A DNA stretch of 64,000 bases, from positions 62,001 through 126,000 of the forward strand of contig NZ_JAPNTZ010000001.1 of the NCBI RefSeq assembly GCF_026626335.1, written 5' to 3'. Below, in pieces: positions 1 to 64,000 of the stretch (its first letter is position 1; the number at the start of each line of letters is the position of its first letter). Both the position numbers and the translations under genes were made by a program. This DNA comes from Paractinoplanes pyxinae (lineage in GTDB: Bacteria; Actinomycetota; Actinomycetes; Mycobacteriales; Micromonosporaceae). The notes under the pieces are model-generated. The model did not search any database. It was not told the origin of the DNA and saw nothing but the letters and a program-made list of their open reading frames with translations.

Positions 1-626
1 CCGGGGTGCGCGAGGTTGCTGGTGATGCCCCAGCCGTGGGCCTCGCTGCGCCGCTGCAGCTCGAGCCCGAACAGCCCGAACGCGATCTTGGACTGGCTGT
101 ACGCCCGCATGACGTTGTAGGAGCGTTCCCCGTTCAGGTCCTCCCAGTTGATCTTGCCACTGCGGGCGGCGATGCTGATCTGCGAGGTGACCCGGGCCCG
201 GCCCGTTCGCAGCAGCGGCAGCAGGTGCCCGACCAGGGCGAAGTGGCCCAGGTGGTTGGTGCCGAACTGCACCTCGAAGCCGTCGGCCGTGGTCTGCCGG
301 CTCGGCGGTTGCATCACCCCGGCGTTGTTGATCAGCAGGTGGATCGGGTTGCCCTCGGCCCGCAGGGTGTCGCCGAGGGCGGCCACCGAGGCCAGCGAGG
401 ACAGGTCGAGGGTGCGGGTCGAGACCTTCGCGCCCCGGTGGTTGCGGCGGATCCGGGTGACGGCCTGGTCGCCCTTGGCCGGGTTGCGGACCGGCAGGAT
501 CAGCTCGGCGCCGGCCGCGGCCAGCCGGTCGGCCATGACCAGGCCCATCCCGTCGCTGGCCCCGGTGATCACGACGCGCCGGCCGGTCAGGTCGGGCAGG
601 TTGAAGTCGATCTTGGTACGTGCCAT
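1..626 (-). CDS. Short-chain dehydrogenase/reductase, C-terminus cut by window edge
   Basis: Reading the minus strand from the ATG at 626 gives an open frame of at least 208 codons that runs off the window at base 1. A classical SDR Rossmann fold is visible: the cofactor motif TGASDGMG at residues 21-28, NNAG at about 100-103, and the catalytic pair YSQSK (Tyr176, Lys180). The sequence style resembles the retinol-dehydrogenase-like or oxidoreductase SDRs common in actinomycetes, which use NAD(P)H on alcohols or ketones; the substrate cannot be read. A GAGGAG ribosome site lies just upstream of the ATG. The missing part is the substrate-binding C-terminus. No neighbour on its strand is visible inside the window. 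Confidence 0.9.
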   Translation of the reverse strand, partial: MARTKIDFNLPDLTGRRVVITGASDGMGLVMADRLAAAGAELILPVRNPAKGDQAVTRIRRNHRGAKVSTRTLDLSSLASVAALGDTLRAEGNPIHLLINNAGVMQPPSRQTTADGFEVQFGTNHLGHFALVGHLLPLLRTGRARVTSQISIAARSGKINWEDLNGERSYNVMRAYSQSKIAFGLFGLELQRRSEAHGWGITSNLAHP

Positions 627-750
627 CGTGCGCTCCTCGTCTCGGCTGTGATCGAGATTCGCGTACGGCCGGATTCGCATCCAGGGCCTGCCGATCCGAG
701 GCTTACCGATCCGTGTTCGCGCCGGTCGGGGGCACTGTCGACGGAGCACT

Positions 751-791
751 TCACCCGAACGGTGAGCCCGCCGACGGTCGAACCGGCGGGC
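751..791. promoter_or_regulatory. Inverted repeats in the divergent intergenic region
   Basis: The 257-bp gap between the SDR and the small secreted protein holds two inverted repeats: TCACC-N5-GGTGA at 751-765 and GCCCGCCG-N10-CGGCGGGC at 766-791. The second could form a stable hairpin. Neither is followed by a T run, so operator or attenuator roles are possible, but nothing in the sequence decides between them. Confidence 0.3.
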
Positions 792-839
792 GAGGTTGAC
801 CGTCAGGACGACATCCCATGTGGGGTTGATTGGGTTTTA

Positions 840-875
840 CCTCCCGTAAGACGCGATACAACCCAGTACGGGAGG
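840..875 (+). promoter_or_regulatory. Hairpin that can sequester the ribosome-binding site
   Basis: CCTCCCGTA at 840-848 is the perfect reverse complement of TACGGGAGG at 867-875, with an 18-nt loop. The right arm contains the GGAGG Shine-Dalgarno of the ATG at 884. In the mRNA this 9-bp stem would mask the ribosome site. It could also be a protein-binding operator at DNA level. Confidence 0.55.
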
Positions 876-883
876 AATTGCAC

Positions 884-1447
884 ATGAAGAAGCTTGCTCG
901 CGCCATCACCCTGGGAGGGTTCGGCGTCCTGACCGCCCTCACCTTCGGCATGGGCCCGGCTCAGGCGGCCCCGGCGGCGCCCGCGGCTCCGGAGAGCAAG
1001 ACCACGGCCAGCCAGAACATCTGGCGGGGCGAGAGCCAGGTCGTCGGCTTCTACCGCACGCTGGGCGCCTGTGAGCTGGCCGGCCAGTACGGTGAGCGGG
1101 CCGGCGCCTGGGACGACCACGACTGCAGCATCACCCGCGTCGGCGCTCGCCGGGGCGCGTGGGCTCTCGAGGTCGTCGACTACGACAACTGGGGCTCGTT
1201 CGGTTTCGGCCGGCCGTTCCAGGTCGTCCGGGGCTTCCCGACCCAGTTCCGGCCGGTGTGGGCGGGTCAGTTCCGTCCGGGCCGCCCGGGTCAGTTCCGG
1301 TTCTACCGTCCGGGCACGCACCGCAACGACTGGATGCGTGACCGGGACCGTCGTCACCACCACTTCGACGGCCGCCGGGACAACGACCGTCGTGACAACG
1401 ACCGCAACGGTCGTGGCGGCTTCGGCGGCAACGGTCGCAACCGCTGA
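884..1447 (+). CDS. Small secreted protein with basic Arg/Asp/Asn/Gly-rich tail
   Basis: This is a 187-residue protein. The start at 884 is chosen because GGAGGAA ends 6 nt upstream and because it begins a clear Sec signal peptide: MKK, a hydrophobic stretch, and a probable cut after AQA at residue 28. The mature part has an Ala/Pro spacer, then a compact segment with only two cysteines (LGACEL and DHDCSI), which could form one disulfide. It ends in a low-complexity tail rich in Arg, Asp, His, Asn and Gly (RDRDRRHHHF, RRDNDRRDNDR). I do not recognise the family. An extracellular or envelope-bound nucleic-acid or polyanion-binding role would fit the tail but is inference. A terminator hairpin follows the stop. 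Confidence 0.75.
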   Translation: MKKLARAITLGGFGVLTALTFGMGPAQAAPAAPAAPESKTTASQNIWRGESQVVGFYRTLGACELAGQYGERAGAWDDHDCSITRVGARRGAWALEVVDYDNWGSFGFGRPFQVVRGFPTQFRPVWAGQFRPGRPGQFRFYRPGTHRNDWMRDRDRRHHHFDGRRDNDRRDNDRNGRGGFGGNGRNR

Positions 1448-1474
1448 ACAGCAACACCATGAAGTGAAACCGGT

Positions 1475-1503
1475 AGGCCGCCGGGCGACATGCCCGGCGG
1501 CCT
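1475..1503. terminator. Bidirectional terminator hairpin
   Basis: AGGCCGCCGGGC at 1475-1486 pairs perfectly with GCCCGGCGGCCT at 1492-1503 around a 5-nt loop. It lies between two convergent genes (stops at 1447 and 1513), so it probably ends both transcripts. There is no U tract, as is usual in high-GC actinobacteria. Confidence 0.75.
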
Positions 1504-1512
1504 CCGGGCAGG

Positions 1513-2670
1513 TCAGGCCTGGCTGAGGATCACCAGTTCGTTGCCCTCCGGGTCGGCGACCAGCCGGCGACCCTGCGACTCGCCGAGCAGCCGGCCGCCG
1601 GCGGCGAGGGCCGTGGCCAGGCGTTCGCGCGCGAGGTCCGGCGGCACGGCGAGCTCGACGTGGATGCGGTTGCGCTGCCGGCGCCGTTCCGCGTCCGAGG
1701 TGTCGAGCTGCTGGAACACCAGCACCGGATTCAGCCGCCGGGGATCGTGAATGTCGCTCGCCCCGTCCCGCCGGTCGGTGACGTACCCGAGCGCGGCCAG
1801 CCAGAACGCGCGGACGGCGGCCACGTCGGCCGCGTCCAGGAACAACTGGACGAAGCGGGGCAGCGCCGGATCCGCCGTCGCGCCCAGCTCTCTCGCGGCG
1901 GCCTGCAGCCCGGCGGCGAGGCCGGTGAAGTCGACGTCGAGGCCGTGGGTGTCGTCCTCCCACTGATCCTTGCCGCTGTCGAGAATCACGAGCCCGGGCC
2001 GCAGGTCGATGAGCAGCGGAAAGCCGGCCTCGTCGGCCAGCGCGGCGGCCGTGGTGGCCAGGTCGCGCTGCTGAGCCGTCGAGGTGGTGCGGTAGCAGGC
2101 CATCGCGCTGAACACCGTCTGCCAGTCGGTGGTCGCGGCCGTTTCGCCGAGCACGTCGCCCGGCACCAGGTCGACCTCGTTGCCGTCGGGATCGGCGTGA
2201 CACACCCCGTACGGTCCTGATGCCTCACCGACACCCGCCTGCTCGACAGCTGCGGCCGGCCGCACCACGTCCAGGTGAATGCGGTTGCGCAGCGGCCGTT
2301 CCTCGGTCGACGGCCGGATGTGCAGCGCGGGATCGCGCCGCAGCGGATCGGCCGGACCGTAGTCGAGCACACGCTGCCAGAACCGGCCCACCGCGGGCGC
2401 ATTCGCGGTTTCCAGTACGACGTTCAGCTGCTGCAGCACGGCGGGGTTCGCGGCCAGTCCGAGATCCCGCGCCGCCGTGGACACCGCCCCGGCCTGTCCG
2501 GCCCCGTCCACGCGTACGCGAAGGCCTGTCGCTCTCAGATCGACCACAGCCCCGGCCGTCAGCTCGACGATGCGCCCGGCCAGCGCCGCTCCGCTGGTCA
2601 ACGAGGGCACCTCGAACCAGGCCGTCATCACGCCGTCGACCACCCGCCAGTCCGAACCCGGATCGCTCAT
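1513..2670 (-). CDS. Duplicated PCD-like/glyoxalase (VOC) domain protein
   Basis: This protein of about 385 residues is built from two tandem copies of the same module. Each starts with a pterin-carbinolamine-dehydratase-like segment beginning DW, with an AARxLG helix and ANP/ADP end. Each continues into a VOC (glyoxalase/bleomycin-resistance fold) half with NRIHLDV or NRIHVEL and a closing DPDGNEVDLV or DPEGNELVIL strand. The His-His pair expected of an active dehydratase is not visible, so the PCD-like parts may be structural. VOC proteins bind metals and small molecules in isomerase, dioxygenase or resistance roles; the substrate is unknown. The ATG at 2670 is preferred over upstream GTG because a TACAGT -10 element sits 7 nt before it, typical of leaderless mRNA. 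Confidence 0.75.
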   Translation of the reverse strand: MSDPGSDWRVVDGVMTAWFEVPSLTSGAALAGRIVELTAGAVVDLRATGLRVRVDGAGQAGAVSTAARDLGLAANPAVLQQLNVVLETANAPAVGRFWQRVLDYGPADPLRRDPALHIRPSTEERPLRNRIHLDVVRPAAAVEQAGVGEASGPYGVCHADPDGNEVDLVPGDVLGETAATTDWQTVFSAMACYRTTSTAQQRDLATTAAALADEAGFPLLIDLRPGLVILDSGKDQWEDDTHGLDVDFTGLAAGLQAAARELGATADPALPRFVQLFLDAADVAAVRAFWLAALGYVTDRRDGASDIHDPRRLNPVLVFQQLDTSDAERRRQRNRIHVELAVPPDLARERLATALAAGGRLLGESQGRRLVADPEGNELVILSQA

Positions 2671-2677
2671 GTACGGC

Positions 2678-2683
2678 ACTGTA
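2678..2683 (-). promoter_or_regulatory. -10 element of a leaderless promoter
   Basis: On the minus strand TACAGT (TANNNT class) ends 7 nt before the ATG at 2670, and no Shine-Dalgarno is present. This spacing is the hallmark of leaderless transcripts in actinobacteria, and it decides the start of the VOC gene. Confidence 0.5.
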
Positions 2684-2739
2684 GAACCGCCACGCCGACG
2701 GGGCTCAGGTGGCTGCCGGCGCCGTCGAACAGATCAGTG

Positions 2740-5028
2740 ATGCTGACCTGGGTCCGGACCGGTCGGGCGAGCGCCGCGTGCGTGCTCGTCTGCGCCGTTC
2801 TGCTGGCGGTCCAGCAGACCTGGTACGTCGGTGGGTGGGGCAGCGCGGAGGTCCGCACGCTCGTCACGGACGCCACGTACGTCCCCCTGGCCCTCGCCTT
2901 CACCGTGCTGGCGGTCCGGGTGGCCGTCTCCGGACGGCAGGAGCCCCGGACCCGGCGGGCGTGGCGGGTGATCACCATCGCGTTCGGCTGCCAGCTGGCC
3001 GCGCACTGCTCGTGGTTCGTCCAGTCCCACTTCCTGCACACCACCGCCTACCCCTCCACCGCCGACTACTGCTTCCTGCTGTTCTCGCCGTTCATGTTCG
3101 CCGGCCTGCTGATGCTGCCGGGCCAGCACCGGCGCCGGCGCGACCGGCAGAAGCTGGCGCTGGACGCGCTGATCGTCGGCGCCGGCGGGTTCATCGCGAT
3201 CTGGTACCTGCTGCTCGGCCCGATCCTCAACGCGCCGGACCTCACCGGGTGGCAGCGGGCCTTCACGGCCGCCCTGCCCATCGGCGACCTGCTGCTCGTC
3301 CTGGCCATGTCGACCGCCATGCTGCGGCGTCACCAGCCCGAGGTGCCGGCCCCGGTCCGGCTGCTCGCCGGCTCGATCGCCCTGACCGTGACGGCCGACG
3401 TGTCGTACGCCTGGATCCAGCTCAACGGCGGGTTCACCGGCGGATCCTGGCCCGACCTGTTGTGGCTGGCCGGCTGCTTCCTGCTGGTGCTGGCGGCCGA
3501 TCAGCAGTACCGCCGCCCGCGGCATCCTGCGCCGCGCCGGCGGGACCGCAACGCGGTCTTCCTTCTCCCGTACGCGGCCAGCATCGCCGCCTACGTTCTG
3601 CTCGCCGTGCAGTCGTCGCATCTGCCGATCAACCCGTACGGCGGCATGATCTTCGGGGCGGCCGTGCTCACCCTGCTCGTGATGGCCCGCCAGTCGCACG
3701 CCCTGCGCGACAACCGCGAGATGGCCGTCACCGACGGGCTGACCGGCCTGGCCAACCGCATCCTGGTCACCGAGCGGCTGGACCACCTGGCCGGGCAGCC
3801 GATCCGGCCCGGCCGGCACACCGCTGTGCTGCTCATCGACCTGGACCGGTTCAAGCCGATCAACGACACCTTCGGCCACGAGGCGGGCGACGCGGTGCTG
3901 GTGGCCGCGGCCGACGCCATGCGCCGCGTGATCCGGGACGGCGACCTGGCCGGGCGCCTGGGCGGGGACGAGTTCGCCGTCCTGCTGCACAGTCTGCCGA
4001 CGCGGGAGGCCGCGGGCCCGGTCGCCGCCCGGCTCCTCGACGAGCTGCGCATGCCGGTCGTCTTCGGCGAGCACGTGCTCATGGTCGAGGCCAGCATCGG
4101 CGTGGCGGTCCGCGACGATCCCGCCGCCTCCGGCGAGACCCTGCTGCAGCAGGCGGACACCGCCCTGTACGCGGCCAAGCGGGCCGGGCGCGGCCGGTAC
4201 GAGTACTACTCCGACGTGATGGACACCAAGGCCCGCGAGGCCGAGCTGCGCCGCGCCGTCGCCGGGAACGAGCTGGTGGTCTACTTCCAACCGGCGGTCG
4301 CGCTGGCCACCGGCGACGTGCGGGCGGTCGAGGCCCTGGTCCGCTGGAACCATCCCGTGCGCGGCCTGCTCGGCCCCGGCGAGTTCATCGACCTGGCCGA
4401 GGAGACCGGTGCGGTGGTGCCGCTGGGCGCCTGGGTGCTGCGGGCAGCCTGCCGGGAGGCGGCCGGCTGGCGCGCCGGCCTGCCGGGAGCCGGCCCGCTC
4501 CGGCTGGCGGTGAACCTGTCGCCCAAGCAGGTGGCCCAGGCCGACCTGGTCACGACCGTCGAGGACATCCTGGCCGAGACCGGCTTCCCGCCCGACCGGC
4601 TGACCCTGGAGATCACCGAGAGCGTCATCCTGCAGGCCGACCCGCTCACCATCGGCCGCCTGCAGGCGTTGCGGGACCTGGGCATCCAGCTGGCGGTCGA
4701 CGACTTCGGCACCGGCTACTCGGCCCTGAGCTACCTGCGCCGCCTGCCGGTGACCGTGCTGAAGATCGACCGCTCGTTCGTCACCGGCATCGCCGACGAC
4801 CCGGAGGCCCGCTCGGTGTGTGAGGCGGTGGTCCACCTGGGCGAGGCCTTCAAGATGAGCGTGGTGGCCGAGGGCATCGAAACGGCCGACCAGGCGACCG
4901 CCCTGGTCGACATGGGCTGCGCGATCGGCCAGGGTTTCTTCTTCCACCGCCCGCTCCCGCCGCAGGAGGCCGGAGCCCTGATCCGCCGGCAGTTCGCCGC
5001 CGCGGACCAGCTTCACCGTCCGGCCTGA
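2740..5028 (+). CDS. Membrane diguanylate cyclase/phosphodiesterase (GGDEF-EAL)
   Basis: A 762-residue c-di-GMP enzyme. The start at 2740 (ATG just after an in-frame GTG) is taken because the hydrophobic segment begins here; upstream in-frame codons lack membrane-protein character. Residues 1-320 hold about eight to nine transmembrane helices. The GGDEF motif is intact at 408-412, preceded at the right distance by an RDGD inhibitory (I) site. The EAL domain starts at Glu531 (EAL 531-533) and keeps NLSPKQ, LEITES, DDFGTGYS, LKIDRSF and VAEGIET, so the phosphodiesterase residues look complete. It is therefore potentially bifunctional with product-feedback control. It acts at the cytoplasmic membrane; the N-terminal sensor ligand is unknown. 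Confidence 0.92.
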   Translation: MLTWVRTGRASAACVLVCAVLLAVQQTWYVGGWGSAEVRTLVTDATYVPLALAFTVLAVRVAVSGRQEPRTRRAWRVITIAFGCQLAAHCSWFVQSHFLHTTAYPSTADYCFLLFSPFMFAGLLMLPGQHRRRRDRQKLALDALIVGAGGFIAIWYLLLGPILNAPDLTGWQRAFTAALPIGDLLLVLAMSTAMLRRHQPEVPAPVRLLAGSIALTVTADVSYAWIQLNGGFTGGSWPDLLWLAGCFLLVLAADQQYRRPRHPAPRRRDRNAVFLLPYAASIAAYVLLAVQSSHLPINPYGGMIFGAAVLTLLVMARQSHALRDNREMAVTDGLTGLANRILVTERLDHLAGQPIRPGRHTAVLLIDLDRFKPINDTFGHEAGDAVLVAAADAMRRVIRDGDLAGRLGGDEFAVLLHSLPTREAAGPVAARLLDELRMPVVFGEHVLMVEASIGVAVRDDPAASGETLLQQADTALYAAKRAGRGRYEYYSDVMDTKAREAELRRAVAGNELVVYFQPAVALATGDVRAVEALVRWNHPVRGLLGPGEFIDLAEETGAVVPLGAWVLRAACREAAGWRAGLPGAGPLRLAVNLSPKQVAQADLVTTVEDILAETGFPPDRLTLEITESVILQADPLTIGRLQALRDLGIQLAVDDFGTGYSALSYLRRLPVTVLKIDRSFVTGIADDPEARSVCEAVVHLGEAFKMSVVAEGIETADQATALVDMGCAIGQGFFFHRPLPPQEAGALIRRQFAAADQLHRPA

Positions 5029-5071
5029 TCGGTAGGGAACCGTCGGGCCGGTCCCGCGGCGGTCCGCCTGC

Positions 5072-5686
5072 TCAGGGTGCTGCGATGAATCCGCGCAGGA
5101 GCGTGCTGACAGCGGCTGTGAGGTCGGCGCGGTTGGCCTCGGTGCCGGGATGCGGTGCGGTGCGCGCGCCCGCGCCGGCCAGCCGGTCGAACAGCAGACC
5201 GTCGATGCAGGCGACGAGGTGGTCGCCGGCCCGGCGCGGATCCCGGGCGCCGGCGGCCGCGAGCATCGCCGCCGACTGGGCTCGCGAGTCGTCGCCGTAG
5301 GACAGGATGGTCCGGATCTCCGGATGGTGGGTGGCCTCGAGCAGACAGGCATAGCGAGCGAGAGTGCGGTTGCGCCCCTCGTCCATCCACTGGTCGAGCA
5401 CCGCGGCGATCGAGGCGGCAGTCGACTCGACGTCGGTCAGAGCCGGGGCGTCGCCGCCGGCCCGGTCGGGCAGCTGCCCGGCCCGCAGGTCCGCACGGTC
5501 GAGCTCGGCGATGCGGCGCACCACCGCCTCGATGAGCGCCTTGCGGGTCCGGAAGTAGGCCGACGTGGTTCCCTCGGGCAGGGCGGCTCGGCGATCGACG
5601 GCCCGGTGGGTCAGGCCGCGCATGCCTCCCGCGGCGAGAACGTCGATCGCGGTGTCGGTGAGCAACTGAAAACGATCTGCAGGCAC
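5072..5686 (-). CDS. TetR-family repressor
   Basis: A 204-residue regulator with an N-terminal helix-turn-helix (helices around residues 8-50, including GLTHRAVDRRAALPEGTTSAYF) and a helical ligand domain, as in TetR proteins of the usual length. The start is a GTG at 5686 preceded by a GGGAAGGGA ribosome site. It is divergent from an FAD monooxygenase with only 60 bp between them, and that gap holds two inverted repeats. The arrangement suggests that it represses both itself and the monooxygenase and is released by the monooxygenase substrate. The ligand cannot be predicted. Confidence 0.88.
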   Translation of the reverse strand: MPADRFQLLTDTAIDVLAAGGMRGLTHRAVDRRAALPEGTTSAYFRTRKALIEAVVRRIAELDRADLRAGQLPDRAGGDAPALTDVESTAASIAAVLDQWMDEGRNRTLARYACLLEATHHPEIRTILSYGDDSRAQSAAMLAAAGARDPRRAGDHLVACIDGLLFDRLAGAGARTAPHPGTEANRADLTAAVSTLLRGFIAAP

Positions 5687-5699
5687 GGTGTCCCTTCCC

Positions 5700-5717
5700 C
5701 TTCTACATCTGTAGTAT
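5700..5717. promoter_or_regulatory. Putative TetR operator 1
   Basis: CTTCTAC-ATCT-GTAGTAT is an imperfect copy of the neighbouring palindrome; the CTAC/GTAG core is conserved. It sits next to the start of the TetR gene and is read as an autoregulatory site. Confidence 0.55.
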
Positions 5718-5719
5718 CG

Positions 5720-5737
5720 CTTCTACGCCTGTAGAAG
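5720..5737. promoter_or_regulatory. Putative TetR operator 2
   Basis: CTTCTAC-GCCT-GTAGAAG is a perfect 7-4-7 inverted repeat. Its right arm overlaps the AAGGAG ribosome site of the monooxygenase at 5747. Centre-to-centre spacing from operator 1 is 20 bp, about two helical turns, which fits cooperative binding of two dimers. Confidence 0.6.
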
Positions 5738-5746
5738 GAGCGAGTC

Positions 5747-6877
5747 ATGGCGCCTCGTGCGGTGGTGGTCGGTGGCGGCATCGGGGGACTGAGCGCGGCG
5801 GCCGGGCTCGGCCGGGCGGGTTGGCGGGTGACCGTGCTCGAGCGCGCTGCTCAATTCCGCCCGGCGGGCGCCGGCCTGGTGTTGCAGGCGAACGGGCTGC
5901 GGTGCCTGGACGCGCTCGGCCTCGGGGCGGCCGTGCGTGGCGCGGGCATCGCCGACCGGTCCGGGGGCACTCGTCGCTGGGACGGGCGGTGGCTGGCTCG
6001 GGTCGAAGCGGGCCGGCTGGAAAAGGTGCTCGGCACACCGGCGTACGGGATACACCGAGCCCAGCTGCACCGCATCCTCCTCGAAGCCCAGCCGGCCGGT
6101 GTCACAGTGCGCACCGGCGCCCACGTCACGGGCGTCAGCGCGGACGGTGAGGTCACTTATCGCTGCGCCGGCGACGAGGGCCGGATCGATGCCGATCTGG
6201 TGGTCGGCGCCGACGGCATCCGCAGCACCGTACGCGGGCAGCTGTGGCCCCTCTCGGCCGGTCCCGAGCCGGTCGGGGTGACCGCGTGGCGCGGGGTGAC
6301 ACCCGACGCCTGGCGCGCCGAGCTCGTCGTGGCGATCAGCTGGGGGCCCGGCGCCGAATTCGGGATCGTGCCGCTGGCCGACGGCCGCGTCTACTGGTAC
6401 GCGGCCGTGAACGCCTCGCCCGGCCGGGCGCCGGACCGTGTCGACCCCCGGTTCGAGCACTGGCACGAGCCGATCCCGGCGCTCATCGCGGCCACCGGTG
6501 CCGTGCTGCGGGACGAGCTGGCGTGCCTCGACGAGCCGTTGCCGACGTACGTCAGGGGCCGGGTCGTCCTTCTCGGCGACGCCGCGCATGCGATGACCCC
6601 GAATCTCGGCCAAGGCGCCAACCAGGCGCTCGAGGACGCCGTCGTCCTGGCCGCCGTCGCGGGCCGGCCCGACGGACTGCGGAGCTACGACCAGGAGCGG
6701 CGTCCACGCAGTCAGCGGGTCGCGGCCGCATCCCGGCTGATCGGCCGGTTCGGCCAGCAACTCGAGAACCGGCTGGCGGTCGCGGCCCGCGACACGGTGA
6801 TGCGTCTGGTCCCGACCGGAGTGGCCCTGCGCTCGATGACCCGCTACGCGGACTGGCGACCGCCGGCCGGAGGCTGA
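5747..6877 (+). CDS. FAD-dependent monooxygenase (PheA/UbiH-like)
   Basis: A 376-residue group A flavoprotein hydroxylase. The N-terminal Rossmann motif GGGIGG at residues 9-14 binds the ADP part of FAD. A second FAD motif, GDAAHAMTPNLGQGANQALEDA, begins near residue 277 with a normal GD signature. Length and motifs match salicylate/p-hydroxybenzoate-type monooxygenases that use NAD(P)H and O2 to hydroxylate aromatic or polyketide-like substrates. The ATG at 5747 has AAGGAG 6 nt upstream, inside operator 2. The divergent TetR gene probably controls it. Detoxification or antibiotic modification is a reasonable inference; the substrate is unknown. Confidence 0.88.
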   Translation: MAPRAVVVGGGIGGLSAAAGLGRAGWRVTVLERAAQFRPAGAGLVLQANGLRCLDALGLGAAVRGAGIADRSGGTRRWDGRWLARVEAGRLEKVLGTPAYGIHRAQLHRILLEAQPAGVTVRTGAHVTGVSADGEVTYRCAGDEGRIDADLVVGADGIRSTVRGQLWPLSAGPEPVGVTAWRGVTPDAWRAELVVAISWGPGAEFGIVPLADGRVYWYAAVNASPGRAPDRVDPRFEHWHEPIPALIAATGAVLRDELACLDEPLPTYVRGRVVLLGDAAHAMTPNLGQGANQALEDAVVLAAVAGRPDGLRSYDQERRPRSQRVAAASRLIGRFGQQLENRLAVAARDTVMRLVPTGVALRSMTRYADWRPPAGG

Positions 6878-6969
6878 CCGGCGTACGACACCGGCGGCCG
6901 GCCATTCGCCCGGGCCGGCCTCGGGGTCGACGGCGGGCGCCCCGACGTGGTCGTGGCCGGCGGCGGAGG

Positions 6970-7842
6970 TCAAACTTTTTGGGCTTCACGTAGCTTGGTG
7001 GCGGCGAAGTCGGCGAGTTCCTCGCCGTTCTCGTAGTTGTCGGTGAGCACGTGGCGGGCCGTGGCCCAGCCGGCCGTCTCCCGCAGGCCGGGCCGCAGGG
7101 ACTCGCTGGAGAGGAACCGCCGCAGGTCTTTACCCACCTGGTCGCTGCGGCTCGAGGAAAGCCGGCCCGCTCGTTCGGCCACGGCCCGGAAGTGGCGGGG
7201 AACGACGATCAGCGTGTCGCCGGGCGGGAAGGTGACGTCCTCGAAGTCGTACCCGTCGAACTCGGGGTAGGTCACGTCGGCCGAGCGGAAGGTCACCCGG
7301 CGCAGGACCGCGCTGTCGTGGGCGCGGCCCAGGAAGCGCGTCTCGGTCAGCGCGCCGGCGAACACCGCATCCTCGATGGTGCAGCCGGCGAACTCGGCCT
7401 TGGGCAGCGCCGGGAACGTGCACCCGGCGAAGGACGTGCTCTCGGCCGAGAAGTACTTCATCCTGGCTCCGGTCAGGTCGATCGACTGCCAGGTCGTACG
7501 GGCCAGCAGGGTCTCGGTCAGCGTCGCCCGCACCATCGTGCAGTCGCTGACCGACCCGTCGGTGAACACGGCCCGGGCGAGGTCGGCCCCGTCGAAACGG
7601 CAGCCGCTGAACCGCACGTCCTCGAGGTGGGCGTGGGCCAGTGTGGCGTACCGGAAATCGATGCCGGCGATCGTTGGCGCCTGCGAGTCCAGGCCGCCGG
7701 CCGGAAACCCTCGCAGGTCGAGCAGCCCGTCCACCACGGGAAGCTCGAGGTCGAGCAGGGAGCTGCCGTCGCCCAGCCGCCGAAGCACCTCCGTGCGCAG
7801 GATCCCCGTACGCCAGCGGTCGATCAACTCGCGGCGCGCCAC
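6970..7842 (-). CDS. Pentapeptide-repeat-like protein
   Basis: About 290 residues with many degenerate A(D/N)LXX/F-type units (FRYATLAHAHLEDVRF, CRFDGADLARAVF, SFAGCTFP, AEFAGCTIEDAVFAG), forming the right-handed quadrilateral beta-helix of pentapeptide-repeat proteins from roughly residue 50 to 200. A helical C-terminal part of about 80 residues follows. The GTG at 7842 is preferred as start because AGGAG lies 7 nt upstream; an ATG at 7893 is in frame but has no ribosome site. Members of this family range from DNA-gyrase mimics to proteins of unknown role. The repeats here are irregular, so no function is assigned. Confidence 0.7.
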   Translation of the reverse strand: MARRELIDRWRTGILRTEVLRRLGDGSSLLDLELPVVDGLLDLRGFPAGGLDSQAPTIAGIDFRYATLAHAHLEDVRFSGCRFDGADLARAVFTDGSVSDCTMVRATLTETLLARTTWQSIDLTGARMKYFSAESTSFAGCTFPALPKAEFAGCTIEDAVFAGALTETRFLGRAHDSAVLRRVTFRSADVTYPEFDGYDFEDVTFPPGDTLIVVPRHFRAVAERAGRLSSSRSDQVGKDLRRFLSSESLRPGLRETAGWATARHVLTDNYENGEELADFAATKLREAQKV

Positions 7843-7932
7843 GTCATGACTCCTGTCGTGATCAGGTGGATACCGGCAATTCTCAGATGTCATGGCGATG
7901 GGTCGGAGGGTCGGTCCGCCTCCGCGAGTGTC

Positions 7933-8127
7933 CTATGCCAGGCTTCGGCGTTCCTTACGGGAGACGCCGCATTGAACCAGCAGGTCGGCAACCCGCCCAC
8001 TCGCCACGCCTCTGCGGGCGGCTTCATCCACGATCGCGTTCGCGAGGTCCGTCGCCTTCTTCGCTCGACCGAAAGTTCTCGCGGATTGCCACGCGCTCAG
8101 CAGAAGAGGATCGACGACGTCCTGACC
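7933..8127 (-). other. In-frame 64-codon extension after an amber stop
   Basis: Directly after the TAG (8128-8130) that ends the next gene, the same frame stays open for 64 codons and ends in another TAG at 7933-7935. The translated segment is protein-like (KKATDLANAIVDEAARRG, VADLLVQCGVSRKERRSLA) and looks like a small helical C-terminal domain. This suggests the original gene spanned 7933-8637 and was cut by a nonsense mutation, or that the amber codon is sometimes read through. Confidence 0.45.
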
Positions 8128-8637
8128 CTAATTGGTACGCATATGCCAAAAGGCCGATCCCCAGGCTTCTCCGATCTCATCGATGGAAGAAGCCGACTGC
8201 AATGAGCCGCCGGAGGACAGGTCGACACGCCCAGTGCGAGGATTGTCGCGGAAACTGCAGGCCAGGTAAAAAGCAAGGGCCCACTCTACGGCTCTTCCTG
8301 CTGCCGTCAGCTGAGATTGATCGCGGCCGGCGTACGACATCAGCAGCGGATGTGTGAAAAGAACAAGGATGAAAGTTGTGTCTTCAGCATGTTTCTCGCT
8401 GATCAGCACTTCTTGTCGAGCTGGATCGTAGTAAGGCACTTCGGCAGAGTTGTCGACTCGGACGCTTGGGCCTTGCTCGCCGATGATCATGCCAATGCGG
8501 CGCAGATATTCATCGTACGCGCTGATATCCTCGATGATCCGGCGTTCAAATGAGGCCGACGAGTTGCCGACGAAGCGAATTTCTCTACGTAGATCGCGGA
8601 CCTCTTTCGGCCCTTGGGCCTTCTCTTCCGTGGCCAT
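8128..8637 (-). CDS. Hypothetical protein, probably truncated by an amber codon
   Basis: This 169-residue protein begins with an Arg/Glu-rich helix (EVRDLRREIRF). A mixed region follows, with YYDPARQEVLISEKHAED, and then FILVLFTHPLLMSYAGRD. I do not recognise the family. Codon usage is noticeably less GC-rich at third positions than in all neighbours (many A/T-ending codons, CATATG, AAT), a sign of recent transfer. No clear Shine-Dalgarno precedes the ATG at 8637. The frame stays open with protein-like content after its TAG (see the entry at 7933-8127), so the gene is probably a broken remnant. Confidence 0.5.
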   Translation of the reverse strand: MATEEKAQGPKEVRDLRREIRFVGNSSASFERRIIEDISAYDEYLRRIGMIIGEQGPSVRVDNSAEVPYYDPARQEVLISEKHAEDTTFILVLFTHPLLMSYAGRDQSQLTAAGRAVEWALAFYLACSFRDNPRTGRVDLSSGGSLQSASSIDEIGEAWGSAFWHMRTN

Positions 8638-8734
8638 CGACGTGCCGGGGCGGCCGCGAAAGGGTCACCGTGCCGACGCCGGCCTGGGTGGACCGTTCGC
8701 GATCATCGAGACCCGGACGCGTACGCCGAGTGTT

Positions 8735-9259
8735 CTACGCGTCGGTGAGGTCGGGGAAGGTGCCGAACGGGCCGACCGGGCCGCCGGCCATGGTGAGCCG
8801 CAGGGCGCCGGTGGGGACGGACGCGAACGGGGGAGCGGACGGCGGGCGGGCGGTGACGCCGAGGGTGATGTGCGGGCGGTAGTCCTCGTTCACCAGGCCC
8901 AGCGGCGGGTGGCCCAGGCGCAGGAACTGCTGGTGCAGGGCGTCCAGCTCGGGCGTGCGGATGATTTCCAGGCCGTAGTAGTGGCCGCCGGTGGGGACGT
9001 AGTAGTCGCCGGGTGGGACTACGGCGTACAGCAGGCCGATGATTTTGGCCGTGAAGATGTGGCCGCGGTGGGGTGCGGTGGCGGCGCGGATGTCTTCGGC
9101 CTCGTCGGCGGCAATGTCGACGTGCAGGACCGACACGTGGGGTGGGGCCTGGTCGCCGAGCAGCATGAGCGGGTCGTGGGGGGCGCCGATCTCGTGGGAC
9201 AGCGCGATCAGCTGCCGGGACACCGCCGGATCGGGCCGCAGGACCACCCCGTACGCCAT
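8735..9259 (-). CDS. 2H phosphoesterase (2'-5' RNA ligase family)
   Basis: A 174-residue protein with the two H-x-(S/T)-x motifs that define the 2H superfamily: HVSVLH near residue 40 and HITLGV near residue 137. These proteins act as cyclic phosphodiesterases or 2'-5' RNA ligases, often in RNA repair or cyclic-nucleotide turnover. The specific substrate of this branch is not known. The ATG at 9259 has AAAGGA 8 nt upstream; longer in-frame extensions upstream are low-complexity and rejected. It is divergent from the methyltransferase operon. Confidence 0.75.
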   Translation of the reverse strand: MAYGVVLRPDPAVSRQLIALSHEIGAPHDPLMLLGDQAPPHVSVLHVDIAADEAEDIRAATAPHRGHIFTAKIIGLLYAVVPPGDYYVPTGGHYYGLEIIRTPELDALHQQFLRLGHPPLGLVNEDYRPHITLGVTARPPSAPPFASVPTGALRLTMAGGPVGPFGTFPDLTDA

Positions 9260-9385
9260 CGCCAGCGTCCTTTCGCCGAGTCGTGGAGGCCATTGTGTCA
9301 GCGGGGACGCGTTTCGATGCGTTCCCGGCGGGTGAGGGGGTAACCAGGTCGGCGCGGATGATCCACCGGAGAGGAGAGCGACACC

Positions 9386-10084
9386 ATGGGTCCAGGGCTC
9401 GCCCGGCGGGACACCGAATCGCTGGAGCTGATGGACGACCCCGGCTGCGACCTCGACCGGCTCGAACGGACCTACCGCCAGTTCACCGCGGTCAACCGGC
9501 TCGTCTCGGGCTGGCGGCGGCTCTACCGGCGACGGATCCGGCCGCTGCTGGACGCCGATCGGCCGACCACGCTGCTGGACGTCGGGTTCGGCGGTGGGGA
9601 CATCTCGCGCGCGCTGGCCCGATGGGCGGCCCGTGACCGGCTGCTGCTGCGGACGACGGCGATCGACCCGGACGGGCGCGCCCTGCGTCATGTGCGCCGG
9701 CTGCCGGACGCCGGGGTGCGCTTCGAGCAGGCGTCGAGCGCGGACCTGGTCGCCCGGGGTGACCGGTACGACGTGGTGATCTCCAACCATCTGCTGCACC
9801 ACCTGGACGCGGGCGAGCTCTCCGCCCTGCTGGCCGACAGCCGGGCCCTGTCCCGCCGCCTGGTCCTCCACAACGACCTCGCCCGGGCGAGTGCCGGCTA
9901 CGGCCTGTACGCGGCGGTCACGCTGCCGTTCGCCCGGCGCTCCTTCGTCCACCAGGACGGGCTGCTCTCCATCCGCCGCAGCTACCGGCCGGCCGAGTTG
10001 CGCGCCGCCGTCCCGCCGGGGTGGCGGGTCACGCCGATGTTTCCGCAACGCCTGCTGCTCGAGTGCGAGAGGGACGATCGATGA
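9386..10084 (+). CDS. Class I SAM-dependent methyltransferase
   Basis: 232 residues. The SAM-binding motif [12 protein letters not shown] lies near residues 63-74, an acidic loop AIDPDG follows, and the post-I motif is [12 protein letters not shown]. This is the usual compact Methyltransf_25/11 fold. It is the first gene of a three-gene operon: its TGA overlaps the ATG of the small membrane protein, whose TGA in turn overlaps the nitroreductase ATG. Similar stand-alone methyltransferases often methylate small secondary metabolites such as quinones or resorcinols; that is only inference here. AGGAGAG lies upstream of the ATG. Confidence 0.82.
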
Positions 10085-10407
10085 CCCGGACCCTGGTCAC
10101 CGCGGCCGCCACGAGCTACGTGGTCAACGCCGCGTTCGGTACGGCCGTCGCGGCGGGCGTGGTCGACAACTCGCGCATCCGCTGGGTCCATCACGCCCTG
10201 TTCACGGCGACGGCCTCGCTGACCGTGATCGCGGTCGCCGCCGGTGTGCTCGAGCGCCGGCCGGCCGGTCTCGCCCTGCTGCCGGCGCTCGGTCCGCTGG
10301 CCGTTCTCCCGTACGCCGGTGGCCGCCTCCGCCGGCATGCGGTGCTGGCCGGGTCGGCCGCCCCGGCGTACGCGGCCGCTCTCGTTTCTGTCTGGAGGAG
10401 TCACTGA
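10081..10407 (+). CDS. Small integral membrane protein
   Basis: 108 residues with three to four hydrophobic helices ([53 protein letters not shown], and a C-terminal [13 protein letters not shown]). It overlaps the methyltransferase stop by 4 bp (ATGA) and the next gene start by 1 bp, so all three are translated together. There is no recognisable domain. It may anchor or supply a lipophilic substrate to the methyltransferase or nitroreductase. Confidence 0.65.
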
Positions 10408-11195
10408 TGGAGTTTCTCGATGTGGTGCGCCGGCGCCGGACCACCAATGGCGCATTCCTGCCCGATCCGGTCTCCGAGGAACACCAGCGGCTGCTGATGG
10501 AGGTCGCGGGGCGGGCGCCGTCGCAATTGAACAGCCAGCCGTGGCGGTTCGTGATCGTCGAGGACCGCCCGGCCATCGAGGCCATCGCCCGGATCAGCGG
10601 CGAGAGCATGACCGAGGCGATGTCCAACGGCACGTTCTTCGAGCGCTACAAGCCCTACTTCCGGTTCAGCAAGGAAGAGATGGAACGCCGGCGCGACGGG
10701 ATGTTGTTCGACCGGCTGCCCGCGCCGCTGCGCCCGTTCACCAGCCAGGTGTTCACCAGTCGCGGGCAGAAGATCATGAATGCCATGCGCGTGCCGCAGA
10801 CCCTGGGCGAGGAGAACCGCAAGCTCGTCGCGGGCTCCCCGCTGCTGCTCGGCGTGATGCTCGACCGGTCCGAGTACCGGCCGGGCGAACTGTCCTCGTT
10901 CTACTCGGTGTTCAGCATGGGCGCGGCCATGGAGAACCTGTGGCTGACCACCGTCGAGATCGGCATGGGCATCCAGTTCGTCTCGTTCCCGATGGAGGTG
11001 CCCGGCCGCTGGGACGAGATCGTCCGCCTGCTCGAGGTGCCGGACGATCTGGAGCTGATGGCCGTGTACCGGCTCGGCTACCTGCCGGCCGAGCAACGTC
11101 GCCCGCCCATCGACTGGACCAGCGAGCAGCGCCGGCTGCCGTCGCAGTACGTCTTCCGCGGCACCTGCGCGACCCCGCAGCAAGGGTGGGACTGA
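10407..11195 (+). CDS. Nitroreductase-family FMN oxidoreductase
   Basis: A 262-residue protein beginning with the family signature ([12 protein letters not shown], then [18 protein letters not shown] for FMN binding) and ending with [12 protein letters not shown]. The central segment ([19 protein letters not shown] to [13 protein letters not shown]) is longer than in typical 200-residue nitroreductases and may shape a specific substrate pocket. FMN-dependent NAD(P)H reduction of nitro groups, quinones or enones is expected. CTGGAGGAG lies 8 nt before the ATG, which overlaps the upstream stop. Confidence 0.82.
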
Positions 11196-11261
11196 AGGCG
11201 CCGCAGCGTTGCCGATCAAGCCGATTGACGCTGGTCGGCGGCGGTTATAGCGTCCGGGACG

Positions 11262-14006
11262 ATGTCCACGAGCCCACCGTTCCGTGATCGGCACAACGAG
11301 CGCGACGCCCTGGATCAACTGCTTTCGGCCGTACGGGCGGGGCAGAGCCGTGTGCTGGTGGTGCGGGGCGAGGCCGGTGTGGGCAAGACGGCGTTGCTGG
11401 ATCACCTCGTGCGCAGCGCCGCCGATTTCCGCGTCGCGCGGGCGGCCGGCCACGAGTATGAGATGGAGCTCACATACGCGGGCCTGCACCAGCTCTGCGC
11501 GCCGGTGCTCGGCATGCGCGAGCGGCTGCCTCCGCCGCAGCGGGACGCGCTCGCGGCGGCGTTCGGCCTCAGTGCGGCCCCGGCGCCGGACAGGTTCGTC
11601 GTCGGTCTGGGCGTGCTCGGCCTGCTCTCGGCGGTGACCGCCGAGCGGCCTCTGCTGTGGGTGGTCGACGACGCGCAATGGCTGGACAAGACCTCGGCGC
11701 TGACCCTCGCCTTCGTCGCGCACCGACTGCTGGCCGAGCCGGTCGGCCTGGTCTTCGCGGTCCGCGAGCCGAGCCACGTTCCGGAGTTGGGCGGGCTGGC
11801 CGAGCTGCTGATCGAGGGGCTGGGCGACAGCGACTCCCGCGCCCTGCTCGATTCGGCGCTGCCGGGGCGCCTGGACGAGCTCGTCCGCGACCGCATCGTC
11901 GCCGAGTCGCGCGGCAATCCGCTCGCCCTGCTCGAACTGCCGCAGAGTCTGACGCCGACCGAACTGGCGGGCGGCTTCGGCGTGCTCGACGCGTCGCCGA
12001 TGGCCGACCGGATCGAACAGAGCTTCCTGCGCCGGCTCGACTCGCTCCCGGCCGGGACCCGGCAGTTGCTGCTGACCGCGGCGGCCGACCCGATCGGTGA
12101 CGTGGCTCTGCTCTGGCGGGCGGCCGACCGGCTCGGTCTGGGCGCCGACGCCCTGGCGCCCGCGCAGTCCGCGGGGTTGATCGACGTACGGGGCCGGGTG
12201 CGGTTCCGCCACCCGCTGGTGCGCTCGGCGATCTACGGCACCGCGCCCCTGCCCGACCGCGAGCGGGCGCATCGAGCCCTCGCCGAGGCGACCGACCCCG
12301 ACGCCGATCCCGACCGCCGGGCCTGGCACCGCGCGCACGCGACCACCACGCCGGACGAAGAGATCGCCGCCCAGCTGGAACTCTCGGCGGGACGGGCGGC
12401 CCAGCGCGGTGGCATCGCCGCGACCGCCGCCTTCCTCGAACGCGCGGCCGAACTGACCCCCGATCCGGCTCGCCGCGGCGGGCGCGCGCTCACCGCGGCC
12501 CGGGCCACCTTCGAGTCGGGCGCGCCCGACGCCGCCGACAAGCTGCTCGCCATCGCGGGGTTGTGCCCCCTCGACGACTTGCAACGGGCTCGGCTGGCCC
12601 GCCTGCGGGCCCAGATCGCCTTCGCCCTGCGGCGCGGCACCGACGCCCCGCCGCTGCTGCTCGACGCGGCCGACCGGCTGGCGCCGCTCGATCCGCGACT
12701 GGGGCGCGAGGCGTACCTGGAAGCGCTCGGATCCGCCATCTTCGCCGGTCGCCTCAACGAGGACGTCGGCCCGCGCGAGGTGGCCGCGGCCGCTCGTAAC
12801 GCCCCGGCCGCAGGACCCGAACCCCGTCCGGTCGATCTGCTGCTCGACGGTCTGGCCAGCCGGTTCACGGAAGGCTACGTCGCGAGCGTGGCGCCGCTCC
12901 GGCGGGCGCTGCACGCGTTCGGGCCGGAGCCGGACGACTTCATGCGGTGGTTCTGGCTGCCGTGGCTGATCGCCGGTGACCTGTGGGACGACACGATGTG
13001 GCACGAGGTGGCGACCCGGGCCACCCAGCTCTGCCGCGACGCCGGCGCGCTCATCGCGCTGCCCCTGGCGCTGGGCAACCGAGCCGTCGTGCACCTGCAC
13101 GCGGGCGAGTTCGCGGCGGCCGAGTCGCTGGCCGAGGAGGCGATCGCGATCACCGACGCCACCGGCAACGCCCCGGTGCGGTACTCCTCGCTGCTGCTGG
13201 CCGCATGGCGGGGCGCGGAGGCCGAGACCCTGGAGTACGCGACCTGGGGTCTCGAGAACGTGCTCGCGCGTGGCGAGGGACGCGGGATCGGGGGACACGG
13301 CTACGCGACCGCGGTGCTGTTCAACGGGCTCGGCCGCTACGAGGACGCCCTGGCCGCCGCCCGGACCGCCTGCGAGTACGACGACTTGGGCATCCACGGG
13401 TTCGCGCTGGTCGAGCTGATCGAGGCCGGGGTCCGCTGCGGCGCCCTCGACGAGGCGGCCGAGGCGCTGCGCCGGCTCGAGGAGCGGACGAACGCCGCCG
13501 GCACGGACTGGGCCCACGGCGTCCGGGCTTGGTGCACGGCCCTGGTGAGCGAGGGCGCGGCGGCCGAGGAGAACTACTGCGAGGCGATCGACCGGCTCGC
13601 TCGCAGCCGCGTCGCCATCCACCTGGCCCGTGCGCATCTGGTGTACGGCGAATGGCTGCGCCGCGAGAATCGGCGCGCCGACGCCCGTGGGCACCTGCGG
13701 ACGGCGTACGACATGTTCACCCGCACCGGGGCCGAGGCGTTCGCCGAACGGGCCCGCCGCGAGCTTCTGGCCACCGGCGGCGCCGCCCGCAAACGGACAG
13801 TGGACACCCGCGACCTGCTCACTCCCCAGGAGGGGCAGATCGCCCGGCTGGCCCGGGAAGGACTGTCCAACCCCGAGATCGGCGCTCAGCTGTTCATCAG
13901 CCCGCGGACCGTGCAGTACCACCTGGGCAAGGTCTTCACCAAGCTCGAGATCACCTCGCGCGGCCAGCTCGGCCGGCTGCCGGAGAGCAAGCTCCGCGCG
14001 GTCTAG
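11262..14006 (+). CDS. Large LuxR-family ATPase regulator (LAL/STAND type)
   Basis: A 914-residue regulator. An N-terminal AAA/STAND ATPase carries Walker A GEAGVGKT at 36-43 and Walker B LLWVVDDAQWLD near 130. The long middle is helical, TPR-like, and rich in LEERTNAAG/ALDEAAEALRR repeats. The C-terminal LuxR helix-turn-helix is LLTPQEGQIARLAREGLSNPEIGAQLF with SPRTVQYHLGKVF, roughly 845-905. LAL proteins use ATP and a ligand-sensing middle domain to activate nearby metabolic or antibiotic genes. Its partner genes are unclear; the nitroreductase operon ends 66 bp upstream. The last 4 bp overlap the convergent PEP-mutase-like gene. Confidence 0.9.
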   Translation: MSTSPPFRDRHNERDALDQLLSAVRAGQSRVLVVRGEAGVGKTALLDHLVRSAADFRVARAAGHEYEMELTYAGLHQLCAPVLGMRERLPPPQRDALAAAFGLSAAPAPDRFVVGLGVLGLLSAVTAERPLLWVVDDAQWLDKTSALTLAFVAHRLLAEPVGLVFAVREPSHVPELGGLAELLIEGLGDSDSRALLDSALPGRLDELVRDRIVAESRGNPLALLELPQSLTPTELAGGFGVLDASPMADRIEQSFLRRLDSLPAGTRQLLLTAAADPIGDVALLWRAADRLGLGADALAPAQSAGLIDVRGRVRFRHPLVRSAIYGTAPLPDRERAHRALAEATDPDADPDRRAWHRAHATTTPDEEIAAQLELSAGRAAQRGGIAATAAFLERAAELTPDPARRGGRALTAARATFESGAPDAADKLLAIAGLCPLDDLQRARLARLRAQIAFALRRGTDAPPLLLDAADRLAPLDPRLGREAYLEALGSAIFAGRLNEDVGPREVAAAARNAPAAGPEPRPVDLLLDGLASRFTEGYVASVAPLRRALHAFGPEPDDFMRWFWLPWLIAGDLWDDTMWHEVATRATQLCRDAGALIALPLALGNRAVVHLHAGEFAAAESLAEEAIAITDATGNAPVRYSSLLLAAWRGAEAETLEYATWGLENVLARGEGRGIGGHGYATAVLFNGLGRYEDALAAARTACEYDDLGIHGFALVELIEAGVRCGALDEAAEALRRLEERTNAAGTDWAHGVRAWCTALVSEGAAAEENYCEAIDRLARSRVAIHLARAHLVYGEWLRRENRRADARGHLRTAYDMFTRTGAEAFAERARRELLATGGAARKRTVDTRDLLTPQEGQIARLAREGLSNPEIGAQLFISPRTVQYHLGKVFTKLEITSRGQLGRLPESKLRAV

Positions 14007-14791
14007 GACTCCTGAATGGAGGCGAGCTGCTCGGTGAAGCGGGCCATCACGTTCCCGTACAGCAGATGTCCCCAGCTCACCCGGGCCACACCGGCCGCGG
14101 CCAGCTCCGGCAGCGACGGCGTCATCGGCAGGCGCAGCACGTTCACCGGGCCGTCGACCTCGGCCAGGAAGCGGCGCAAAGCCTCGGCCTCCCACAACAG
14201 GATCGGGTACACGCAGTCGGCCCCGGCCGCCAGGTAGGCGTTCGCGCGGCGTACCGCCTCCGGCACGAGCTCGGCCTGAACCTCGGGGCCGGCCCCGGCC
14301 ACGAACGGCCCGACGAAAACGTCGATGCGGGCGTTGATGACGAGCGGGTAGCCGTCCGCCTGCGCGGCCCGCCGGACAGCCGCCAGCCACTCCGCCTGCC
14401 GCTCGGGCTCGCGGACATCGCCGGCGGCATGGTCGGTGTCCTCGAGGTTGCAGCCGGCCGCGCCCGCCGCACGCAACGCGGCCACCAGCTCGGCCGGCTC
14501 CAGGCCGTAGCCGGCCTCCGCGTCGACCGTCACCGGCGCCTCGACACCCGCGGCGATCCGCGCCGCCGCGGCGAACATCTCACCGGCCGGCGCCTTCTCG
14601 TGATCGTCGAAGCCGAGCGTGGCGGCGACGCCGGCGCTGGTCGTCGCGACCACGGGAAAGCCGGCCGCGACCACGGCTTTCGCGGTGGCCACGTCCCAGG
14701 CGTTGGGCAGCAGCAGCGGGGCGCCCGGACGGTGCAGCGCCCTCAGCCGATCGCAGCGGGTCTCGAGCTCGGTGGTCCGCGAGGCAGTCAT
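14003..14791 (-). CDS. Isocitrate lyase/PEP mutase family protein
   Basis: 262 residues forming a single TIM barrel of the ICL/PEPM superfamily: LLPNAWDVATAK, TTSAGVAATLGFDD, VDAEAGYG (the metal/substrate Asp), NLEDTDH, VINARIDVF and a final VSWGHLLYGNVM strand. The Cys-containing loop of true isocitrate lyases is absent, so a PEP-mutase, phosphonopyruvate-hydrolase or oxaloacetate-decarboxylase-like C-C or P-C reaction is more likely. No phosphonate genes are adjacent. The ATG at 14791 is preferred over an upstream TTG. It is convergent with the LuxR regulator. Confidence 0.8.
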   Translation of the reverse strand: MTASRTTELETRCDRLRALHRPGAPLLLPNAWDVATAKAVVAAGFPVVATTSAGVAATLGFDDHEKAPAGEMFAAAARIAAGVEAPVTVDAEAGYGLEPAELVAALRAAGAAGCNLEDTDHAAGDVREPERQAEWLAAVRRAAQADGYPLVINARIDVFVGPFVAGAGPEVQAELVPEAVRRANAYLAAGADCVYPILLWEAEALRRFLAEVDGPVNVLRLPMTPSLPELAAAGVARVSWGHLLYGNVMARFTEQLASIQES

Positions 14792-14969
14792 TCCGCACCC
14801 CAAGGCTCCGGTCGATCACGTCGTCGGTCCTGAGGATAGCGGCGAGGTGGCCGGTCGCGTGGCCCGTGACTGGCCAACCCGGCTGGCGAGTCAGCGGATT
14901 CGACGGTGATCCACCCCGGGCGAGGCTGCCCTTACCGGCATTCAGGCAGCGCGAGCGGAGGAGATCGTC

Positions 14970-15674
14970 ATGAGCACGTCCACCGTCCCCTTGGAACCCG
15001 AGGCGCTGGCGGACTTCGAGAGCGTCCGTTCCCGGCTGTTCGGGATCGCCTACCGGAGGCTGGGCCGGGCCGTCGAGGCCGAGGACGTCGTCCAGGACGT
15101 GTGGGTCCGCTGGCAGGGCGCCGACCGCGAGCCCGTGCGCAACCGGGTCGCCTTCCTCACCACCATCACGACGCGGGTCGCGCTCAACGCGGCCACCTCG
15201 GCCTACGCCCGCCACGAGATCCACGCCGGCGGTTGGCTGCCTGACCTCCCGGTCGAGTCGGCCGACCCGGCGCTCGAGGCCGAACGCGCCGCGGCCCTGC
15301 AATCCGCGGTGCAGCTGCTGGCGGAACGGCTCACGCCGGCCGAACGCGCCGTGTACGTGCTCCGCGAGGCCTTCGGCTACCCGTTCTCGCAGATAGCGAA
15401 GCTGCTCGGCCTCAACGAGACCAGGGCCCGCCAGCTGGCGGTCCGCGCCCGCCGTCACCTGACGGAACGACGCCGGAACACGCCCGATCCGGCCGAGCGC
15501 GACGAGCTGCTCGAGGCGTTCCGTGAGGCGGCCCGCGGAGGCGGCATGACCCGCCTGACCGATCTGCTGGCGGCCGCGGTCAGAACTTCAGCACGGCCTG
15601 GAGCTCCTGTCGCTTCCGAGCGACGAGGTCCCGCAGGAGTTGCGGGCCTTCCTCGAACGGCACGACCGCGGTGA
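14970..15674 (+). CDS. ECF41-like sigma factor lacking its SnoaL-type C-terminal domain
   Basis: A 234-residue frame. Region 2 (RSRLFGIAYRRLGRAVEAEDVVQDVWVRW) and region 4 (LTPAERAVYVLREAFGYPFSQIAKLLGLNETRARQL) are typical of SigJ/ECF41 factors. ECF41 proteins normally continue, after FREAARGGDMTRLTDLLAADV, into a SnoaL-like domain of about 100 residues that tunes activity. Here homology stops at about residue 203 (LLAAAV) and the frame runs antisense through the end of the convergent dehydrogenase gene, giving a meaningless tail (RTSARPGAPVASERRG). The break coincides with the dehydrogenase stop codon at 15580. It may be a deregulated sigma factor or a dead gene. The ribosome site is GAGGAGATC. 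Confidence 0.75.
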   Translation: MSTSTVPLEPEALADFESVRSRLFGIAYRRLGRAVEAEDVVQDVWVRWQGADREPVRNRVAFLTTITTRVALNAATSAYARHEIHAGGWLPDLPVESADPALEAERAAALQSAVQLLAERLTPAERAVYVLREAFGYPFSQIAKLLGLNETRARQLAVRARRHLTERRRNTPDPAERDELLEAFREAARGGGMTRLTDLLAAAVRTSARPGAPVASERRGPAGVAGLPRTARPR

Positions 15675-16656
15675 TCAGGTGCTCGCGGATCGCCGGGCCG
15701 TGGTCGACCAGGAGCTCGATCGTCTCCGCCGACAGGCGTTCGCGGTCCCATACCGGCGCCAGCCCGCGCGGCACCCGGCCGATCTGAGCGCAGCGCACGG
15801 CGAGCCCGTTGTGGTGGAACTCCGCACCGAGCCGTAGTTCATCCGCTCCGCCCTGATAGAACGCGAGGTCTATCACGGTGCCTTGCGGCCGCAGCAACCG
15901 CAGGGCCAAGTGCAGCGACGCGGCCTGGCCCCGGCACTGAAAGACCACATCGGCCCCGCGGTCGTCCGCAGTGTGCCGCCACGCGGTCTTCAGAATCGCC
16001 GCCGGGTCGCCGGCCGCGGGGTCGAGCGTCTGGAGTTCCAGCGACGTGGCGACGGCGCGCCGTTCCGGCGTCGGATCGACCACCACCACTGAAGCCGCGC
16101 CGTGCCGGCGGGCGAACAGCGCCGTCAGGAGCCCGACCACCCCGGCCCCGGTCACCACGACGCGCCGGCCGGCGACCCCGTCCCCCAGACCACGCACGGC
16201 CGTTCCGTGCAGGTCGGCCGCCGCGTGCAGCAGGCCGTTGGCGCAGATCGGCCCCATGTGAGCCACATAGATGCCCAGCAGCGGATCCAGTCCGGACGGC
16301 AGCGGGACGACCCGATCGCGCAGGGGGTCCCCGGTCCAGCCGGTCCGGTGCCCGTACGTCATCGCCACGACGGCGCCCTCGGTGACGGCCGGAGTGCGGC
16401 TCTCGACGACCTGGCCGACCTCCATGTATCCCAGCCGCCGCACCGGGTACGGCGACGAGGGCGGGCCGCCGAACAGTCCCAGCACGGGGTCAAAGGCCTC
16501 GTTCAGAGCCGGATTGGTGCCCTTGACGAAGCTCAGTTCGGTGCCCGCCGAGATGCCGCTGTAGAGCGTGCGAACCCGGAAGGGGCCGTCGGTCACAGGT
16601 TCGGCGACGATGTCGAGCTGTCCGGGGGCGGCGACGATCAGGTTGCGGTCAGACAT
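15580..16656 (-). CDS. MDR-superfamily (zinc-type alcohol dehydrogenase-like) oxidoreductase
   Basis: 358 residues of the medium-chain dehydrogenase/reductase fold: an N-terminal GroES-like part (YSGISAGTELSFVKG, MTYGHRTGW) and an NAD(P)-binding Rossmann core (GRRVVVTGAGVVGLLTALFARRHGA). The structural zinc cysteines of classical alcohol dehydrogenases are not visible. Its ATG at 16656 overlaps by 8 bp the end of the Gfo/Idh/MocA gene, so the two are co-translated. Such pairs usually oxidise and reduce sugars, polyols or inositols, which fits the glycosyltransferases across the divergent promoter. Confidence 0.8.
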   Translation of the reverse strand: MSDRNLIVAAPGQLDIVAEPVTDGPFRVRTLYSGISAGTELSFVKGTNPALNEAFDPVLGLFGGPPSSPYPVRRLGYMEVGQVVESRTPAVTEGAVVAMTYGHRTGWTGDPLRDRVVPLPSGLDPLLGIYVAHMGPICANGLLHAAADLHGTAVRGLGDGVAGRRVVVTGAGVVGLLTALFARRHGAASVVVVDPTPERRAVATSLELQTLDPAAGDPAAILKTAWRHTADDRGADVVFQCRGQAASLHLALRLLRPQGTVIDLAFYQGGADELRLGAEFHHNGLAVRCAQIGRVPRGLAPVWDRERLSAETIELLVDHGPAIREHLITAVVPFEEGPQLLRDLVARKRQELQAVLKF

Positions 16657-17608
16657 CGACGGTCTTTCCGGAGGCGGCCGACGTGGCCACGGCCAGCGCG
16701 AGTTCGTGCGTGCGCAGCGCTTCGGCGTACGGCACCCGGATGTCCTGCTCCTCGCCGCGGACGGCGCGGATGAACGCGGCGTCGACCGCGACCCGGGCCG
16801 ACTCGGGGTCACTGGGGACGGTGGTGATGTCGTCCCCGGAGCGGATCGTGAGCCCGTCCTCGGCCACGGACAGCGCCAGCCCGTCGGCGTAGATCTCGAG
16901 CCCGGCGCGCTCCTTCCAGCCGAGCACGCAGGTGGCCGCGAGCGTGCCGATGGCGCCGCCGACGAAGCGCAGGGTGGCGACGGTCGAGCCGTCGATGTCG
17001 GCCCCCGGGACGGCCGGGGGAGTGCCGCTGCCCACGGCGCTGACCTGGGTGACCTCGCCGACCAGGTACCGCGCGAGGTCGAGCACGTGTGCGGCCTGCT
17101 CCACCACCGGCCCGCCGGACCGGTCGCGGTGCGGCCACCAGCCCACCGGCGGCACCTTGTCGAGCCAGGCGCCGGTGACCAGGCGGACGTCCCGGCCGGC
17201 CAGCGCGGCACGTGCCTGATCGGCGATGGCCAGGTATCGCCAGTGGTGACCGACAGCGGTGAGGAGACTACGTTCAGCAATTTCTGCAGCCAGCGACACC
17301 GCTATGTCTTGATCAAGTGAAATGGGCTTTTCCACGAAAAGAGGCACGCCGGCCGCGATCACATCCCGTTCGGCCGGTCCGTGCGCGAAGGGCGGCACGC
17401 AGACGTAGACCGCGTCGACGCCGTCCGACAGCAGCGCCGGCACATCGGGGAACACCTTCGTCCGGTACGCCGAAGCGAGCGCCTGCGCCGCGGCCGGCAC
17501 GACGTCGGTCACCCCGGCCACCTGCACATCTGTCAATCCGGAGAGCACCCTCGCGTGCCGCTGGGCCACCCCGCCCGCGCCGACCAGCCCGACCCGTACC
17601 ACCGTCAT
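16649..17608 (-). CDS. Gfo/Idh/MocA-family oxidoreductase
   Basis: 319 residues with an N-terminal dinucleotide fold (VRVGLVGAGGVAQRHARVL), the family motif EKPISLD that places the catalytic lysine near residue 93, and a C-terminal alpha/beta substrate domain (GWWPHRDRSGGPVVEQAAHVLDLARYL). These enzymes oxidise or reduce sugars and inositols using tightly bound NAD(P). The ATG at 17608 follows AGGGGGA. The gene precedes and overlaps the MDR dehydrogenase and is divergent from gpgS, with 175 bp between them. Confidence 0.85.
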   Translation of the reverse strand: MTVVRVGLVGAGGVAQRHARVLSGLTDVQVAGVTDVVPAAAQALASAYRTKVFPDVPALLSDGVDAVYVCVPPFAHGPAERDVIAAGVPLFVEKPISLDQDIAVSLAAEIAERSLLTAVGHHWRYLAIADQARAALAGRDVRLVTGAWLDKVPPVGWWPHRDRSGGPVVEQAAHVLDLARYLVGEVTQVSAVGSGTPPAVPGADIDGSTVATLRFVGGAIGTLAATCVLGWKERAGLEIYADGLALSVAEDGLTIRSGDDITTVPSDPESARVAVDAAFIRAVRGEEQDIRVPYAEALRTHELALAVATSAASGKTVDV

Positions 17609-17783
17609 GAATCCCCCTGCCGCGAAAGGCCATCGACGTGCCGACAACTCCCCGTTCGGCCCGCGCCGAAACCTCAGACCTCTTTGCCGCACAGTGCTGT
17701 CGCCTGTTCGCCACCTCACGGCAAGGTTGATCGCCGTCCGACCGGGCACCGGAAGATCTTCATCACGGATGTTCGGGGGTTAC

Positions 17784-18782
17784 ATGCAGCAGGTCAGCGC
17801 GCTACCCGTGGTCGAGGCATGGGCAACCTACCGCACCAGCAACGCAGCGCAATGGACGGCCCGGGAGTTGGCCCGGTCCAAGAAGGGCGCCAAGGTCAGC
17901 GTGGTCATCCCGGCCCGCAACGAGCAGGCCACGGTCGGGGTCATCGTCGACGTCATCCGCCGGCACCTGGCCGAGCGGGTGGCACTGGTGGACGAGATCC
18001 TCGTGGTCGACTCCCGCTCCACCGACGACACCGCCGAGGTCGCTCGCGCCGCCGGCGCCCGTGTCGTCGCCCAGGACGAGGTCACTCGCGGCCTGCCCCG
18101 GATGGAGGGCAAGGGCGACGCGCTCTGGGCCGGGCTGGCCGCCACCACCGGCGACGTCGTCGCGTTCGTCGACGGCGACCTGCGCGACTTTTCCCAGGAC
18201 TTCGTCACCGGGCTGCTCGGACCACTGCTCACCGACCGATCCGTCGAGTTCGTCAAGGGCTTCTACCACCGGCCGCTCGTCAAGTCCGAAGGCGTCGAGG
18301 TGGACGGCGGTGGCCGGGTCACCGAGCTCGGCGCTCGGCCGTTGATCAACTTGTTCTGGCCGGAGCTCGCGGGCTTCGTCCAGCCCCTGGCCGGCGAGTA
18401 CGCGGGCCGCCGCGCCACCTTCGAGCGCATCCCATTCGTTTCCGGCTACGGCGTGGAGATCGCCATGCTCATCGACCTGCTTGACCTCGTCGGCCTGGAC
18501 GCCCTGGCCCAGGTCGACCTGGGCGAGCGCCACCACCGGCATCAAAGCATCGACGCGCTGGGCCGGATGTCGGCGCAGATCATGGTGACCGCCTGGAGCC
18601 GGCTGCACCGCCGCGGCCTGGTCACCGAGCCCGTGCCGCCGACCACCCTGCTCACCCAGTTCCAGCGCGGAGCCGGAGGCGGACTGCCGCACCTGAACCG
18701 GGACATCGTGGTGACCGACGTCGGTGTCGGCGAACGCCCGCCGCTGAGCACCCTGCCCCGGCAGGCGGTGCGCGCCGCATGA
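17784..18782 (+). CDS. gpgS: Glucosyl-3-phosphoglycerate synthase (GT81)
   Basis: 332 residues that follow the mycobacterial GpgS pattern closely: VSVVIPARNEQATVG, ILVVDSRSTDDT, GKGDALWAGLAATTGD, the DGD metal motif at 130-132 (VDGDLRDF), VKGFYHRPL, GGGRVTELGARPL, QPLAGEYAGRR and GYGVEIAMLID...AQVDLG. It transfers glucose from NDP-glucose to 3-phosphoglycerate, the first step of glucosylglycerate or methylglucose-lipopolysaccharide synthesis, in the cytoplasm. The ATG at 17784 starts just before the conserved region; an ATG 15 bp upstream is also possible. It is coupled to the next glycosyltransferase by an ATGA overlap. No phosphatase gene (gpgP) is adjacent. Confidence 0.85.
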   Translation: MQQVSALPVVEAWATYRTSNAAQWTARELARSKKGAKVSVVIPARNEQATVGVIVDVIRRHLAERVALVDEILVVDSRSTDDTAEVARAAGARVVAQDEVTRGLPRMEGKGDALWAGLAATTGDVVAFVDGDLRDFSQDFVTGLLGPLLTDRSVEFVKGFYHRPLVKSEGVEVDGGGRVTELGARPLINLFWPELAGFVQPLAGEYAGRRATFERIPFVSGYGVEIAMLIDLLDLVGLDALAQVDLGERHHRHQSIDALGRMSAQIMVTAWSRLHRRGLVTEPVPPTTLLTQFQRGAGGGLPHLNRDIVVTDVGVGERPPLSTLPRQAVRAA

Positions 18783-19873
18783 GAGTCCTGGTCAACGCCG
18801 GGCCGTGGCTCTCGGTGCCGCCACGTGGCTACGGCGGAATCGAGAATGTGGTGGCCACGCTCGTGCCGGAGCTGCGTGCGCTCGGTGTCGAAGTCGTCCT
18901 GGCGACGGTCGGCGACAGCGAGCTTTCGGTCGACGAGCGGGTGTCGGTGTTCCCGGACGGTCAGTTCCCGTTGCTGCAACGCCCGTACAACCAGGTCTGC
19001 GGTGTGGTGCCGGCTCATCAGCACGCCGTGCTACGCCGGGTCGCGGCCGGCGACATCGACCTCGTGCACGACCATGTCGAGGCGGCCGGCCTGACGACTC
19101 TGGCCGCCCTGAACCTGCCCGGCCTGCACACCCTCCACTGGGACCTGCAGAAACACCCGGAGCTGTACGGAACCATCGACGGTCACGTCCGGGTCAACGG
19201 TGTCTCGGCCGATCAACTGAGCCACGCTCCCGAGGCGTTGCGCCGGCACTCGGTCGGCCATGTGCACCTGGCCACCCCGCTCGCCGTCGGGGCGGACCGC
19301 AAACCCGCGGTGGGCAAGGAGGCGTACGCGGTGGTGCTCGGCCGCATCACCGCGGGCAAGGGGCAGGACCTCGCCGCCCGCCTGGCCCAGCGAAAGGGAT
19401 TCGATCTGATTCTGGCCGGTCCGGTCGGGCCCTACCACAACCCGGAGGATCTGGCCGCCGCCGATCCGCACAATCCGGACGTCGCGTTCTGGCGGGAGAA
19501 GGTCGCGCCGCACGTGGACGGCACGCGGGTGCGCTGGGTCGGCTCGGTCATGGGCAAGGCTCGCGACGAATTGGTGGCCGGCGCCCGGGTGGCGCTGTTC
19601 CCGCTGCGCTGGAACGAGCCCGGCGGTACGGCAGTGGTGGAATCGCTGGCTCTGGGCACACCGGTGGCCGGCATCGCGCGCGGCTGCCTGCCCGAACTGG
19701 TCGAGCACGGCCGCACGGGGCTGCTCACCACCGACGAGGACGAACTCGGCGATCTGGTCGGGGCCGCCGGCGCCCTCGACGAGCGTGAGTGCCGGGAGCA
19801 GGCGGCCCTTCGCTTCACTCCCGCCGTGATGGCCGCCCGGTACCTGACCATCTACGAACGCCTGATCGCCTGA
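18779..19873 (+). CDS. GT4-family glycosyltransferase
   Basis: 364 residues with the GT-B fold: the N-terminal motif PPRGYGGIENVVATLVPEL for acceptor binding, DLVHDHVEAAGL, a donor-domain LGRITAGKGQDLA, and the catalytic EX7E motif (EPGGTAVVE) followed by SLALGTPVAG. It is a retaining enzyme using a nucleotide sugar. Its ATG overlaps the gpgS stop, so both are made in step. It probably extends glucosylglycerate or a related compatible solute, for example adding a second sugar; this is inference from context. Confidence 0.82.
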   Translation: MRVLVNAGPWLSVPPRGYGGIENVVATLVPELRALGVEVVLATVGDSELSVDERVSVFPDGQFPLLQRPYNQVCGVVPAHQHAVLRRVAAGDIDLVHDHVEAAGLTTLAALNLPGLHTLHWDLQKHPELYGTIDGHVRVNGVSADQLSHAPEALRRHSVGHVHLATPLAVGADRKPAVGKEAYAVVLGRITAGKGQDLAARLAQRKGFDLILAGPVGPYHNPEDLAAADPHNPDVAFWREKVAPHVDGTRVRWVGSVMGKARDELVAGARVALFPLRWNEPGGTAVVESLALGTPVAGIARGCLPELVEHGRTGLLTTDEDELGDLVGAAGALDERECREQAALRFTPAVMAARYLTIYERLIA

Positions 19874-19957
19874 CGAGCCGCCGAGATTCGCGCCGTCCTG
19901 CAGCGGATTCCGCACCGAACGCGTTCTTAGCCTAGGGGCACCGGACGGGGAGGACGG

Positions 19958-20458
19958 ATGAGCTTCGAGGAGTTCGCGGCGGCGCGGCTGGCTTCGTTGC
20001 TGCGCTATGCGGCGCTGCTCAGCGGTGATCGGGAGGAGGCCCGTGACATCGTCCAGGAGGTGCTGGCCCGGGCGCTGGTGAAGTGGGGGCGGATCGGTTC
20101 GGTGCAGGACCCGTACGGCTATGTGCGGCGGATGGTGACCAACGAGTTCCTGTCGCTGCGCCGGCGACGACGAGTGTGGACTGTGCCGCTGGGACCGGAG
20201 GCGGTGGACGGGGCTTCGGCGCCGCGCGCGCCGGAGCATCCGGAACCCGACGATGAGTTGTGGCGCCTGTTGATGCGGTTGCCGCGCCAGCAGCGGGCGG
20301 TGATCGTGCTGCGCTACTACGAGAGCCTGAGCGACCTGGAGATCGCGGAAGTGCTCGGCTGCCGGACGGGAACCGTGCGCAGCAACGCCAGCCGGGCGCT
20401 GGCCGCACTCCGGATCGAGCTCGACGAGCCCACGACCAACGAAAGGATCCTCTCGTGA
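19958..20458 (+). CDS. SigE-family ECF RNA polymerase sigma factor
   Basis: 166 residues: region 2 (LLRYAALLSGDREEARDIVQEVLARALVKW, then DPYGYVRRMVTNEFLSLRRRRR) and region 4 (LPRQQRAVIVLRYYESLSDLEIAEVLGCRTGTVRSNASRALAAL). This is the common actinobacterial SigE-type ECF group. GGGGAGGAC lies just upstream of the ATG. The stop overlaps the GTG of a single-span membrane protein, which is in the position of a regulatory partner. Confidence 0.88.
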   Translation: MSFEEFAAARLASLLRYAALLSGDREEARDIVQEVLARALVKWGRIGSVQDPYGYVRRMVTNEFLSLRRRRRVWTVPLGPEAVDGASAPRAPEHPEPDDELWRLLMRLPRQQRAVIVLRYYESLSDLEIAEVLGCRTGTVRSNASRALAALRIELDEPTTNERILS

Positions 20459-21567
20459 CGAGCCTCGACGAGCTCCGCCGCACCCTCGAACAGCGCGCCG
20501 ATCTCGCTCCCGACGCCACCGGGCTGGTCGAGCAGGCTCGGGCCGGCGCCGAGCGGATTCGCCGCCGCAACCGGATCCGCGCGGTGACCGCCGTCGCCGT
20601 CGTCGTGGTTCTCGCGCTGGCCGCGCCGGTCGTGGTCCGGTCGTACGCCGCCGACCCGCCGCCGAACCCGGCCGGCCCCCTGACCCACTACCGAGAGCCG
20701 TACCAGCTCACCCTGGAACTGGCGTCCAGCAAGGTCTACTTCACCCTGACCCACGGCACGCAGGGCAGAACCCAGATCCTCGTCGCCCGGCCGAAGGGCA
20801 CGCCCAAGGACGACAGCGGCGGCACGATCGCCGTCCACGATCCCGGTACGTTCGACCCGACCCGCCTGCGTCAGGGCGAGCCGGTGACCGTGCAGGGCCA
20901 CCCGGCCTTCTACGTGAAGAACCTGGAGGCGCCGGCGTCAGCGGTGGCGTCCGACGGGCCGGGTGGGTCACAAGCGCCGTACCGGATCGGAACGGCGGTC
21001 GGCTGGCAGGACCGGTCCGGCGCCTGGGTGGTCGTCTACGAGGCCGCGAACCGCGCCGCGACGCTGCGCCTGGCCGAGAACGTACGGCTGACGGCCCCCC
21101 GGACGGCCCGGGCGCCGGTGCGGTTCGGCTGGGTGCCGCGCGATCTGCCGGTCACCTACTTCGAGAGCCGAGACATTGCCGAGTACGGGGTGTCCGCCAA
21201 CGTCGCCTTCGGTGATCCGGCCCGCGGCGGGGAGCAGTCCGACCTGTTCTTCCCGAGCTGGGACGCTCCGCTCACCGTTCAGGTGCTGCCGATGAACGGC
21301 ATCATGACGGCGTGGGGGGAGGATTACGCCCAGCGGCAGGTGCGCACCATCGCCGGGCACAAGACCTGGTACCTCGAGGGCGAGGTCGGCAACTTCCCGG
21401 ATCCCGACGGCAGCCAGATGCTGATCCAGGCCGGCTCGTGCGGGATCACCGTCCTGGTCGACGATCGGGAGTCCATCCCGTACCCGGCGCTGCAGCGGAT
21501 GGTCGAGAACATGACCTTCGGCGGCTGCGACGACATCTCGGACTGGATGCCGGTCGTCGGCTCCTGA
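20455..21567 (+). CDS. Single-span membrane protein, probable sigma partner
   Basis: 370 residues. A cytoplasmic N-terminus of about 40 residues (TSLDELRRTLEQRADLAPDATGLVEQARAG) is followed by one transmembrane helix (AVTAVAVVVVLALAAPVVV) and a large exported domain of about 300 residues without a known motif. The layout matches the membrane proteins that follow SigE-family factors and may act as anti-sigma or sensor. The GTG at 20455 overlaps the sigma stop (GTGA) with GAAAGGA upstream, so it is translationally coupled. Function is inferred only from position and topology. Confidence 0.75.
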   Translation: MTSLDELRRTLEQRADLAPDATGLVEQARAGAERIRRRNRIRAVTAVAVVVVLALAAPVVVRSYAADPPPNPAGPLTHYREPYQLTLELASSKVYFTLTHGTQGRTQILVARPKGTPKDDSGGTIAVHDPGTFDPTRLRQGEPVTVQGHPAFYVKNLEAPASAVASDGPGGSQAPYRIGTAVGWQDRSGAWVVVYEAANRAATLRLAENVRLTAPRTARAPVRFGWVPRDLPVTYFESRDIAEYGVSANVAFGDPARGGEQSDLFFPSWDAPLTVQVLPMNGIMTAWGEDYAQRQVRTIAGHKTWYLEGEVGNFPDPDGSQMLIQAGSCGITVLVDDRESIPYPALQRMVENMTFGGCDDISDWMPVVGS

Positions 21568-22734
21568 CTACCGGCGGGGAGCCACGGGCGCGGAGAGGCT
21601 GCCGCCGAACAGGCGCTGGTCGACCTCGTTGAGCGACAGCTTCAACGCGCCCAGGGCGACCGAGTCGGCTCCCAGTGTCGAGGCGCGCACCTCGGGCATG
21701 CGCAGGCACAGCCGTTCGAGTTCGCGGCGCAGCGGGTCGAGCATCAGGTCGGCCGAGCGGGAGAAGCCGCCGCCGAACACGACCACCTGGGGGTCGAGGG
21801 TGAGCACGAGGGCGGCGGCGCCGACGGCCAGGTCTTTGACGTAGCGGTTGACCGCGGTGCGGGCGGCCTTGTGGCCGTCCCGGGCGGCGTTGAAGACCCA
21901 GGCGGCGGCGTCGTCGGGGCTGACCGTTTCCGGCACGCCGGGGCAGTTCTGCAGGTGCTGGGGGGCGTCGAGCCAGCGTACGTGCTTCAACGCCCCGATC
22001 TCGCCGGCCGCCCCGCCGAACCCGCGGCGCAGCACCCCGTCGATGATCAGGCCGGCCCCGGTGCGCAGCCCGGCCAGCAGATAGACGATGTCGTCGGCGT
22101 CGGTGGCGGCGCCCTTCCACTGTTCGCCCAGCGCGGCCAGCTTGCAGTCGTTCTCGATGACGGTCGGGCACGAGAAGTGGGTGGCCAAGTGGGCGGTCAG
22201 ATCGACGCCCTTCCAGCCCGGTAGCGGCGTGAAGAAGGTGGTGCGGCCGGCCGAGTCGACCGCCCCGGTGACGGCGACGGTGACAGCCCAGATGTCGGTG
22301 GGCGTCTTGCCCGCCTCGGTCAGGCAGGCGTCGACGACCTCGTCCAGCTCGGCCAGGCGGGCCTCGGGGCCGGCCTGGGCGTCGACCGCGTGCCTGACGC
22401 TGTGCACGATGGCGCCGTCCAGGTCGGCCAGCAGGGCCAGTATCTTGTGCACGCCCACGTCGATGCCGAGCACGTGACCGGCGCCGGCCCGGAACTGGTA
22501 GCGGCGGGCCGGGCGGCCGACCGCGCTGCTGGCCCCGGGCTCGAGCACGCTGGCCCAGCCGTCGGTGACCAGGCCTTGTGCGATCACGTCGACGGCGGGC
22601 CGGGAGAGACCCGTACGCCGGGACAGCTCGGTGACCGTGGACGGCGGATGGTCACGCAGGGCGCGCACGATGCTCAGCGAGTTGAGCTCGCGCAGCCGGG
22701 GCAGGTCGGCGCCGGTGGTGGTGACCTCGGTCAA
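21568..22734 (-). CDS. ROK-family transcriptional regulator
   Basis: 388 residues. An N-terminal winged helix-turn-helix (STVTELSRRTGLSRPAVDVIAQGL, residues 32-55) is fused to a ROK sugar-kinase-like domain (VLGIDVGVHKILALLADLDG, then IENDCKLAALGEQW and GAAGEIGALKH). The usual zinc-finger CXCGXXGC of the family is reduced to a short form around NCPGVP. ROK regulators sense sugars and repress sugar uptake genes. It closes a cluster on this strand behind the alpha-galactosidase and ABC importer, so it most likely controls them. Its stop abuts the stop of the convergent gene. Confidence 0.87.
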   Translation of the reverse strand: MTEVTTTGADLPRLRELNSLSIVRALRDHPPSTVTELSRRTGLSRPAVDVIAQGLVTDGWASVLEPGASSAVGRPARRYQFRAGAGHVLGIDVGVHKILALLADLDGAIVHSVRHAVDAQAGPEARLAELDEVVDACLTEAGKTPTDIWAVTVAVTGAVDSAGRTTFFTPLPGWKGVDLTAHLATHFSCPTVIENDCKLAALGEQWKGAATDADDIVYLLAGLRTGAGLIIDGVLRRGFGGAAGEIGALKHVRWLDAPQHLQNCPGVPETVSPDDAAAWVFNAARDGHKAARTAVNRYVKDLAVGAAALVLTLDPQVVVFGGGFSRSADLMLDPLRRELERLCLRMPEVRASTLGADSVALGALKLSLNEVDQRLFGGSLSAPVAPRR

Positions 22735-22798
22735 GGGTGTTCCTCCGGCTCCGCGAAATATGCTCCGAGCTTTACAAAGTCGGCAGGCGCTGGCAAGT

Positions 22799-24286
22799 CT
22801 AGAGCGGGTAGGCCTGCGCGGCCGGGGCCAGGACCGGGGTGAAGTCGGCCTCGCGGCCGTCGACGGCGAACCGGTAGCGGCCGAGCTGCCGGATCTGCGG
22901 GCGCGCGGTCAGGTAGGCGGTCATTTTCTCCAGTTCGGTGGCGGTGAGCCAGCTCGGCGGGTCGGACACGGCCCGGAACCGGCAGATGTCGGCCAGGTCG
23001 CGCAGCCAGCCCAGTTGCTGGTCGGTGAGCAGGTTGAGCCGGCTGCGGAAGTAGACGACGTCCGGGTCGACCTCGGTCAGCGGCCGGTGCCAGAGCCGGT
23101 GCAGCGCGTTGACCACGGCGTTGCGGGCCATCGCGTCGGACGGGTCGTCGCTGGCGTAGTTCTGCCACATCGGCGCGACGTCGGGCCCGCTGCGCAGCCC
23201 GTCCAGCAGGCCGAGCGAGGGCAGCAGGATCGCGCCGCTGCCGAGCAGGTAGACGTCGTCCCCGGCCACCTCGCGGATCGCCGTCAGGGCGTCGCGGTAG
23301 GTCTGCTCGCGTTCGGCGTCGCCGGCCCGGACGCCCGGGACGGCCCCGGCGTTGATGAAGTCGAGCTTCAGATACTTGAAGCCCCACTCGTGCACCACCC
23401 GGTGGGTGAGCTCGCGGATGTGGTCGAGGGCGGCCGGGCGGGAGAGATCGAGGGCGTGGTAGCCGGTTCCCCAGTTGTGGCCGGCGATCACCGGGGCGCC
23501 GTCCGGGTCGCGCAGCAGCAGGCCGGGGTGCTGCTGCGCGAACTCGGAGCCGGGCAGGGCGATGAACGGAGCCAGCCACAGCCCTGCGACCAGGCCGGCG
23601 TCGCCGATCTTCTCGGCCAGCGCTCGCATGCCGGACGGGAACTTGTCGTTGGGGTGCCAGTCGCCGACCATCCGCTCCCAGCCGTCGTCGATCTGGGCCA
23701 CGTCGAAAGGCCGGCCGGTCAGGTCCTCGAGGTCCTTGGCCAGCTGCTGCTCGGTGATCGTCTCGTAGTACGCGTACCAGGAGCACCAGACGTTGCCGGC
23801 GCGCCGGTCACGGCGGCCCAGCCGCCCGGCCAACTGCCGGGTGTACGTGGCGAACACGTCGGCTTCCGGACCGTACGCCAGGAACCAGGGGGCCGCCCCG
23901 CGCTCGTACCACCCGGCCAGGGTGTCCCGGTCGGCCTGCAGCCGCGGCACGCCGAGCCCGAGCGCGCCCAGCAGCAGCACGTTGCCGTCGCCGCCGTCGA
24001 GGGCGGCCACCGCTGAGGAGTGGTGCCGGGCCGGGTCGTCCCAGACGTCGTCGTCGGCGGTGACCCGCCGCCGCGGATCGGCGATGCGCAGCGGCGGGCC
24101 GGAGAGCCGGCGCCACCCGCACGGGCTCCAGGAGTTCTGCCCGTGGCGGTAGAACAGGGCATCGCCCAGTCCGTGCAGCAGCGCGACGCGTCCCGGCGGC
24201 AGGATCAGGCCGCCGTCGGCTGCCTCGGGTGGGCCGGAGGCCTCGAGAGCGAAGGTGCGGCCGCCGAGCTCGATGAGCGATGCCAT
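22799..24286 (-). CDS. GH36-type alpha-galactosidase
   Basis: 495 residues without a signal peptide, so cytoplasmic. It has the melibiase core: DVAQIDDGWERMVGDWHPNDKFPSGMRALAEKI, GLWLAPF, the nucleophile Asp309 in YLKLDF, and Asp369 in RSGPDVAPMWQ as the likely acid/base. It is shorter than full GH36 enzymes (about 700 residues) and the N-terminal beta-sandwich is reduced. AAGGAG lies 7 nt before the ATG at 24286. It lies directly behind the binding-protein gene of the sugar importer and would release galactose from imported alpha-galactosides. Confidence 0.85.
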   Translation of the reverse strand: MASLIELGGRTFALEASGPPEAADGGLILPPGRVALLHGLGDALFYRHGQNSWSPCGWRRLSGPPLRIADPRRRVTADDDVWDDPARHHSSAVAALDGGDGNVLLLGALGLGVPRLQADRDTLAGWYERGAAPWFLAYGPEADVFATYTRQLAGRLGRRDRRAGNVWCSWYAYYETITEQQLAKDLEDLTGRPFDVAQIDDGWERMVGDWHPNDKFPSGMRALAEKIGDAGLVAGLWLAPFIALPGSEFAQQHPGLLLRDPDGAPVIAGHNWGTGYHALDLSRPAALDHIRELTHRVVHEWGFKYLKLDFINAGAVPGVRAGDAEREQTYRDALTAIREVAGDDVYLLGSGAILLPSLGLLDGLRSGPDVAPMWQNYASDDPSDAMARNAVVNALHRLWHRPLTEVDPDVVYFRSRLNLLTDQQLGWLRDLADICRFRAVSDPPSWLTATELEKMTAYLTARPQIRQLGRYRFAVDGREADFTPVLAPAAQAYPL

Positions 24287-24305
24287 GGTTCTCCTTGTCC
24301 CCAGG

Positions 24306-25646
24306 TCACTTGAAGAGGGCGTTGACCTGGTCGTTGGCCTTCTTGAGGGCGGTGGCCGAGTCGGTCTGGCCGAGCACCGCCGACTGGATGGCGTCCTGAA
24401 CGGTCTGGCTGATCTCGTTGCCGTGCTCGGTGATCGGCAGGAAGAAGGTGCCGTCGGCGGCCTTGGCCTCGTCCACGAAGACCTGCACATCCCGATTCTT
24501 CGCCTTGTGGGCGGCCAGCGCCTTCTCGCCGGCGCCCTGAATGGCCGGGAAGACGACACCGTTGCCGCCGACGATGTTCTGGCAGTCGGCCGAGCCCAGG
24601 AACTTGACCCACTTCCAGGCCGCGTCCTTGTGCTCGGTGCCGGCCCAGATCGCGTCGGACAGGCCGTTGATCGCCGTCTTGCGGCCCTGCGGCCCGGCCG
24701 GCACGGGAGCGAACGCGAATGCGGCCTTGGCGTCGTCACCCAGGTACGTGTTGATCGTCCACGAGCCGGCGAAGCTGATCGCGCCCTTGCCCGCGCCCAT
24801 CAGCGTGTCCCGGCTCAGCGTCGAGTTCTTGTCGAGCGCGGGGCTGTAGCCCTTGGCGATCAGCGACTTGTACCAGTCGATCGTGGCGGCCAGGGCGGGG
24901 TCGTCGTACTTGTACTGAGTTCCCCACGGATTCTTGTCGAGGTAGGTGAATCCGTTGCTCGCGGCCAGGTTGCCCCAGCCGTTCTGGCCCTGCGACCCGT
25001 CGGCCCACTCGGGCAGATACCCGTACACCTTGACCTTGGTCTTGTCGAAGGCCGGGTCGAGCCCGTTCTTGCCGTTGGCGTCGACGGTGGCCTTGGCGAT
25101 CAGCTTTTCGAAGGTGCCGCCGTCGGACGGGTTCCAGGTGAGATCGGCCAGGTCGGCCGGCTTGATGCCCTGCTTGGCCAGATGGTCCACGTTGTAGACC
25201 AGGGCCATGGTGTCCCAGTCCTTCGGCAGGCCGTAGCGCTTGCCGTCCTTGGTGAACAGGTCGGCCAGCCCGGCCTGGTACTGCGTCAGGTCGACCTTGT
25301 CGGCGGTCACGAACGGCTCGATGTCGAGGATCTGCCCGGACGTGACGAACTGCGGGTAGTACGAGCCCTGGTTGGTCCACACGTCCGGGGCGTCCCCCGA
25401 GGCGAGCTGGGTGGTGAGGTTCTGCCAGTACTGGTCCCAGGCCGACTGGGTGATCTGAATCCTGATGCCGGGGTTGGCCGCGGTGAACGCGTCGGCGCAG
25501 GCCTGGTAGGACGCCTTCTGGTTGTCGTCCCAGAGCCAGTAGTCGAGGGTGACGTTGTCCTTGTCGCCGGAATCGGCGGTGGCGGAGCAGCCGGTGAGGA
25601 CGGCGAGCGACAGCAGCACGGCCGCGGCCCGGGTTCTGCGGATCAT
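24306..25646 (-). CDS. Sugar ABC transporter substrate-binding lipoprotein
   Basis: 446 residues. It has a lipoprotein signal with lipobox LTGC (Cys near residue 20) and the cluster-1 solute-binding fold (VTLDYWLWDDNQ, SGDAPDVWTNQGSYYPQFV, YGLPKDWDTMALVYN, GKGAISFAGSW). It captures an oligosaccharide outside the membrane for the two permeases encoded upstream in the same transcription unit. Unusually, the binding-protein gene comes after the permeases. The alpha-galactosidase next to it suggests an alpha-galactoside ligand. Confidence 0.9.
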   Translation of the reverse strand: MIRRTRAAAVLLSLAVLTGCSATADSGDKDNVTLDYWLWDDNQKASYQACADAFTAANPGIRIQITQSAWDQYWQNLTTQLASGDAPDVWTNQGSYYPQFVTSGQILDIEPFVTADKVDLTQYQAGLADLFTKDGKRYGLPKDWDTMALVYNVDHLAKQGIKPADLADLTWNPSDGGTFEKLIAKATVDANGKNGLDPAFDKTKVKVYGYLPEWADGSQGQNGWGNLAASNGFTYLDKNPWGTQYKYDDPALAATIDWYKSLIAKGYSPALDKNSTLSRDTLMGAGKGAISFAGSWTINTYLGDDAKAAFAFAPVPAGPQGRKTAINGLSDAIWAGTEHKDAAWKWVKFLGSADCQNIVGGNGVVFPAIQGAGEKALAAHKAKNRDVQVFVDEAKAADGTFFLPITEHGNEISQTVQDAIQSAVLGQTDSATALKKANDQVNALFK

Positions 25647-25670
25647 CTGACTCTCATCTCTGCGGGAGGG

Positions 25671-26549
25671 TTATTTGCTGCCGGTGAAGTTGAGCGACTG
25701 GACGAGCCGCTTGCCGACGAAGATCAGCAGGAGGGCGACCGGGACGACCGACAACGTCGAGGCGGCCATCAGCCCGGTCCAGTCCGGCTGGGTGTTGGGG
25801 GACTGCTGCAGGAAGACGCCGAGGGCCACGGTGACCAGGCGGTTCTCCTCGCCCCGGCCGACCAGCAGCGGCCACAGGAAGTCCTTCCAGGCCCACACCG
25901 TGGTGGTGATGCCGATGGTGATCAGCGGGCCGCGGCTCATCGGCAGCGCGATCCGCCAGAAGATGCCCCAGGGGCCGTTGCCGTCGAGGATCGCGGCCTC
26001 CTCGACGTCGCGGGGCAGCGACAGGAAGAACTGGCGCAGGAAGAACACCGCGAACGGGGTCATCAGGATGGTCGGCGCGACCATGCCGGCCATCGTGTTG
26101 ATCAGGCCGAGGTCTTTGACGAGTACGAAGTTGGGCAGCAGCGTGAAGATGGGCGGCACCATCAGGGCGCTGATGATGATCGCGAAGACCAGGTCGCGGC
26201 CGGGGAAGCGCAGCCGGGCGAAGGCGTACCCGGCCATGGCGCAGAACAGCGTCTGGAACGCCGCGATCAGCCCGCAGTAGATGACCGAGTTGAGGATGTA
26301 GCGGGCGAAGTCGATGTGCGCGCCCGAGCCGCCGGCCGCGCGGGCCTCGGCCTCACTGGTCAGGCTGAGCACCCGGGCGAAGTTGATCAGGGTGGGGTCG
26401 CGGGGGAGCAGGCCGGCGTTGTCGGTCAGCAGGTCGCCGGCCGGGGTCAGCGCCGTACGGACCATCCACCAGAACGGGAAAACGGTGATCACCACGATGA
26501 CGGCCATGACCGTCCAGCCGAAGATCCTGCGCATGCGGTCCGTCCTCAT
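25671..26549 (-). CDS. Sugar ABC transporter permease (second)
   Basis: 292 residues with six transmembrane helices and the MalG-type EAA loop (EEAAILDGNGPWGIFWRIALP). Its ATG at 26549 overlaps the stop of the first permease by 4 bp. No ATPase gene is present; such importers in actinomycetes normally share a multi-purpose ATPase (MsiK type) encoded elsewhere. Confidence 0.9.
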   Translation of the reverse strand: MRTDRMRRIFGWTVMAVIVVITVFPFWWMVRTALTPAGDLLTDNAGLLPRDPTLINFARVLSLTSEAEARAAGGSGAHIDFARYILNSVIYCGLIAAFQTLFCAMAGYAFARLRFPGRDLVFAIIISALMVPPIFTLLPNFVLVKDLGLINTMAGMVAPTILMTPFAVFFLRQFFLSLPRDVEEAAILDGNGPWGIFWRIALPMSRGPLITIGITTTVWAWKDFLWPLLVGRGEENRLVTVALGVFLQQSPNTQPDWTGLMAASTLSVVPVALLLIFVGKRLVQSLNFTGSK

Positions 26550-27427
26550 GCCAGGTCCGAGGTGGACGCCCGCAGCAGGCGCATCTGGACGGCGGTGAGC
26601 ACGCCGAGGATCAGCGCGAGGAACACCGCCGCGGCCGAGGCGTAGCCCATCTGGAAGTACGAGAAGGCCTGCTGATAGATGAAGTAGTAGAGGACCCGGG
26701 TGGCGCCGGCCGGATCGCCCTGCGTGGTGACCGCGATGGTGTCGAAGATCTGGAACGAGCCGATCAGTGAGACCACCAGCACCAGGGCCAGGACGGGGCG
26801 CAGCAGCGGCAGCGTGATCGAGCGGAACATCCGCCACTCGCCGGCGCCGTCGATCGACGCCCCTTCGTAGAGATACTGCGGAATCTGGAGCATCCCGGCG
26901 TACAGCAGCAGTGCCGTGTACCCCGCGTAGGCCCAGGTGTTGATGGCCGCGATCGACGGCATGGCCAGCGCCGCGTCGGTGAGGAAGCCGACCGGGCCGA
27001 TCCCGAGCGTGGTGAGCAGGTGGTTGACGAAGCCGAGGTTGGTGTCGAGCAGCCACATCCACAGCAGGCCCACGGTGACGTTGGGGACCAGCCACGGCAG
27101 CAGCAGCGTCGCCCGCAGCACCACCGAGCGGGTCAGCCGGTGCATGAGCGCGGCCACGAGCAGGGCCAGCACGGTCTGCGACCCGATGTTGAGGACCACG
27201 TACCAGACGGTGACCAGCAGCGACCGCCAGAACTGGCTGTCGTGCACTAGCTTGTCGTAGTTGTCGGCGCCCACGAAGGCCGGAGTGCCGAGCATCGTGT
27301 AGTCGGTGACCGAGTACCAGGCGCCGCGGATGGCCGGGTAGCCGTAGAACACGGCGAACCCGGCCAGCACCGGCACGAGGAACCACCAGGCCGCGCGACG
27401 GTCGTCGCGCCGTTTCGTCGAGCTCAT
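26546..27427 (-). CDS. Sugar ABC transporter permease (first)
   Basis: 293 residues, MalF/UgpA type: a short cytoplasmic start (SSTKRRDDRRAAWW), six transmembrane helices, and the EAA motif EGASIDGAGEWRMFRSITLP near residue 190. It is the promoter-proximal gene of the operon permease-permease-binding protein-alpha-galactosidase-ROK. The 131-bp divergent gap upstream is AT-rich and separates it from the DUF4832 genes. Confidence 0.9.
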   Translation of the reverse strand: MSSTKRRDDRRAAWWFLVPVLAGFAVFYGYPAIRGAWYSVTDYTMLGTPAFVGADNYDKLVHDSQFWRSLLVTVWYVVLNIGSQTVLALLVAALMHRLTRSVVLRATLLLPWLVPNVTVGLLWMWLLDTNLGFVNHLLTTLGIGPVGFLTDAALAMPSIAAINTWAYAGYTALLLYAGMLQIPQYLYEGASIDGAGEWRMFRSITLPLLRPVLALVLVVSLIGSFQIFDTIAVTTQGDPAGATRVLYYFIYQQAFSYFQMGYASAAAVFLALILGVLTAVQMRLLRASTSDLA

Positions 27428-27558
27428 CCGCGCCCCCGCTTCATCCGACGGGTTGGCCCTTGCCAGCCGGCCCGATGTCGAATAATGATGTAGACCTTCG
27501 ATATTTTGTCAATACCTCTTCGTAATCCCCGGGCAACACCGACCCTCGGAGATCGACA
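27428..27558. promoter_or_regulatory. AT-rich divergent promoter region
   Basis: The gap between the ABC importer operon and the DUF4832 operon contains an AT-rich core (27478-27530, including GATATTTTGTCAATACC), in contrast to the surrounding sequence. It carries a short TATT-N5-AATA repeat at about 27502-27514. It is the natural target for the ROK regulator, but no clear operator can be read. Confidence 0.4.
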
Positions 27559-29454
27559 ATGAGAAGATCCCTCGGCGCCGTGGTCCTCGGCGTCCTCCTC
27601 GCCCTCACCCCGGCGGCCGTGGCGCACGCCGCACCGGCCGGACCCCCGCCCCGGCCCGCGGCCCCGTCCGCTCCCGACGCCGCCCTGGCGGTCCATCCGC
27701 TCGCGGCGGCGCCGGGGCCGATCGACAACCCGCTCAAGGGCTTCGCGAAGTTCTACTCACCCGGCGGCAACCAGAACGTCGGCTATCCGCACGCGCTGAC
27801 CTGGGGCTACTTCGGCCTGTCGGAGATCATGACCAGCGCCTCGAACTGCGGCAGCTACAACTGGTCCATCGTGGACAACATGCTGGCCGAGACGGCGAGC
27901 TACGGGAACCAGGCGGCGATCCGCGTCTACCTGACCTACCCCGGCGGCACCGGCAGCCACCCGGCCAACGCGATCCCGCCCTGCTTCACCGGCAACGTCG
28001 CGATGCGGGCCGACACGTACTGGAACGTCACGCACCCCGACTACGACAACCCGTTCGCACTGACCGCGCTGAAGAACTTCATCGCGGCCTTCGGCGCCCG
28101 CTACGACGGCGACCCCCGGCTCGGCTTCCTCCACCTCGGCCTGGTCGGGCTGTGGGGTGAGTGGCACACCTGGCCGTACGACACCGACACCGCCGACGGA
28201 CGGCCGAACTACATGCCCAGCGACGCCAACGGCGCCCAGCTGGTGGCCGCCTTCGACGCCGCGTTCAACCGGACGAAGGTCGAGATCCGCTATCCGGACG
28301 CGGCCGGCGGCGCCGCCAACAACCGCGACATCGGCTACCACGACGACTCGTTCTGCTTCCGCGAAGGCTCGCCGCTGCAGGGCGTCACGCTGCCGCAGTC
28401 GCTCGGCGGCGCGTCCTACGCGCAGCTGCAGCGCAACCTGGCCACCGGCACCGAGAACAAGTGGATCACCAGCTCGATCGGCGGCGAGCTACGCCCGGAG
28501 ATCCAGTCCACGGCGTTCGCGAGCTGGCCCAACGGTTCCGGCGCGGTCGACAACCTCAAGGCCTGCCTCGAGCTGACCCACGCGAGCTGGATGATCAACG
28601 AGCAGAGCGGCGGGTACGCGGCGGGCGACGCCAACGTGGGGGCCGCGGTCCGGCTGATGGGTTACAACCTCACGGTCGACAACGCCTACTACCGCGACAC
28701 GGCAAGTGGCAGCACGAACGTCGGCGTCCGGATCGCCAACACCGGCGTGGCCCCGTTCTACTACCCGTGGACGGTGACGCTCGGTCTGAAGAACAGCGGC
28801 GGAACGGTCGTACGGACGTGGGACACCAGCTGGGATCTGCGCAAGGTGCAACCGCTGACGATCCGGAACTTCCCCGACTGGAACGCGGGCGGCGACTATC
28901 GCGATTTCGGCTACCGGCAGTACTTCCAGCACACCGCCGACCTGTCCGGGCTGGCCAACGGCTCGTACCAGTGGGTGTTGCGCGTCAAGAACCCGCTCGA
29001 GGCGGTCAGCGCCAACGCCAGGAAGCTGCGCTTCGCCAACGCCACCCAGCAGTCGGACGGCTGGCTCGGCCTGGGCCCGGTGACCGTCGGTACGGGCGGC
29101 GGCGGGCCGGCCGGCTTCGAAGCCGAGGCCGGTACGCGTACCGGGGGAGCCGCAGTTGCCTCTTGCGCGGCCTGCTCGGGCGGCCAGAAGGTCGGCTGGC
29201 TCGGCAACGGCGCCACGCTCACCTTCACCGGCGTCCCCGGCGGCGGCCCGAAAACCGTCACCTTCCACTACCTGACCGCCGAGCCCAGGACGGCCACCGT
29301 CAACGGCCAGCCCGTCACCTTCCCGGCCACCGGCGGCTGGGACACGGTCGGCGCCACCGCCACCACGCTCACCCTGCCCGCCGGCGCCACCACGATCACC
29401 GTCGCCAACCCCGGCGGCTGGGCCCCCGACATCGACCGCATCACCGTCAGCTGA
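27559..29454 (+). CDS. Secreted DUF4832 protein with C-terminal CBM35-like domain
   Basis: 631 residues: a Sec signal peptide (cut near AHA, residue 25), an Ala/Pro linker, then the DUF4832 domain (about 55-500) starting NPLKGF. Conserved features include RVYLTYPG, GDPRLGFLHLGLVGLWGEWHTWP with Glu201, IGYHDDSF, SIGGELRPE with Glu310, and THASWMIN. The pattern looks like a TIM-barrel hydrolase with two candidate catalytic glutamates; no activity is established to my knowledge. Residues of about 515-631 (FEAEAGTRTGGAAV, GWLGNGATLTFTG) resemble a CBM6/CBM35 carbohydrate-binding fold. It is divergent from the ABC importer and probably acts outside the cell on a polysaccharide feeding it. Confidence 0.8.
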   Translation: MRRSLGAVVLGVLLALTPAAVAHAAPAGPPPRPAAPSAPDAALAVHPLAAAPGPIDNPLKGFAKFYSPGGNQNVGYPHALTWGYFGLSEIMTSASNCGSYNWSIVDNMLAETASYGNQAAIRVYLTYPGGTGSHPANAIPPCFTGNVAMRADTYWNVTHPDYDNPFALTALKNFIAAFGARYDGDPRLGFLHLGLVGLWGEWHTWPYDTDTADGRPNYMPSDANGAQLVAAFDAAFNRTKVEIRYPDAAGGAANNRDIGYHDDSFCFREGSPLQGVTLPQSLGGASYAQLQRNLATGTENKWITSSIGGELRPEIQSTAFASWPNGSGAVDNLKACLELTHASWMINEQSGGYAAGDANVGAAVRLMGYNLTVDNAYYRDTASGSTNVGVRIANTGVAPFYYPWTVTLGLKNSGGTVVRTWDTSWDLRKVQPLTIRNFPDWNAGGDYRDFGYRQYFQHTADLSGLANGSYQWVLRVKNPLEAVSANARKLRFANATQQSDGWLGLGPVTVGTGGGGPAGFEAEAGTRTGGAAVASCAACSGGQKVGWLGNGATLTFTGVPGGGPKTVTFHYLTAEPRTATVNGQPVTFPATGGWDTVGATATTLTLPAGATTITVANPGGWAPDIDRITVS

Positions 29455-29465
29455 GGGATCACACC

Positions 29466-30782
29466 ATGCGCAGAGCGCTCGTCCTCGCCCTCGCCCTGGT
29501 TCTGGCCACAGGCAGCCCCGCCGTGGCCAAGCCCGGCCCGACCTGGAAGCCCCTGTCCTACACCGCCGCGCCCGCCGACAACCCGCTCAAGGGTTTCCTG
29601 CCCTTCGCCGGCGACTACCAGACCTTCCCGCACAGCATGGAATGGTTCTATCTGCCGCTGCGCGACATCATGACCGGCCCCCGGCAGTTCCGGTGGGACG
29701 CGATCGAGAAACAGCTCGACGCGATCGCCGCCCGCGGGCACCAGAGCGCGTTCCGGATCTACCTCGACTATCCGGGCCGGCCCACCGGCATCCCGCAGTA
29801 TCTGCTCGACCAGGGCTTGGTCACCCGCCCGTATCCGGACTTCGGCAACAACGGCGTCAGCGTCGCCCCCGACTGGAACGATCCCCGGCTGATCACCTCG
29901 CTCGAGAACTTCATCACCGCGCTCGGCCGCCGCTACGACGGGGATCCGCGGATCGGCTTCCTCACGCTGGGACTGATCGGGTTCTGGGGTGAGTGGCACA
30001 CCTGGCCCTACGACGGCACGACCCGGCCCGAGAACTGGATGCCCAGCACCGCGAACCTGACCCGGATCCTGAACCGCTACGACGCCGCGTTCCGCACCAC
30101 CCGGCTGCTGGCCCGCTATCCCAGCCCGCAGAACAAGAACCTGAACATCGGCTACCACGACGACTCGTTCGCCTTCGAGACGCTGCCCGCGCAGTCCTGG
30201 CACTTCGTGCAGCGCCTCATCGACGAGGGCGTCACCGGCAAATGGCAGCGGGAACCGGTCGGCGGGGAGCTGCGTCCCGAGATCCAGTCCTGCCTGTTCG
30301 AAGACCCGATTAGTTGTACGCAGTACGAGGACTACACCGAGTCGGTGGCGCAGACGCACGCCTCCTGGCTCATCAACCACGCCGCCTTTGCCGGCGAGGG
30401 CTACACCGGCGACGAGTATCAGCGTGCGCTGTCCGCGGCCAGGTCCCTGGGGTACGAGCTGACGGTCACGCAGGCGGCGGTCGGCCGCGACCGCGTGTCG
30501 ATCCGGGTGGCCAACCGGGGGACCGCGCCCTTCTACTACGACTGGCCGGTCGAGCTGGCCGCGGCCGACCGGTCCGGGCGCATCGTCCGGCGCTGGACGA
30601 CCGGATGGTCCGTGGCCGGCATCCAGCCCGGGCCGGAGACCACGCTGTCGGCCCGGATCAAGGGCGTCCCGTCCGGCGCCCGGATCATGCTGCGCGTGCC
30701 CAATCCGATGCGCGGCGGCATTCCCTTGCGGTTCGCCAACAGCAGCCAGAACATCCGTACGGGATGGCTCACCCTCACCTAG
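29466..30782 (+). CDS. Second secreted DUF4832 protein
   Basis: 438 residues, a paralogue of the preceding gene, 11 bp downstream. Signal peptide MRRALVLALALVLATGSPAVA, then NPLKGFLPF, RIYLDYPGRP, LGLIGFWGEWHTWPYD with Glu176, IGYHDDSFAFE, VGGELRPEIQ with Glu268, and THASWLINH. It ends after the DUF4832 beta-sandwich (RFANSSQNIRTGW) and has no CBM. Two paralogues differing in a binding module suggest one enzyme for polymer and one for soluble pieces (inference). The start ATG at 29466 begins the signal peptide. Confidence 0.8.
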   Translation: MRRALVLALALVLATGSPAVAKPGPTWKPLSYTAAPADNPLKGFLPFAGDYQTFPHSMEWFYLPLRDIMTGPRQFRWDAIEKQLDAIAARGHQSAFRIYLDYPGRPTGIPQYLLDQGLVTRPYPDFGNNGVSVAPDWNDPRLITSLENFITALGRRYDGDPRIGFLTLGLIGFWGEWHTWPYDGTTRPENWMPSTANLTRILNRYDAAFRTTRLLARYPSPQNKNLNIGYHDDSFAFETLPAQSWHFVQRLIDEGVTGKWQREPVGGELRPEIQSCLFEDPISCTQYEDYTESVAQTHASWLINHAAFAGEGYTGDEYQRALSAARSLGYELTVTQAAVGRDRVSIRVANRGTAPFYYDWPVELAAADRSGRIVRRWTTGWSVAGIQPGPETTLSARIKGVPSGARIMLRVPNPMRGGIPLRFANSSQNIRTGWLTLT

Positions 30783-30794
30783 AAGGGGCCGCAC

Positions 30795-31841
30795 ATGAAC
30801 ATCGACGACCTGCCGCTGCGCGACTACACGCCCGTCCCGTCGATCCGGCGGCCGCAGACGTACGTCGCCCGCGCGGCGGCGCCGGTCGTCGATGTGCACA
30901 ACCACCTCGGGCGGTGGCTCGGCGACGGCGACTGGCTCATCCCCGACGCCGCCGAGCTGCTCGATCTGATGGATGCGGCCGGGGTCCGGACGATCGTCAA
31001 CCTCGACGGCCGGTGGGGAACCGAGCTCGACGCCAACCTGGACCGCTACGACCGGGCGCACCCGGGCCGGTTCGTGACCTTCGCCCACCTCGACTGGACG
31101 GCGTTGCAGCGGCCCGGGCCCACGGAGGCGCTGATCGCCCAGCTGATGCGGGCCCGTGACGCCGGTGCGCGCGGCCTCAAAGTGTGGAAAGACCTGGGGC
31201 TGGGTGTCACCGACGCCGACGGCGCGCGGGTGCTGCCCGACGACCCGCGCCTGGCTGATGTTTTCGCGGCGGCGGGCGAGCTCGGACTGCCGGTGCTCAT
31301 TCACACGGCCGATCCGCTCGCCTTCTTCGCCCCTTTCGACGTACGCAATGAAAGGCTCGAGGAATTGGCGGAGAACCCGGACTGGTGGTTCGGCGCGCCC
31401 GGCCACCCCACCTTCGACCGGCTGATGCAGGCGTTGGACACGGTGGTGGGAAACGCGCCCGGCACAGTGTTCATCGGCGCCCACGTGGGCTGCGCGGCCG
31501 AGGACCTGGGCTGGGTCGACGGCATGCTGCGCCGCCACCCCAACTTCCACATCGACCTCGGCGGGCGGCTGGCCGAACTGGGCCGGCAGCCCCGGGCCAC
31601 CCGCCGGCTGATCCTCGACCACCCGGACCGGGTGCTGTTCGGCTCCGACGCCTTCCCGGCCACCCGAGAGGCGTACGAAACGTATTGGCGCTTCCTGGAG
31701 ACCGAGGACGAGTGCTTCCCGTACGCGCCGGGCGCCCCGATCCCGCCTCAGGGCCGCTGGGACATCGCCGCGATCGCGCTACCGCCCGACGTCCTGACCC
31801 TGGTGTACGCGACCAACGCCGACCGCCTGCTGCGGCTATGA
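30795..31841 (+). CDS. Amidohydrolase-family (metal-dependent TIM barrel) enzyme
   Basis: 348 residues without a signal peptide. Metal-binding motifs are in order: DVHNHLGRW near 34-42, HTADPLAFF (His of strand 5) near 176, IGAHVGC near 229 and FGSDAFPA near 285 with the last Asp. This is the Amidohydro_2 group, which hydrolyses lactones, decarboxylates acids or cleaves amides. It is 12 bp behind the second DUF4832 gene and overlaps the kinase gene by 4 bp, so it likely handles a sugar-acid or lactone released by the pathway; the substrate is unknown. Confidence 0.82.
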   Translation: MNIDDLPLRDYTPVPSIRRPQTYVARAAAPVVDVHNHLGRWLGDGDWLIPDAAELLDLMDAAGVRTIVNLDGRWGTELDANLDRYDRAHPGRFVTFAHLDWTALQRPGPTEALIAQLMRARDAGARGLKVWKDLGLGVTDADGARVLPDDPRLADVFAAAGELGLPVLIHTADPLAFFAPFDVRNERLEELAENPDWWFGAPGHPTFDRLMQALDTVVGNAPGTVFIGAHVGCAAEDLGWVDGMLRRHPNFHIDLGGRLAELGRQPRATRRLILDHPDRVLFGSDAFPATREAYETYWRFLETEDECFPYAPGAPIPPQGRWDIAAIALPPDVLTLVYATNADRLLRL

Positions 31842-32695
31842 CCTCGGCCCCCGCGCCGGTGCTCGCCTGGCTGGCCAAGCACCTCAGCCCGGATACGAGG
31901 ATGCGGTCCCTGCACGGCGGCGAGAGCCCGTGGTGGGTCGACGCGACCACGTCGTTCGGGCCGCTGTCGGCGGTGCTCAGGTGTCCCAGCAGCCGTATCT
32001 CCGGCGAGCAGATCGTGACCAACGTGGCCGCGCTGGCCGTGGCCGAGAAGCACGGCCTGCCCGCGCCCCGGCTGCTCGCGGCCGACGTCGACGGCCGGGA
32101 AGCGGGTGTGCCGGCCAGCCTGGAGACCGTGGCCGGCGGGACCAGCGCCTGGCCCGCCCGGCCGTCCGCGATGTTCCTGCGCACGGCCGGCGCCGCGATC
32201 GCCCGGGTGCACACCGTCCGCCTCGACCCGCAACCGCGGCTGCCGTTGCGACGGCGGCCCATCGCGGTCGACGACTTCGCCGGGGACCGCCGGGCGGGCC
32301 GGATGCCGACCACCGATCTGCTCCGGCGGGCCGACGAGCGCGTACAGGCGATCACGCCGCCGACCGGGCCGACCGTCCTCGTTCACGGCGACGTGTGGCC
32401 GGGCAACGCGATGGCCGACGGCCACCGGGTCGGCGCCCTGATCGACTGGAAGACCGCCGGGACCGGCCATCCCGGCGTGGACCTCGGCGAGCTCCGCAAG
32501 CAGACGGCGATCATCTACGGCGACGACGCCGCCGCGCATATATTGCTGGGCTGGGAGCAGGCATCCGGCACCCGGGCCGGCGACGTCGCCTACTGGGACG
32601 CCGTGGCCGCCCTCAACACGCCGACCGATTCCTACAGTGCGGAGGCCGCGCGGCGGCGCGACGACTTCCTGCGGGCCGCCCTCGCCCGGTTGTGA
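31838..32695 (+). CDS. APH/fructosamine-kinase-fold small-molecule kinase
   Basis: 285 residues with an aminoglycoside-phosphotransferase-like fold: the catalytic loop VLVHGDVWPGNAM (Asp about residue 186) and the metal motif LIDWKTAGTGHPGVDLGEL. The N-lobe is degenerate. Its ATG overlaps the amidohydrolase stop (ATGA). In this context it more likely phosphorylates a sugar or sugar derivative than an antibiotic. A strong terminator follows. Confidence 0.75.
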   Translation: MTSAPAPVLAWLAKHLSPDTRMRSLHGGESPWWVDATTSFGPLSAVLRCPSSRISGEQIVTNVAALAVAEKHGLPAPRLLAADVDGREAGVPASLETVAGGTSAWPARPSAMFLRTAGAAIARVHTVRLDPQPRLPLRRRPIAVDDFAGDRRAGRMPTTDLLRRADERVQAITPPTGPTVLVHGDVWPGNAMADGHRVGALIDWKTAGTGHPGVDLGELRKQTAIIYGDDAAAHILLGWEQASGTRAGDVAYWDAVAALNTPTDSYSAEAARRRDDFLRAALARL

Positions 32696-32711
32696 ACTCA
32701 CGGCCGCCGGA

Positions 32712-32745
32712 GGCGGGGTGGCGGCTTCGACACCGCCACCCCGCC
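32712..32745. terminator. Bidirectional terminator hairpin
   Basis: GGCGGGGTGGCGG at 32712-32724 pairs perfectly with CCGCCACCCCGCC at 32733-32745. It sits between the convergent kinase and anti-sigma genes and closes both operons. Confidence 0.85.
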
Positions 32746-32753
32746 GGGCCGGC

Positions 32754-33467
32754 TCAGCCCGTGAGGGTCCCGCGCAACAGGCTGCGGCCGGAATGGGTGG
32801 CGTCGCCGTCGTGCGGCTCGTCGCTGACGTCGACCAGGCGGTACCGCTTCAGGTCGGTGCCCGGCGGGACCGGCAGCACGGCGTCCGGCTGGTCGGAGAG
32901 GTTGCCGAGGGCCACCATCTTGCCCGGGTCGTCCGGGTCGAGCAGCCACACCTCGTGGAAGCCGGTGGTCAGCGGCAGGTTGCGGACGTCGATGCGAAGC
33001 TGCCCGTCGGACAGCACCCGCACGTCACCGCCCGCGTTCGGCGGCACCGTCTTCAACGGCGTCAGCGTCGCCCGCGCGGTCACCTCCTCGGCCGGCGCGC
33101 GGCCGGTGAAGCGGTCGACGGCCACCGTGCCGGCCACCGCGAGCACCGCCGCGGCGGCCGCGGCGAGAACCGGCGTCAGCCAGCGCGGCCGGGAACGGCG
33201 CGCCCGTTGCTGCCTGATGTCGACCACCGGCGCGACAGGGGCGGGCGCCCGTGCGATGCCCGCCTCGATGGCCTGCCACACGTGTTCCGGCGGCGGCGGC
33301 AGATCGCGCAGCGCCTGGACGTCGGAGCCGATGCCGGCCACCTCGCGCAGGGCCCGCATCTCGTGGCGGCAGACGTCGCACTGCGTCAGGTGATCGGATT
33401 CGCTCAGGTCCTCGAGTTCTTCAGAGAGCGCGAGTAGGACCAGCCGATCGGGATCCAAATGTTGCAC
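32754..33467 (-). CDS. Membrane anti-sigma factor (RskA-like, ZAS motif)
   Basis: 237 residues. The cytoplasmic N-terminus carries a zinc anti-sigma motif HLTQCDVCRHEM (H-x3-C-x2-C) near residues 26-37. One transmembrane helix lies near 98-118 (TPVLAAAAAAVLAVAGTVAV), and an exported C-terminal anti-sigma-K-type beta domain (GFHEVWLLDPDDPGKMVALG) follows. It would hold the sigma factor encoded just upstream. Its start overlaps the sigma gene by 47 bp, ensuring coupled synthesis. Release probably involves proteolysis triggered by an envelope signal. Confidence 0.88.
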   Translation of the reverse strand: MQHLDPDRLVLLALSEELEDLSESDHLTQCDVCRHEMRALREVAGIGSDVQALRDLPPPPEHVWQAIEAGIARAPAPVAPVVDIRQQRARRSRPRWLTPVLAAAAAAVLAVAGTVAVDRFTGRAPAEEVTARATLTPLKTVPPNAGGDVRVLSDGQLRIDVRNLPLTTGFHEVWLLDPDDPGKMVALGNLSDQPDAVLPVPPGTDLKRYRLVDVSDEPHDGDATHSGRSLLRGTLTG

Positions 33468-33999
33468 CGTCCACCTCCCAACGCCGTCGCAGATTGGCCA
33501 TTCCCCGGCGGATATGGCTCTTGACCGTGCCCAGCGGCAGCCCGGTGACCGCCGCTATCTGTGGATGAGTGAGATCGTCGAAGAACGCCAGCTCCAGTGT
33601 GCGTCGCTGTTCGACCGGCAGCCGGGACAGCTCGTCGGCGACCACGAGGCGGTCGACCGTCTGTTCGGGGGTCCGGTCGGGCTCGGGCGGTGGTTGCTGA
33701 GCCTGCACGGTGGCGGTCGTGCGTTGCTCGCGGGCCATCGACCGCAGCCGGTCGACCGCCTTGCGCCGGGCTATGCCGAGCAGCCAGCCCAGCACGCTGC
33801 CGCGTTGCGGATCGAAGCCGTCCCGGCCGGTCCACGCGGCCACGAACGTCATCTGAGTGACGTCCTCGGCGTCGGCCCGGTTGCCCAGCAGCCGCTGGGC
33901 CAGGTACAGCACGGCGGCGCCGTGCCGGTCGTACGCCATGCGTAAAGCCGTCTCGTCGCCGTCGCGTAACCGCTCGGCGAGCTCGTCGTCGGAGCTCAT
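33421..33999 (-). CDS. ECF RNA polymerase sigma factor (SigK/ECF19-like)
   Basis: 192 residues: region 2 (LYLAQRLLGNRADAEDVTQMTFVAAW, then GWLLGIARRKAVDRLRS) and region 4 (LPVEQRRTLELAFFDDLTHPQIAAVTGLPLGTVKSHIRRGMANLRRR). It is paired with the RskA-like anti-sigma factor. The gene is divergent from the DUF4397 protein and sortase genes, which are the obvious candidate targets. GGAAGGAGG precedes the ATG at 33999. Confidence 0.88.
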   Translation of the reverse strand: MSSDDELAERLRDGDETALRMAYDRHGAAVLYLAQRLLGNRADAEDVTQMTFVAAWTGRDGFDPQRGSVLGWLLGIARRKAVDRLRSMAREQRTTATVQAQQPPPEPDRTPEQTVDRLVVADELSRLPVEQRRTLELAFFDDLTHPQIAAVTGLPLGTVKSHIRRGMANLRRRWEVDGATFGSRSAGPTRAL

Positions 34000-34154
34000 C
34001 GACCTCCTTCCTTCGATACGGGTTCCAACTGATAGTTCGCTCGCCGGGGCCCGCGCGGTTGCACCGATTTTTTCTTTCGATCATCCGCATCCGAGCGCCG
34101 CCGCCCCGGCGAAGGACCGGGCGTACCGAATCGACGATCACCCGAGGAGTTCCG

Positions 34155-34979
34155 ATGCGCAATCTGTCCCTCCGCCGCGCGGTCACGGCCGGCGCGGTCA
34201 CCATCCTCGCCCTGGGCGGCGCCGCCGCGCTGGGCGCCGGGCCGGCCTACGCCAAGGCGAACTCCCAGGTCACGGTCGTGCACGGCATTCCCGGGCAGGC
34301 GGTCGACGTCTACGTCAACGGCAAGAAGACCGTGCCGAACTTCCAGCCCGGCAAGGTCGCCGGCCCGCTGAGCCTGCCCGCCGGCCAGTACGACATCGCC
34401 CTGACCAAGCCGGGCGACGCCATCGGCGACGCGCTGCTGACCGTGGACGACGCCGAGGTGCCCGGCGGCGCCAACATCAGCCTGGTCGCCCACCTGAACG
34501 CGGAGGGCCAGCCGGCCCTGACCCCGTTCGTCAACGACACGGCCAAGCTGGCCGCCGGTAAGGCCCGCCTGATCGTCCGGCACGCCGCGGCCGCGCCCGC
34601 GGTCGACATCCGGGCCGGCGGCAAGCCGGTCTTCGAGGGCGTGACCAACGGCAAGGAGGGCAAGGCCGACCTGGACGCGGGCACCGTCTCGGCCGACGTG
34701 GTGCTGGCCGGCAGCGACACCCGCGTGCTCGGCCCGGCCGACCTGGACCTGAAGGAAGGCACGGCGACGATCGTGTACGCGGTCGGCTCGGCCGAGGCCA
34801 AGAGCCTCGACATCGTGACGCAGACGATCGACGGCCTGCACTCCGCGCCGGGCGGCGTGCCCAGCGGTGACGGCGGCCGCGCCGACGGCAACGGTTCGCT
34901 GCCCTGGTACGGGATCGGCGCGGTCGGCATCCTGCTGGCCCTGTTCGGCCTCACGCGGCTGGCGACCGGGCGTCGATGA
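34155..34979 (+). CDS. Exported DUF4397 protein with C-terminal membrane anchor
   Basis: 274 residues: signal peptide (cut near AYA, residue 33), then two DUF4397 beta domains (QVTVVHGIPGQAVDVYVNG and ARLIVRHAAAAPAVDIRAGG). A Gly/Asp-rich spacer follows, then a C-terminal hydrophobic helix (IGAVGILLALFGL) with a short Arg tail (ATGRR). That end resembles a sortase substrate, but no LPXTG is present; SLPWYG just before the helix is the nearest match. CGAGGAG precedes the ATG. Its stop overlaps the class F sortase start (ATGA). Confidence 0.82.
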   Translation: MRNLSLRRAVTAGAVTILALGGAAALGAGPAYAKANSQVTVVHGIPGQAVDVYVNGKKTVPNFQPGKVAGPLSLPAGQYDIALTKPGDAIGDALLTVDDAEVPGGANISLVAHLNAEGQPALTPFVNDTAKLAAGKARLIVRHAAAAPAVDIRAGGKPVFEGVTNGKEGKADLDAGTVSADVVLAGSDTRVLGPADLDLKEGTATIVYAVGSAEAKSLDIVTQTIDGLHSAPGGVPSGDGGRADGNGSLPWYGIGAVGILLALFGLTRLATGRR

Positions 34980-35617
34980 GCTCACGCCTCGCCGCTTCCG
35001 TCGCGGCGCTGGGTGTGGCCCTGGCCGTGACCGCCGGTGTCGTCGCTTGTCAGTCGCAGCCCGCGGCCGACTTCGGCGCCCCGGCGGTCACCGGGCCGGC
35101 CTCTCCGGCCGCTTCGGCGGTGGGGGTGCCGGTCCGGGACGGCCGGCCGCCCCGGACCGCGACCACCGAAGCGCCCGCCCGGCTGCGCATACCCGCCCTG
35201 AAGCTGGACGCGGCCGTCGACGCCGTCGGCATCGACGCGGCCACCGGCGACTTCGCGGTCCCGCCCAGCGTCGACCGGGTCGGCTGGTACCGGTACGGGC
35301 CGGGATTCGCCGCGAAGGCCGGTTCCATCGTCGTCGCCGGGCACGTGGACAGCGCAGCCGAGGGGAAGGGCGCCTTCTTCAAGCTCGGCGCGCTGAACGC
35401 GGGCGACGAGGTGACCCTCGTCGGTCCGGACGGCCGGGAGCAGGCCTTCGAGGTGATCGCCCGCGAGCGCTACCGCAAGACGGCCATCCCGCTGGACAAG
35501 TACTTCGCCCGCGACGGGAGTCCCCGGCTGACGCTGATCACGTGCGGTGGCCCGTTCGACGCGAAGACCCGCCACTACCGCGACAACGTGGTGGTGACGG
35601 CCGAGCCCGCTCCCTGA
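34976..35617 (+). CDS. Class F sortase, possibly a lipoprotein
   Basis: 213 residues. The sortase core is complete: catalytic His123 (VVAGHVDS), Cys190 (LTLITCGG) and an Arg in KTRHYRDN near 199-202. Class F sortases are actinobacterial enzymes of largely unsettled role that cleave surface-protein signals. The N-terminal helix ends in GVVAC (Cys25), a plausible lipobox, so the enzyme may be lipid-anchored rather than held by a transmembrane helix. It is co-translated with the DUF4397 protein, its likely substrate or partner. Confidence 0.85.
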   Translation: MSSRLAASVAALGVALAVTAGVVACQSQPAADFGAPAVTGPASPAASAVGVPVRDGRPPRTATTEAPARLRIPALKLDAAVDAVGIDAATGDFAVPPSVDRVGWYRYGPGFAAKAGSIVVAGHVDSAAEGKGAFFKLGALNAGDEVTLVGPDGREQAFEVIARERYRKTAIPLDKYFARDGSPRLTLITCGGPFDAKTRHYRDNVVVTAEPAP

Positions 35618-35627
35618 GCGGGCCGGC

Positions 35628-36080
35628 TCACTCGGCGGCGTAATCGCGCATCGCCGCCGTGACGTCGCGCAGGAACCCGGCGGTGACCTCGGCCTGCTCC
35701 GGGGTCAGCCGGGCCGCCGCCGCCTCGACCCGCTCGAGAAGAGGCGTCAAAGCACCGAGCACTTCCTCGTACGCATGACCGGTGGCCACGACTGTCTGCC
35801 GGCGCCGGTCGGACGGGTGCGGCACCCGTTCGGCATGGCCGGCCGCCTCGAGCCGGTCGACCAGGGTGGTGGCCGAGGCCGACCGGATGCCCAGCCGGTG
35901 GCCGAGCTCGGTCGGCCCGAGGCCGTCCCGGTGGCTGAGCAGGTGGTCCAGCGCCAGCGCGTCGGTGATGCCGACGCCGAGCCGGTCGGCCAGGCTGTGC
36001 GTGGCCTCGCCGCTGGCCTGCAGCAGGCCCCGGATCGCGAGGGCCACCTCGCTGGATCGTTGCCGCCGTCGTCCGCCCAT
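35628..36080 (-). CDS. MarR-family regulator
   Basis: 150 residues with a winged helix: GLGPTELGHRLGIRSASATTLVDRLEAAGHAERVPHPSDRRRQTVVAT, residues about 53-100, including the DRR wing. It is divergent from a polyprenyl diphosphate synthase, with an inverted repeat between them. It has no ribosome site; a TATGAT -10 element lies 6 nt upstream of the ATG at 36080, so the mRNA is probably leaderless. Confidence 0.87.
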   Translation of the reverse strand: MGGRRRQRSSEVALAIRGLLQASGEATHSLADRLGVGITDALALDHLLSHRDGLGPTELGHRLGIRSASATTLVDRLEAAGHAERVPHPSDRRRQTVVATGHAYEEVLGALTPLLERVEAAAARLTPEQAEVTAGFLRDVTAAMRDYAAE

Positions 36081-36086
36081 GCGGAA

Positions 36087-36092
36087 ATCATA
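36087..36092 (-). promoter_or_regulatory. -10 element, leaderless promoter of marR gene
   Basis: TATGAT on the minus strand is separated by 6 nt from the ATG at 36080, matching actinobacterial leaderless promoters. Confidence 0.5.
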
Positions 36093-36098
36093 AGGCCC

Positions 36099-36127
36099 AC
36101 AGGTAGCAAGATTCTCTAGCTACCTGT
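36099..36127. promoter_or_regulatory. Putative MarR operator
   Basis: ACAGGTAGC at 36099-36107 and GCTACCTGT at 36119-36127 are perfect inverted 9-mers around 11 bp. The site lies between the two divergent -10 elements and touches the plus-strand -10, so bound repressor would block both promoters. Confidence 0.6.
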
Positions 36128-36132
36128 ATAAC
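36127..36132 (+). promoter_or_regulatory. -10 element, leaderless promoter of polyprenyl synthase gene
   Basis: TATAAC ends 7 nt before the ATG at 36140 with no ribosome site between, so translation probably starts at the mRNA 5' end. Confidence 0.5.
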
Positions 36133-36139
36133 GAAATTC

Positions 36140-37237
36140 ATGATGAGCGAGGCAATGCGCGCTCACGCGCTGCTGGACGCGGAGCAGTTGAGGGCCCGGG
36201 TCCGCACCACGATCGACAGGTTCCTCGCCCGCCAGACCGAGGTGCTGGCCGACGTCAGCGACGACTGCGCCCCGCTCGTGCGGTACGTGGCCGACCTCAT
36301 GAGCGGTGGCAAGCGGCTCCGACCGGCCTTCTGCTACTGGGCGTGGCGGGCGGCCGGGGCGCCGGACGAGCCGGCCGTGGTCACCGCGGCCACCGCGCTC
36401 GAGTTCCTGCAGGCCGCCGCGCTCATCCACGACGACGTCATGGACGGCTCCGACCTGCGCCGGGGCGCCCCGGCCGTGCACCGCCGGTTCGCGGCACTGC
36501 ACCGCGACCGGGGCTGGGGCAGCGACGCCGACCACTTCGGCGTCTCGTCGGCGGTGCTGGCCGGCGACCTGTGCCTGGCCTGGAGCGACGAGCTGTACAC
36601 GGGCAGCGGCCTGCACCCGGTCGCGCTCGGCCGCGGCCGCAGCGTGTTCAACGGCATGCGCACCCAGCTCATGGGCGGGCAGTACCTCGACCTGCTCGAC
36701 CAGGCGAGCGGGGGCCGGCGCGACCCGGGCGCGGTCGAACGGGCCCGCCGGGTCATGCACTACAAGAGCGCCAAGTACACCGTGGAGCACCCGCTGCTGC
36801 TCGGCGGCCGGCTGGCCGGGGCCGGCGACCGCCTGCTGGCCCGCTTCTCGGCGTTCGGCCTGCCCCTCGGCGAGGCCTTCCAGCTGCGCGACGACGTGCT
36901 GGGGGTGTTCGGCGACTCCGGCCGGACGGGCAAGCCGGCCGGGGACGATCTGCGCGAGAACAAGCGGACGGTGCTCGTCGCGCTCGCCTTCGAGCAGGCC
37001 ACCGGCGTACAAGAAAAGGTTTTGAAGTCGCACCTCGGCGACAGCGCGCTGGACGCCGCCGGGGTCGACGAGGTGCGGGAGGTTCTGGTCGAGACCGGTG
37101 CGCTGGCCGGGGTCGAGCGCATGATCGGCGAGCTGCTGGACCGGTCGCTGGCCGCGCTCGACGACGTCGACCTGGCCGAGCCCGGCCGGTCGGCACTCGT
37201 CGCCCTCGCCGACGCCGCGACCAACCGCACGTCCTGA
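36140..37237 (+). CDS. Polyprenyl (geranylgeranyl-type) diphosphate synthase
   Basis: 365 residues, the IspA/IdsA fold. The first aspartate-rich motif DDVMD is at 98-102 (LIHDDVMDGSDLRRG). GKRLRP for IPP binding is near residue 57, and the second motif is FQLRDDVLGVFGD, with KTG replaced by RTGKPAGDDLRENK. The enzyme condenses IPP with an allylic diphosphate; the two small-to-medium residues before the first motif suggest a C20 or longer product. No terpene cyclase is adjacent, so general prenyl supply or a dispersed pathway is possible. It is controlled by the divergent MarR gene. Confidence 0.87.
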   Translation: MMSEAMRAHALLDAEQLRARVRTTIDRFLARQTEVLADVSDDCAPLVRYVADLMSGGKRLRPAFCYWAWRAAGAPDEPAVVTAATALEFLQAAALIHDDVMDGSDLRRGAPAVHRRFAALHRDRGWGSDADHFGVSSAVLAGDLCLAWSDELYTGSGLHPVALGRGRSVFNGMRTQLMGGQYLDLLDQASGGRRDPGAVERARRVMHYKSAKYTVEHPLLLGGRLAGAGDRLLARFSAFGLPLGEAFQLRDDVLGVFGDSGRTGKPAGDDLRENKRTVLVALAFEQATGVQEKVLKSHLGDSALDAAGVDEVREVLVETGALAGVERMIGELLDRSLAALDDVDLAEPGRSALVALADAATNRTS

Positions 37238-37241
37238 CCGG

Positions 37242-38150
37242 CTAGAGGTGGTTCTGATAGAAGGTGGCCAGCCGGTCGACGGCGGCGTCGACATATTCCG
37301 GTACGTCGTACATCTCGTAGTGCCGGGCGCCGGGGATCACCAGGCGGTCGACCGGATTCGGGGCCAGCTTCCACAACCGCTCACCCGACGTGTCGAAGCC
37401 GGTGCCGTCCAGGTTCTCGGCCAGGATCAGCTGCAGGGGCTGGGTCATGAGCTGGTCGACCAGGTGGAACGGGTCGAAGCCGAGCAGCAACGAGTCGCCC
37501 CGGGAAAGGCGGCGGTTCGTCGAGTGCTCGTTGCGGCCCCGGTCGGTGCGGTAGTAGGTAATCGCCTGCAGCAGGTCGACGTCGGTCACCCCGGCCGCCT
37601 CCGCGTCCTCCAGGGTGTCGGGCAGCCAGTTCTCGCGGGTCAGCACGCCCGTCCGGACCTCCTCGAGACGCGCCTCGGCCAGGGCGTCGAGCGCGGCCAC
37701 CGGGCCGTCCGCCTGGAAGCCGCGGAACGACGAGCCGATGTCGCCCGGGTCGACCGCGCCGACGGCCCGGATGCGGTGGTCGGTGCGGGCGGTGTGGATC
37801 GCGTAGCCGCCACCCGCGCAGATGCCGAGGACGCCGATGCGGTGCGGGTCGATGCCCGGGATCGCGGTGAGGGCGTCGATCGCGTACGAGATGTCCTCGC
37901 TCCGGCGGTACGGGTCCTCCAGGTCGCGCGGTTCGCCGCCGCTCTGACCCTGGTGAGCCGGATCGAACACCAGCGCGGCGATGCCCCGCGCGGCGAGGCC
38001 GGCGGCGTAGTTCGCGCCGATCTGCTCCTTCACGCTGCTGCCCGGCGTGGACAGCACCACGGCGCGCAACGGGTCCGCCTCGTCCAGCTCATGGGGCAGG
38101 TGCAGCTCGGCCGCGAGCTCGATCGGCCCGCGCGGAATGGTGACATGCAT
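37242..38150 (-). CDS. Alpha/beta hydrolase with cysteine nucleophile
   Basis: 302 residues. The nucleophile elbow is GICAGGGY (near residue 109-116), with Cys in place of Ser as in dienelactone hydrolases. The oxyanion region is STPGSSVKEQIGANYAAGLAARG, the strand VFDPAHQGQSGGEP follows, and a late IPGARHYEMYD supplies the catalytic His. It is probably a cytoplasmic esterase or lactonase; the specific substrate is unknown. It is convergent with the prenyl synthase, with 4 bp between the stops. Confidence 0.82.
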   Translation of the reverse strand: MHVTIPRGPIELAAELHLPHELDEADPLRAVVLSTPGSSVKEQIGANYAAGLAARGIAALVFDPAHQGQSGGEPRDLEDPYRRSEDISYAIDALTAIPGIDPHRIGVLGICAGGGYAIHTARTDHRIRAVGAVDPGDIGSSFRGFQADGPVAALDALAEARLEEVRTGVLTRENWLPDTLEDAEAAGVTDVDLLQAITYYRTDRGRNEHSTNRRLSRGDSLLLGFDPFHLVDQLMTQPLQLILAENLDGTGFDTSGERLWKLAPNPVDRLVIPGARHYEMYDVPEYVDAAVDRLATFYQNHL

Positions 38151-38189
38151 CGGACAGCGCCTTTCGTCGACTCAGCACCGATTGAACAG

Positions 38190-38206
38190 TGTGTTGCGGG
38201 AACACA
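38190..38206. promoter_or_regulatory. Inverted repeat in divergent promoter
   Basis: TGTGTT-GCGGG-AACACA, with perfect 6-bp arms, lies between the hydrolase and the DICT gene. It could be an operator for either gene. Confidence 0.4.
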
Positions 38207-38246
38207 GTCAAGCCACCGCCCGGATGCGGTGACCGCGCGGTGGCCC

Positions 38247-38252
38247 TAGGGT
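38247..38252 (+). promoter_or_regulatory. -10 element, leaderless promoter
   Basis: TAGGGT is followed by 6 nt and the GTG start of the DICT protein at 38259, with no ribosome site. This supports that GTG as the true start. Confidence 0.4.
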
Positions 38253-38258
38253 TCGGCC

Positions 38259-39365
38259 GTGTCCGATGCCCCAGCCGTCCGGCGGCTGACCAAGAGAACT
38301 CTGGTGACCATCTCGCACGCGCTGGAACGGGCGGCGCTGGCGGCCGCCGAGGACGGGCCGATGGTGGTCTTCGCCCTGTTCCAGCGTCTGCCCTACTTCG
38401 AACGTGAACGCGCCGTCTACGAGCGGATCGCCGGCCGGGCCGCGGTGACGGTGGTGGGTCTGGTCGCCGAGCAGACCCCGGACACGCCGGCCGGCGCCCA
38501 TCCGGTCCTGCTCGACGAGAAGGAGGAGCTGGCGCGGGAGTGGACCGTGGTCGTGCTGACCCCCAGGTTCGGCGGGATGCTGGTGGCCCACGACCTCGAG
38601 GAGTTCCAGGCCGGCTCGGCGACGCTGGAGAGCGGGCGCGTCTTCGAGGCCCGGGCCGCCTTCCGCCGTGACGACGCGCTGCACGAGGTGCTTCGGCTGC
38701 GCCGTCAACTGGGCGATCGCCTGCCGCCGGCGGCTCTGTCGGCGGTGGATGCGGCAGTCGGCCGGGTGCGGGAGATACCGGCCACGCCGGGCGAGAGCCG
38801 GACCGACGCGGCTCTGCACCTGTTCGCGGCCCGGGCCGAGCACGACCACACCCGGCTGCGGACCGGTGCGCAGCCGGCCCGCCCCGACGAGGGCCGTGAC
38901 GACGCGGGCGACACCGACCTGGCGGGCCGGGCCGGGGTGCGGCGATGGGCCGGGACGAGCGGTGTCACCGCCTCCGGCGTTCTGCCGGTGGCGTTGCTGG
39001 CCGTCCGGGTCACCCACGCCCCGGCCGGCCAGGACGGGCCGATCGGACGGACGGCCACTCGCCAGCAGCAGGCCGCGATCGAGCTGGTCGTGGCCCGGCT
39101 GCGGCCGGCCGACCGGGCGACCAAGGCCGGCCCCGACGACTTCCTGCTCTACCTGCCCGCGCTCGGGCACGACGACGCGGTGGCGTTCGCGTACGGTCTG
39201 GTCGCCGACTTCGAGGCCGCCCACGCCCGCAGCGCGTTCCTGTCCGCGACCGTGACGGTGGCACTGACCGTGACCCGCCGCCGCCCGTTGCCCGAGGACC
39301 GGCTGCGCGAGGCGTTGGACTGGGCCGTCGCCCAGAACGCCCCGGTGGTGACGCTCGACGGCTGA
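38259..39365 (+). CDS. DICT sensory protein with degenerate GGDEF domain
   Basis: 368 residues. Residues of about 8-145 form a DICT domain (RTLVTISHALERAAL, VVFALFQRLPYFERERAVYERIA, VVVLTPRFGGMLVAHDLEEFQ), a sensor found with diguanylate cyclases and photoreceptors. Residues of about 240-365 resemble a GGDEF fold, but the signature is GPDDF (291-295) and the catalytic acids are altered, so it cannot be a normal cyclase. It may bind c-di-GMP or GTP, or act by protein contact. It stands alone, upstream of a DUF427 gene. Confidence 0.75.
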   Translation: MSDAPAVRRLTKRTLVTISHALERAALAAAEDGPMVVFALFQRLPYFERERAVYERIAGRAAVTVVGLVAEQTPDTPAGAHPVLLDEKEELAREWTVVVLTPRFGGMLVAHDLEEFQAGSATLESGRVFEARAAFRRDDALHEVLRLRRQLGDRLPPAALSAVDAAVGRVREIPATPGESRTDAALHLFAARAEHDHTRLRTGAQPARPDEGRDDAGDTDLAGRAGVRRWAGTSGVTASGVLPVALLAVRVTHAPAGQDGPIGRTATRQQQAAIELVVARLRPADRATKAGPDDFLLYLPALGHDDAVAFAYGLVADFEAAHARSAFLSATVTVALTVTRRRPLPEDRLREALDWAVAQNAPVVTLDG

Positions 39366-39414
39366 CCGTGCGCCGCGAGCGGCGCTCCGGCGGCCGGCCT
39401 GGCAAGCTGGGGTG

Positions 39415-39876
39415 ATGGAGTCGGTCTGGGACTACCCGCGTCCGCCGCGGCTGGAGCGCGTCAGCAAGCAGGTGACGGTCGTGCACGCGGGGCAGGTCAT
39501 CGCCGACAGCAGCGACTGCTGGCGGGTGCTGGAGACGTCACACCCGCCGGTCTACTACCTGCCTCGCCGCGACATCGCCGACGGGGTACTCGAGCCCGGC
39601 GAGGGCCGGTCGTACTGCGAGTTCAAGGGCGTCGCCGGCTACTGGGACGTCGTGGCCGGCGAGGTCCGGGTGCGGCAGGCCGGCTGGTCGTACGAGAACC
39701 CCACCCGGCCGTACGCGGCGCTCGCCGGCGCCGTCGCCTTCTATCCCGGCCGGCTCGACGAGTGCCGGGTGGCCGGCGAACTGGTGCGGGCGCAGGAGGG
39801 TGACTTCTACGGCGGCTGGATCACCGCGGACATCACCGGCCCGTTCAAGGGCGGCCCGGGCACGCGCGGCTGGTGA
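39415..39876 (+). CDS. DUF427 domain protein
   Basis: 153 residues, a compact beta fold of the DUF427 family: VWDYPRPPRLE at the start, then SSDCWRVLETSHPPVYYLPRRDIADGVLEP, CEFKGVAGYWDV and NPTRPYAALAGAVAFYPGRLD. The family is widespread in actinobacteria and has no firmly assigned reaction. The ATG at 39415 is preferred over a GTG one codon earlier. It follows the DICT gene by 49 bp. Confidence 0.85.
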   Translation: MESVWDYPRPPRLERVSKQVTVVHAGQVIADSSDCWRVLETSHPPVYYLPRRDIADGVLEPGEGRSYCEFKGVAGYWDVVAGEVRVRQAGWSYENPTRPYAALAGAVAFYPGRLDECRVAGELVRAQEGDFYGGWITADITGPFKGGPGTRGW

Positions 39877-39889
39877 ACGGCGGCCCGCC

Positions 39890-40228
39890 TCAGCGGCAGA
39901 GCACCTCGGACAACCCGGTGATGTCGAGGACATCCTGAACCGTGCCGCGGCCGTTGACGACGGTGAACTCGCGCTGTGCCGCGGCGGCCGCCTGATAGCC
40001 CTGCACCAGGCCGGCCACGGCGTGCGAGTCGATGAAGCGGGTGTGGTCGAGGTCGACGACGACTTGGGTGACCCCCGGGCGGCGCGCCGCCTCGACCAGC
40101 GCGCGGGCGAGGGCGTCACCGAGGCTCATGTCGAAGTCGCCGGACAGGCTCACGCGCAGGACACCGGTCGGCGCCTCCCGCTCGGTGATCGTGAAAGGTG
40201 GGCTAGTCACAGCCGCAGTGTCTACCAC
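39890..40228 (-). CDS. STAS-domain anti-sigma factor antagonist
   Basis: 112 residues with a STAS fold: LRVSLSGDFDMSLGDALARAL, then VVVDLDHTRFIDSHAVAGLV where Ser in FIDSHAV is the residue phosphorylated by the partner kinase. It ends with LDITGLSEVL. The start is a GTG at 40228; a GTG six codons later is possible. It lies 20 bp after the HATPase gene on the same strand, a standard partner-switch pair. Confidence 0.87.
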   Translation of the reverse strand: MVDTAAVTSPPFTITEREAPTGVLRVSLSGDFDMSLGDALARALVEAARRPGVTQVVVDLDHTRFIDSHAVAGLVQGYQAAAAAQREFTVVNGRGTVQDVLDITGLSEVLCR

Positions 40229-40248
40229 GGGGGTACGACATCGGCCGC

Positions 40249-40668
40249 TCAGGGACGGGCCCGGGGAAAGGCCGCCCAGACGTGTTTGGCGCTTCCGGTC
40301 GTGTGCCAGCCGACCCGCTCGGCCAGGGCGAGGCAGATCGCCAGCCCGCGCCCGCCGGCGTGCAGGCCCGGGCGGGCCTGGGCCGCGATCGGGGGTTCCT
40401 GGACGGCACGGTCGCTGACGTCGACGACGTAGCAGTCGTCATCGCTCAGCAGGCGGACGACCACCGGGGGCAGCCCGTGGCGCAGGGCGTTGCCGGCCAG
40501 CTCCGTCGCCACCAGACCCAGGTGCTCCGCCGTCCGGTCCTCGGAGGCAGCTGCGAAGTGCTGCCGGATCCCCTCGCGGATCCGGCCCAGATCGGTGTCG
40601 CTCTCGACGCTCCAGGTGAGCAGCACGGAGGTGCGCGCGGGCGGACCGACCATCCGCAAGGGCTCCAT
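40249..40668 (-). CDS. HATPase anti-sigma serine kinase (RsbW-like), first
   Basis: 139 residues with the GHKL ATPase fold: the N-box ATELAGNALRHG, the G1-type loop DVSDRAVQEPP, and the glycine loop HAGGRGLAICLALAERVGW. It would phosphorylate the neighbouring STAS protein and sequester a sigma factor. The ATG at 40668 is chosen; another in-frame ATG lies five codons later and a GTG upstream. No sigma factor of the SigB/SigF group is adjacent. Confidence 0.82.
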   Translation of the reverse strand: MEPLRMVGPPARTSVLLTWSVESDTDLGRIREGIRQHFAAASEDRTAEHLGLVATELAGNALRHGLPPVVVRLLSDDDCYVVDVSDRAVQEPPIAAQARPGLHAGGRGLAICLALAERVGWHTTGSAKHVWAAFPRARP

Positions 40669-40761
40669 GGGCCACACTGATGCCCGCTGGCCGGAACGGG
40701 AAACTCGCCTAGTGTTACCGGGGCGCCCGACGGCGTCCGCACAACCTCGTGGAGTCGGCTG

Positions 40762-41235
40762 ATGGCACAGTTCACCGTTGTTCAAGAGGTTCAGGCGCCC
40801 GCCGGCGCTGTCTGGGCGACCCTGGTGGACTGGCCCCGCCACGGCGACTGGGCGCCGCTGACCGTGGTGCGAACCGTGCCGGGGCCGGCCGAGGGGCTGG
40901 GGGCGGGTTTCGTCGCCCGCACCGGTGTGGGGCCCTTGGCGTTCGACGACCCGATGACCGTGGTCGCCTGGCAGCCGCCGGCCGGCGACGAGGCGGGCGA
41001 CCGGCCGGGTCGATGCGAGGTGGCCAAGTCGGGCCGGGTCGTGCACGGCCGGGCCTGGTTCGCGGTCACACCGTTGCCGGGCGGCCGCTGCCGTGTGGTG
41101 TGGTTCGAGGACGTGACCGTCTCGCCCCGGGCCCTCACCCGGTGGGCGGGGCCGGTGCTGTCGCTCGCCGGCCGGCTGGGCTTCGCGGCCACGTTGCGCG
41201 CCCTGGCCCGGGACGTCGAGCGTACGGCCGGGTGA
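40762..41235 (+). CDS. SRPBCC-family protein
   Basis: 157 residues with the Bet v1-like (START) helix-grip fold: FTVVQEVQAPAGAVWATLVDWPRHGDWAPL at the start, strands carrying FDDPMTVVAWQPP and GRCRVVWFEDVTV, and a C-terminal helix (VLSLAGRLGFAATLRALARDVER). Such proteins bind hydrophobic ligands or act in polyketide cyclisation. It is flanked by the two HATPase genes on the opposite strand; a functional link is not evident. Confidence 0.8.
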   Translation: MAQFTVVQEVQAPAGAVWATLVDWPRHGDWAPLTVVRTVPGPAEGLGAGFVARTGVGPLAFDDPMTVVAWQPPAGDEAGDRPGRCEVAKSGRVVHGRAWFAVTPLPGGRCRVVWFEDVTVSPRALTRWAGPVLSLAGRLGFAATLRALARDVERTAG

Positions 41236-41242
41236 CGCCGCC

Positions 41243-41686
41243 TCAGCCGGCGCGAACGGGGACGGGGAAGACCGCCCAGATGTGCTTGGTCTGCTCGGCG
41301 GCGTACCAGCCGACCTTCAGCGACATGTTCATGGCCAGCAGCAGGCCGCGGCCGCCGGCGTCGATCGGGCGGGTGTGGGCCAGCTCGGGGACGGTGGACA
41401 GGTCGTGGTCGGCGACGTCGAGGACGAAGTGCTCGTCGGTGCGCAGCAGGCGGATCTCGGTGGGCGGCCGGCCGTGCCGGATCGCGTTGGAGGCCAGTTC
41501 GGTGGCGACCAGCACCATGGAGTCGACGACCTCCAGGCCGTCGTCGCCGGGCAGGAGCCCCTGACCGGCGAGCGCCTCGCGCATGGCGGCCCGCAGGTGC
41601 TTCAGTTCCGTGCTGGTGTTGAGCACCCACGCGTGCAGCTCGGTCGCTCGGGGCGGGGGCGGGGACGTGATGAGCTGCTGATCCAT
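41243..41686 (-). CDS. HATPase anti-sigma serine kinase (RsbW-like), second
   Basis: 147 residues: the N-box LVATELASNAIRHGRPP, DVADHDLSTVPEL, and the glycine loop IDAGGRGLLLAMNMSLKVGW. It is a paralogue of the protein at 40249-40668, sharing the closing W(A)AFP/WAVFP strand. It probably competes for or switches a sigma factor or STAS protein. The ATG at 41686 begins just before the conserved domain. Confidence 0.85.
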   Translation of the reverse strand: MDQQLITSPPPPRATELHAWVLNTSTELKHLRAAMREALAGQGLLPGDDGLEVVDSMVLVATELASNAIRHGRPPTEIRLLRTDEHFVLDVADHDLSTVPELAHTRPIDAGGRGLLLAMNMSLKVGWYAAEQTKHIWAVFPVPVRAG

Positions 41687-41772
41687 GCGATGATCTTGCC
41701 CGCTCGACCCGGCCCCGAACCCCTCGGCCGGGTTGGGCTCACCTGTCCGGGCCTGAGGCCGATGAGAACTTC

Positions 41773-44088
41773 GTGGACAACGGGCCGATCACCGGGCGGA
41801 ACCCCCTCGGCGTTCCGCGCTGGCGGATGACCCGGACGCTCACCGCGGCCATCGGCGCCGACGCGGTGGCCTGGGTGTGGTTCCTGGTCGGGTTGTTCCG
41901 CCCGACGCCCCCGATGGCCGGGTGGGCGTTGCTGGCGTTCGCGGTGCCGGTGGCGGCGGCCGCGTCGTGGCGGGCCGGAGGAGAGGGCCGCACCTTCTGG
42001 CGGTACGTGTCAGCGGGCATGATCGGCCTGGGTCTGGCCTCGGCCGCCGCGGCCCGCGACTACTTCAGCGGCGACCAGACCGGTCAGCAGATCGGTGGTT
42101 TCACCGCGATGCTGTACGTCGCCGGCCTGCTGCTGATGCTGCTGGGTCTGCTGCGCATTCCTGGTGCGCAACGCACCCGGATGGAATGGACGCGCTTCGG
42201 GCTCGACGTGGCGACCATGGTCGTCACTGTCCTGATCTTCAGCTGGCACCTGGTTCTGCCGCGCTGGGAGAGCTGGACGGACGGCAGTGCCGCCGGGACG
42301 GCGTCGGTAGTCGTCGTGGGCACGGCCGCGATCATCGGCATGCTGGCCTTCGTGAAGGTGTCCTTCACCGGCACCGGGCTGATCGACCGTCGCGCCCTGT
42401 ACGTGCTGGCGCTGACCGGAGCGGTCGGGGCCGTCGGCGGGGCGATGGCGCCGTTGCTCGCCGAGCGGCCCTACCTCAACACCGGACATGTGCTGCTGCC
42501 CACCACCAGCCTGCTGGTCTGCCTGGCCGCCGACCGCCAGCTGCGCGCGACCCGGGCCGGCCGGCCGTCACCGCGGCCGCTGTCGCGCCGGCCCAGCCTG
42601 CTGCCGTACACGGCGGTGCTGGCCACCGGCGCGCTGCTGCTGGCCGGCGTGGCCGGCGGCGCCTCCGACCTGATGGCGGTCGCGGTGGGCTCGGTCGCCG
42701 TCACCCTTCTGGTCGCCGCCCGGCAGATGGTCGCCCTGCGGGACAACGCGCGGCTGCTCGACGACCTCGACGCGCGCCAGCACGAGCTGGCCTACCAGGC
42801 CGGCCACGACAGCCTCACCGGCCTGGCCAACCGCACGGTGCTGACCAGCGAGATCACGGCGGCGCTGGCGGCCGGGCCGTCCGGGGTGAGCGTCGCCCTG
42901 ATCGATCTGGACGACTTCAAGGCCATCAACGACGACCTCGGGCACGCCGTGGGCGACGCGCTGCTCGTCTCGGTCGCCGAGCGGATCGCCGCCCAGCTGC
43001 CCCCGGGCTCCGTGCTGGCCCGGCTCGGCGGCGACGAGTACGCGGTTCTGCTGCGGGGCGAATACGGCCACGCGCTCGCGGCGATCACGGCCGGTATGCG
43101 CCGGCCGCTGCCGGCAGCCGGCCACGATCTGGTCGTCGAGGCGAGCGTCGGGCTGGCCGAAGCCCGGCCCGGCGACACCGCGAGCGAGCTGATCCGGCGG
43201 GCCGACGTCGCGATGTACGAGGCGAAGGGGCAGGGCAAGGGCCGTCAGGTGGTCTTCGACGACCGGATGGATCAGCGCTCGGCCGACCAGGCCCGGCTGG
43301 CGGCGGATCTGCGCTGCGCGCTCGACACCGACCAGCTGCATCTGCTGTATCAGCCGATCGTCGAGATGCCGGACGGCACGCTGGCCGGCGTGGAGGCGCT
43401 GGTGCGCTGGACCCACCCCGAGCGCGGCCCGATCGGTCCCGCGGTGTTCATCCCGGCCGCGGAGCGCACCGGGCTGATCGTGCCGCTCGGCGCGTGGATT
43501 CTCGAGCAGGCGTGCCGGCAGGCGGTGCGCTGGCAGGAGGAACTGGGTGCCGCCGCGCCGCGTACGGTCAGTGTCAACGTCTCGGCCCGGCAACTGCGCG
43601 AGGCCGGGTTCGCGTTCGAGGTGGCCGCGGTGCTGGGCCGTACCGGACTGCCGCCGCACGTGCTCACCGTCGAGGTCACCGAGACTGCTGTCTTCGACGG
43701 CGGCACGGCGCTCGAGGAGCTCGAGGCCATCGCCGCGCTCGGGGTGAAGATCGCACTGGACGACTTCGGCACCGGCCACTCCTCGCTGGGCCTGCTGCGC
43801 ACCTGCCCGGCCGATGTCCTCAAGGTCGACAAGTCGTTCGTCGACGACGTGACCACCGACGGCCCGCAGACGGTCGTGGTGGCCGCCCTGATCGGCATCT
43901 GCGACGGCATGCGGCTGCGCGCCGTCGCCGAAGGCGTGGAGACCGCCGGCCAGGCCGCCAAGCTGCATGAGCTCGGCTATCGGTACGCGCAGGGCTACTT
44001 CTACAGCCGCCCGCTGCCGGCCGAGGCGATTGCGACGTACGCGCCGGCCCACCAGCCGGCGCTGCGCCACCCGGCCGCTACCCCTTGA
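41773..44088 (+). CDS. Second membrane GGDEF-EAL c-di-GMP enzyme
   Basis: 771 residues with about eight N-terminal transmembrane helices (residues 20-320). The GGDEF domain has GGDEY at 419-423, accepted as active. The EAL domain has EAL at 541-543 and keeps VNVSARQ, EVTETAV, DDFGTGHSSL, LKVDKSF and AEGVET. Unlike the paralogue at 2740-5028, no RxxD inhibitory site precedes GGDEY, so cyclase output may lack product inhibition. The start is GTG at 41773; an ATG at 41827 is possible. The last 11 bp overlap the convergent permease gene. Confidence 0.9.
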   Translation: MDNGPITGRNPLGVPRWRMTRTLTAAIGADAVAWVWFLVGLFRPTPPMAGWALLAFAVPVAAAASWRAGGEGRTFWRYVSAGMIGLGLASAAAARDYFSGDQTGQQIGGFTAMLYVAGLLLMLLGLLRIPGAQRTRMEWTRFGLDVATMVVTVLIFSWHLVLPRWESWTDGSAAGTASVVVVGTAAIIGMLAFVKVSFTGTGLIDRRALYVLALTGAVGAVGGAMAPLLAERPYLNTGHVLLPTTSLLVCLAADRQLRATRAGRPSPRPLSRRPSLLPYTAVLATGALLLAGVAGGASDLMAVAVGSVAVTLLVAARQMVALRDNARLLDDLDARQHELAYQAGHDSLTGLANRTVLTSEITAALAAGPSGVSVALIDLDDFKAINDDLGHAVGDALLVSVAERIAAQLPPGSVLARLGGDEYAVLLRGEYGHALAAITAGMRRPLPAAGHDLVVEASVGLAEARPGDTASELIRRADVAMYEAKGQGKGRQVVFDDRMDQRSADQARLAADLRCALDTDQLHLLYQPIVEMPDGTLAGVEALVRWTHPERGPIGPAVFIPAAERTGLIVPLGAWILEQACRQAVRWQEELGAAAPRTVSVNVSARQLREAGFAFEVAAVLGRTGLPPHVLTVEVTETAVFDGGTALEELEAIAALGVKIALDDFGTGHSSLGLLRTCPADVLKVDKSFVDDVTTDGPQTVVVAALIGICDGMRLRAVAEGVETAGQAAKLHELGYRYAQGYFYSRPLPAEAIATYAPAHQPALRHPAATP

Positions 44089-44893
44089 CCGCGCCGGTGA
44101 GGCCGCCGACGATGCGGCGTTCGAACAGGCTGAAGAAGACCAGCGCCGGAATCATGGACAGGGACGTGAAGGCCAGCACCTTCGCCGTGTCGACCGAGTA
44201 CTGCGAGGCGAAGGCCTGCACGCCCAGCGGCAGGGTGAACGTGTCCTGGTTGTTGAGGATGAACAGCGGCAGCAGGTAACTGTTCCAGCTGTTGATGAAG
44301 GCCAGGATGCCGCTGGTGATCAGGCCGGGCACCGAGAGCGGCAGCACCATCCGCCAGAAGAAGCCGAGCCGGCTGCAGCGGTCGATCATCGCGGCCTCCT
44401 CGATCTCTTTCGGGATGGCCTGCAGGAACGGAACCAGGATGATGATCGTGGCCGGCAGGGCGAAGGCGATCTGCGGCAGGATGACACCGGGCAGGGTGTT
44501 CACCAGACCCAGGTTTTTGACCAGGATGTAGAGCGGCGTGATGGCGACCGTGGCCGGGAACATCAGACCTGCCGCGAACAGCGCGTACATCGCCCCCCGG
44601 CCGCGGAACTTGTACCGGGCCAGCACGTAGCTCGCCATCACGCCCAGGGCCACGACGGCCGCGGTCGTGACGACGGCCACGATCGTCGAGTTGCCGACCT
44701 GGCGCCAGAAGTTCTCGCTGCCCAGGATCTCGGTGTAGTTGCCGGCCACCCACGGGTCGGGCAGGCCGGCCGGCGAGACGGTGATCTGCGAGTTGGTGCG
44801 GAAGCCGCCGACGATGATGTAGAGGACCGGACCGAGCATGACGCCGATCAGGAGCAGGGCGACGAGGTAGACGAACGGGTTGCGCCGGGCCAT
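44078..44893 (-). CDS. Sugar ABC transporter permease (MalG-like)
   Basis: 271 residues with six transmembrane helices and the EAA loop EIEEAAMIDRCSRLGFFWRMVLP. It is the third gene of the operon binding protein-permease-permease. The ATG at 44893 is 2 bp after the upstream permease stop. There is no dedicated ATPase. Confidence 0.9.
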   Translation of the reverse strand: MARRNPFVYLVALLLIGVMLGPVLYIIVGGFRTNSQITVSPAGLPDPWVAGNYTEILGSENFWRQVGNSTIVAVVTTAAVVALGVMASYVLARYKFRGRGAMYALFAAGLMFPATVAITPLYILVKNLGLVNTLPGVILPQIAFALPATIIILVPFLQAIPKEIEEAAMIDRCSRLGFFWRMVLPLSVPGLITSGILAFINSWNSYLLPLFILNNQDTFTLPLGVQAFASQYSVDTAKVLAFTSLSMIPALVFFSLFERRIVGGLTGAVKG

Positions 44894-44895
44894 TC

Positions 44896-45867
44896 CTACT
44901 GCCCTCCGGTGAGAGCGCCCTCGGTGTCGCGGCGCAGGACGAAGCGCTGGTAGATCAGCGCGATGACCATCGAGATGACGAACAGGACGACCGCCACGGC
45001 GTTGCCGTAGCCGTAGTTGGCCGCGTTGCGGCCCTCGACCACCATGTACGTGGCCATGGTGGATGTGCCGGCGGTCGAGGCGACGTACTGGCCCCAGATG
45101 ATGTAGACCAGGTCGAACAGCTGCAGCGAGCCGATGATCGACAGGAACGCCCAGATCCGGATGGTCGGCCCGAGCAGCGGCAGCGTGATGTGCCGCTGGA
45201 TCTGCCAGAACGAGGCGCCGTCGACGGCGGCCGCCTCGGCCAGCTCGGCGGGGATGTTCTGCATGCCGGCCAGGAACAGGATCACCGCGAACCCGACGTA
45301 CTTCCAGGTCAGGATGAACATCAAGGTCCAGATGGCCAGCTTCGGGTTGGCCAGCCAGTCCTCGGCCAGCCCGCCCAGGCCGATCGAGCGCAGGATGTCG
45401 TTGGCCGCGCCGTTGGTCTGCAGGATGAGCGCCCAGGCGGTTCCCGTGATGACCTCGGAGATCACGTACGGCACGAAGATGAGCACGCGGATGACCGACT
45501 GGCCGCGCATCCGGCGGTTCAGCAGCAGCGCCAGCCCGATCGCGACCGGGCCCTGCAGGACGAGCGAGAGCACGAGGATCTCGGCGTTGTGCCACAGCGC
45601 CTCGTGAAAGGCGGTGTCCTGCAGGATGGTCTTGTAGTTGTCGAGCCCGACGAAGTTGGTCGGTACGCCGTAGCCCTTCCAGCGGTAGAAGCCGTAGTAG
45701 GCAGCCATCAGGACCGGGAAGATCACGAAGCTGACGAAGACCAGGATCGCCGGGCCGGACAGGGCCACGATCTCCAGCCGCTGGGCCCAGCCGATGCCGC
45801 GCCGGCGGGGCCGCAACGGAGGCGGCGCCTGCACGCCGCCTCCGTCCCGTAGACGGGTGACCGTCAC
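44896..45867 (-). CDS. Sugar ABC transporter permease (MalF-like)
   Basis: 323 residues: a basic cytoplasmic start (TRLRDGGGVQAPPPLRPRRRG), six to seven transmembrane helices, and the EAA motif ELAEAAAVDGASFWQIQRHITLP. The GTG at 45867 lies 2 bp after the binding-protein stop with AAGAAGG overlapping that stop, so they are coupled. Confidence 0.9.
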   Translation of the reverse strand: MTVTRLRDGGGVQAPPPLRPRRRGIGWAQRLEIVALSGPAILVFVSFVIFPVLMAAYYGFYRWKGYGVPTNFVGLDNYKTILQDTAFHEALWHNAEILVLSLVLQGPVAIGLALLLNRRMRGQSVIRVLIFVPYVISEVITGTAWALILQTNGAANDILRSIGLGGLAEDWLANPKLAIWTLMFILTWKYVGFAVILFLAGMQNIPAELAEAAAVDGASFWQIQRHITLPLLGPTIRIWAFLSIIGSLQLFDLVYIIWGQYVASTAGTSTMATYMVVEGRNAANYGYGNAVAVVLFVISMVIALIYQRFVLRRDTEGALTGGQ

Positions 45868-45869
45868 GT

Positions 45870-47174
45870 TCAGCCCTTCTTGGCCGCGTCGTTGGTGGCC
45901 TTGATGATCCCGGCGACGTCGCCCTTGCCGGCGAGCAGGTTCACCACGCCGACGTTCAGCGCGTTGCCCACGTTCTGGCCGTACAGGGTGTCGAGCCACT
46001 GCGAGACGTACGGCGCCTTGTTGTAGGCGTCGAGCACGGCCTTGAGATAGTCCTCGGTGACCGCACCCTGGGCGTCCTTGCTGACCGGCAGCGAGTTGAA
46101 AGCCTTGTAGTACGCCTCCTGCAGGGGCTTGGTGAGGATGTAGTTCAGGAAGTCGGCGCACTCCTTCGGGGCCTTCTCGGAGCACGAGAAGCCGTCGGCG
46201 CCGCCCATGATCGCGGCCGGGTCGCCCTGTCCGCCGGGGACCGCGGGGAAGGGGAAGAAGCCGAGGTCGGGCAGCGGCTTCTTGTCCTTGGTGAGACCGG
46301 CGATCACGCCCGGGTCCCACGAACCCATCAGCTCCATGCCCGCCTTGCCGTTGGCCACCAGGCCGGCCGAGCTGCCCGCGCCCTGCTGGGCCGAGGTGGT
46401 CAGGAAGCCGTCGTTGTAGGGCTTGGTGTCGGCGAACGTCTTGAGGTCGTCGCCGGCCTTGGTCCAGCAGGGATCGGTGAAGTTCTTGTCCTTGACCGCG
46501 GCGTCGAGCGAGTCCTTGCTGCAGGCGCGCAGGGCGAAGAAGTAGTACCAGTGGGCGGCCGGCCAGGCGTCCTTGGCGCCGAGCGCGATGGGCGTCCCGT
46601 TGGCCTTGAGTTTGGCCGCGGCCGCGGTCAGCTCCTCCATTGTGGTCGGCGTGGCCGTGATGCCGGCCTTCTTGAACGTGTTTTTGCTGTACCAGAAGCC
46701 GCCGGGAAGGATCGACACCGGTACGGCGTACGTCTTGCCGTCGAGCTGCCCGGTGCCCAGGGCGGCGTCGCCCACCGCCGCCTTGGTCTCCGGCGTGACC
46801 AGATCGGTGATGTCCTTGAGCTGGCCCGCCTCGACCATCGCGGCCATCTTCCCGCCCCCGCGCTGCAGGAAGATGTCGGGCGCCGAGCCGGAGTTCAGCG
46901 AGGTCTGCAGCTTGCCGTCCAGATCCTCGTTCTGAATGGACTGGATCTTGATGGTGACGGTCGGGTTCGCCGTGTGGTAGTCGGCCACCGCCTTTTCCCA
47001 GAACGCCTTGCCGGGCCCGGTCGTGGAGTTGTGCCAGAGGGTCATCGTGACGGCGCCGCCGGAGCCGGAGTCGCCCCCGTCGTCGTCCCCGCCGCTGCAG
47101 GCGGTCAGGCCGGCCGCGCTCAAAACCATCGCGGCGGTTACTGCCAAAAATTTCTTAGGTGCCACAGAGTTCAC
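45870..47174 (-). CDS. Sugar ABC transporter substrate-binding lipoprotein
   Basis: 434 residues with a lipoprotein signal (lipobox LTAC, Cys near residue 26), a Gly/Asp linker and a cluster-1 solute-binding fold (VTMTLWHNSTTGPGKAFWEKAV, SGSAPDIFLQRGGGKMAAMVEAGQ, GKAGMELMGSWDPGVI). It lies next to xylan and arabinan enzymes and behind palindromic operators, so a xylo- or arabino-oligosaccharide ligand is likely but inferred. Confidence 0.9.
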   Translation of the reverse strand: MNSVAPKKFLAVTAAMVLSAAGLTACSGGDDDGGDSGSGGAVTMTLWHNSTTGPGKAFWEKAVADYHTANPTVTIKIQSIQNEDLDGKLQTSLNSGSAPDIFLQRGGGKMAAMVEAGQLKDITDLVTPETKAAVGDAALGTGQLDGKTYAVPVSILPGGFWYSKNTFKKAGITATPTTMEELTAAAAKLKANGTPIALGAKDAWPAAHWYYFFALRACSKDSLDAAVKDKNFTDPCWTKAGDDLKTFADTKPYNDGFLTTSAQQGAGSSAGLVANGKAGMELMGSWDPGVIAGLTKDKKPLPDLGFFPFPAVPGGQGDPAAIMGGADGFSCSEKAPKECADFLNYILTKPLQEAYYKAFNSLPVSKDAQGAVTEDYLKAVLDAYNKAPYVSQWLDTLYGQNVGNALNVGVVNLLAGKGDVAGIIKATNDAAKKG

Positions 47175-47183
47175 CCCTCGGAA

Positions 47184-47196
47184 CCGAAAGTTTCGG
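47184..47196. promoter_or_regulatory. LacI-type palindromic operator
   Basis: CCGAAAGTTTCGG is a perfect 13-bp palindrome 10 bp before the binding-protein start. Related sites recur upstream of nearby hemicellulase genes. A TTCCGGAA palindrome follows at 47202-47209. Confidence 0.6.
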
Positions 47197-47319
47197 AGTG
47201 TTTCCGGAATGTGAAGTCAAGCTATGAAGTGACCAATGTGCATGTCAAGATATTCGCCACCATGAGGTGGAAGTCGTTGTGAACGTGCGCCGTTCGCGGC
47301 CGGCGCGGCTCATTGAAGT

Positions 47320-47329
47320 GAAACGTTTC
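47320..47329. promoter_or_regulatory. Palindromic operator near the decayed GH51 gene
   Basis: GAAACGTTTC is a perfect 10-bp palindrome 50 bp before the GTG of the GH51 remnant. It fits the same LacI-type family. Confidence 0.45.
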
Positions 47330-47379
47330 GGATGCTCTCGGAAGTTGCGTTTGCCCAGTTCGACGGCTGGAGGTCCACA

Positions 47380-47877
47380 GTGAAGAAGACGCCTGACATG
47401 GCCCTGGAAGCTGTCATCAACGTCGACCTCGACGGTCCGCGGATCAGCCGGCACGGCGTGGAGGAGAACAACCACTTCGGCACGCACGAGTTCATGGCCC
47501 TGTGCGAACTGCTCGGCGCCGAGCCGTACATCAGCGGCAACGTCGACGTCCGGACCGCGCCGCCGTCCCGGCCGGTCGGCGGCGCGACGCTGACGACCGT
47601 CTCGATGTCGGCCAGCCGGAAGGACGGACGGTTGCTGGTGTTGCTGTCCAACTTGGACGCCTTCGCCGCGGCGGAGGTGCGGATCGACGTACGCGGTGGG
47701 ACGCTCCCCTCGGTCGAGGCTCAGATCCTGACGTCCGGCGCGCTGCAGGACCACAACACGCCGCAGTCGCCGGCGGTGGTGGCGCCCCGCCCGTACGACG
47801 GGGTGTCGATGACCGCCGGGGCGCTAGGGGTGCAGTTGCCGCCCCACTCGTTCGTCACCGTCAGCGGCGCGTTGTGA
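47380..47877 (+). pseudogene. Decayed GH51 alpha-L-arabinofuranosidase (two internal deletions)
   Basis: The 165-residue frame reads as three separate pieces of a GH51 enzyme of about 500 residues. The first is the N-terminal strand [16 protein letters not shown]. It jumps to the segment [30 protein letters not shown], normally about 60 residues further on. That in turn jumps to the C-terminal beta domain ([49 protein letters not shown]). The whole barrel with both catalytic glutamates is gone, yet the frame is kept. The GTG at 47380 has GGAGG 7 nt upstream, matching the original start. It is most likely an inactive remnant. Confidence 0.8.
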
Positions 47878-47878
47878 G

Positions 47879-49546
47879 TCAGTCCGCGCGGTAGGAGGCC
47901 CGGTCGAAGTCGGCGTACCCGCCCTCGGCGCCGAGATCCTGCACCCAGAGCCCGACGAAGGCCCCGGTGAAGCCCCACGCCTCGGGCTCACCGGGGACGA
48001 TCGTGGCGGCGTACTCGTCGGACAGGGTGGTGGCGTCGAAGGTGCGGCCGAGCTCGTACCAGACCGCCATCTCGCCCGGGTTGGTGGTGTAGGCGAACGT
48101 CAGGGCCGGCCCGTCGAACCGGACCCGCAGCCCGAGCCGGGGCACGCCGTCGACCACGGTCCGCAGGCCGGGCGCGGCGGCGACCCGTCCGCTGTCGCAG
48201 CAGAGCAGGTCGAGCACCGGGGTGCCGTCGTCGTCGGCGGTCAGGTGCAGGTAGTACCAGTTGCGCGAGTTGTAGTACGCGGTGACCCCGGCCAGCTGAC
48301 GGGTGTTGCGGGGCTCGAACTCGCACGTCGCCTCGAAGGTGGCCCGGCGCGCGGTCACCCGGCGGGCCACGAGGCTCGGCCGGTGCCGGGCCATCGGCGA
48401 CCGGCCGCCGTGGATCCGCAGATGGGAGGGGCGGGCCGACAGGTCGGCCCAGTCGGGGGTGGCCGGGCGGCGCAGCGTCGACCAGTTGGGGCCGAGCACC
48501 GGGGCGTCGAAGTCGTCGTCCTCCACCTGTTCGGAGGAGGGCGGCCGGTCCCTCACGGCGATGCCGGCCGGGGCCGGAACCAGCTCCGCCGGTACGCCGT
48601 CGTGGATGCGGGGCCAGGCGCCGGCCGCCCAGTCCACCTTCTGCAGGGCGGCCTCCCGGCCCAGCACACAGCGACCGGCCGGGGCGTGCGGCCGGGCGAC
48701 CAGGTGGGCCAGGTACCACTCGCCGCCCGGAGTCTGCGCGAGGCTGCCGTGACCGGCCTTCTGCAGCGCCAGCTCCGGGCGGCCGGCCGAGGTCAGCAAC
48801 GGGCCGCCGGGGTCGACCTCGTACGGGCCGAGCAGCCGCCGCGACCGGGCGACGGTGACCTGGTGGGTCCAGCTGGTGCCGCCCTCGGCGGTGATCAGGT
48901 AGTACCAGCCGTCCTTGCGGTAGACGTTGGGCGCCTCGGTGAGGCCGGCGCCGGTGCCGGTGAAGACGAGGCGGGCCGGGCCGGTGAGGCGGCGCTCGTC
49001 CGGGTCGTACCGCTGGATCTCGATGCCGGCGAACCGGTTGCGCCCGGGCCGCCAGTCGGCGCGCATCGACAGCATCCAGGTGGCGCCGTCGTCGTCGTGG
49101 AACAGCGACGCGTCGAACCCGCGGCCGTGCAGCACGACCGGGTCGGACCACGGGCCGGTGACGCTCGGGGCGGTGATCAGATAGTTCTGCGGGTCCCAGT
49201 AGCCGCCCGCGAACGTGGCGACGTCGGTGTAGAGCAAGTGGAACAACCCGTTGGCGTACGTCAGGTTCGGGGCCCAGACGCCGCACGAGTCGGCCGTGCC
49301 GGTCAGGTCGAGAAGCCGGCGCTCGGTCAGCGCGCCGCCCAGGGGTTCCCAGTGGACGAGGTCGGTCGAGTGGTGCAGCCGGACGCCGGGGTACCACTCG
49401 AAGGTCGAGGTGGCTATGTAGTAGTCGGCGCCGGCCCGCACGATCGACGGGTCCGGGTGGAATCCGGGCAGGATCGGGTTCCGGATCATCCGAGGGCCGG
49501 TGCCGTCGTCGCCGACGGGGGACAGGGCGGGCCGGGCGATCGTCAT
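47879..49546 (-). CDS. GH43 beta-xylosidase (GH43_11-like) with C-terminal beta-sandwich
   Basis: 555 residues, no signal peptide, so probably cytoplasmic. The five-bladed propeller carries the GH43 triad: Asp32 (PGFHPDPSIV), Asp145 (GFDASLF) and Glu204 (GLTEAPNV). A C-terminal concanavalin-like domain (about 340-555, ATCEFEPRNTRQLAGVTAYYNSRNWYYLHL) is typical of beta-xylosidase/arabinofuranosidase members. It would cleave xylo-oligosaccharides brought in by the adjacent importer. The ATG at 49546 has AAGGG upstream; an internal ATG at residue 20 is also plausible. It lies on the same strand behind the GH10 gene. Confidence 0.88.
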   Translation of the reverse strand: MTIARPALSPVGDDGTGPRMIRNPILPGFHPDPSIVRAGADYYIATSTFEWYPGVRLHHSTDLVHWEPLGGALTERRLLDLTGTADSCGVWAPNLTYANGLFHLLYTDVATFAGGYWDPQNYLITAPSVTGPWSDPVVLHGRGFDASLFHDDDGATWMLSMRADWRPGRNRFAGIEIQRYDPDERRLTGPARLVFTGTGAGLTEAPNVYRKDGWYYLITAEGGTSWTHQVTVARSRRLLGPYEVDPGGPLLTSAGRPELALQKAGHGSLAQTPGGEWYLAHLVARPHAPAGRCVLGREAALQKVDWAAGAWPRIHDGVPAELVPAPAGIAVRDRPPSSEQVEDDDFDAPVLGPNWSTLRRPATPDWADLSARPSHLRIHGGRSPMARHRPSLVARRVTARRATFEATCEFEPRNTRQLAGVTAYYNSRNWYYLHLTADDDGTPVLDLLCCDSGRVAAAPGLRTVVDGVPRLGLRVRFDGPALTFAYTTNPGEMAVWYELGRTFDATTLSDEYAATIVPGEPEAWGFTGAFVGLWVQDLGAEGGYADFDRASYRAD

Positions 49547-49871
49547 GAAGAGCCCTTTCGCGAGGGTGACGCCGGGGCTCTCGCCACGACGCCACGAGAT
49601 TCAGCCGGTACGGCGCCGGGGCTGCCGGGGAAAGCAGCCGCCCGGGCACGACAGCCACGCGGGGACGGTGTGGCGGGACGACGGACATCGGGCTCCGTCA
49701 CTGCGGATCGTGGCCCGCCGGCAGCAACGTTGTCAACAACTTCCGGAAACCTGGCGGAAATATCGAACGTCGAATTCGTTGCCTCGTCGCGGCATGCACA
49801 ACGCTGGGGGCAGAGTGAGACGGGTAACGTCAGCCGAAAGTTCCGACTGTCCAAACTGTGGACACAGCGAG
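49547..49871. promoter_or_regulatory. Upstream region of the GH43 gene with operator-like motifs
   Basis: Within this gap I see TTCCGGAA at 49741-49748, followed by GGCGGAAA, and CCGAAAGTTCCGA at 49834-49846, preceded by CGGGTAAC at 49821. Both motif types and CGGGTAAC also occur upstream of the GH10 gene near 51521-51565. No ORF is supported here. Confidence 0.45.
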
Positions 49872-49904
49872 GCGGTGCGGAGGCAGGATCTGCCTCCGCA
49901 CCGC
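49872..49904. terminator. Strong terminator hairpin after GH10 gene
   Basis: GCGGTGCGGAGGCAG at 49872-49886 pairs perfectly with 49890-49904 around a GAT loop, 15 bp in all. It lies 15 bp after the GH10 stop and separates that gene from GH43. Confidence 0.85.
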
Positions 49905-49919
49905 TCGCCGGATCGCCGG

Positions 49920-51857
<1,938 letters not shown>

Positions 51858-53078
51858 ATGTCGATCCGAAGATTCGCCGGCGCCGTCTCGGCGGTGCTGG
51901 TGGCCACGGCGGCGGCGCTCGCCGTGGTGACGGCGGCCCCGGCCGGCGCCGCGGTCACCGCCGGCTGCGGCAAGGCGCCGACGCTGACCAGCGGCACCCG
52001 GAGCATCTCGAGCGGCGGTCAGAACCGCACGTACATCCTGCGGGTCCCCGACAACTACGACCGCAACCAGCCGTACAAGCTGATCTTCGCCTTCCACTGG
52101 CTGAACGGAACCGCCGGCAACGTGTCCGGCGCCGGCTACTACGGGCTCCAGGGCCTGTCGAACAATTCGGCGATCCTGGTCGCGCCGCAGGGCATCGACA
52201 ACGGCTGGGCCAACACCGGTAACCGCGACCTCACGCTCGTCGACAACCTGACCGCTCTCATCCAGGGCGACCTGTGCGTCGACACCACTCAGGTGTTCGC
52301 GCTGGGCTGGAGCTACGGCGGCTCGATGAGCTACGCCGTCGCGTGCGCCCGGCCGGCGGTCTTCCGTGCGGTCGCCGTCATCTCCGGGGCCAACCTCAGC
52401 GGCTGCAGTCCCGGTAACCAGCCGGTCGCGTACCTCGGGATCCACGGCACCCACGACAGCGTCCTGAACATCTCGCAGGGCCGGTCCATCCGGGACACCT
52501 TCGTGCGCAACAACGGCTGCACCGCGCAGAACCCGCCCGAGCCGGCCCGGGGCAGCCTGACCCACATCGTCACGACCTACGCGGGCTGCCGGGCCGGCTA
52601 TCCGGTGGCCTGGGCCGCCTTCGACGGCGACCACACCCCCGAGCCGGTCGACGGATCCACCTCGACCAGCGGCGCCCGCACCTGGGTCGGCGGCGAGATC
52701 TGGAAGTTCTTCACCCAGCTGCCCGGCACCACGACCCCGCCGGTCACGACCCCACCGACCACCACGCCGCCGCAGCCCGGCGCCTGCGCCGCCACCTACC
52801 GGATCACCGGTCAGTGGCAGAGCGGCTTCCAGGCCGAGGTCACGGTGACCGCCGGCGCCGCCCCGCTCTCCGGATGGCGGGTCGCCTGGACCTTCGCCGA
52901 CGGCCAGACCGTCAGCCAGGTCTGGGGTGGCCGGGCCACCTCGAGCGGCAGCGCGCAGACGGTCGCGAACGAGAGCTGGAACGGCAACCTGGGCGCGGCC
53001 GCCTCCACCACCTTCGGGTTCCTCGGCACGTGGAACGGCGCCAACAGCGTGCCCGCGGTCAGCTGCACGGCGGCCTGA
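51858..53078 (+). CDS. Secreted CE1/PHB-depolymerase-like esterase with CBM2
   Basis: 406 residues: signal peptide (cut near AGA, residue 31), an esterase domain (33-290) with TYILRVPDNY, FAFHWLNG, the nucleophile motif GWSYGGS, an Asp in GTHDSVLN and the catalytic His in DGDHTPEP. A Thr/Pro linker follows, then a C-terminal CBM2 (CAATYRITGQWQSGFQAEV to NSVPAVSC). It resembles feruloyl/acetylxylan esterases of the LpqC type, so it probably removes ester substituents from plant xylan. The ATG at 51858 has GAGGA upstream. A CebR-like box precedes it. Confidence 0.88.
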   Translation: MSIRRFAGAVSAVLVATAAALAVVTAAPAGAAVTAGCGKAPTLTSGTRSISSGGQNRTYILRVPDNYDRNQPYKLIFAFHWLNGTAGNVSGAGYYGLQGLSNNSAILVAPQGIDNGWANTGNRDLTLVDNLTALIQGDLCVDTTQVFALGWSYGGSMSYAVACARPAVFRAVAVISGANLSGCSPGNQPVAYLGIHGTHDSVLNISQGRSIRDTFVRNNGCTAQNPPEPARGSLTHIVTTYAGCRAGYPVAWAAFDGDHTPEPVDGSTSTSGARTWVGGEIWKFFTQLPGTTTPPVTTPPTTTPPQPGACAATYRITGQWQSGFQAEVTVTAGAAPLSGWRVAWTFADGQTVSQVWGGRATSSGSAQTVANESWNGNLGAAASTTFGFLGTWNGANSVPAVSCTAA

Positions 53079-53087
53079 GCTGCCCGA

Positions 53088-53132
53088 GGCCCGTCTCTCA
53101 GATTCACGTGGGAGCGAAGCGAGAGACGGGCC
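53088..53132 (+). terminator. Terminator hairpin after esterase
   Basis: GGCCCGTCTCTC at 53088-53099 pairs perfectly with GAGAGACGGGCC at 53121-53132, starting 10 bp after the esterase stop. Confidence 0.75.
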
Positions 53133-53180
53133 CCGGGCTCGGGGCCACGGCCGGCGAAGTCGCCAGGTCGGCTTACGGCG

Positions 53181-53345
53181 TTGGCCGGTTCTGCGGAACG
53201 CCGGTGCGGCCGGTGAGCCTCGCGGGGTTCGGGTGCGGCCCGGGGGAGAAAGAAGCGTCCCGTTGGTCGGTTCTGCGGGAGCGCCGGTGCGGCCGGTGAG
53301 CTTCGCGGGGTTTCGGGTGCGGCCCGCGGGAGAAAGAAGCGTCCC
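53181..53345. repeat. 82-bp direct tandem duplication
   Basis: The unit starting TTGGCCGGTTCTGCGG at 53181-53262 is repeated with a few changes at 53263-53345 (TTGGTCGGTTCTGCGG). Both copies end in GGGAGAAAGAAGCGTCCCGT. The second copy ends exactly at the GTG start of the kinase, so the duplicated unit carries the kinase ribosome site and an extra copy of it upstream. Confidence 0.8.
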
Positions 53346-54635
53346 GTGGATCGAGGGGAACTGATCGCCGGGCGCTACCGGCTCCGGGAAGAGCTGGGGC
53401 GCGGGGGCATGTCGGTGGTCTGGCGGGCCGACGACGACGTGCTGGGCCGTGAGGTGGCGGTCAAGGTGCTGTCGGCCGTCCTGGCCGACGACCCCGATCA
53501 GCGGCGCCTCATCCGCGACGAGGCGCGGGCGGCCGCCCGGCTGCGGCACGCGAATGTCGTCGCCGTCTACGACTACGGCGACTTCGCCCACGGCGGCCGG
53601 ACACTCTCGTACGTCGTGATGGAACTGGCCGACGGGCGGACCCTGGCCCAGATGCTGAGCGGCGGCCGGCTGCCGTGGAAGGTCGCGACGCTGGTCGGCG
53701 CGCAGGTGGCGGCGGCCCTGGCCGCGGCCCACGCCGACGGCATCGTGCACCGCGACGTCAAACCGGCCAACGTCATGGTGACCAGCGGGGGAGTGAAGCT
53801 GGTCGACTTCGGCATCTCGGCCGCGGTCGGGGCGTTCGACGGCGGCGACGGCCAGCTCGTGGGCACGCCGGCCTACCTGGCCCCGGAACGCATCAAGGGC
53901 GGCCCGGTGCGCCCGGCCACCGATGTGTACGCCCTCGGCGTGCTGATGTACCTGGCGCTGGCCGGGAAGATGCCGTGGGACGCGTCCACCGTGACCGGAA
54001 TGGTCAAGGCGCACGTCTACGCCAAGCCGGCGCCGCTGCCGCTGATTCCCGGCCTTCCCCTCGTGGTGACCCGGCTGGTGTCGCGCTGCCTGGCCAAGCG
54101 GCCCGCCGACCGGCCCAGCGCCGTCGAGGTCGCCGACGTGCTCGGCGAAGTCGCGGGCCTGCCGTCCGCCGCCCTGCTGCGCAGCGTGTCCGCTCCCACC
54201 GTCACGTTGCCGCCGGTTCGCACCCGGCGTCCCGGCCGGGCGGTGCTGATCGCGGCCGGCGCGGTCACCGGACTTCTGGCCGCGGGCGGCTTCTGGTGGA
54301 CCGATGACGGCCCGGCCCGCCCGGCCCAGGCCGACGCGGTCACCGTGCCGTCCACCTCGGCGACGACCCCGGCGCAGAAGCCGAGCACGTCGAGGGTCAC
54401 TCCGCGGCGGACGGTCCGGTCGGTCGCCGTGTCGCAGCAGCGGGTGCGGGCGGTCGTCCAGCCCGCGCCGAAAGCCAAGCAGGCCGCGAAAGCCAACCAG
54501 GCCGCGAAAGCCAAGCAGGCCGCGAAACCCAAGCAGGCCGCGAAACACAAGCCGCCCAAGGCCCCCAAGCCGCCGAAGGCGGGCAAGCCGCCCAAGCACC
54601 CCAAGAAGGCGGGCCCGGAACACCGCCAGCCGTAG
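53346..54635 (+). CDS. Membrane Ser/Thr protein kinase (PknB-like) with Lys/Ala repeat tail
   Basis: 429 residues. The kinase domain (1-275) is complete: GRGGMSVVW loop, Lys40, HRDVKPAN with Asp137, DFG at 154-156 and GTPAYLAPE. One transmembrane helix follows near 298-318 (VLIAAGAVTGLLAAGGFWW). The exported tail has no PASTA repeats. Instead it holds five to six copies of a KQAAKxx unit (residues about 376-405) and then KxPPK repeats, a very basic histone-H1-like sequence that could bind wall teichoic/teichuronic polymers or other polyanions. The start is GTG at 53346. Confidence 0.9.
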   Translation: MDRGELIAGRYRLREELGRGGMSVVWRADDDVLGREVAVKVLSAVLADDPDQRRLIRDEARAAARLRHANVVAVYDYGDFAHGGRTLSYVVMELADGRTLAQMLSGGRLPWKVATLVGAQVAAALAAAHADGIVHRDVKPANVMVTSGGVKLVDFGISAAVGAFDGGDGQLVGTPAYLAPERIKGGPVRPATDVYALGVLMYLALAGKMPWDASTVTGMVKAHVYAKPAPLPLIPGLPLVVTRLVSRCLAKRPADRPSAVEVADVLGEVAGLPSAALLRSVSAPTVTLPPVRTRRPGRAVLIAAGAVTGLLAAGGFWWTDDGPARPAQADAVTVPSTSATTPAQKPSTSRVTPRRTVRSVAVSQQRVRAVVQPAPKAKQAAKANQAAKAKQAAKPKQAAKHKPPKAPKPPKAGKPPKHPKKAGPEHRQP

Positions 54636-54675
54636 GGTCGCTCAGCCAGGGACTGATCGGTGCCGGGGCCGGGGC

Positions 54676-55782
54676 TTACGGCCTGCCGGCCTGGGAACGC
54701 CAGGTCGCGACCGGGGTGAGCGGCACCAGGCCGGGCCGTTCGGCCGTCGTGCTCAGGTCGACGCGGCGGCCCTCGTCGGCCGAGCGCAGCAGGGCGGTCA
54801 TGGCGTCCAGGACGTGCAGGGCCAGAGCGCCGGTGGCCCGCGGCGACGGTGCGGCCAGCATGTCGAGCAGGCCGACGCCGCGGGCCGCGTCCACGTAGCC
54901 GGCCGACGGCGGCACGACGCGCCACTCGGTGCCGCCGAGCTCGAAGAGCCGCACCTCGCCGGCGAAGTAGTTGGGGTCGGGCACCGCGAGGCTGCCGGTC
55001 TCGCCGTGCACCTCGATCGGCGCGGCCGTGGTGCGCACCGCGTCGAAGCTGGTGGTGATGGTGGACAGGGCGCCGCTCGCGTGGTGCAGCACCCCGGTCA
55101 CGTGTGTGTCCACTTCGACCGGGACGCGCTCGCCGGCCCGCGGCCCGGTGCCGATGACGCGGGTGAGCCGCGGCCGCGAGGCCGCACCGGTGACGGCGAC
55201 GATCGGACCGAGCAGATGGACGAGCGCGGTCAGGTAGTACGGGCCCATGTCGAGCAGTGGGCCGCCGCCGGGCCGGTAGTAGAAGTCGGGGTTGTGGTGC
55301 CAGCGTTCGTGACCCGGAGTCGCCATCACCGCCACGGCGGACAGCGGCCGGCCGATCAGCCCGGCGTCGATGGTGGCCCGGGCCGTCTGCACGCCGGTGC
55401 CGAGCACGGTGTCGGGAGCGCAGCCCACCGTCACGCCGGCGTCGACGGCCCTTTCCAGCACGGTTCGAGCCGCCGGCATGTCAGCCGCCAGTGGTTTCTC
55501 GCCGTACACCTGCTTGCGGTGGGCGATGGCGTCCAGCGCCACCGACGCGTGCGCCGACGGAACCGTGAGGTTGAGAACCGTACCGAGGGAATTGTCGTCA
55601 AGGAGATCGCCGACCGGTAGCGGACGGCAGCCGGGGATGCCCTCCGCGACCGTCACGGCCCTCGCCTCGTCGAGGTCGGCCACGGCCGCCACGGCGACCG
55701 CCGGGTGGTCGCGCAGGGTCTTCAGGTAGGCGCCGGAGATCCAGCCGGCGCCTACGATGCCGATGCGGTGCGGCTCGCCCAC
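54676..55782 (-). CDS. Gfo/Idh/MocA-family oxidoreductase
   Basis: 368 residues: HRIGIVGAGWISGAYLKTL nucleotide fold, GEKPLAADM with the catalytic Lys near residue 96, and HHNPDFYYRPGGGPLLDMGPYYLTALVHLLG in the substrate domain. The GTG at 55782 has GAGAGGA 6 nt upstream and overlaps the end of the ThuA gene by 31 bp. It is the last gene of the arabinan operon and probably oxidises or epimerises a released sugar. Confidence 0.87.
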   Translation of the reverse strand: MGEPHRIGIVGAGWISGAYLKTLRDHPAVAVAAVADLDEARAVTVAEGIPGCRPLPVGDLLDDNSLGTVLNLTVPSAHASVALDAIAHRKQVYGEKPLAADMPAARTVLERAVDAGVTVGCAPDTVLGTGVQTARATIDAGLIGRPLSAVAVMATPGHERWHHNPDFYYRPGGGPLLDMGPYYLTALVHLLGPIVAVTGAASRPRLTRVIGTGPRAGERVPVEVDTHVTGVLHHASGALSTITTSFDAVRTTAAPIEVHGETGSLAVPDPNYFAGEVRLFELGGTEWRVVPPSAGYVDAARGVGLLDMLAAPSPRATGALALHVLDAMTALLRSADEGRRVDLSTTAERPGLVPLTPVATWRSQAGRP

Positions 55783-56456
55783 AGCATTCCTCTCTCGATC
55801 ACGGTCCGTACGCTCGGATGGCCCAGGACGTCGAGGCTGTGCCCCGGTGTGGTGACGACGATCCGGCCCGCACCCCATTGCCTGGTCCAGATGGCGGGTG
55901 AGGTGATCGGCCGCCGCCACGGATGCCACGGCTGGACCGGGTGGGTGGTGGTGGCCAGCACGTCGATCAGGTCGTCGTGCAGCACCCAGTACTGCTCGGT
56001 GGTCAGCTCGAAATCCTCGAGCCCGGCCGTGACCGGGTGCTCGCGGCCGAGCGGGGTGAGGTCGACCGTGTGGGGCAGAAAATTGTCGGTCTCGTCGCCG
56101 CAGCGGGCGCCCGGTTCCTTGCCGGGGTGGGTGGCGAACTGGCCGCCCACCAGCTGCAGATAGTCCGACGAGGCGCGGAACGAGTCGGCGATGCCGCCGT
56201 GCCAGCCGGTGAACCCGGTGCCGGCCGCCACCGCCGCCCGCAAGCCGTCCAGCGCCTCGCGCTCGATCTCGGACATGGTCACGCATTGCACGATCAGGTC
56301 GATCCCGGCCATGAGCCGCGCGTCGCCGTAGACCGTTGTCGATTCGCTGATCCGTACGTCGAATCCGTGGCCGGCCAGGAAGGGCAGGAACAGGTCGGTC
56401 GCCTCGACCGGCCGATGCCCTTCCCAGCCGCCACGCACCACCAGAGCGTTGGGCAT
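55752..56456 (-). CDS. ThuA-domain protein
   Basis: 234 residues with the class I glutamine-amidotransferase-like ThuA fold: ALVVRGGWEGHRPVEATDLFLPFL, GTGFTGWHGGIADSF, and YWVLHDDLIDVLATT near the end, followed by GAGRIVVTTPGHSLDVLGHP. ThuA proteins accompany Gfo/Idh dehydrogenases in sugar (for example trehalose) utilisation and act on keto-sugar intermediates. The ATG at 56456 is 20 bp after the GH127 stop. Confidence 0.87.
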   Translation of the reverse strand: MPNALVVRGGWEGHRPVEATDLFLPFLAGHGFDVRISESTTVYGDARLMAGIDLIVQCVTMSEIEREALDGLRAAVAAGTGFTGWHGGIADSFRASSDYLQLVGGQFATHPGKEPGARCGDETDNFLPHTVDLTPLGREHPVTAGLEDFELTTEQYWVLHDDLIDVLATTTHPVQPWHPWRRPITSPAIWTRQWGAGRIVVTTPGHSLDVLGHPSVRTVIERGMLWASRTASAS

Positions 56457-56476
56457 ACCCAACGCCTATCATCGAC

Positions 56477-58783
56477 TCACACGAGCCGCCAGTTGTTGTC
56501 CGCGCTGCCGTTGTCGGCGTCCTGCACCACCTGGGCGCCCCACGTGCTCGAGCCGTTGAGTATGCCCAGCAGCTTGCCGCTGTTGACGTTGCGGATCTTG
56601 TAGGTGCCGTTGCCGTTGTCGACCAGGGTCCAGCGGTGGTCGGCGGTGCCGTTGTCCGACCACTGCAGCACCCGTGCGTTGTCGGCCGTCGACATGTTCT
56701 CGACGCCCAGGACCTTGCCGCTGTTGGCGTTGCGGAACCTCACGGCGCTGCCGTCGGCGACCCGCACCCACTGATGGTCGGCGGTGCCGGTGTCGCCCCA
56801 GACCACGGCCAGGCCGCCGTCGGCCGTGGACATGTCCTGCACGCCCAGCACCAGGCCCGTACCGGCGTTGACCAGCTTGACCGTCGTGCCGGTGCCGCCG
56901 CCGGTGTTCCAGTAGACGGCGTAGTTGAAGCCGTGCGCGTCGTGGAACGGGCCCAGGTTCACCGTCGAGCCGTTGGCCGTGGCCGTGAAGGTCAGGGCCG
57001 ACGTGCTGGTACGGGTGATGGACGAGGCGGTCAGGGCCGGCGGCGCGGACAACGCCGTGCTGCCGTAGTTGCCGCACAGCACGGCCGGCCCGTACGTGAC
57101 CGCCTGGATGCTGGGGTTGTCGTTGGCGGCCTGCAGGATCACGCGCATGGGCAGCTTGACCGTGAGGGTGTCGCCGGCCGCCCAGGTCCGCGTCACGGTC
57201 GCGTAGCTGCCCGGGGTGGCGGTGACGTTCTGCGGTACGCCGTTGACGCTGATCACCGGGTTCTGGGTCCAGCCGGGGATGCGTACGCGAATGCCCCAGG
57301 AACCACTCGGCGAGCCGGACAGCGTCAGGGTGGTGGTGTCGCCGGCCGGATAGGTCGTGGACTGGGTGACGGTGATGCCGCGCTGCGACCAGGTGAGCGT
57401 CGACGGCACGAACAAGTTCACGGTCAGCGTGGTGCCGGCGTAGAAGTAGATCGAGTCCATCAGCTTCGTGTTGGTCTCGAGGCCGGTGCCCTGGCAGCAC
57501 CAGAACGAGTTGTAGTCGGTCGACCAGGTGCCGCCGCCCCAGGCCGGCCCGACCCCGCGGCGCCCGCCGGGCCGCAGCGGCGTGAAATACGTGACGCCGC
57601 CGTGGCTGTCGGCCGAATTCTGGGCCCCGACCAGATGGTTGAGCAACGCCCGCTCGTAGAAGTCGAAGTAGCCGGCGTTGTTGGGGTCGAGCGCCCACAG
57701 CTCGCGCGTCAGCTTGAGCATGTTGTGCGTGTTGCAGTGCTCGCAGGTGTCGTCGGTCAGGTAGCCGGCGATCGCGTTCGGGGCCCGGAAGTGCTCGGCC
57801 TGGCTGTTGCCGCCGATGGCGTACGTGTGGGCGCGGGTGGTGATGGTCCAGGCGTTGGTGGCGATGTCGCGGTAGCGGGTGGCGCCGGTCGCCTTGTACT
57901 CGCGGGCGGCGCCGATCCACTTGGGCACCTGAGTGTTGGCGTGCAGCCCGTTGAGCTGGTCGGCGTTGGCGGCCAGCGGGGTGAACACGGCGGCGTGGTC
58001 GAAGCGCTGCGCCGCGGTCAGCCAGCGCGCGTCGCCGGTCTGCTGGTAGATGTCGGTGAGCACCTCGTTCATGCCGCCGAACTCGGTGCCCAGCATCGCC
58101 TGCATCTGGGACGAGCTCAATCGCGCCGTACGCGTGTCGACCCACCCGGCCAGCGCCAGCAGCACAGTCCGCGCCTGCGTGTTGCCGGTCCAGCGCCACA
58201 CGTCGAGCAGGCCGGCCAGTGTCTTGTGGACGCAGTAGTACGGCACGTTGCCGTTGGACAGGGTCCGCGCCTCGAGGGCGGTGAAGTCCGATTCCGGAAA
58301 GCCCGACAGGTAGCCCGTACCGAAGCCCGCGGCCGCATTGTTGGCCTGGCACTCGGCCAGTTCGGCGACCATCTGGTTCGCCTTGTCCCGGCACGTCGTG
58401 TCACCGAGCACGGCGTAGGCCTGGGCCCAGGCCGTCAGGAAATGGCCCTGCACATGGGACCGGAACGGGAAGCTGGGCGCGTCCCAGCCCCCGTTGGCCG
58501 TGGCGCCGTTGGTGGAAAGCCGGTGGTTGGCCCGGAACACGTAGAGCAGCCGGTCGACGTCGACGAACCGCAGGTAGCTCAGGGTCCGGTTCTGGTTCTC
58601 GAGGAACCGGCCCGAGGCCAGGCGCACCTGGCCCAGCTCGAACGGGAACGCCGCCGCGCCGATGTCGGTGCGGGCCGGGGGGACGACGGCGGCGGCCGCC
58701 GGTTGCGGGTCGAGCGCGGTGACCACGGCCGCCGCGCCTCCCGCTTGCAGAAGGCGGCGGCGGCTCATAGCGGGGAACGGCAT
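56477..58783 (-). CDS. Secreted GH127 beta-L-arabinofuranosidase with ricin-type module
   Basis: 768 residues. The twin-arginine-like signal MSRRRLLQAGG is followed by an Ala-rich segment. The GH127 (DUF1680) alpha/alpha barrel keeps the zinc/thiolate set known from this family: Glu348 and Cys350 in CEHCNTHN, Cys429-Cys430 in FWCCQGTG. C-terminal beta domains are followed by a ricin-like trefoil (about 640-768) with three GLVLGV/GKVLGV/GKLLGI units. It would release L-arabinose from plant arabinan or hydroxyproline glycans. The ATG at 58783 has GAGGAG 7 nt upstream. It follows the GH43 gene by 11 bp. Confidence 0.9.
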   Translation of the reverse strand: MPFPAMSRRRLLQAGGAAAVVTALDPQPAAAAVVPPARTDIGAAAFPFELGQVRLASGRFLENQNRTLSYLRFVDVDRLLYVFRANHRLSTNGATANGGWDAPSFPFRSHVQGHFLTAWAQAYAVLGDTTCRDKANQMVAELAECQANNAAAGFGTGYLSGFPESDFTALEARTLSNGNVPYYCVHKTLAGLLDVWRWTGNTQARTVLLALAGWVDTRTARLSSSQMQAMLGTEFGGMNEVLTDIYQQTGDARWLTAAQRFDHAAVFTPLAANADQLNGLHANTQVPKWIGAAREYKATGATRYRDIATNAWTITTRAHTYAIGGNSQAEHFRAPNAIAGYLTDDTCEHCNTHNMLKLTRELWALDPNNAGYFDFYERALLNHLVGAQNSADSHGGVTYFTPLRPGGRRGVGPAWGGGTWSTDYNSFWCCQGTGLETNTKLMDSIYFYAGTTLTVNLFVPSTLTWSQRGITVTQSTTYPAGDTTTLTLSGSPSGSWGIRVRIPGWTQNPVISVNGVPQNVTATPGSYATVTRTWAAGDTLTVKLPMRVILQAANDNPSIQAVTYGPAVLCGNYGSTALSAPPALTASSITRTSTSALTFTATANGSTVNLGPFHDAHGFNYAVYWNTGGGTGTTVKLVNAGTGLVLGVQDMSTADGGLAVVWGDTGTADHQWVRVADGSAVRFRNANSGKVLGVENMSTADNARVLQWSDNGTADHRWTLVDNGNGTYKIRNVNSGKLLGILNGSSTWGAQVVQDADNGSADNNWRLV

Positions 58784-58794
58784 GGCGGAACTCC

Positions 58795-60834
58795 TCAGGG
58801 GGCGGTCATGGTGAAGCGTTTGACGGTCACGGATCCACCCAGGGCCTGGGTGGCGTAGTTGAACATCGCGAACCGGTAGCCGGGGAAGAACTGCCAGGCG
58901 TTGTTGAGCGTGAAGGCCGGGCCGAGCCGGGTGAAGGTCACCCCGTCCGTGCTGTACGAGAAGGTGGCCTGCCGTCCCGACCCGGGCCGCACGTCGGCCT
59001 GCGCCCGCAACCAGATCCGCCCGCCGGAGACGGCCGCGCTCGCCTGTTCCGAGCCGGTGCCGGTGGTGCCCCAGCTGCTGTTCATGGTCAGCCCGGTGGT
59101 CATCACGACCCGGGTCTGGCCGTTGTCGCGCCGGACCCCGACCCAGGCCGACGAGTCACGCAGCATGGCCAGCCCGGAGCGGTCGCCGTCGCGCATCGTG
59201 CTGTGGTCCAGCTCGACGGTGGCGGTCGAGGCCGGACCCTGCACGCGATGGGTCAGCGTGTTGCGGGCGTTGTAGAGGTCGTTGGTGACGGTCGCCGTCT
59301 GCAGCTGCAACCCGTTGTTGAGCGACCATCGGGAGTTGTCCGGGTTGTGGTTCCACTCCCAGCGCGGCCCCAGCGTGGAACCGCCGAACGTCTCGTCGGA
59401 CAGCATCGATTGCACGGTCCGCGAGGTGGTGATGTTCGGTTTCGGGTAGGTCGTGCCCCAAGCGCCGTTGACGGTCTGCAGCACCGGCCAGCCGTCCGAG
59501 CTCCAGCTGATCGGGGCCAGGGCCGGCACCCGTCCGCCGGGGAAGGCGTCGACGAACGACATGTAGTACCAGTCGCCGTTCTGGGTCTGCACCAGCCCGC
59601 CCTGGTGCGGCACGCCGCCGCCCGAGATGGGACCCGGCAGATTGAGCAACACCTGCTTCATCTCGTACGGGCCGAAGGGGCTGCTCGAACGCAATACGTA
59701 CTGGCCGTTGGCCGGGCGGGTCAGCCAGATGTAGTAGTAGCCGTTGCGCTTGTAGAACCGGGCGCCCTCGAGCGTGCCCACGCCGGCCGGGGTCTGGAAC
59801 ACCTGCTGGGAGCGGACCTGGCTGAGCCCGTCGGCGGAGAGCTGGGCGACGCTGATGCTGGTGTTGCCGTACGCGACGTACATCGTGTCGTTGTCGTCGA
59901 TCAGCAGCCCGGCGTCGTAGTAGCAGCCGTTGATCCGGGCCCGCTTCGTCCAGGTGCCGTCGACTGCTGAGGCGGTGTAGACGTAGGTGCGGTTGTACTC
60001 GATGCAGCCGATCCAGTAGTACGTGCTGTTGCTGCGGCGATACTGCATGGTCGAGGCGAAGACGCCCTTGACGTACGCCCGGGAGCCGTTCAGGTCGTAG
60101 GCCACGGAGTCGAAGTCGAGCCGGGGCACCGAGTGGCCCGCGTACTCCCAGTTGACCAGGTCGTACGAGCGCAGGATGGGCGCGCCGGGGGAGTAGTGCA
60201 TGGTCGACGCCGACCAGTAGTACGCGTCCCCGACCCGGATGATGTCGCCGTCGGCGAAGTCCTGCCACACCACGGGGTTGGTGAAGGTGCCCGACGGCGG
60301 GTTGGTCGTGCCGCCACCGACCCGCACGAGCTGCCACTGCTGGTTGGCGCCGCCCCAGTCGTCGTACTGCACGATGTTCGCGCCGTCGGTGGTGGCGGCG
60401 TTCTGCACCTCGACCGCCTTGCTGCTGTGCCGCGCGATCAGGCGGACGTAGCCGCCGTCGGAGTCGGCCAGGCGGAACTGCTGGTTGGCCGAGTTGTTGT
60501 CGGTCCACTGGTTGACGGCGGCGCCGTTGGCGGTGTAGGCGCCGGCCACGTCGAGCACCTTGCCGGAGTGGCGCGACTTGAGGCGGTAGAAGCCGCTCCC
60601 GGAGTCGACGAACTGCCACTGCTGCTGTTTGCCGTCGTTGCGGGCCCACTGGGTGATCCGGGCGCCGTCGGTGGTAGCCAGGTTGTAGACGTCGAGGGCC
60701 TTGCCGCTGGTCCGGTTGACCAGCACGTACCAGGCCGAGGTGTCCACCGTCGCCGCTTCGGCGCCGGGCGCACTCAGCAGCACGGCGGCGCCGGTGAGCA
60801 GGACCGCGAAGAGGGCGGTCAGTCGTAGTCGCAT
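58795..60834 (-). CDS. Secreted GH43-like enzyme with N-terminal ricin module
   Basis: 679 residues: signal peptide (cut near AEA, residue 27), a ricin-B trefoil at about 30-172 with three units (GKALDVYN, GKVLDVAG, SKAVEVQN) and QxW/QxF closures. A five-bladed propeller (about 184-480) starts FTNPVVWQDFADGDIIRVGDAYYWSAS with candidate catalytic Asp in ADGD, Asp in DAGLLIDD and Glu in GTLEGARFY. A C-terminal beta-sandwich (SDETFGGSTLGPRWEW onward) completes it. It is promoter-proximal in the four-gene operon with GH127, ThuA and Gfo/Idh and probably acts on arabinan or arabinoxylan. Confidence 0.87.
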   Translation of the reverse strand: MRLRLTALFAVLLTGAAVLLSAPGAEAATVDTSAWYVLVNRTSGKALDVYNLATTDGARITQWARNDGKQQQWQFVDSGSGFYRLKSRHSGKVLDVAGAYTANGAAVNQWTDNNSANQQFRLADSDGGYVRLIARHSSKAVEVQNAATTDGANIVQYDDWGGANQQWQLVRVGGGTTNPPSGTFTNPVVWQDFADGDIIRVGDAYYWSASTMHYSPGAPILRSYDLVNWEYAGHSVPRLDFDSVAYDLNGSRAYVKGVFASTMQYRRSNSTYYWIGCIEYNRTYVYTASAVDGTWTKRARINGCYYDAGLLIDDNDTMYVAYGNTSISVAQLSADGLSQVRSQQVFQTPAGVGTLEGARFYKRNGYYYIWLTRPANGQYVLRSSSPFGPYEMKQVLLNLPGPISGGGVPHQGGLVQTQNGDWYYMSFVDAFPGGRVPALAPISWSSDGWPVLQTVNGAWGTTYPKPNITTSRTVQSMLSDETFGGSTLGPRWEWNHNPDNSRWSLNNGLQLQTATVTNDLYNARNTLTHRVQGPASTATVELDHSTMRDGDRSGLAMLRDSSAWVGVRRDNGQTRVVMTTGLTMNSSWGTTGTGSEQASAAVSGGRIWLRAQADVRPGSGRQATFSYSTDGVTFTRLGPAFTLNNAWQFFPGYRFAMFNYATQALGGSVTVKRFTMTAP

Positions 60835-60853
60835 GAGGACTCCCGCAACGATA

Positions 60854-60867
60854 TGTGATCGTTCACA
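60854..60867. promoter_or_regulatory. LacI-type operator before the arabinan operon
   Basis: TGTGATCGTTCACA has perfect TGTGA/TCACA arms around TCGT. The spacing is that of LacI-family operators rather than CRP. Confidence 0.5.
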
Positions 60868-61170
60868 AACTGGGAAGCCTGATGTTGCCAGAATGTTGCG
60901 GCCGACTCAAGGCATCGAACTTCTCAGATATAACGACGCCTTGGAGCGTCAAGCCGTAACAGTTTTTCGCGCCCGTCTTTCGCAGTTGCCGCCAGCGAGT
61001 TCGTCGTGCCAGCTGCCTGTTAACGTTCACTGATTCGTCGCGTCGTCGGCCGGTCCAGGCGCGTCCCGGAACTCAGGACCCATATCGGCGATCAGCCAGC
61101 GGCTACGGCCATCTGCTCAACCTCGACCGGTGACAGTTCGCCGCCTGATCGTCTTATTTGTTCGGCCCGT

Positions 61171-61184
61171 TGGGATCGCTCCCA
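61171..61184. promoter_or_regulatory. CebR-like operator before AraC gene
   Basis: TGGGATCGCTCCCA matches the cellobiose-repressor box at 13 of 14 positions and overlaps the -35 region of the TAGGGT promoter at 61202. Confidence 0.6.
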
Positions 61185-61201
61185 GCACGGGCGGATCGCC
61201 C

Positions 61202-61207
61202 TAGGGT
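61202..61207 (+). promoter_or_regulatory. -10 element with a leaderless short frame
   Basis: TAGGGT ends 7 nt before an ATG at 61215 that opens a nine-residue frame, the pattern of an actinobacterial leaderless transcript. Confidence 0.4.
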
Positions 61208-61214
61208 GGTGGCC

Positions 61215-61244
61215 ATGCGGCATCGAACTCAGGGTCCCGGTTAA
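61215..61244 (+). other. Possible leaderless leader peptide (9 residues)
   Basis: ATG to TAA reads MRHRTQGPG and ends 5 bp before the AraC start at 61250. If real, its translation would carry ribosomes to the AraC start by termination-reinitiation, since AraC lacks a clear ribosome site. Confidence 0.35.
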
Positions 61245-61249
61245 CCGGC

Positions 61250-62239
61250 ATGCAGGATGCCAGCTGCGACGAGGGCGACGGATCGTTCTCGTCGTCCAGC
61301 CTCGCCGACATCGTGAACCGGTATGCTCGGTACCCGAGGATCAGGCTGACGACCCCCGGTCACTCCAGCCACCACCCGCCCGGTCTGGCGGTCGACTACC
61401 GGCGTCTCGGTCAGGTCGGCGTCGCTCGTTCCCGGGTGTCGGACGACATGACCGTCACCACCGACAGCGCCGACGTCTACGCGCTGGCGCTCGTCGGCTC
61501 CGGCGGGCTGCGGGTCGACGAGGGACGCCGCCAGTGGTCGCTCACCCCGGCGACCGCCGGGCTCTACCGGCCACCGGCGGCCGTCCGGCGCAACCGGATC
61601 GCCGCCGGCACCGAGCTGATGTACCTGCAGATCGAGCGCCGTGATCTGGAGCGGCATCTGGAGGCGCTGATCGGCCAGTACGTCGAGGGTCCGGTCGACT
61701 TTCGCCCCGAGCTCCCGACGCACGGGGAGCCGACGTGGTTGCGGCTGTTCCGGGTCTACGCGGGAGTCTTCGACGGCTCGGACACCGCGCTGCACCGGCC
61801 GATCGTCGGTGATCCTCTGCGCGAGGCGATGATCAACGCCGTTCTGTACGCCGCCGACCACCGCTATCGGGGCCTGCTGCACCGTCCGGCCGGCCCCGCC
61901 CGCCCCCGGCACATCCGGCAGGTCATCGAGGCCATCCACGCCGAACCGGAAAGGGCGTACACCGTCGCCCTGCTCGCCCGGATCGGCGGCACGAGCGTGC
62001 GCTCGTTGCAGCAGGGCTTCCGCGACCACGTCGGCCTGGCGCCGACCGCCTACCTGCGACGCGTACGGCTGGAACGAGCCCACAGCGACCTGCTGAGCGA
62101 CGGCGGCGACACGGTCGCCCGGGTGGCGCACCGGTGGGGCTTCACCCACCTCGGCCGGTTCGCCGCCGCCTACGCCTCGGTGTACGGCGTCGCGCCGTCG
62201 GCCGCCCGGGAACGACGACCGGCGGCCGCGCGACCGTGA
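61250..62239 (+). CDS. AraC-family transcriptional regulator
   Basis: 329 residues: an N-terminal AraC-binding-like cupin domain (about 50-180) and two C-terminal helix-turn-helix motifs (YTVALLARIGGTSVRSLQQGFRDHVGLAPTAYLRRVRLERA, then DTVARVAHRWGFTHLGRFAAAYASVYG, residues about 240-320). It lies between arabinan and xylan enzyme genes and may activate one of them; the ligand is unknown. The AraC stop is followed by a shared terminator. Confidence 0.88.
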   Translation: MQDASCDEGDGSFSSSSLADIVNRYARYPRIRLTTPGHSSHHPPGLAVDYRRLGQVGVARSRVSDDMTVTTDSADVYALALVGSGGLRVDEGRRQWSLTPATAGLYRPPAAVRRNRIAAGTELMYLQIERRDLERHLEALIGQYVEGPVDFRPELPTHGEPTWLRLFRVYAGVFDGSDTALHRPIVGDPLREAMINAVLYAADHRYRGLLHRPAGPARPRHIRQVIEAIHAEPERAYTVALLARIGGTSVRSLQQGFRDHVGLAPTAYLRRVRLERAHSDLLSDGGDTVARVAHRWGFTHLGRFAAAYASVYGVAPSAARERRPAAARP

Positions 62240-62246
62240 ACCCCGG

Positions 62247-62278
62247 ACGGCCGTCGCACCCACGAGCGCGACGGCCGT
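62247..62278. terminator. Bidirectional terminator hairpin
   Basis: ACGGCCGTCGC at 62247-62257 pairs with GCGACGGCCGT at 62268-62278 between the convergent AraC and xylanase genes. Confidence 0.75.
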
Positions 62279-62294
62279 TGCGCACCACCGGGGA

Positions 62295-64000
<1,706 letters not shown>

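Follow-up and report, generated by a model that had tools for sequence, protein, structure and literature searches.

A gene cluster of Paractinoplanes pyxinae, lying within the 64,000-nucleotide stretch of DNA that was analyzed (the window), is on balance probably a glycan utilization locus, in which two proteins, DUFa and DUFb, hydrolyze an extracellular α-1,4-linked galactose/N-acetylgalactosamine (Gal/GalNAc) polymer and the resulting pieces are taken up and split to galactose. The two proteins would be exported and would cut the polymer, for example fungal galactosaminogalactan, outside the cell, presumably in endo fashion, and a CBM6/35-like module may keep DUFa on it. An ABC importer would bring in α-galacto-oligosaccharides, and a cytoplasmic GH36 enzyme would cleave the imported pieces to galactose, a step that would fall to an unrelated GH31 α-galactosidase in other phyla. 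A ROK protein, probably the regulator of the locus, would control one divergent promoter serving both arms.

All the components named in the original prediction were found (ROK regulator, α-galactosidase, importer, two DUF4832 proteins, amidohydrolase and kinase-like protein; Table 1), the ROK gene lying just beyond the span of 22799–32695 given there. The GH36 protein matches the solved α-galactosidase 6lcj (3.6e-111) and contains KLDF and GPDVAP, which we take to be its catalytic Asp motifs; it appears cytoplasmic, a signal peptide being absent by eye. The MalG/UgpE-type permease could start at an ATG at 26549, overlapping the end of the MalF/UgpA-type gene by 4 bases, or at 26534. The ATG of the APH-fold gene likewise overlaps the amidohydrolase stop, and its product may be linked to N-acetylhexosamine kinases.

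Table 1. Features of the locus, in window coordinates
Position	Strand	Feature	Evidence
21568..22734	-	ROK-family transcriptional regulator (wHTH + ROK domain)	PF00480 137.6 bits, HTH_IclR 28.3 bits
22799..24286	-	GH36/melibiase α-galactosidase	PF02065 50.6 bits vs cut-off 27; start ATG at 24286
24306..25646	-	Solute-binding lipoprotein of ABC importer	SBP_bac_8/SBP_bac_1
25671..26549	-	ABC sugar permease, MalG/UgpE type	PF00528 on 25671-26531
26546..27427	-	ABC sugar permease, MalF/UgpA type	PF00528 62.8 bits
27428..27558	.	Divergent promoter region	Promoter-like patterns + conserved block
27559..29454	+	DUFa: secreted barrel protein, DUF4832 sandwich, C-terminal CBM6/35-like module	
29466..30782	+	DUFb: secreted TIM barrel + DUF4832 sandwich	
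30795..31841	+	Amidohydrolase_2 family protein, accessory	PF04909 76.9 bits
31838..32695	+	APH-fold phosphotransferase (kinase-like), accessory	PF01636 87 bits

DUFa and DUFb are 45% identical (192 of 425 aligned residues), and both appear to be secreted, with export signals judged by eye. The positions predicted for their shared motifs were exact: the WGE glutamate is Glu201 in DUFa and Glu176 in DUFb, the GGE glutamate is Glu310 and Glu268, respectively, and YHDDSF is common to both. DUFa exceeds the Pfam cut-off for DUF4832 (PF16116; 35.4 bits vs 29.2), and DUFb, homologous to DUFa along its length, falls just below it when searched alone (26.4 bits). DUF4874 (PF16173) matches part of the barrel at 14.6 and 16.6 bits, below its cut-off of 30.1. 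The DUF4832 segment as defined by Pfam is thus only a part of the enzyme, taking in the last portion of the barrel together with the C-terminal β-sandwich, and the original proposal is corrected on this point. The CBM35-like domain proposed for DUFa is seen as a resemblance to both CBM6 (21.9 bits, cut-off 28.9) and CBM35 (14.8 bits, cut-off 28), with both scores under their cut-offs. In a sequence search of solved structures this C-terminal module matches the last 124 residues of galactan 1,3-β-galactosidase chains (7byx, 3.2e-9) and also 2wz8 (5.5e-6). This CBM-like tail was the only part matched; no solved relative of the barrel was found by single-sequence or profile search, and we find the barrel family unassigned in the libraries used.

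The predicted structure of DUFb (pLDDT 92.6) is a TIM barrel followed by a β-sandwich. Strand 4 is followed by Glu176, and strand 7 ends in Glu268, positions counted by strand order in the model, without coordinates; on this basis the model has the clan GH-A layout that the original prediction had anticipated. In an alignment of 203 rows, Glu176 is kept in 197 of 197 covering rows and Glu268 in 195 of 196 (the 195 include one fragment, L050:31-2238, that is no genuine site). Asp233, too, is almost invariant (194/195). Prediction from the single sequence of DUFa gave a useless model (pLDDT 41.2), and its fold is therefore assigned from its homology to DUFb. Glu176 and Glu268 are the predicted catalytic pair of DUFb, in which Glu176 would be the general acid and Glu268 its partner, in a TIM barrel that is GH14-like by Z-score. 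The modeled fold and near-invariant Glu pair, combined with the fold relatives and a published report on a streptococcal relative, SIR_1591, make it likely that the DUF4832-linked barrel is a glycoside hydrolase, and the barrel model and Glu pair thus lend support to the secreted hydrolase originally proposed.

Which hydrolases it most resembles depends on the measure used. By Z-score, the top 23 of the 50 matches listed for DUFb are all GH14 β-amylases (Z 16.0–17.1; 256–268 residues aligned at 3.5–4.2 Å), and the other 27 (GH5, GH35, GH42, GH10 and kin) have Z of at most 14.2. The best GH14 match (Z 17.1, 265 residues, 4.0 Å) has 12% identity, and shared fold is not membership. By Foldseek E-value, GH35 β-galactosidases lead rather than GH14, with rank 50 taken by 4zn2, which we take to be PslG-like. 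The likeness to clan GH-A (GH5, GH35, GH42) thus holds for the TIM barrel, the Glu residues after strands 4 and 7, and the E-value ranking, but not for Z-score, where GH14 is the closest solved fold among the 50, nor at the level of sequence, where there is no match. β-Amylases of GH14 carry a Glu acid on strand 4 and a Glu base on strand 7 and act on α-1,4 linkages, the linkage type proposed for the substrate of DUFa and DUFb; DUFb differs in its additional C-terminal sandwich. A sequence relation to GH14 was rejected, as a local hhalign comparison between 38 DUF rows and 13 bacterial GH14 rows returned a probability of 0.4% with the match out of register, and PF01373 matched none of 39 family members at E 0.1; GH14 is kept as fold evidence only. 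The motifs GPSGELRYPSY (GH14) and GFWGEWHTWPY (DUF4832 barrel) look suggestively alike, their residue equivalence being putative.

The endo-α-1,4-galactosaminidases of GH114, GH135, GH166 and GH191 resemble DUFb in their TIM barrel and in the type of substrate proposed for it (galactosaminogalactan, Pel); PMC12054363 describes them as using an Asp nucleophile and a Glu acid/base. The invariant pair of the DUF4832 barrels is instead Glu/Glu, as judged from strand positions, with Asp233 near-invariant too. Their Pfam families match none of the 39 DUF4832-barrel members; by name, none of the four is among the 50 best matches of either fold search, which is no argument against kinship.

The family is not entirely new to the literature, since activity has been published for a DUF4832 relative. 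A 2025 report (PMC12345266) describes SIR_1591 of Streptococcus intermedius as a TIM barrel plus DUF4832 whose purified protein disperses α-1,4-GalNAc–rich Pel aggregates; the assay in the section consulted is aggregate dispersal rather than product analysis or a comparison with Glu variants, and deletion left aggregation and Pel production unchanged. Relatives have also been found in Pel biosynthesis clusters (PMC7112168). Among streptococcal-genus loci, 12 of 13 proteins scanned match our family profile along almost their entire length, with E values from 6e-53 to 2e-65, and have GHWGEW and GGE; these are kin picked by gene order, not SIR_1591 itself. The poor fits among the 14 streptococcal-genus matches are L167, with no profile match, and L145, a partial match in which WGE is present and GGE is not aligned. 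Pfam annotation of a single locus among the 13 gave PelF-like-PelG-CotH-VTC-DUF4956-DUF4832. The SIR_1591 type shares with our proteins a membrane anchor or signal, TIM barrel, DUF4832 sandwich and the same WGE/GGE Glu residues, but sits in polymer-making clusters, whereas the DUFa and DUFb genes lie beside an importer and an α-galactosidase. A long branch of the tree separates the import-linked clade from the Pel-type clade, and specificity may therefore differ between the two.

The import-linked setting is conserved. An α-galactosidase gene (GH36 or GH31) lies near the barrel gene in 55 of 80 related loci, from four phyla and mostly with an ABC importer; this recurrence indicates an arrangement beyond chance. 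GH36 is present in 36 loci, GH31 in 19 and both in none; since α-galactosidase type follows lineage, the loci are not independent. A GH4 gene is also present in 11 of the 36 GH36 loci, one example exceeding the NCBI α-galactosidase cut-off (552 vs 486 bits), and a GH31 example matches solved GH31 α-galactosidases at 1e-125. Importer genes are found in 61–62 of the 80 loci (solute-binding protein homologue, 62) and a ROK regulator homologue in 34. The amidohydrolase (5/80) and the APH gene (1/80) are rare, and these two proteins, proposed earlier as parts of the system, are better viewed as accessory and outside the conserved core. In 25 loci GH36, GH31 and GH4 are all absent (20 of these have full flanks), and in some Bacillaceae loci the barrel gene looks solitary on inspection of the sequence. 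Sixteen of the 80 loci have two barrels within one ORF of >2,000 aa, and the one fused two-barrel protein scanned has SLH domains. This conserved linkage of barrel, α-galactosidase and importer is new here, as are the fused double barrels.

These neighbors, together with the SIR_1591 relative, point to an α-linked target, probably α-1,4 Gal/GalNAc. No GalNAc catabolic gene was recognized in the core, which favors galactose over GalNAc as product; a GH31 locus, L058, adjoins rhamnose catabolic genes, so another aglycone is possible. GH31 relatives are reported to be specific for α-1,4-galactobiose. In the MYORG paper, Gal-α1,4-Glc was cleaved and Gal-α1,4-Gal was not.

The region between the two arms has promoter-like patterns on the plus strand (TTGCCA-17-TAATGATG, exact in 22/80 loci) and the minus strand (TTGACA-16-CATCAT). 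It also contains a conserved block, ATTTTGTCAANACCTCTTCGTA, that recurs in 17/80 loci, has a single occurrence in the 10.18 Mb genome when as many as 3 mismatches are allowed, and is a possible operator. A palindromic ROK operator was considered and rejected; no inverted repeat was found in the region, and the block is non-palindromic.

The original prediction favored a galactose-containing polymer such as galactan, galactomannan or arabinogalactan. A galactose-related substrate is upheld by the α-galactosidase neighbors; these particular polymers are less supported. It is rather unlikely, in our estimate, that the barrels hydrolyze a galactose polymer with β-linked or mixed linkages (arabinogalactan, galactan, galactomannan backbone) from which GH36, GH31 or GH4 strip α-galactosyl side chains. 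The GH35 lead by E-value, the place of GH5, GH35 and GH42 next after GH14 by Z-score, the DUFa tail and a solute-binding protein that is weakly GanS-like (47.8 bits vs cut-off 700) would all suit such a polymer, but GH14 stands 1.8 to 2.9 Z units above the GH-A matches, an α-1,4-GalNAc polymer is the target of the one relative studied (PMC12345266), and Pfam recognized no β-galactosidase, mannosidase or arabinofuranosidase among eight recurrent-neighbor proteins, which represent a minority of the neighbor clusters.

Residence of relatives in Pel clusters (PMC7112168) raises the further idea that the barrels release or remodel the cell's own exopolysaccharide, like Pel-cluster hydrolases, with the importer recycling fragments. 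This seems improbable, given that no polymer synthase, exporter or Pel protein was found among the nine locus proteins scanned with Pfam, that the identified recurrent neighbors are mainly uptake and breakdown genes, and that the clade branches apart from the Pel-type proteins. Least of all do we expect non-catalytic surface sugar-binding proteins, with the Glu pair serving binding: the β-sandwich and CBM-like modules would fit, and catalysis in the import-linked clade is so far deduced, but the invariant Glu residues occupy catalytic strand positions and SIR_1591 has reported activity (PMC12345266).

Hydrolysis of an α-1,4 Gal/GalNAc polymer outside the cell, with import of the fragments, appears the best account of a locus whose plan is otherwise familiar. 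The gan- and msm-type loci are ABC-importer glycan utilization loci of Gram-positive bacteria, and they too combine a secreted depolymerase, a solute-binding protein with two permeases, a cytoplasmic glycosidase and a sugar-responsive regulator; the difference is that the depolymerase here comes from a family without assignment in the libraries used. More tentatively, the barrels may form a glycoside hydrolase family that is as yet unassigned, in which a GH14-like barrel with a Glu/Glu pair cuts α-1,4-galacto/galactosamino polymers as a fifth solution beside GH114, GH135, GH166 and GH191. The import-linked branch, in four phyla, might then represent soil bacteria feeding on fungal galactosaminogalactan or a Pel-like bacterial matrix by means of two complementary barrels, which Paenibacillus and Cohnella have as a single fused surface protein. 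If this reading is right, it would assign a class of substrate and two catalytic residues to a protein family that lacks annotation, and would name an enzyme pair to try on galactosaminogalactan and Pel, which are polymers of the biofilm matrix of fungi and bacteria. A DUF label carried in several phyla would become that of a predicted α-galacto-polymer depolymerase.

The original prediction named two glutamates in each of the paralogues DUFa and DUFb, and both pairs of residue numbers proved exact when checked in the translated sequence (Table). From DUFb and 39 aligned rows AlphaFold2 built a model (pLDDT 92.6, pTM 0.89) with barrel strands at residues 43-45, 58-64, 93-99, 163-167, 213-216, 229-235, 265-269, and 301-303. 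By this strand count, Glu176 lies right after strand 4 and Glu268 closes strand 7, the placement on a TIM barrel that had been predicted. A beta-sandwich follows from residue ~332 on; the Pfam DUF4832 match (263-417) thus spans the barrel end plus the sandwich. DUF4874, which scores below its threshold, matches a piece of the barrel (163-219). By eye, DUFa and DUFb carry signal-peptide-like N-terminal stretches and the binding protein starts with a lipobox; the GH36 protein has neither feature on the same inspection.

Features of the locus and other features discussed, with positions where available
Feature	Position	Strand	Remarks
ROK regulator		-	minus-strand arm
GH36 enzyme		-	minus-strand arm
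Solute-binding lipoprotein		-	minus-strand arm
Two permeases		-	minus-strand arm
DUFa	27559-29454	+	divergent arm; WGE Glu201, GGE Glu310
DUFb	29466-30782	+	divergent arm; WGE Glu176, GGE Glu268
Amidohydrolase		+	divergent arm
APH-type protein		+	divergent arm
RskA-type anti-sigma factor	32754-33467		near the DUF4397 protein
DUF4397 protein	34059-34979		outside locus; 105 bits
Third DUF4832 protein, same genome	C5:7092-8183 in L151 (G000:C5:1-16000)		DUF4874+DUF4832 type; strong scores (165 and 137 bits); WGE and GGE; subtilase gene ~2.4 kb away
L-rhamnose isomerase and rhamnulokinase genes	L058:4718-7453		shortly ahead of a DUF4832-importer-GH31 run
Sulfatase-family gene	L074:12687-14216		after the gene for the giant two-barrel protein; 212 bits with the arylsulfatase model, under cut-off 481

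DUF4832 proteins from the best 80 related loci, a distant set from Bacilli and other genomes, and a streptococcal-genus set were aligned to a profile, with 203 rows passing E 1e-5. Counted over sequences, many of them close relatives, Glu176 is present in 197 of the 197 rows covering its column and Glu268 in 195 of 196, one of the 195 (fragment L050:31-2238) being no true site. The sole exception at Glu268, L090, has a GGE elsewhere in its sequence and looks like a misalignment. Among covering rows, Trp174 (197/197), Arg97 (193/194), Arg217 (195/195), and Asp233 (194/195) are similarly constant. Six rows do not reach the Glu176 column and seven that of Glu268, L005 and L145 included; L005 lacks both motifs in alignment A1, and L145 has WGE without an aligned GGE.

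Gene context was surveyed in the best 80 of 135 stretches coding for DUFb relatives (one scan), with neighbors detected by tblastn at E 1e-20. The importer is the commonest partner (binding protein 62/80, each permease 61/80), followed by GH36 (36/80), ROK (34/80), GH31 (19/80), and GH4 (11/80, always with GH36); the amidohydrolase (5/80) and APH gene (1/80) are rare. Two unrelated alpha-galactosidase families, GH36 and GH31, lie repeatedly within 9 kb of the same barrel gene. The host genome (10.18 Mb, 45 contigs) has four melibiase-family matches, which puts the chance of one lying that close to a given gene at ~0.7%. GH36 and GH31 co-occur in 0/80 loci, an exclusion that tracks lineage, as GH36 loci are confined to Actinomycetota and GH31 loci to Bacillota, Bacteroidota, and Chloroflexota. 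None of the three families is found in 25 of the 80, some of which are incomplete (in L024, part of a GH36 gene lies at the extreme edge), and in several Bacillaceae loci the barrel gene is, by sequence starts, apparently solitary. In Streptosporangiaceae relatives (L030-L033, L035-L037, L039, L040) the DUFb gene sits between the binding-protein and permease genes on the opposite strand. Many Bacillota loci (L050, L057-L085) share three further recurrent proteins (neighbor clusters 7, 9, and 10), which from their sequences look like a sensor, a response regulator, and a second lipoprotein.

Of these 80 loci, 59 encode at least two barrels bearing WGE. Two barrels share a single ORF of more than 2,000 aa in 16 loci, which all come from Cohnella or Paenibacillus (range L059-L086). 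The one giant protein scanned carries SLH, Big_2, and CBM_11 domains, so its attachment to the cell surface is probable. In L060, L066, and L076 the giant reading frame appears split. The L074 sulfatase-family gene might point to a sulfated substrate.

The nearest named loci among the 80 are those of Actinoplanes sp. M2I2 (86% identity to DUFb) and Paractinoplanes polyasparticus (81%). TTGCCA-17-TAATGATG is kept in the divergent region of the window and seven aligned related loci (one base off in L053), as is the block ATTTTGTCAANACCTCTTCGTA in the window and seven related loci (altered in L048 and L053); exact copies occur in 22/80 and 17/80 loci, respectively. The block occurs once in its own genome at up to three mismatches, and a promoter scan found one promoter-like site per strand (shuffle mean 0.0). 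We infer one switch common to both arms.

DUF4832 is uncommon, found around a Lederbergia genome in 5/398 genomes of the phylum and 24/398 of the class; a DUFb relative occurs in 2/200 genomes of the present order, one being this genome. In a 59-row tree, DUFa-type proteins of Actinomycetota and Bacillota form one clade (100/100), and 39 import-linked rows split from 20 Pel-type and other rows (100/99) on a long branch flagged by the program's warning. The studied relative, SIR_1591, comes from Streptococcus intermedius and combines a TIM barrel with DUF4832; its purified form is reported to disrupt aggregates held by GalNAc-rich Pel polymer (PMC12345266). DUF4832 genes adjoin pel genes in streptococci and clostridia (PMC7112168, in excerpt); other occurrences in the printed passages are a dockerin-bearing cellulosome protein and a Klebsiella polysaccharide region. 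In the genus reached by a streptococcal probe, 14 of 247 genomes have DUF4832 (13 above cut-off), and 12 of the 13 loci scanned (L155-L167) match the profile at E 6e-53 to 2e-65, all 12 with both Glu motifs; L167 gave no match. These we take to be SIR_1591 orthologues or near kin. By Pfam, L169 has a PelF-like transferase, PelG, CotH, VTC, DUF4956, and DUF4832 in succession, an order that L168 and L171 appear to repeat; L170 is arranged differently. In a genome of the Bacilli (L152), DUF4832 accompanies a PelF-like gene, PelG, and DUF4956.

That the DUF4832 barrel proteins are glycoside hydrolases of some kind is very probable; their nearest structural kin depends on the measure. When Foldseek's top 1000 PDB chains were re-aligned to the DUFb model, GH14 beta-amylases filled rows 1-23 of the best 50 (Z 16.0-17.1), ahead of GH5, GH35, GH42, GH10, and designed relatives (Z ≤14.2), whereas by E-value GH35 beta-galactosidases lead (2.2e-8, TM 0.36, rmsd 14 Å over the two-domain model). 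Sequence and profile comparison detected no kinship with GH14. The action of SIR_1591 on an alpha-1,4-GalNAc polymer, the alpha-galactoside-splitting neighbors, and a Z-nearest fold that hydrolyzes alpha-1,4-glucan together favor an alpha-1,4-linked galacto-configured polymer as the likely substrate. Some GH31 enzymes are reportedly active on alpha-1,4-galactobiose. Against this reading, the human GH31 relative MYORG cleaves Gal-alpha1,4-Glc but not Gal-alpha1,4-Gal (PMC9491548), and the L058 lineage hints at a rhamnose-containing substrate. Also against it, no GalNAc catabolic genes were recognized in the conserved core of the loci. On balance, it is somewhat probable that these are hydrolases of an alpha-1,4-linked Gal/GalNAc polymer feeding the importer and alpha-galactosidase. 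Galactosaminogalactan, which contains Gal, GalNAc, and GalN (PMC12054363, in part), would suit soil bacteria. The accessible portions of literature mentioning DUF4832 yielded no description of an import-linked locus. Importer-based glycan utilization loci are an already known kind; the novelty lies in the depolymerase and the alpha-galactosidases that accompany it.
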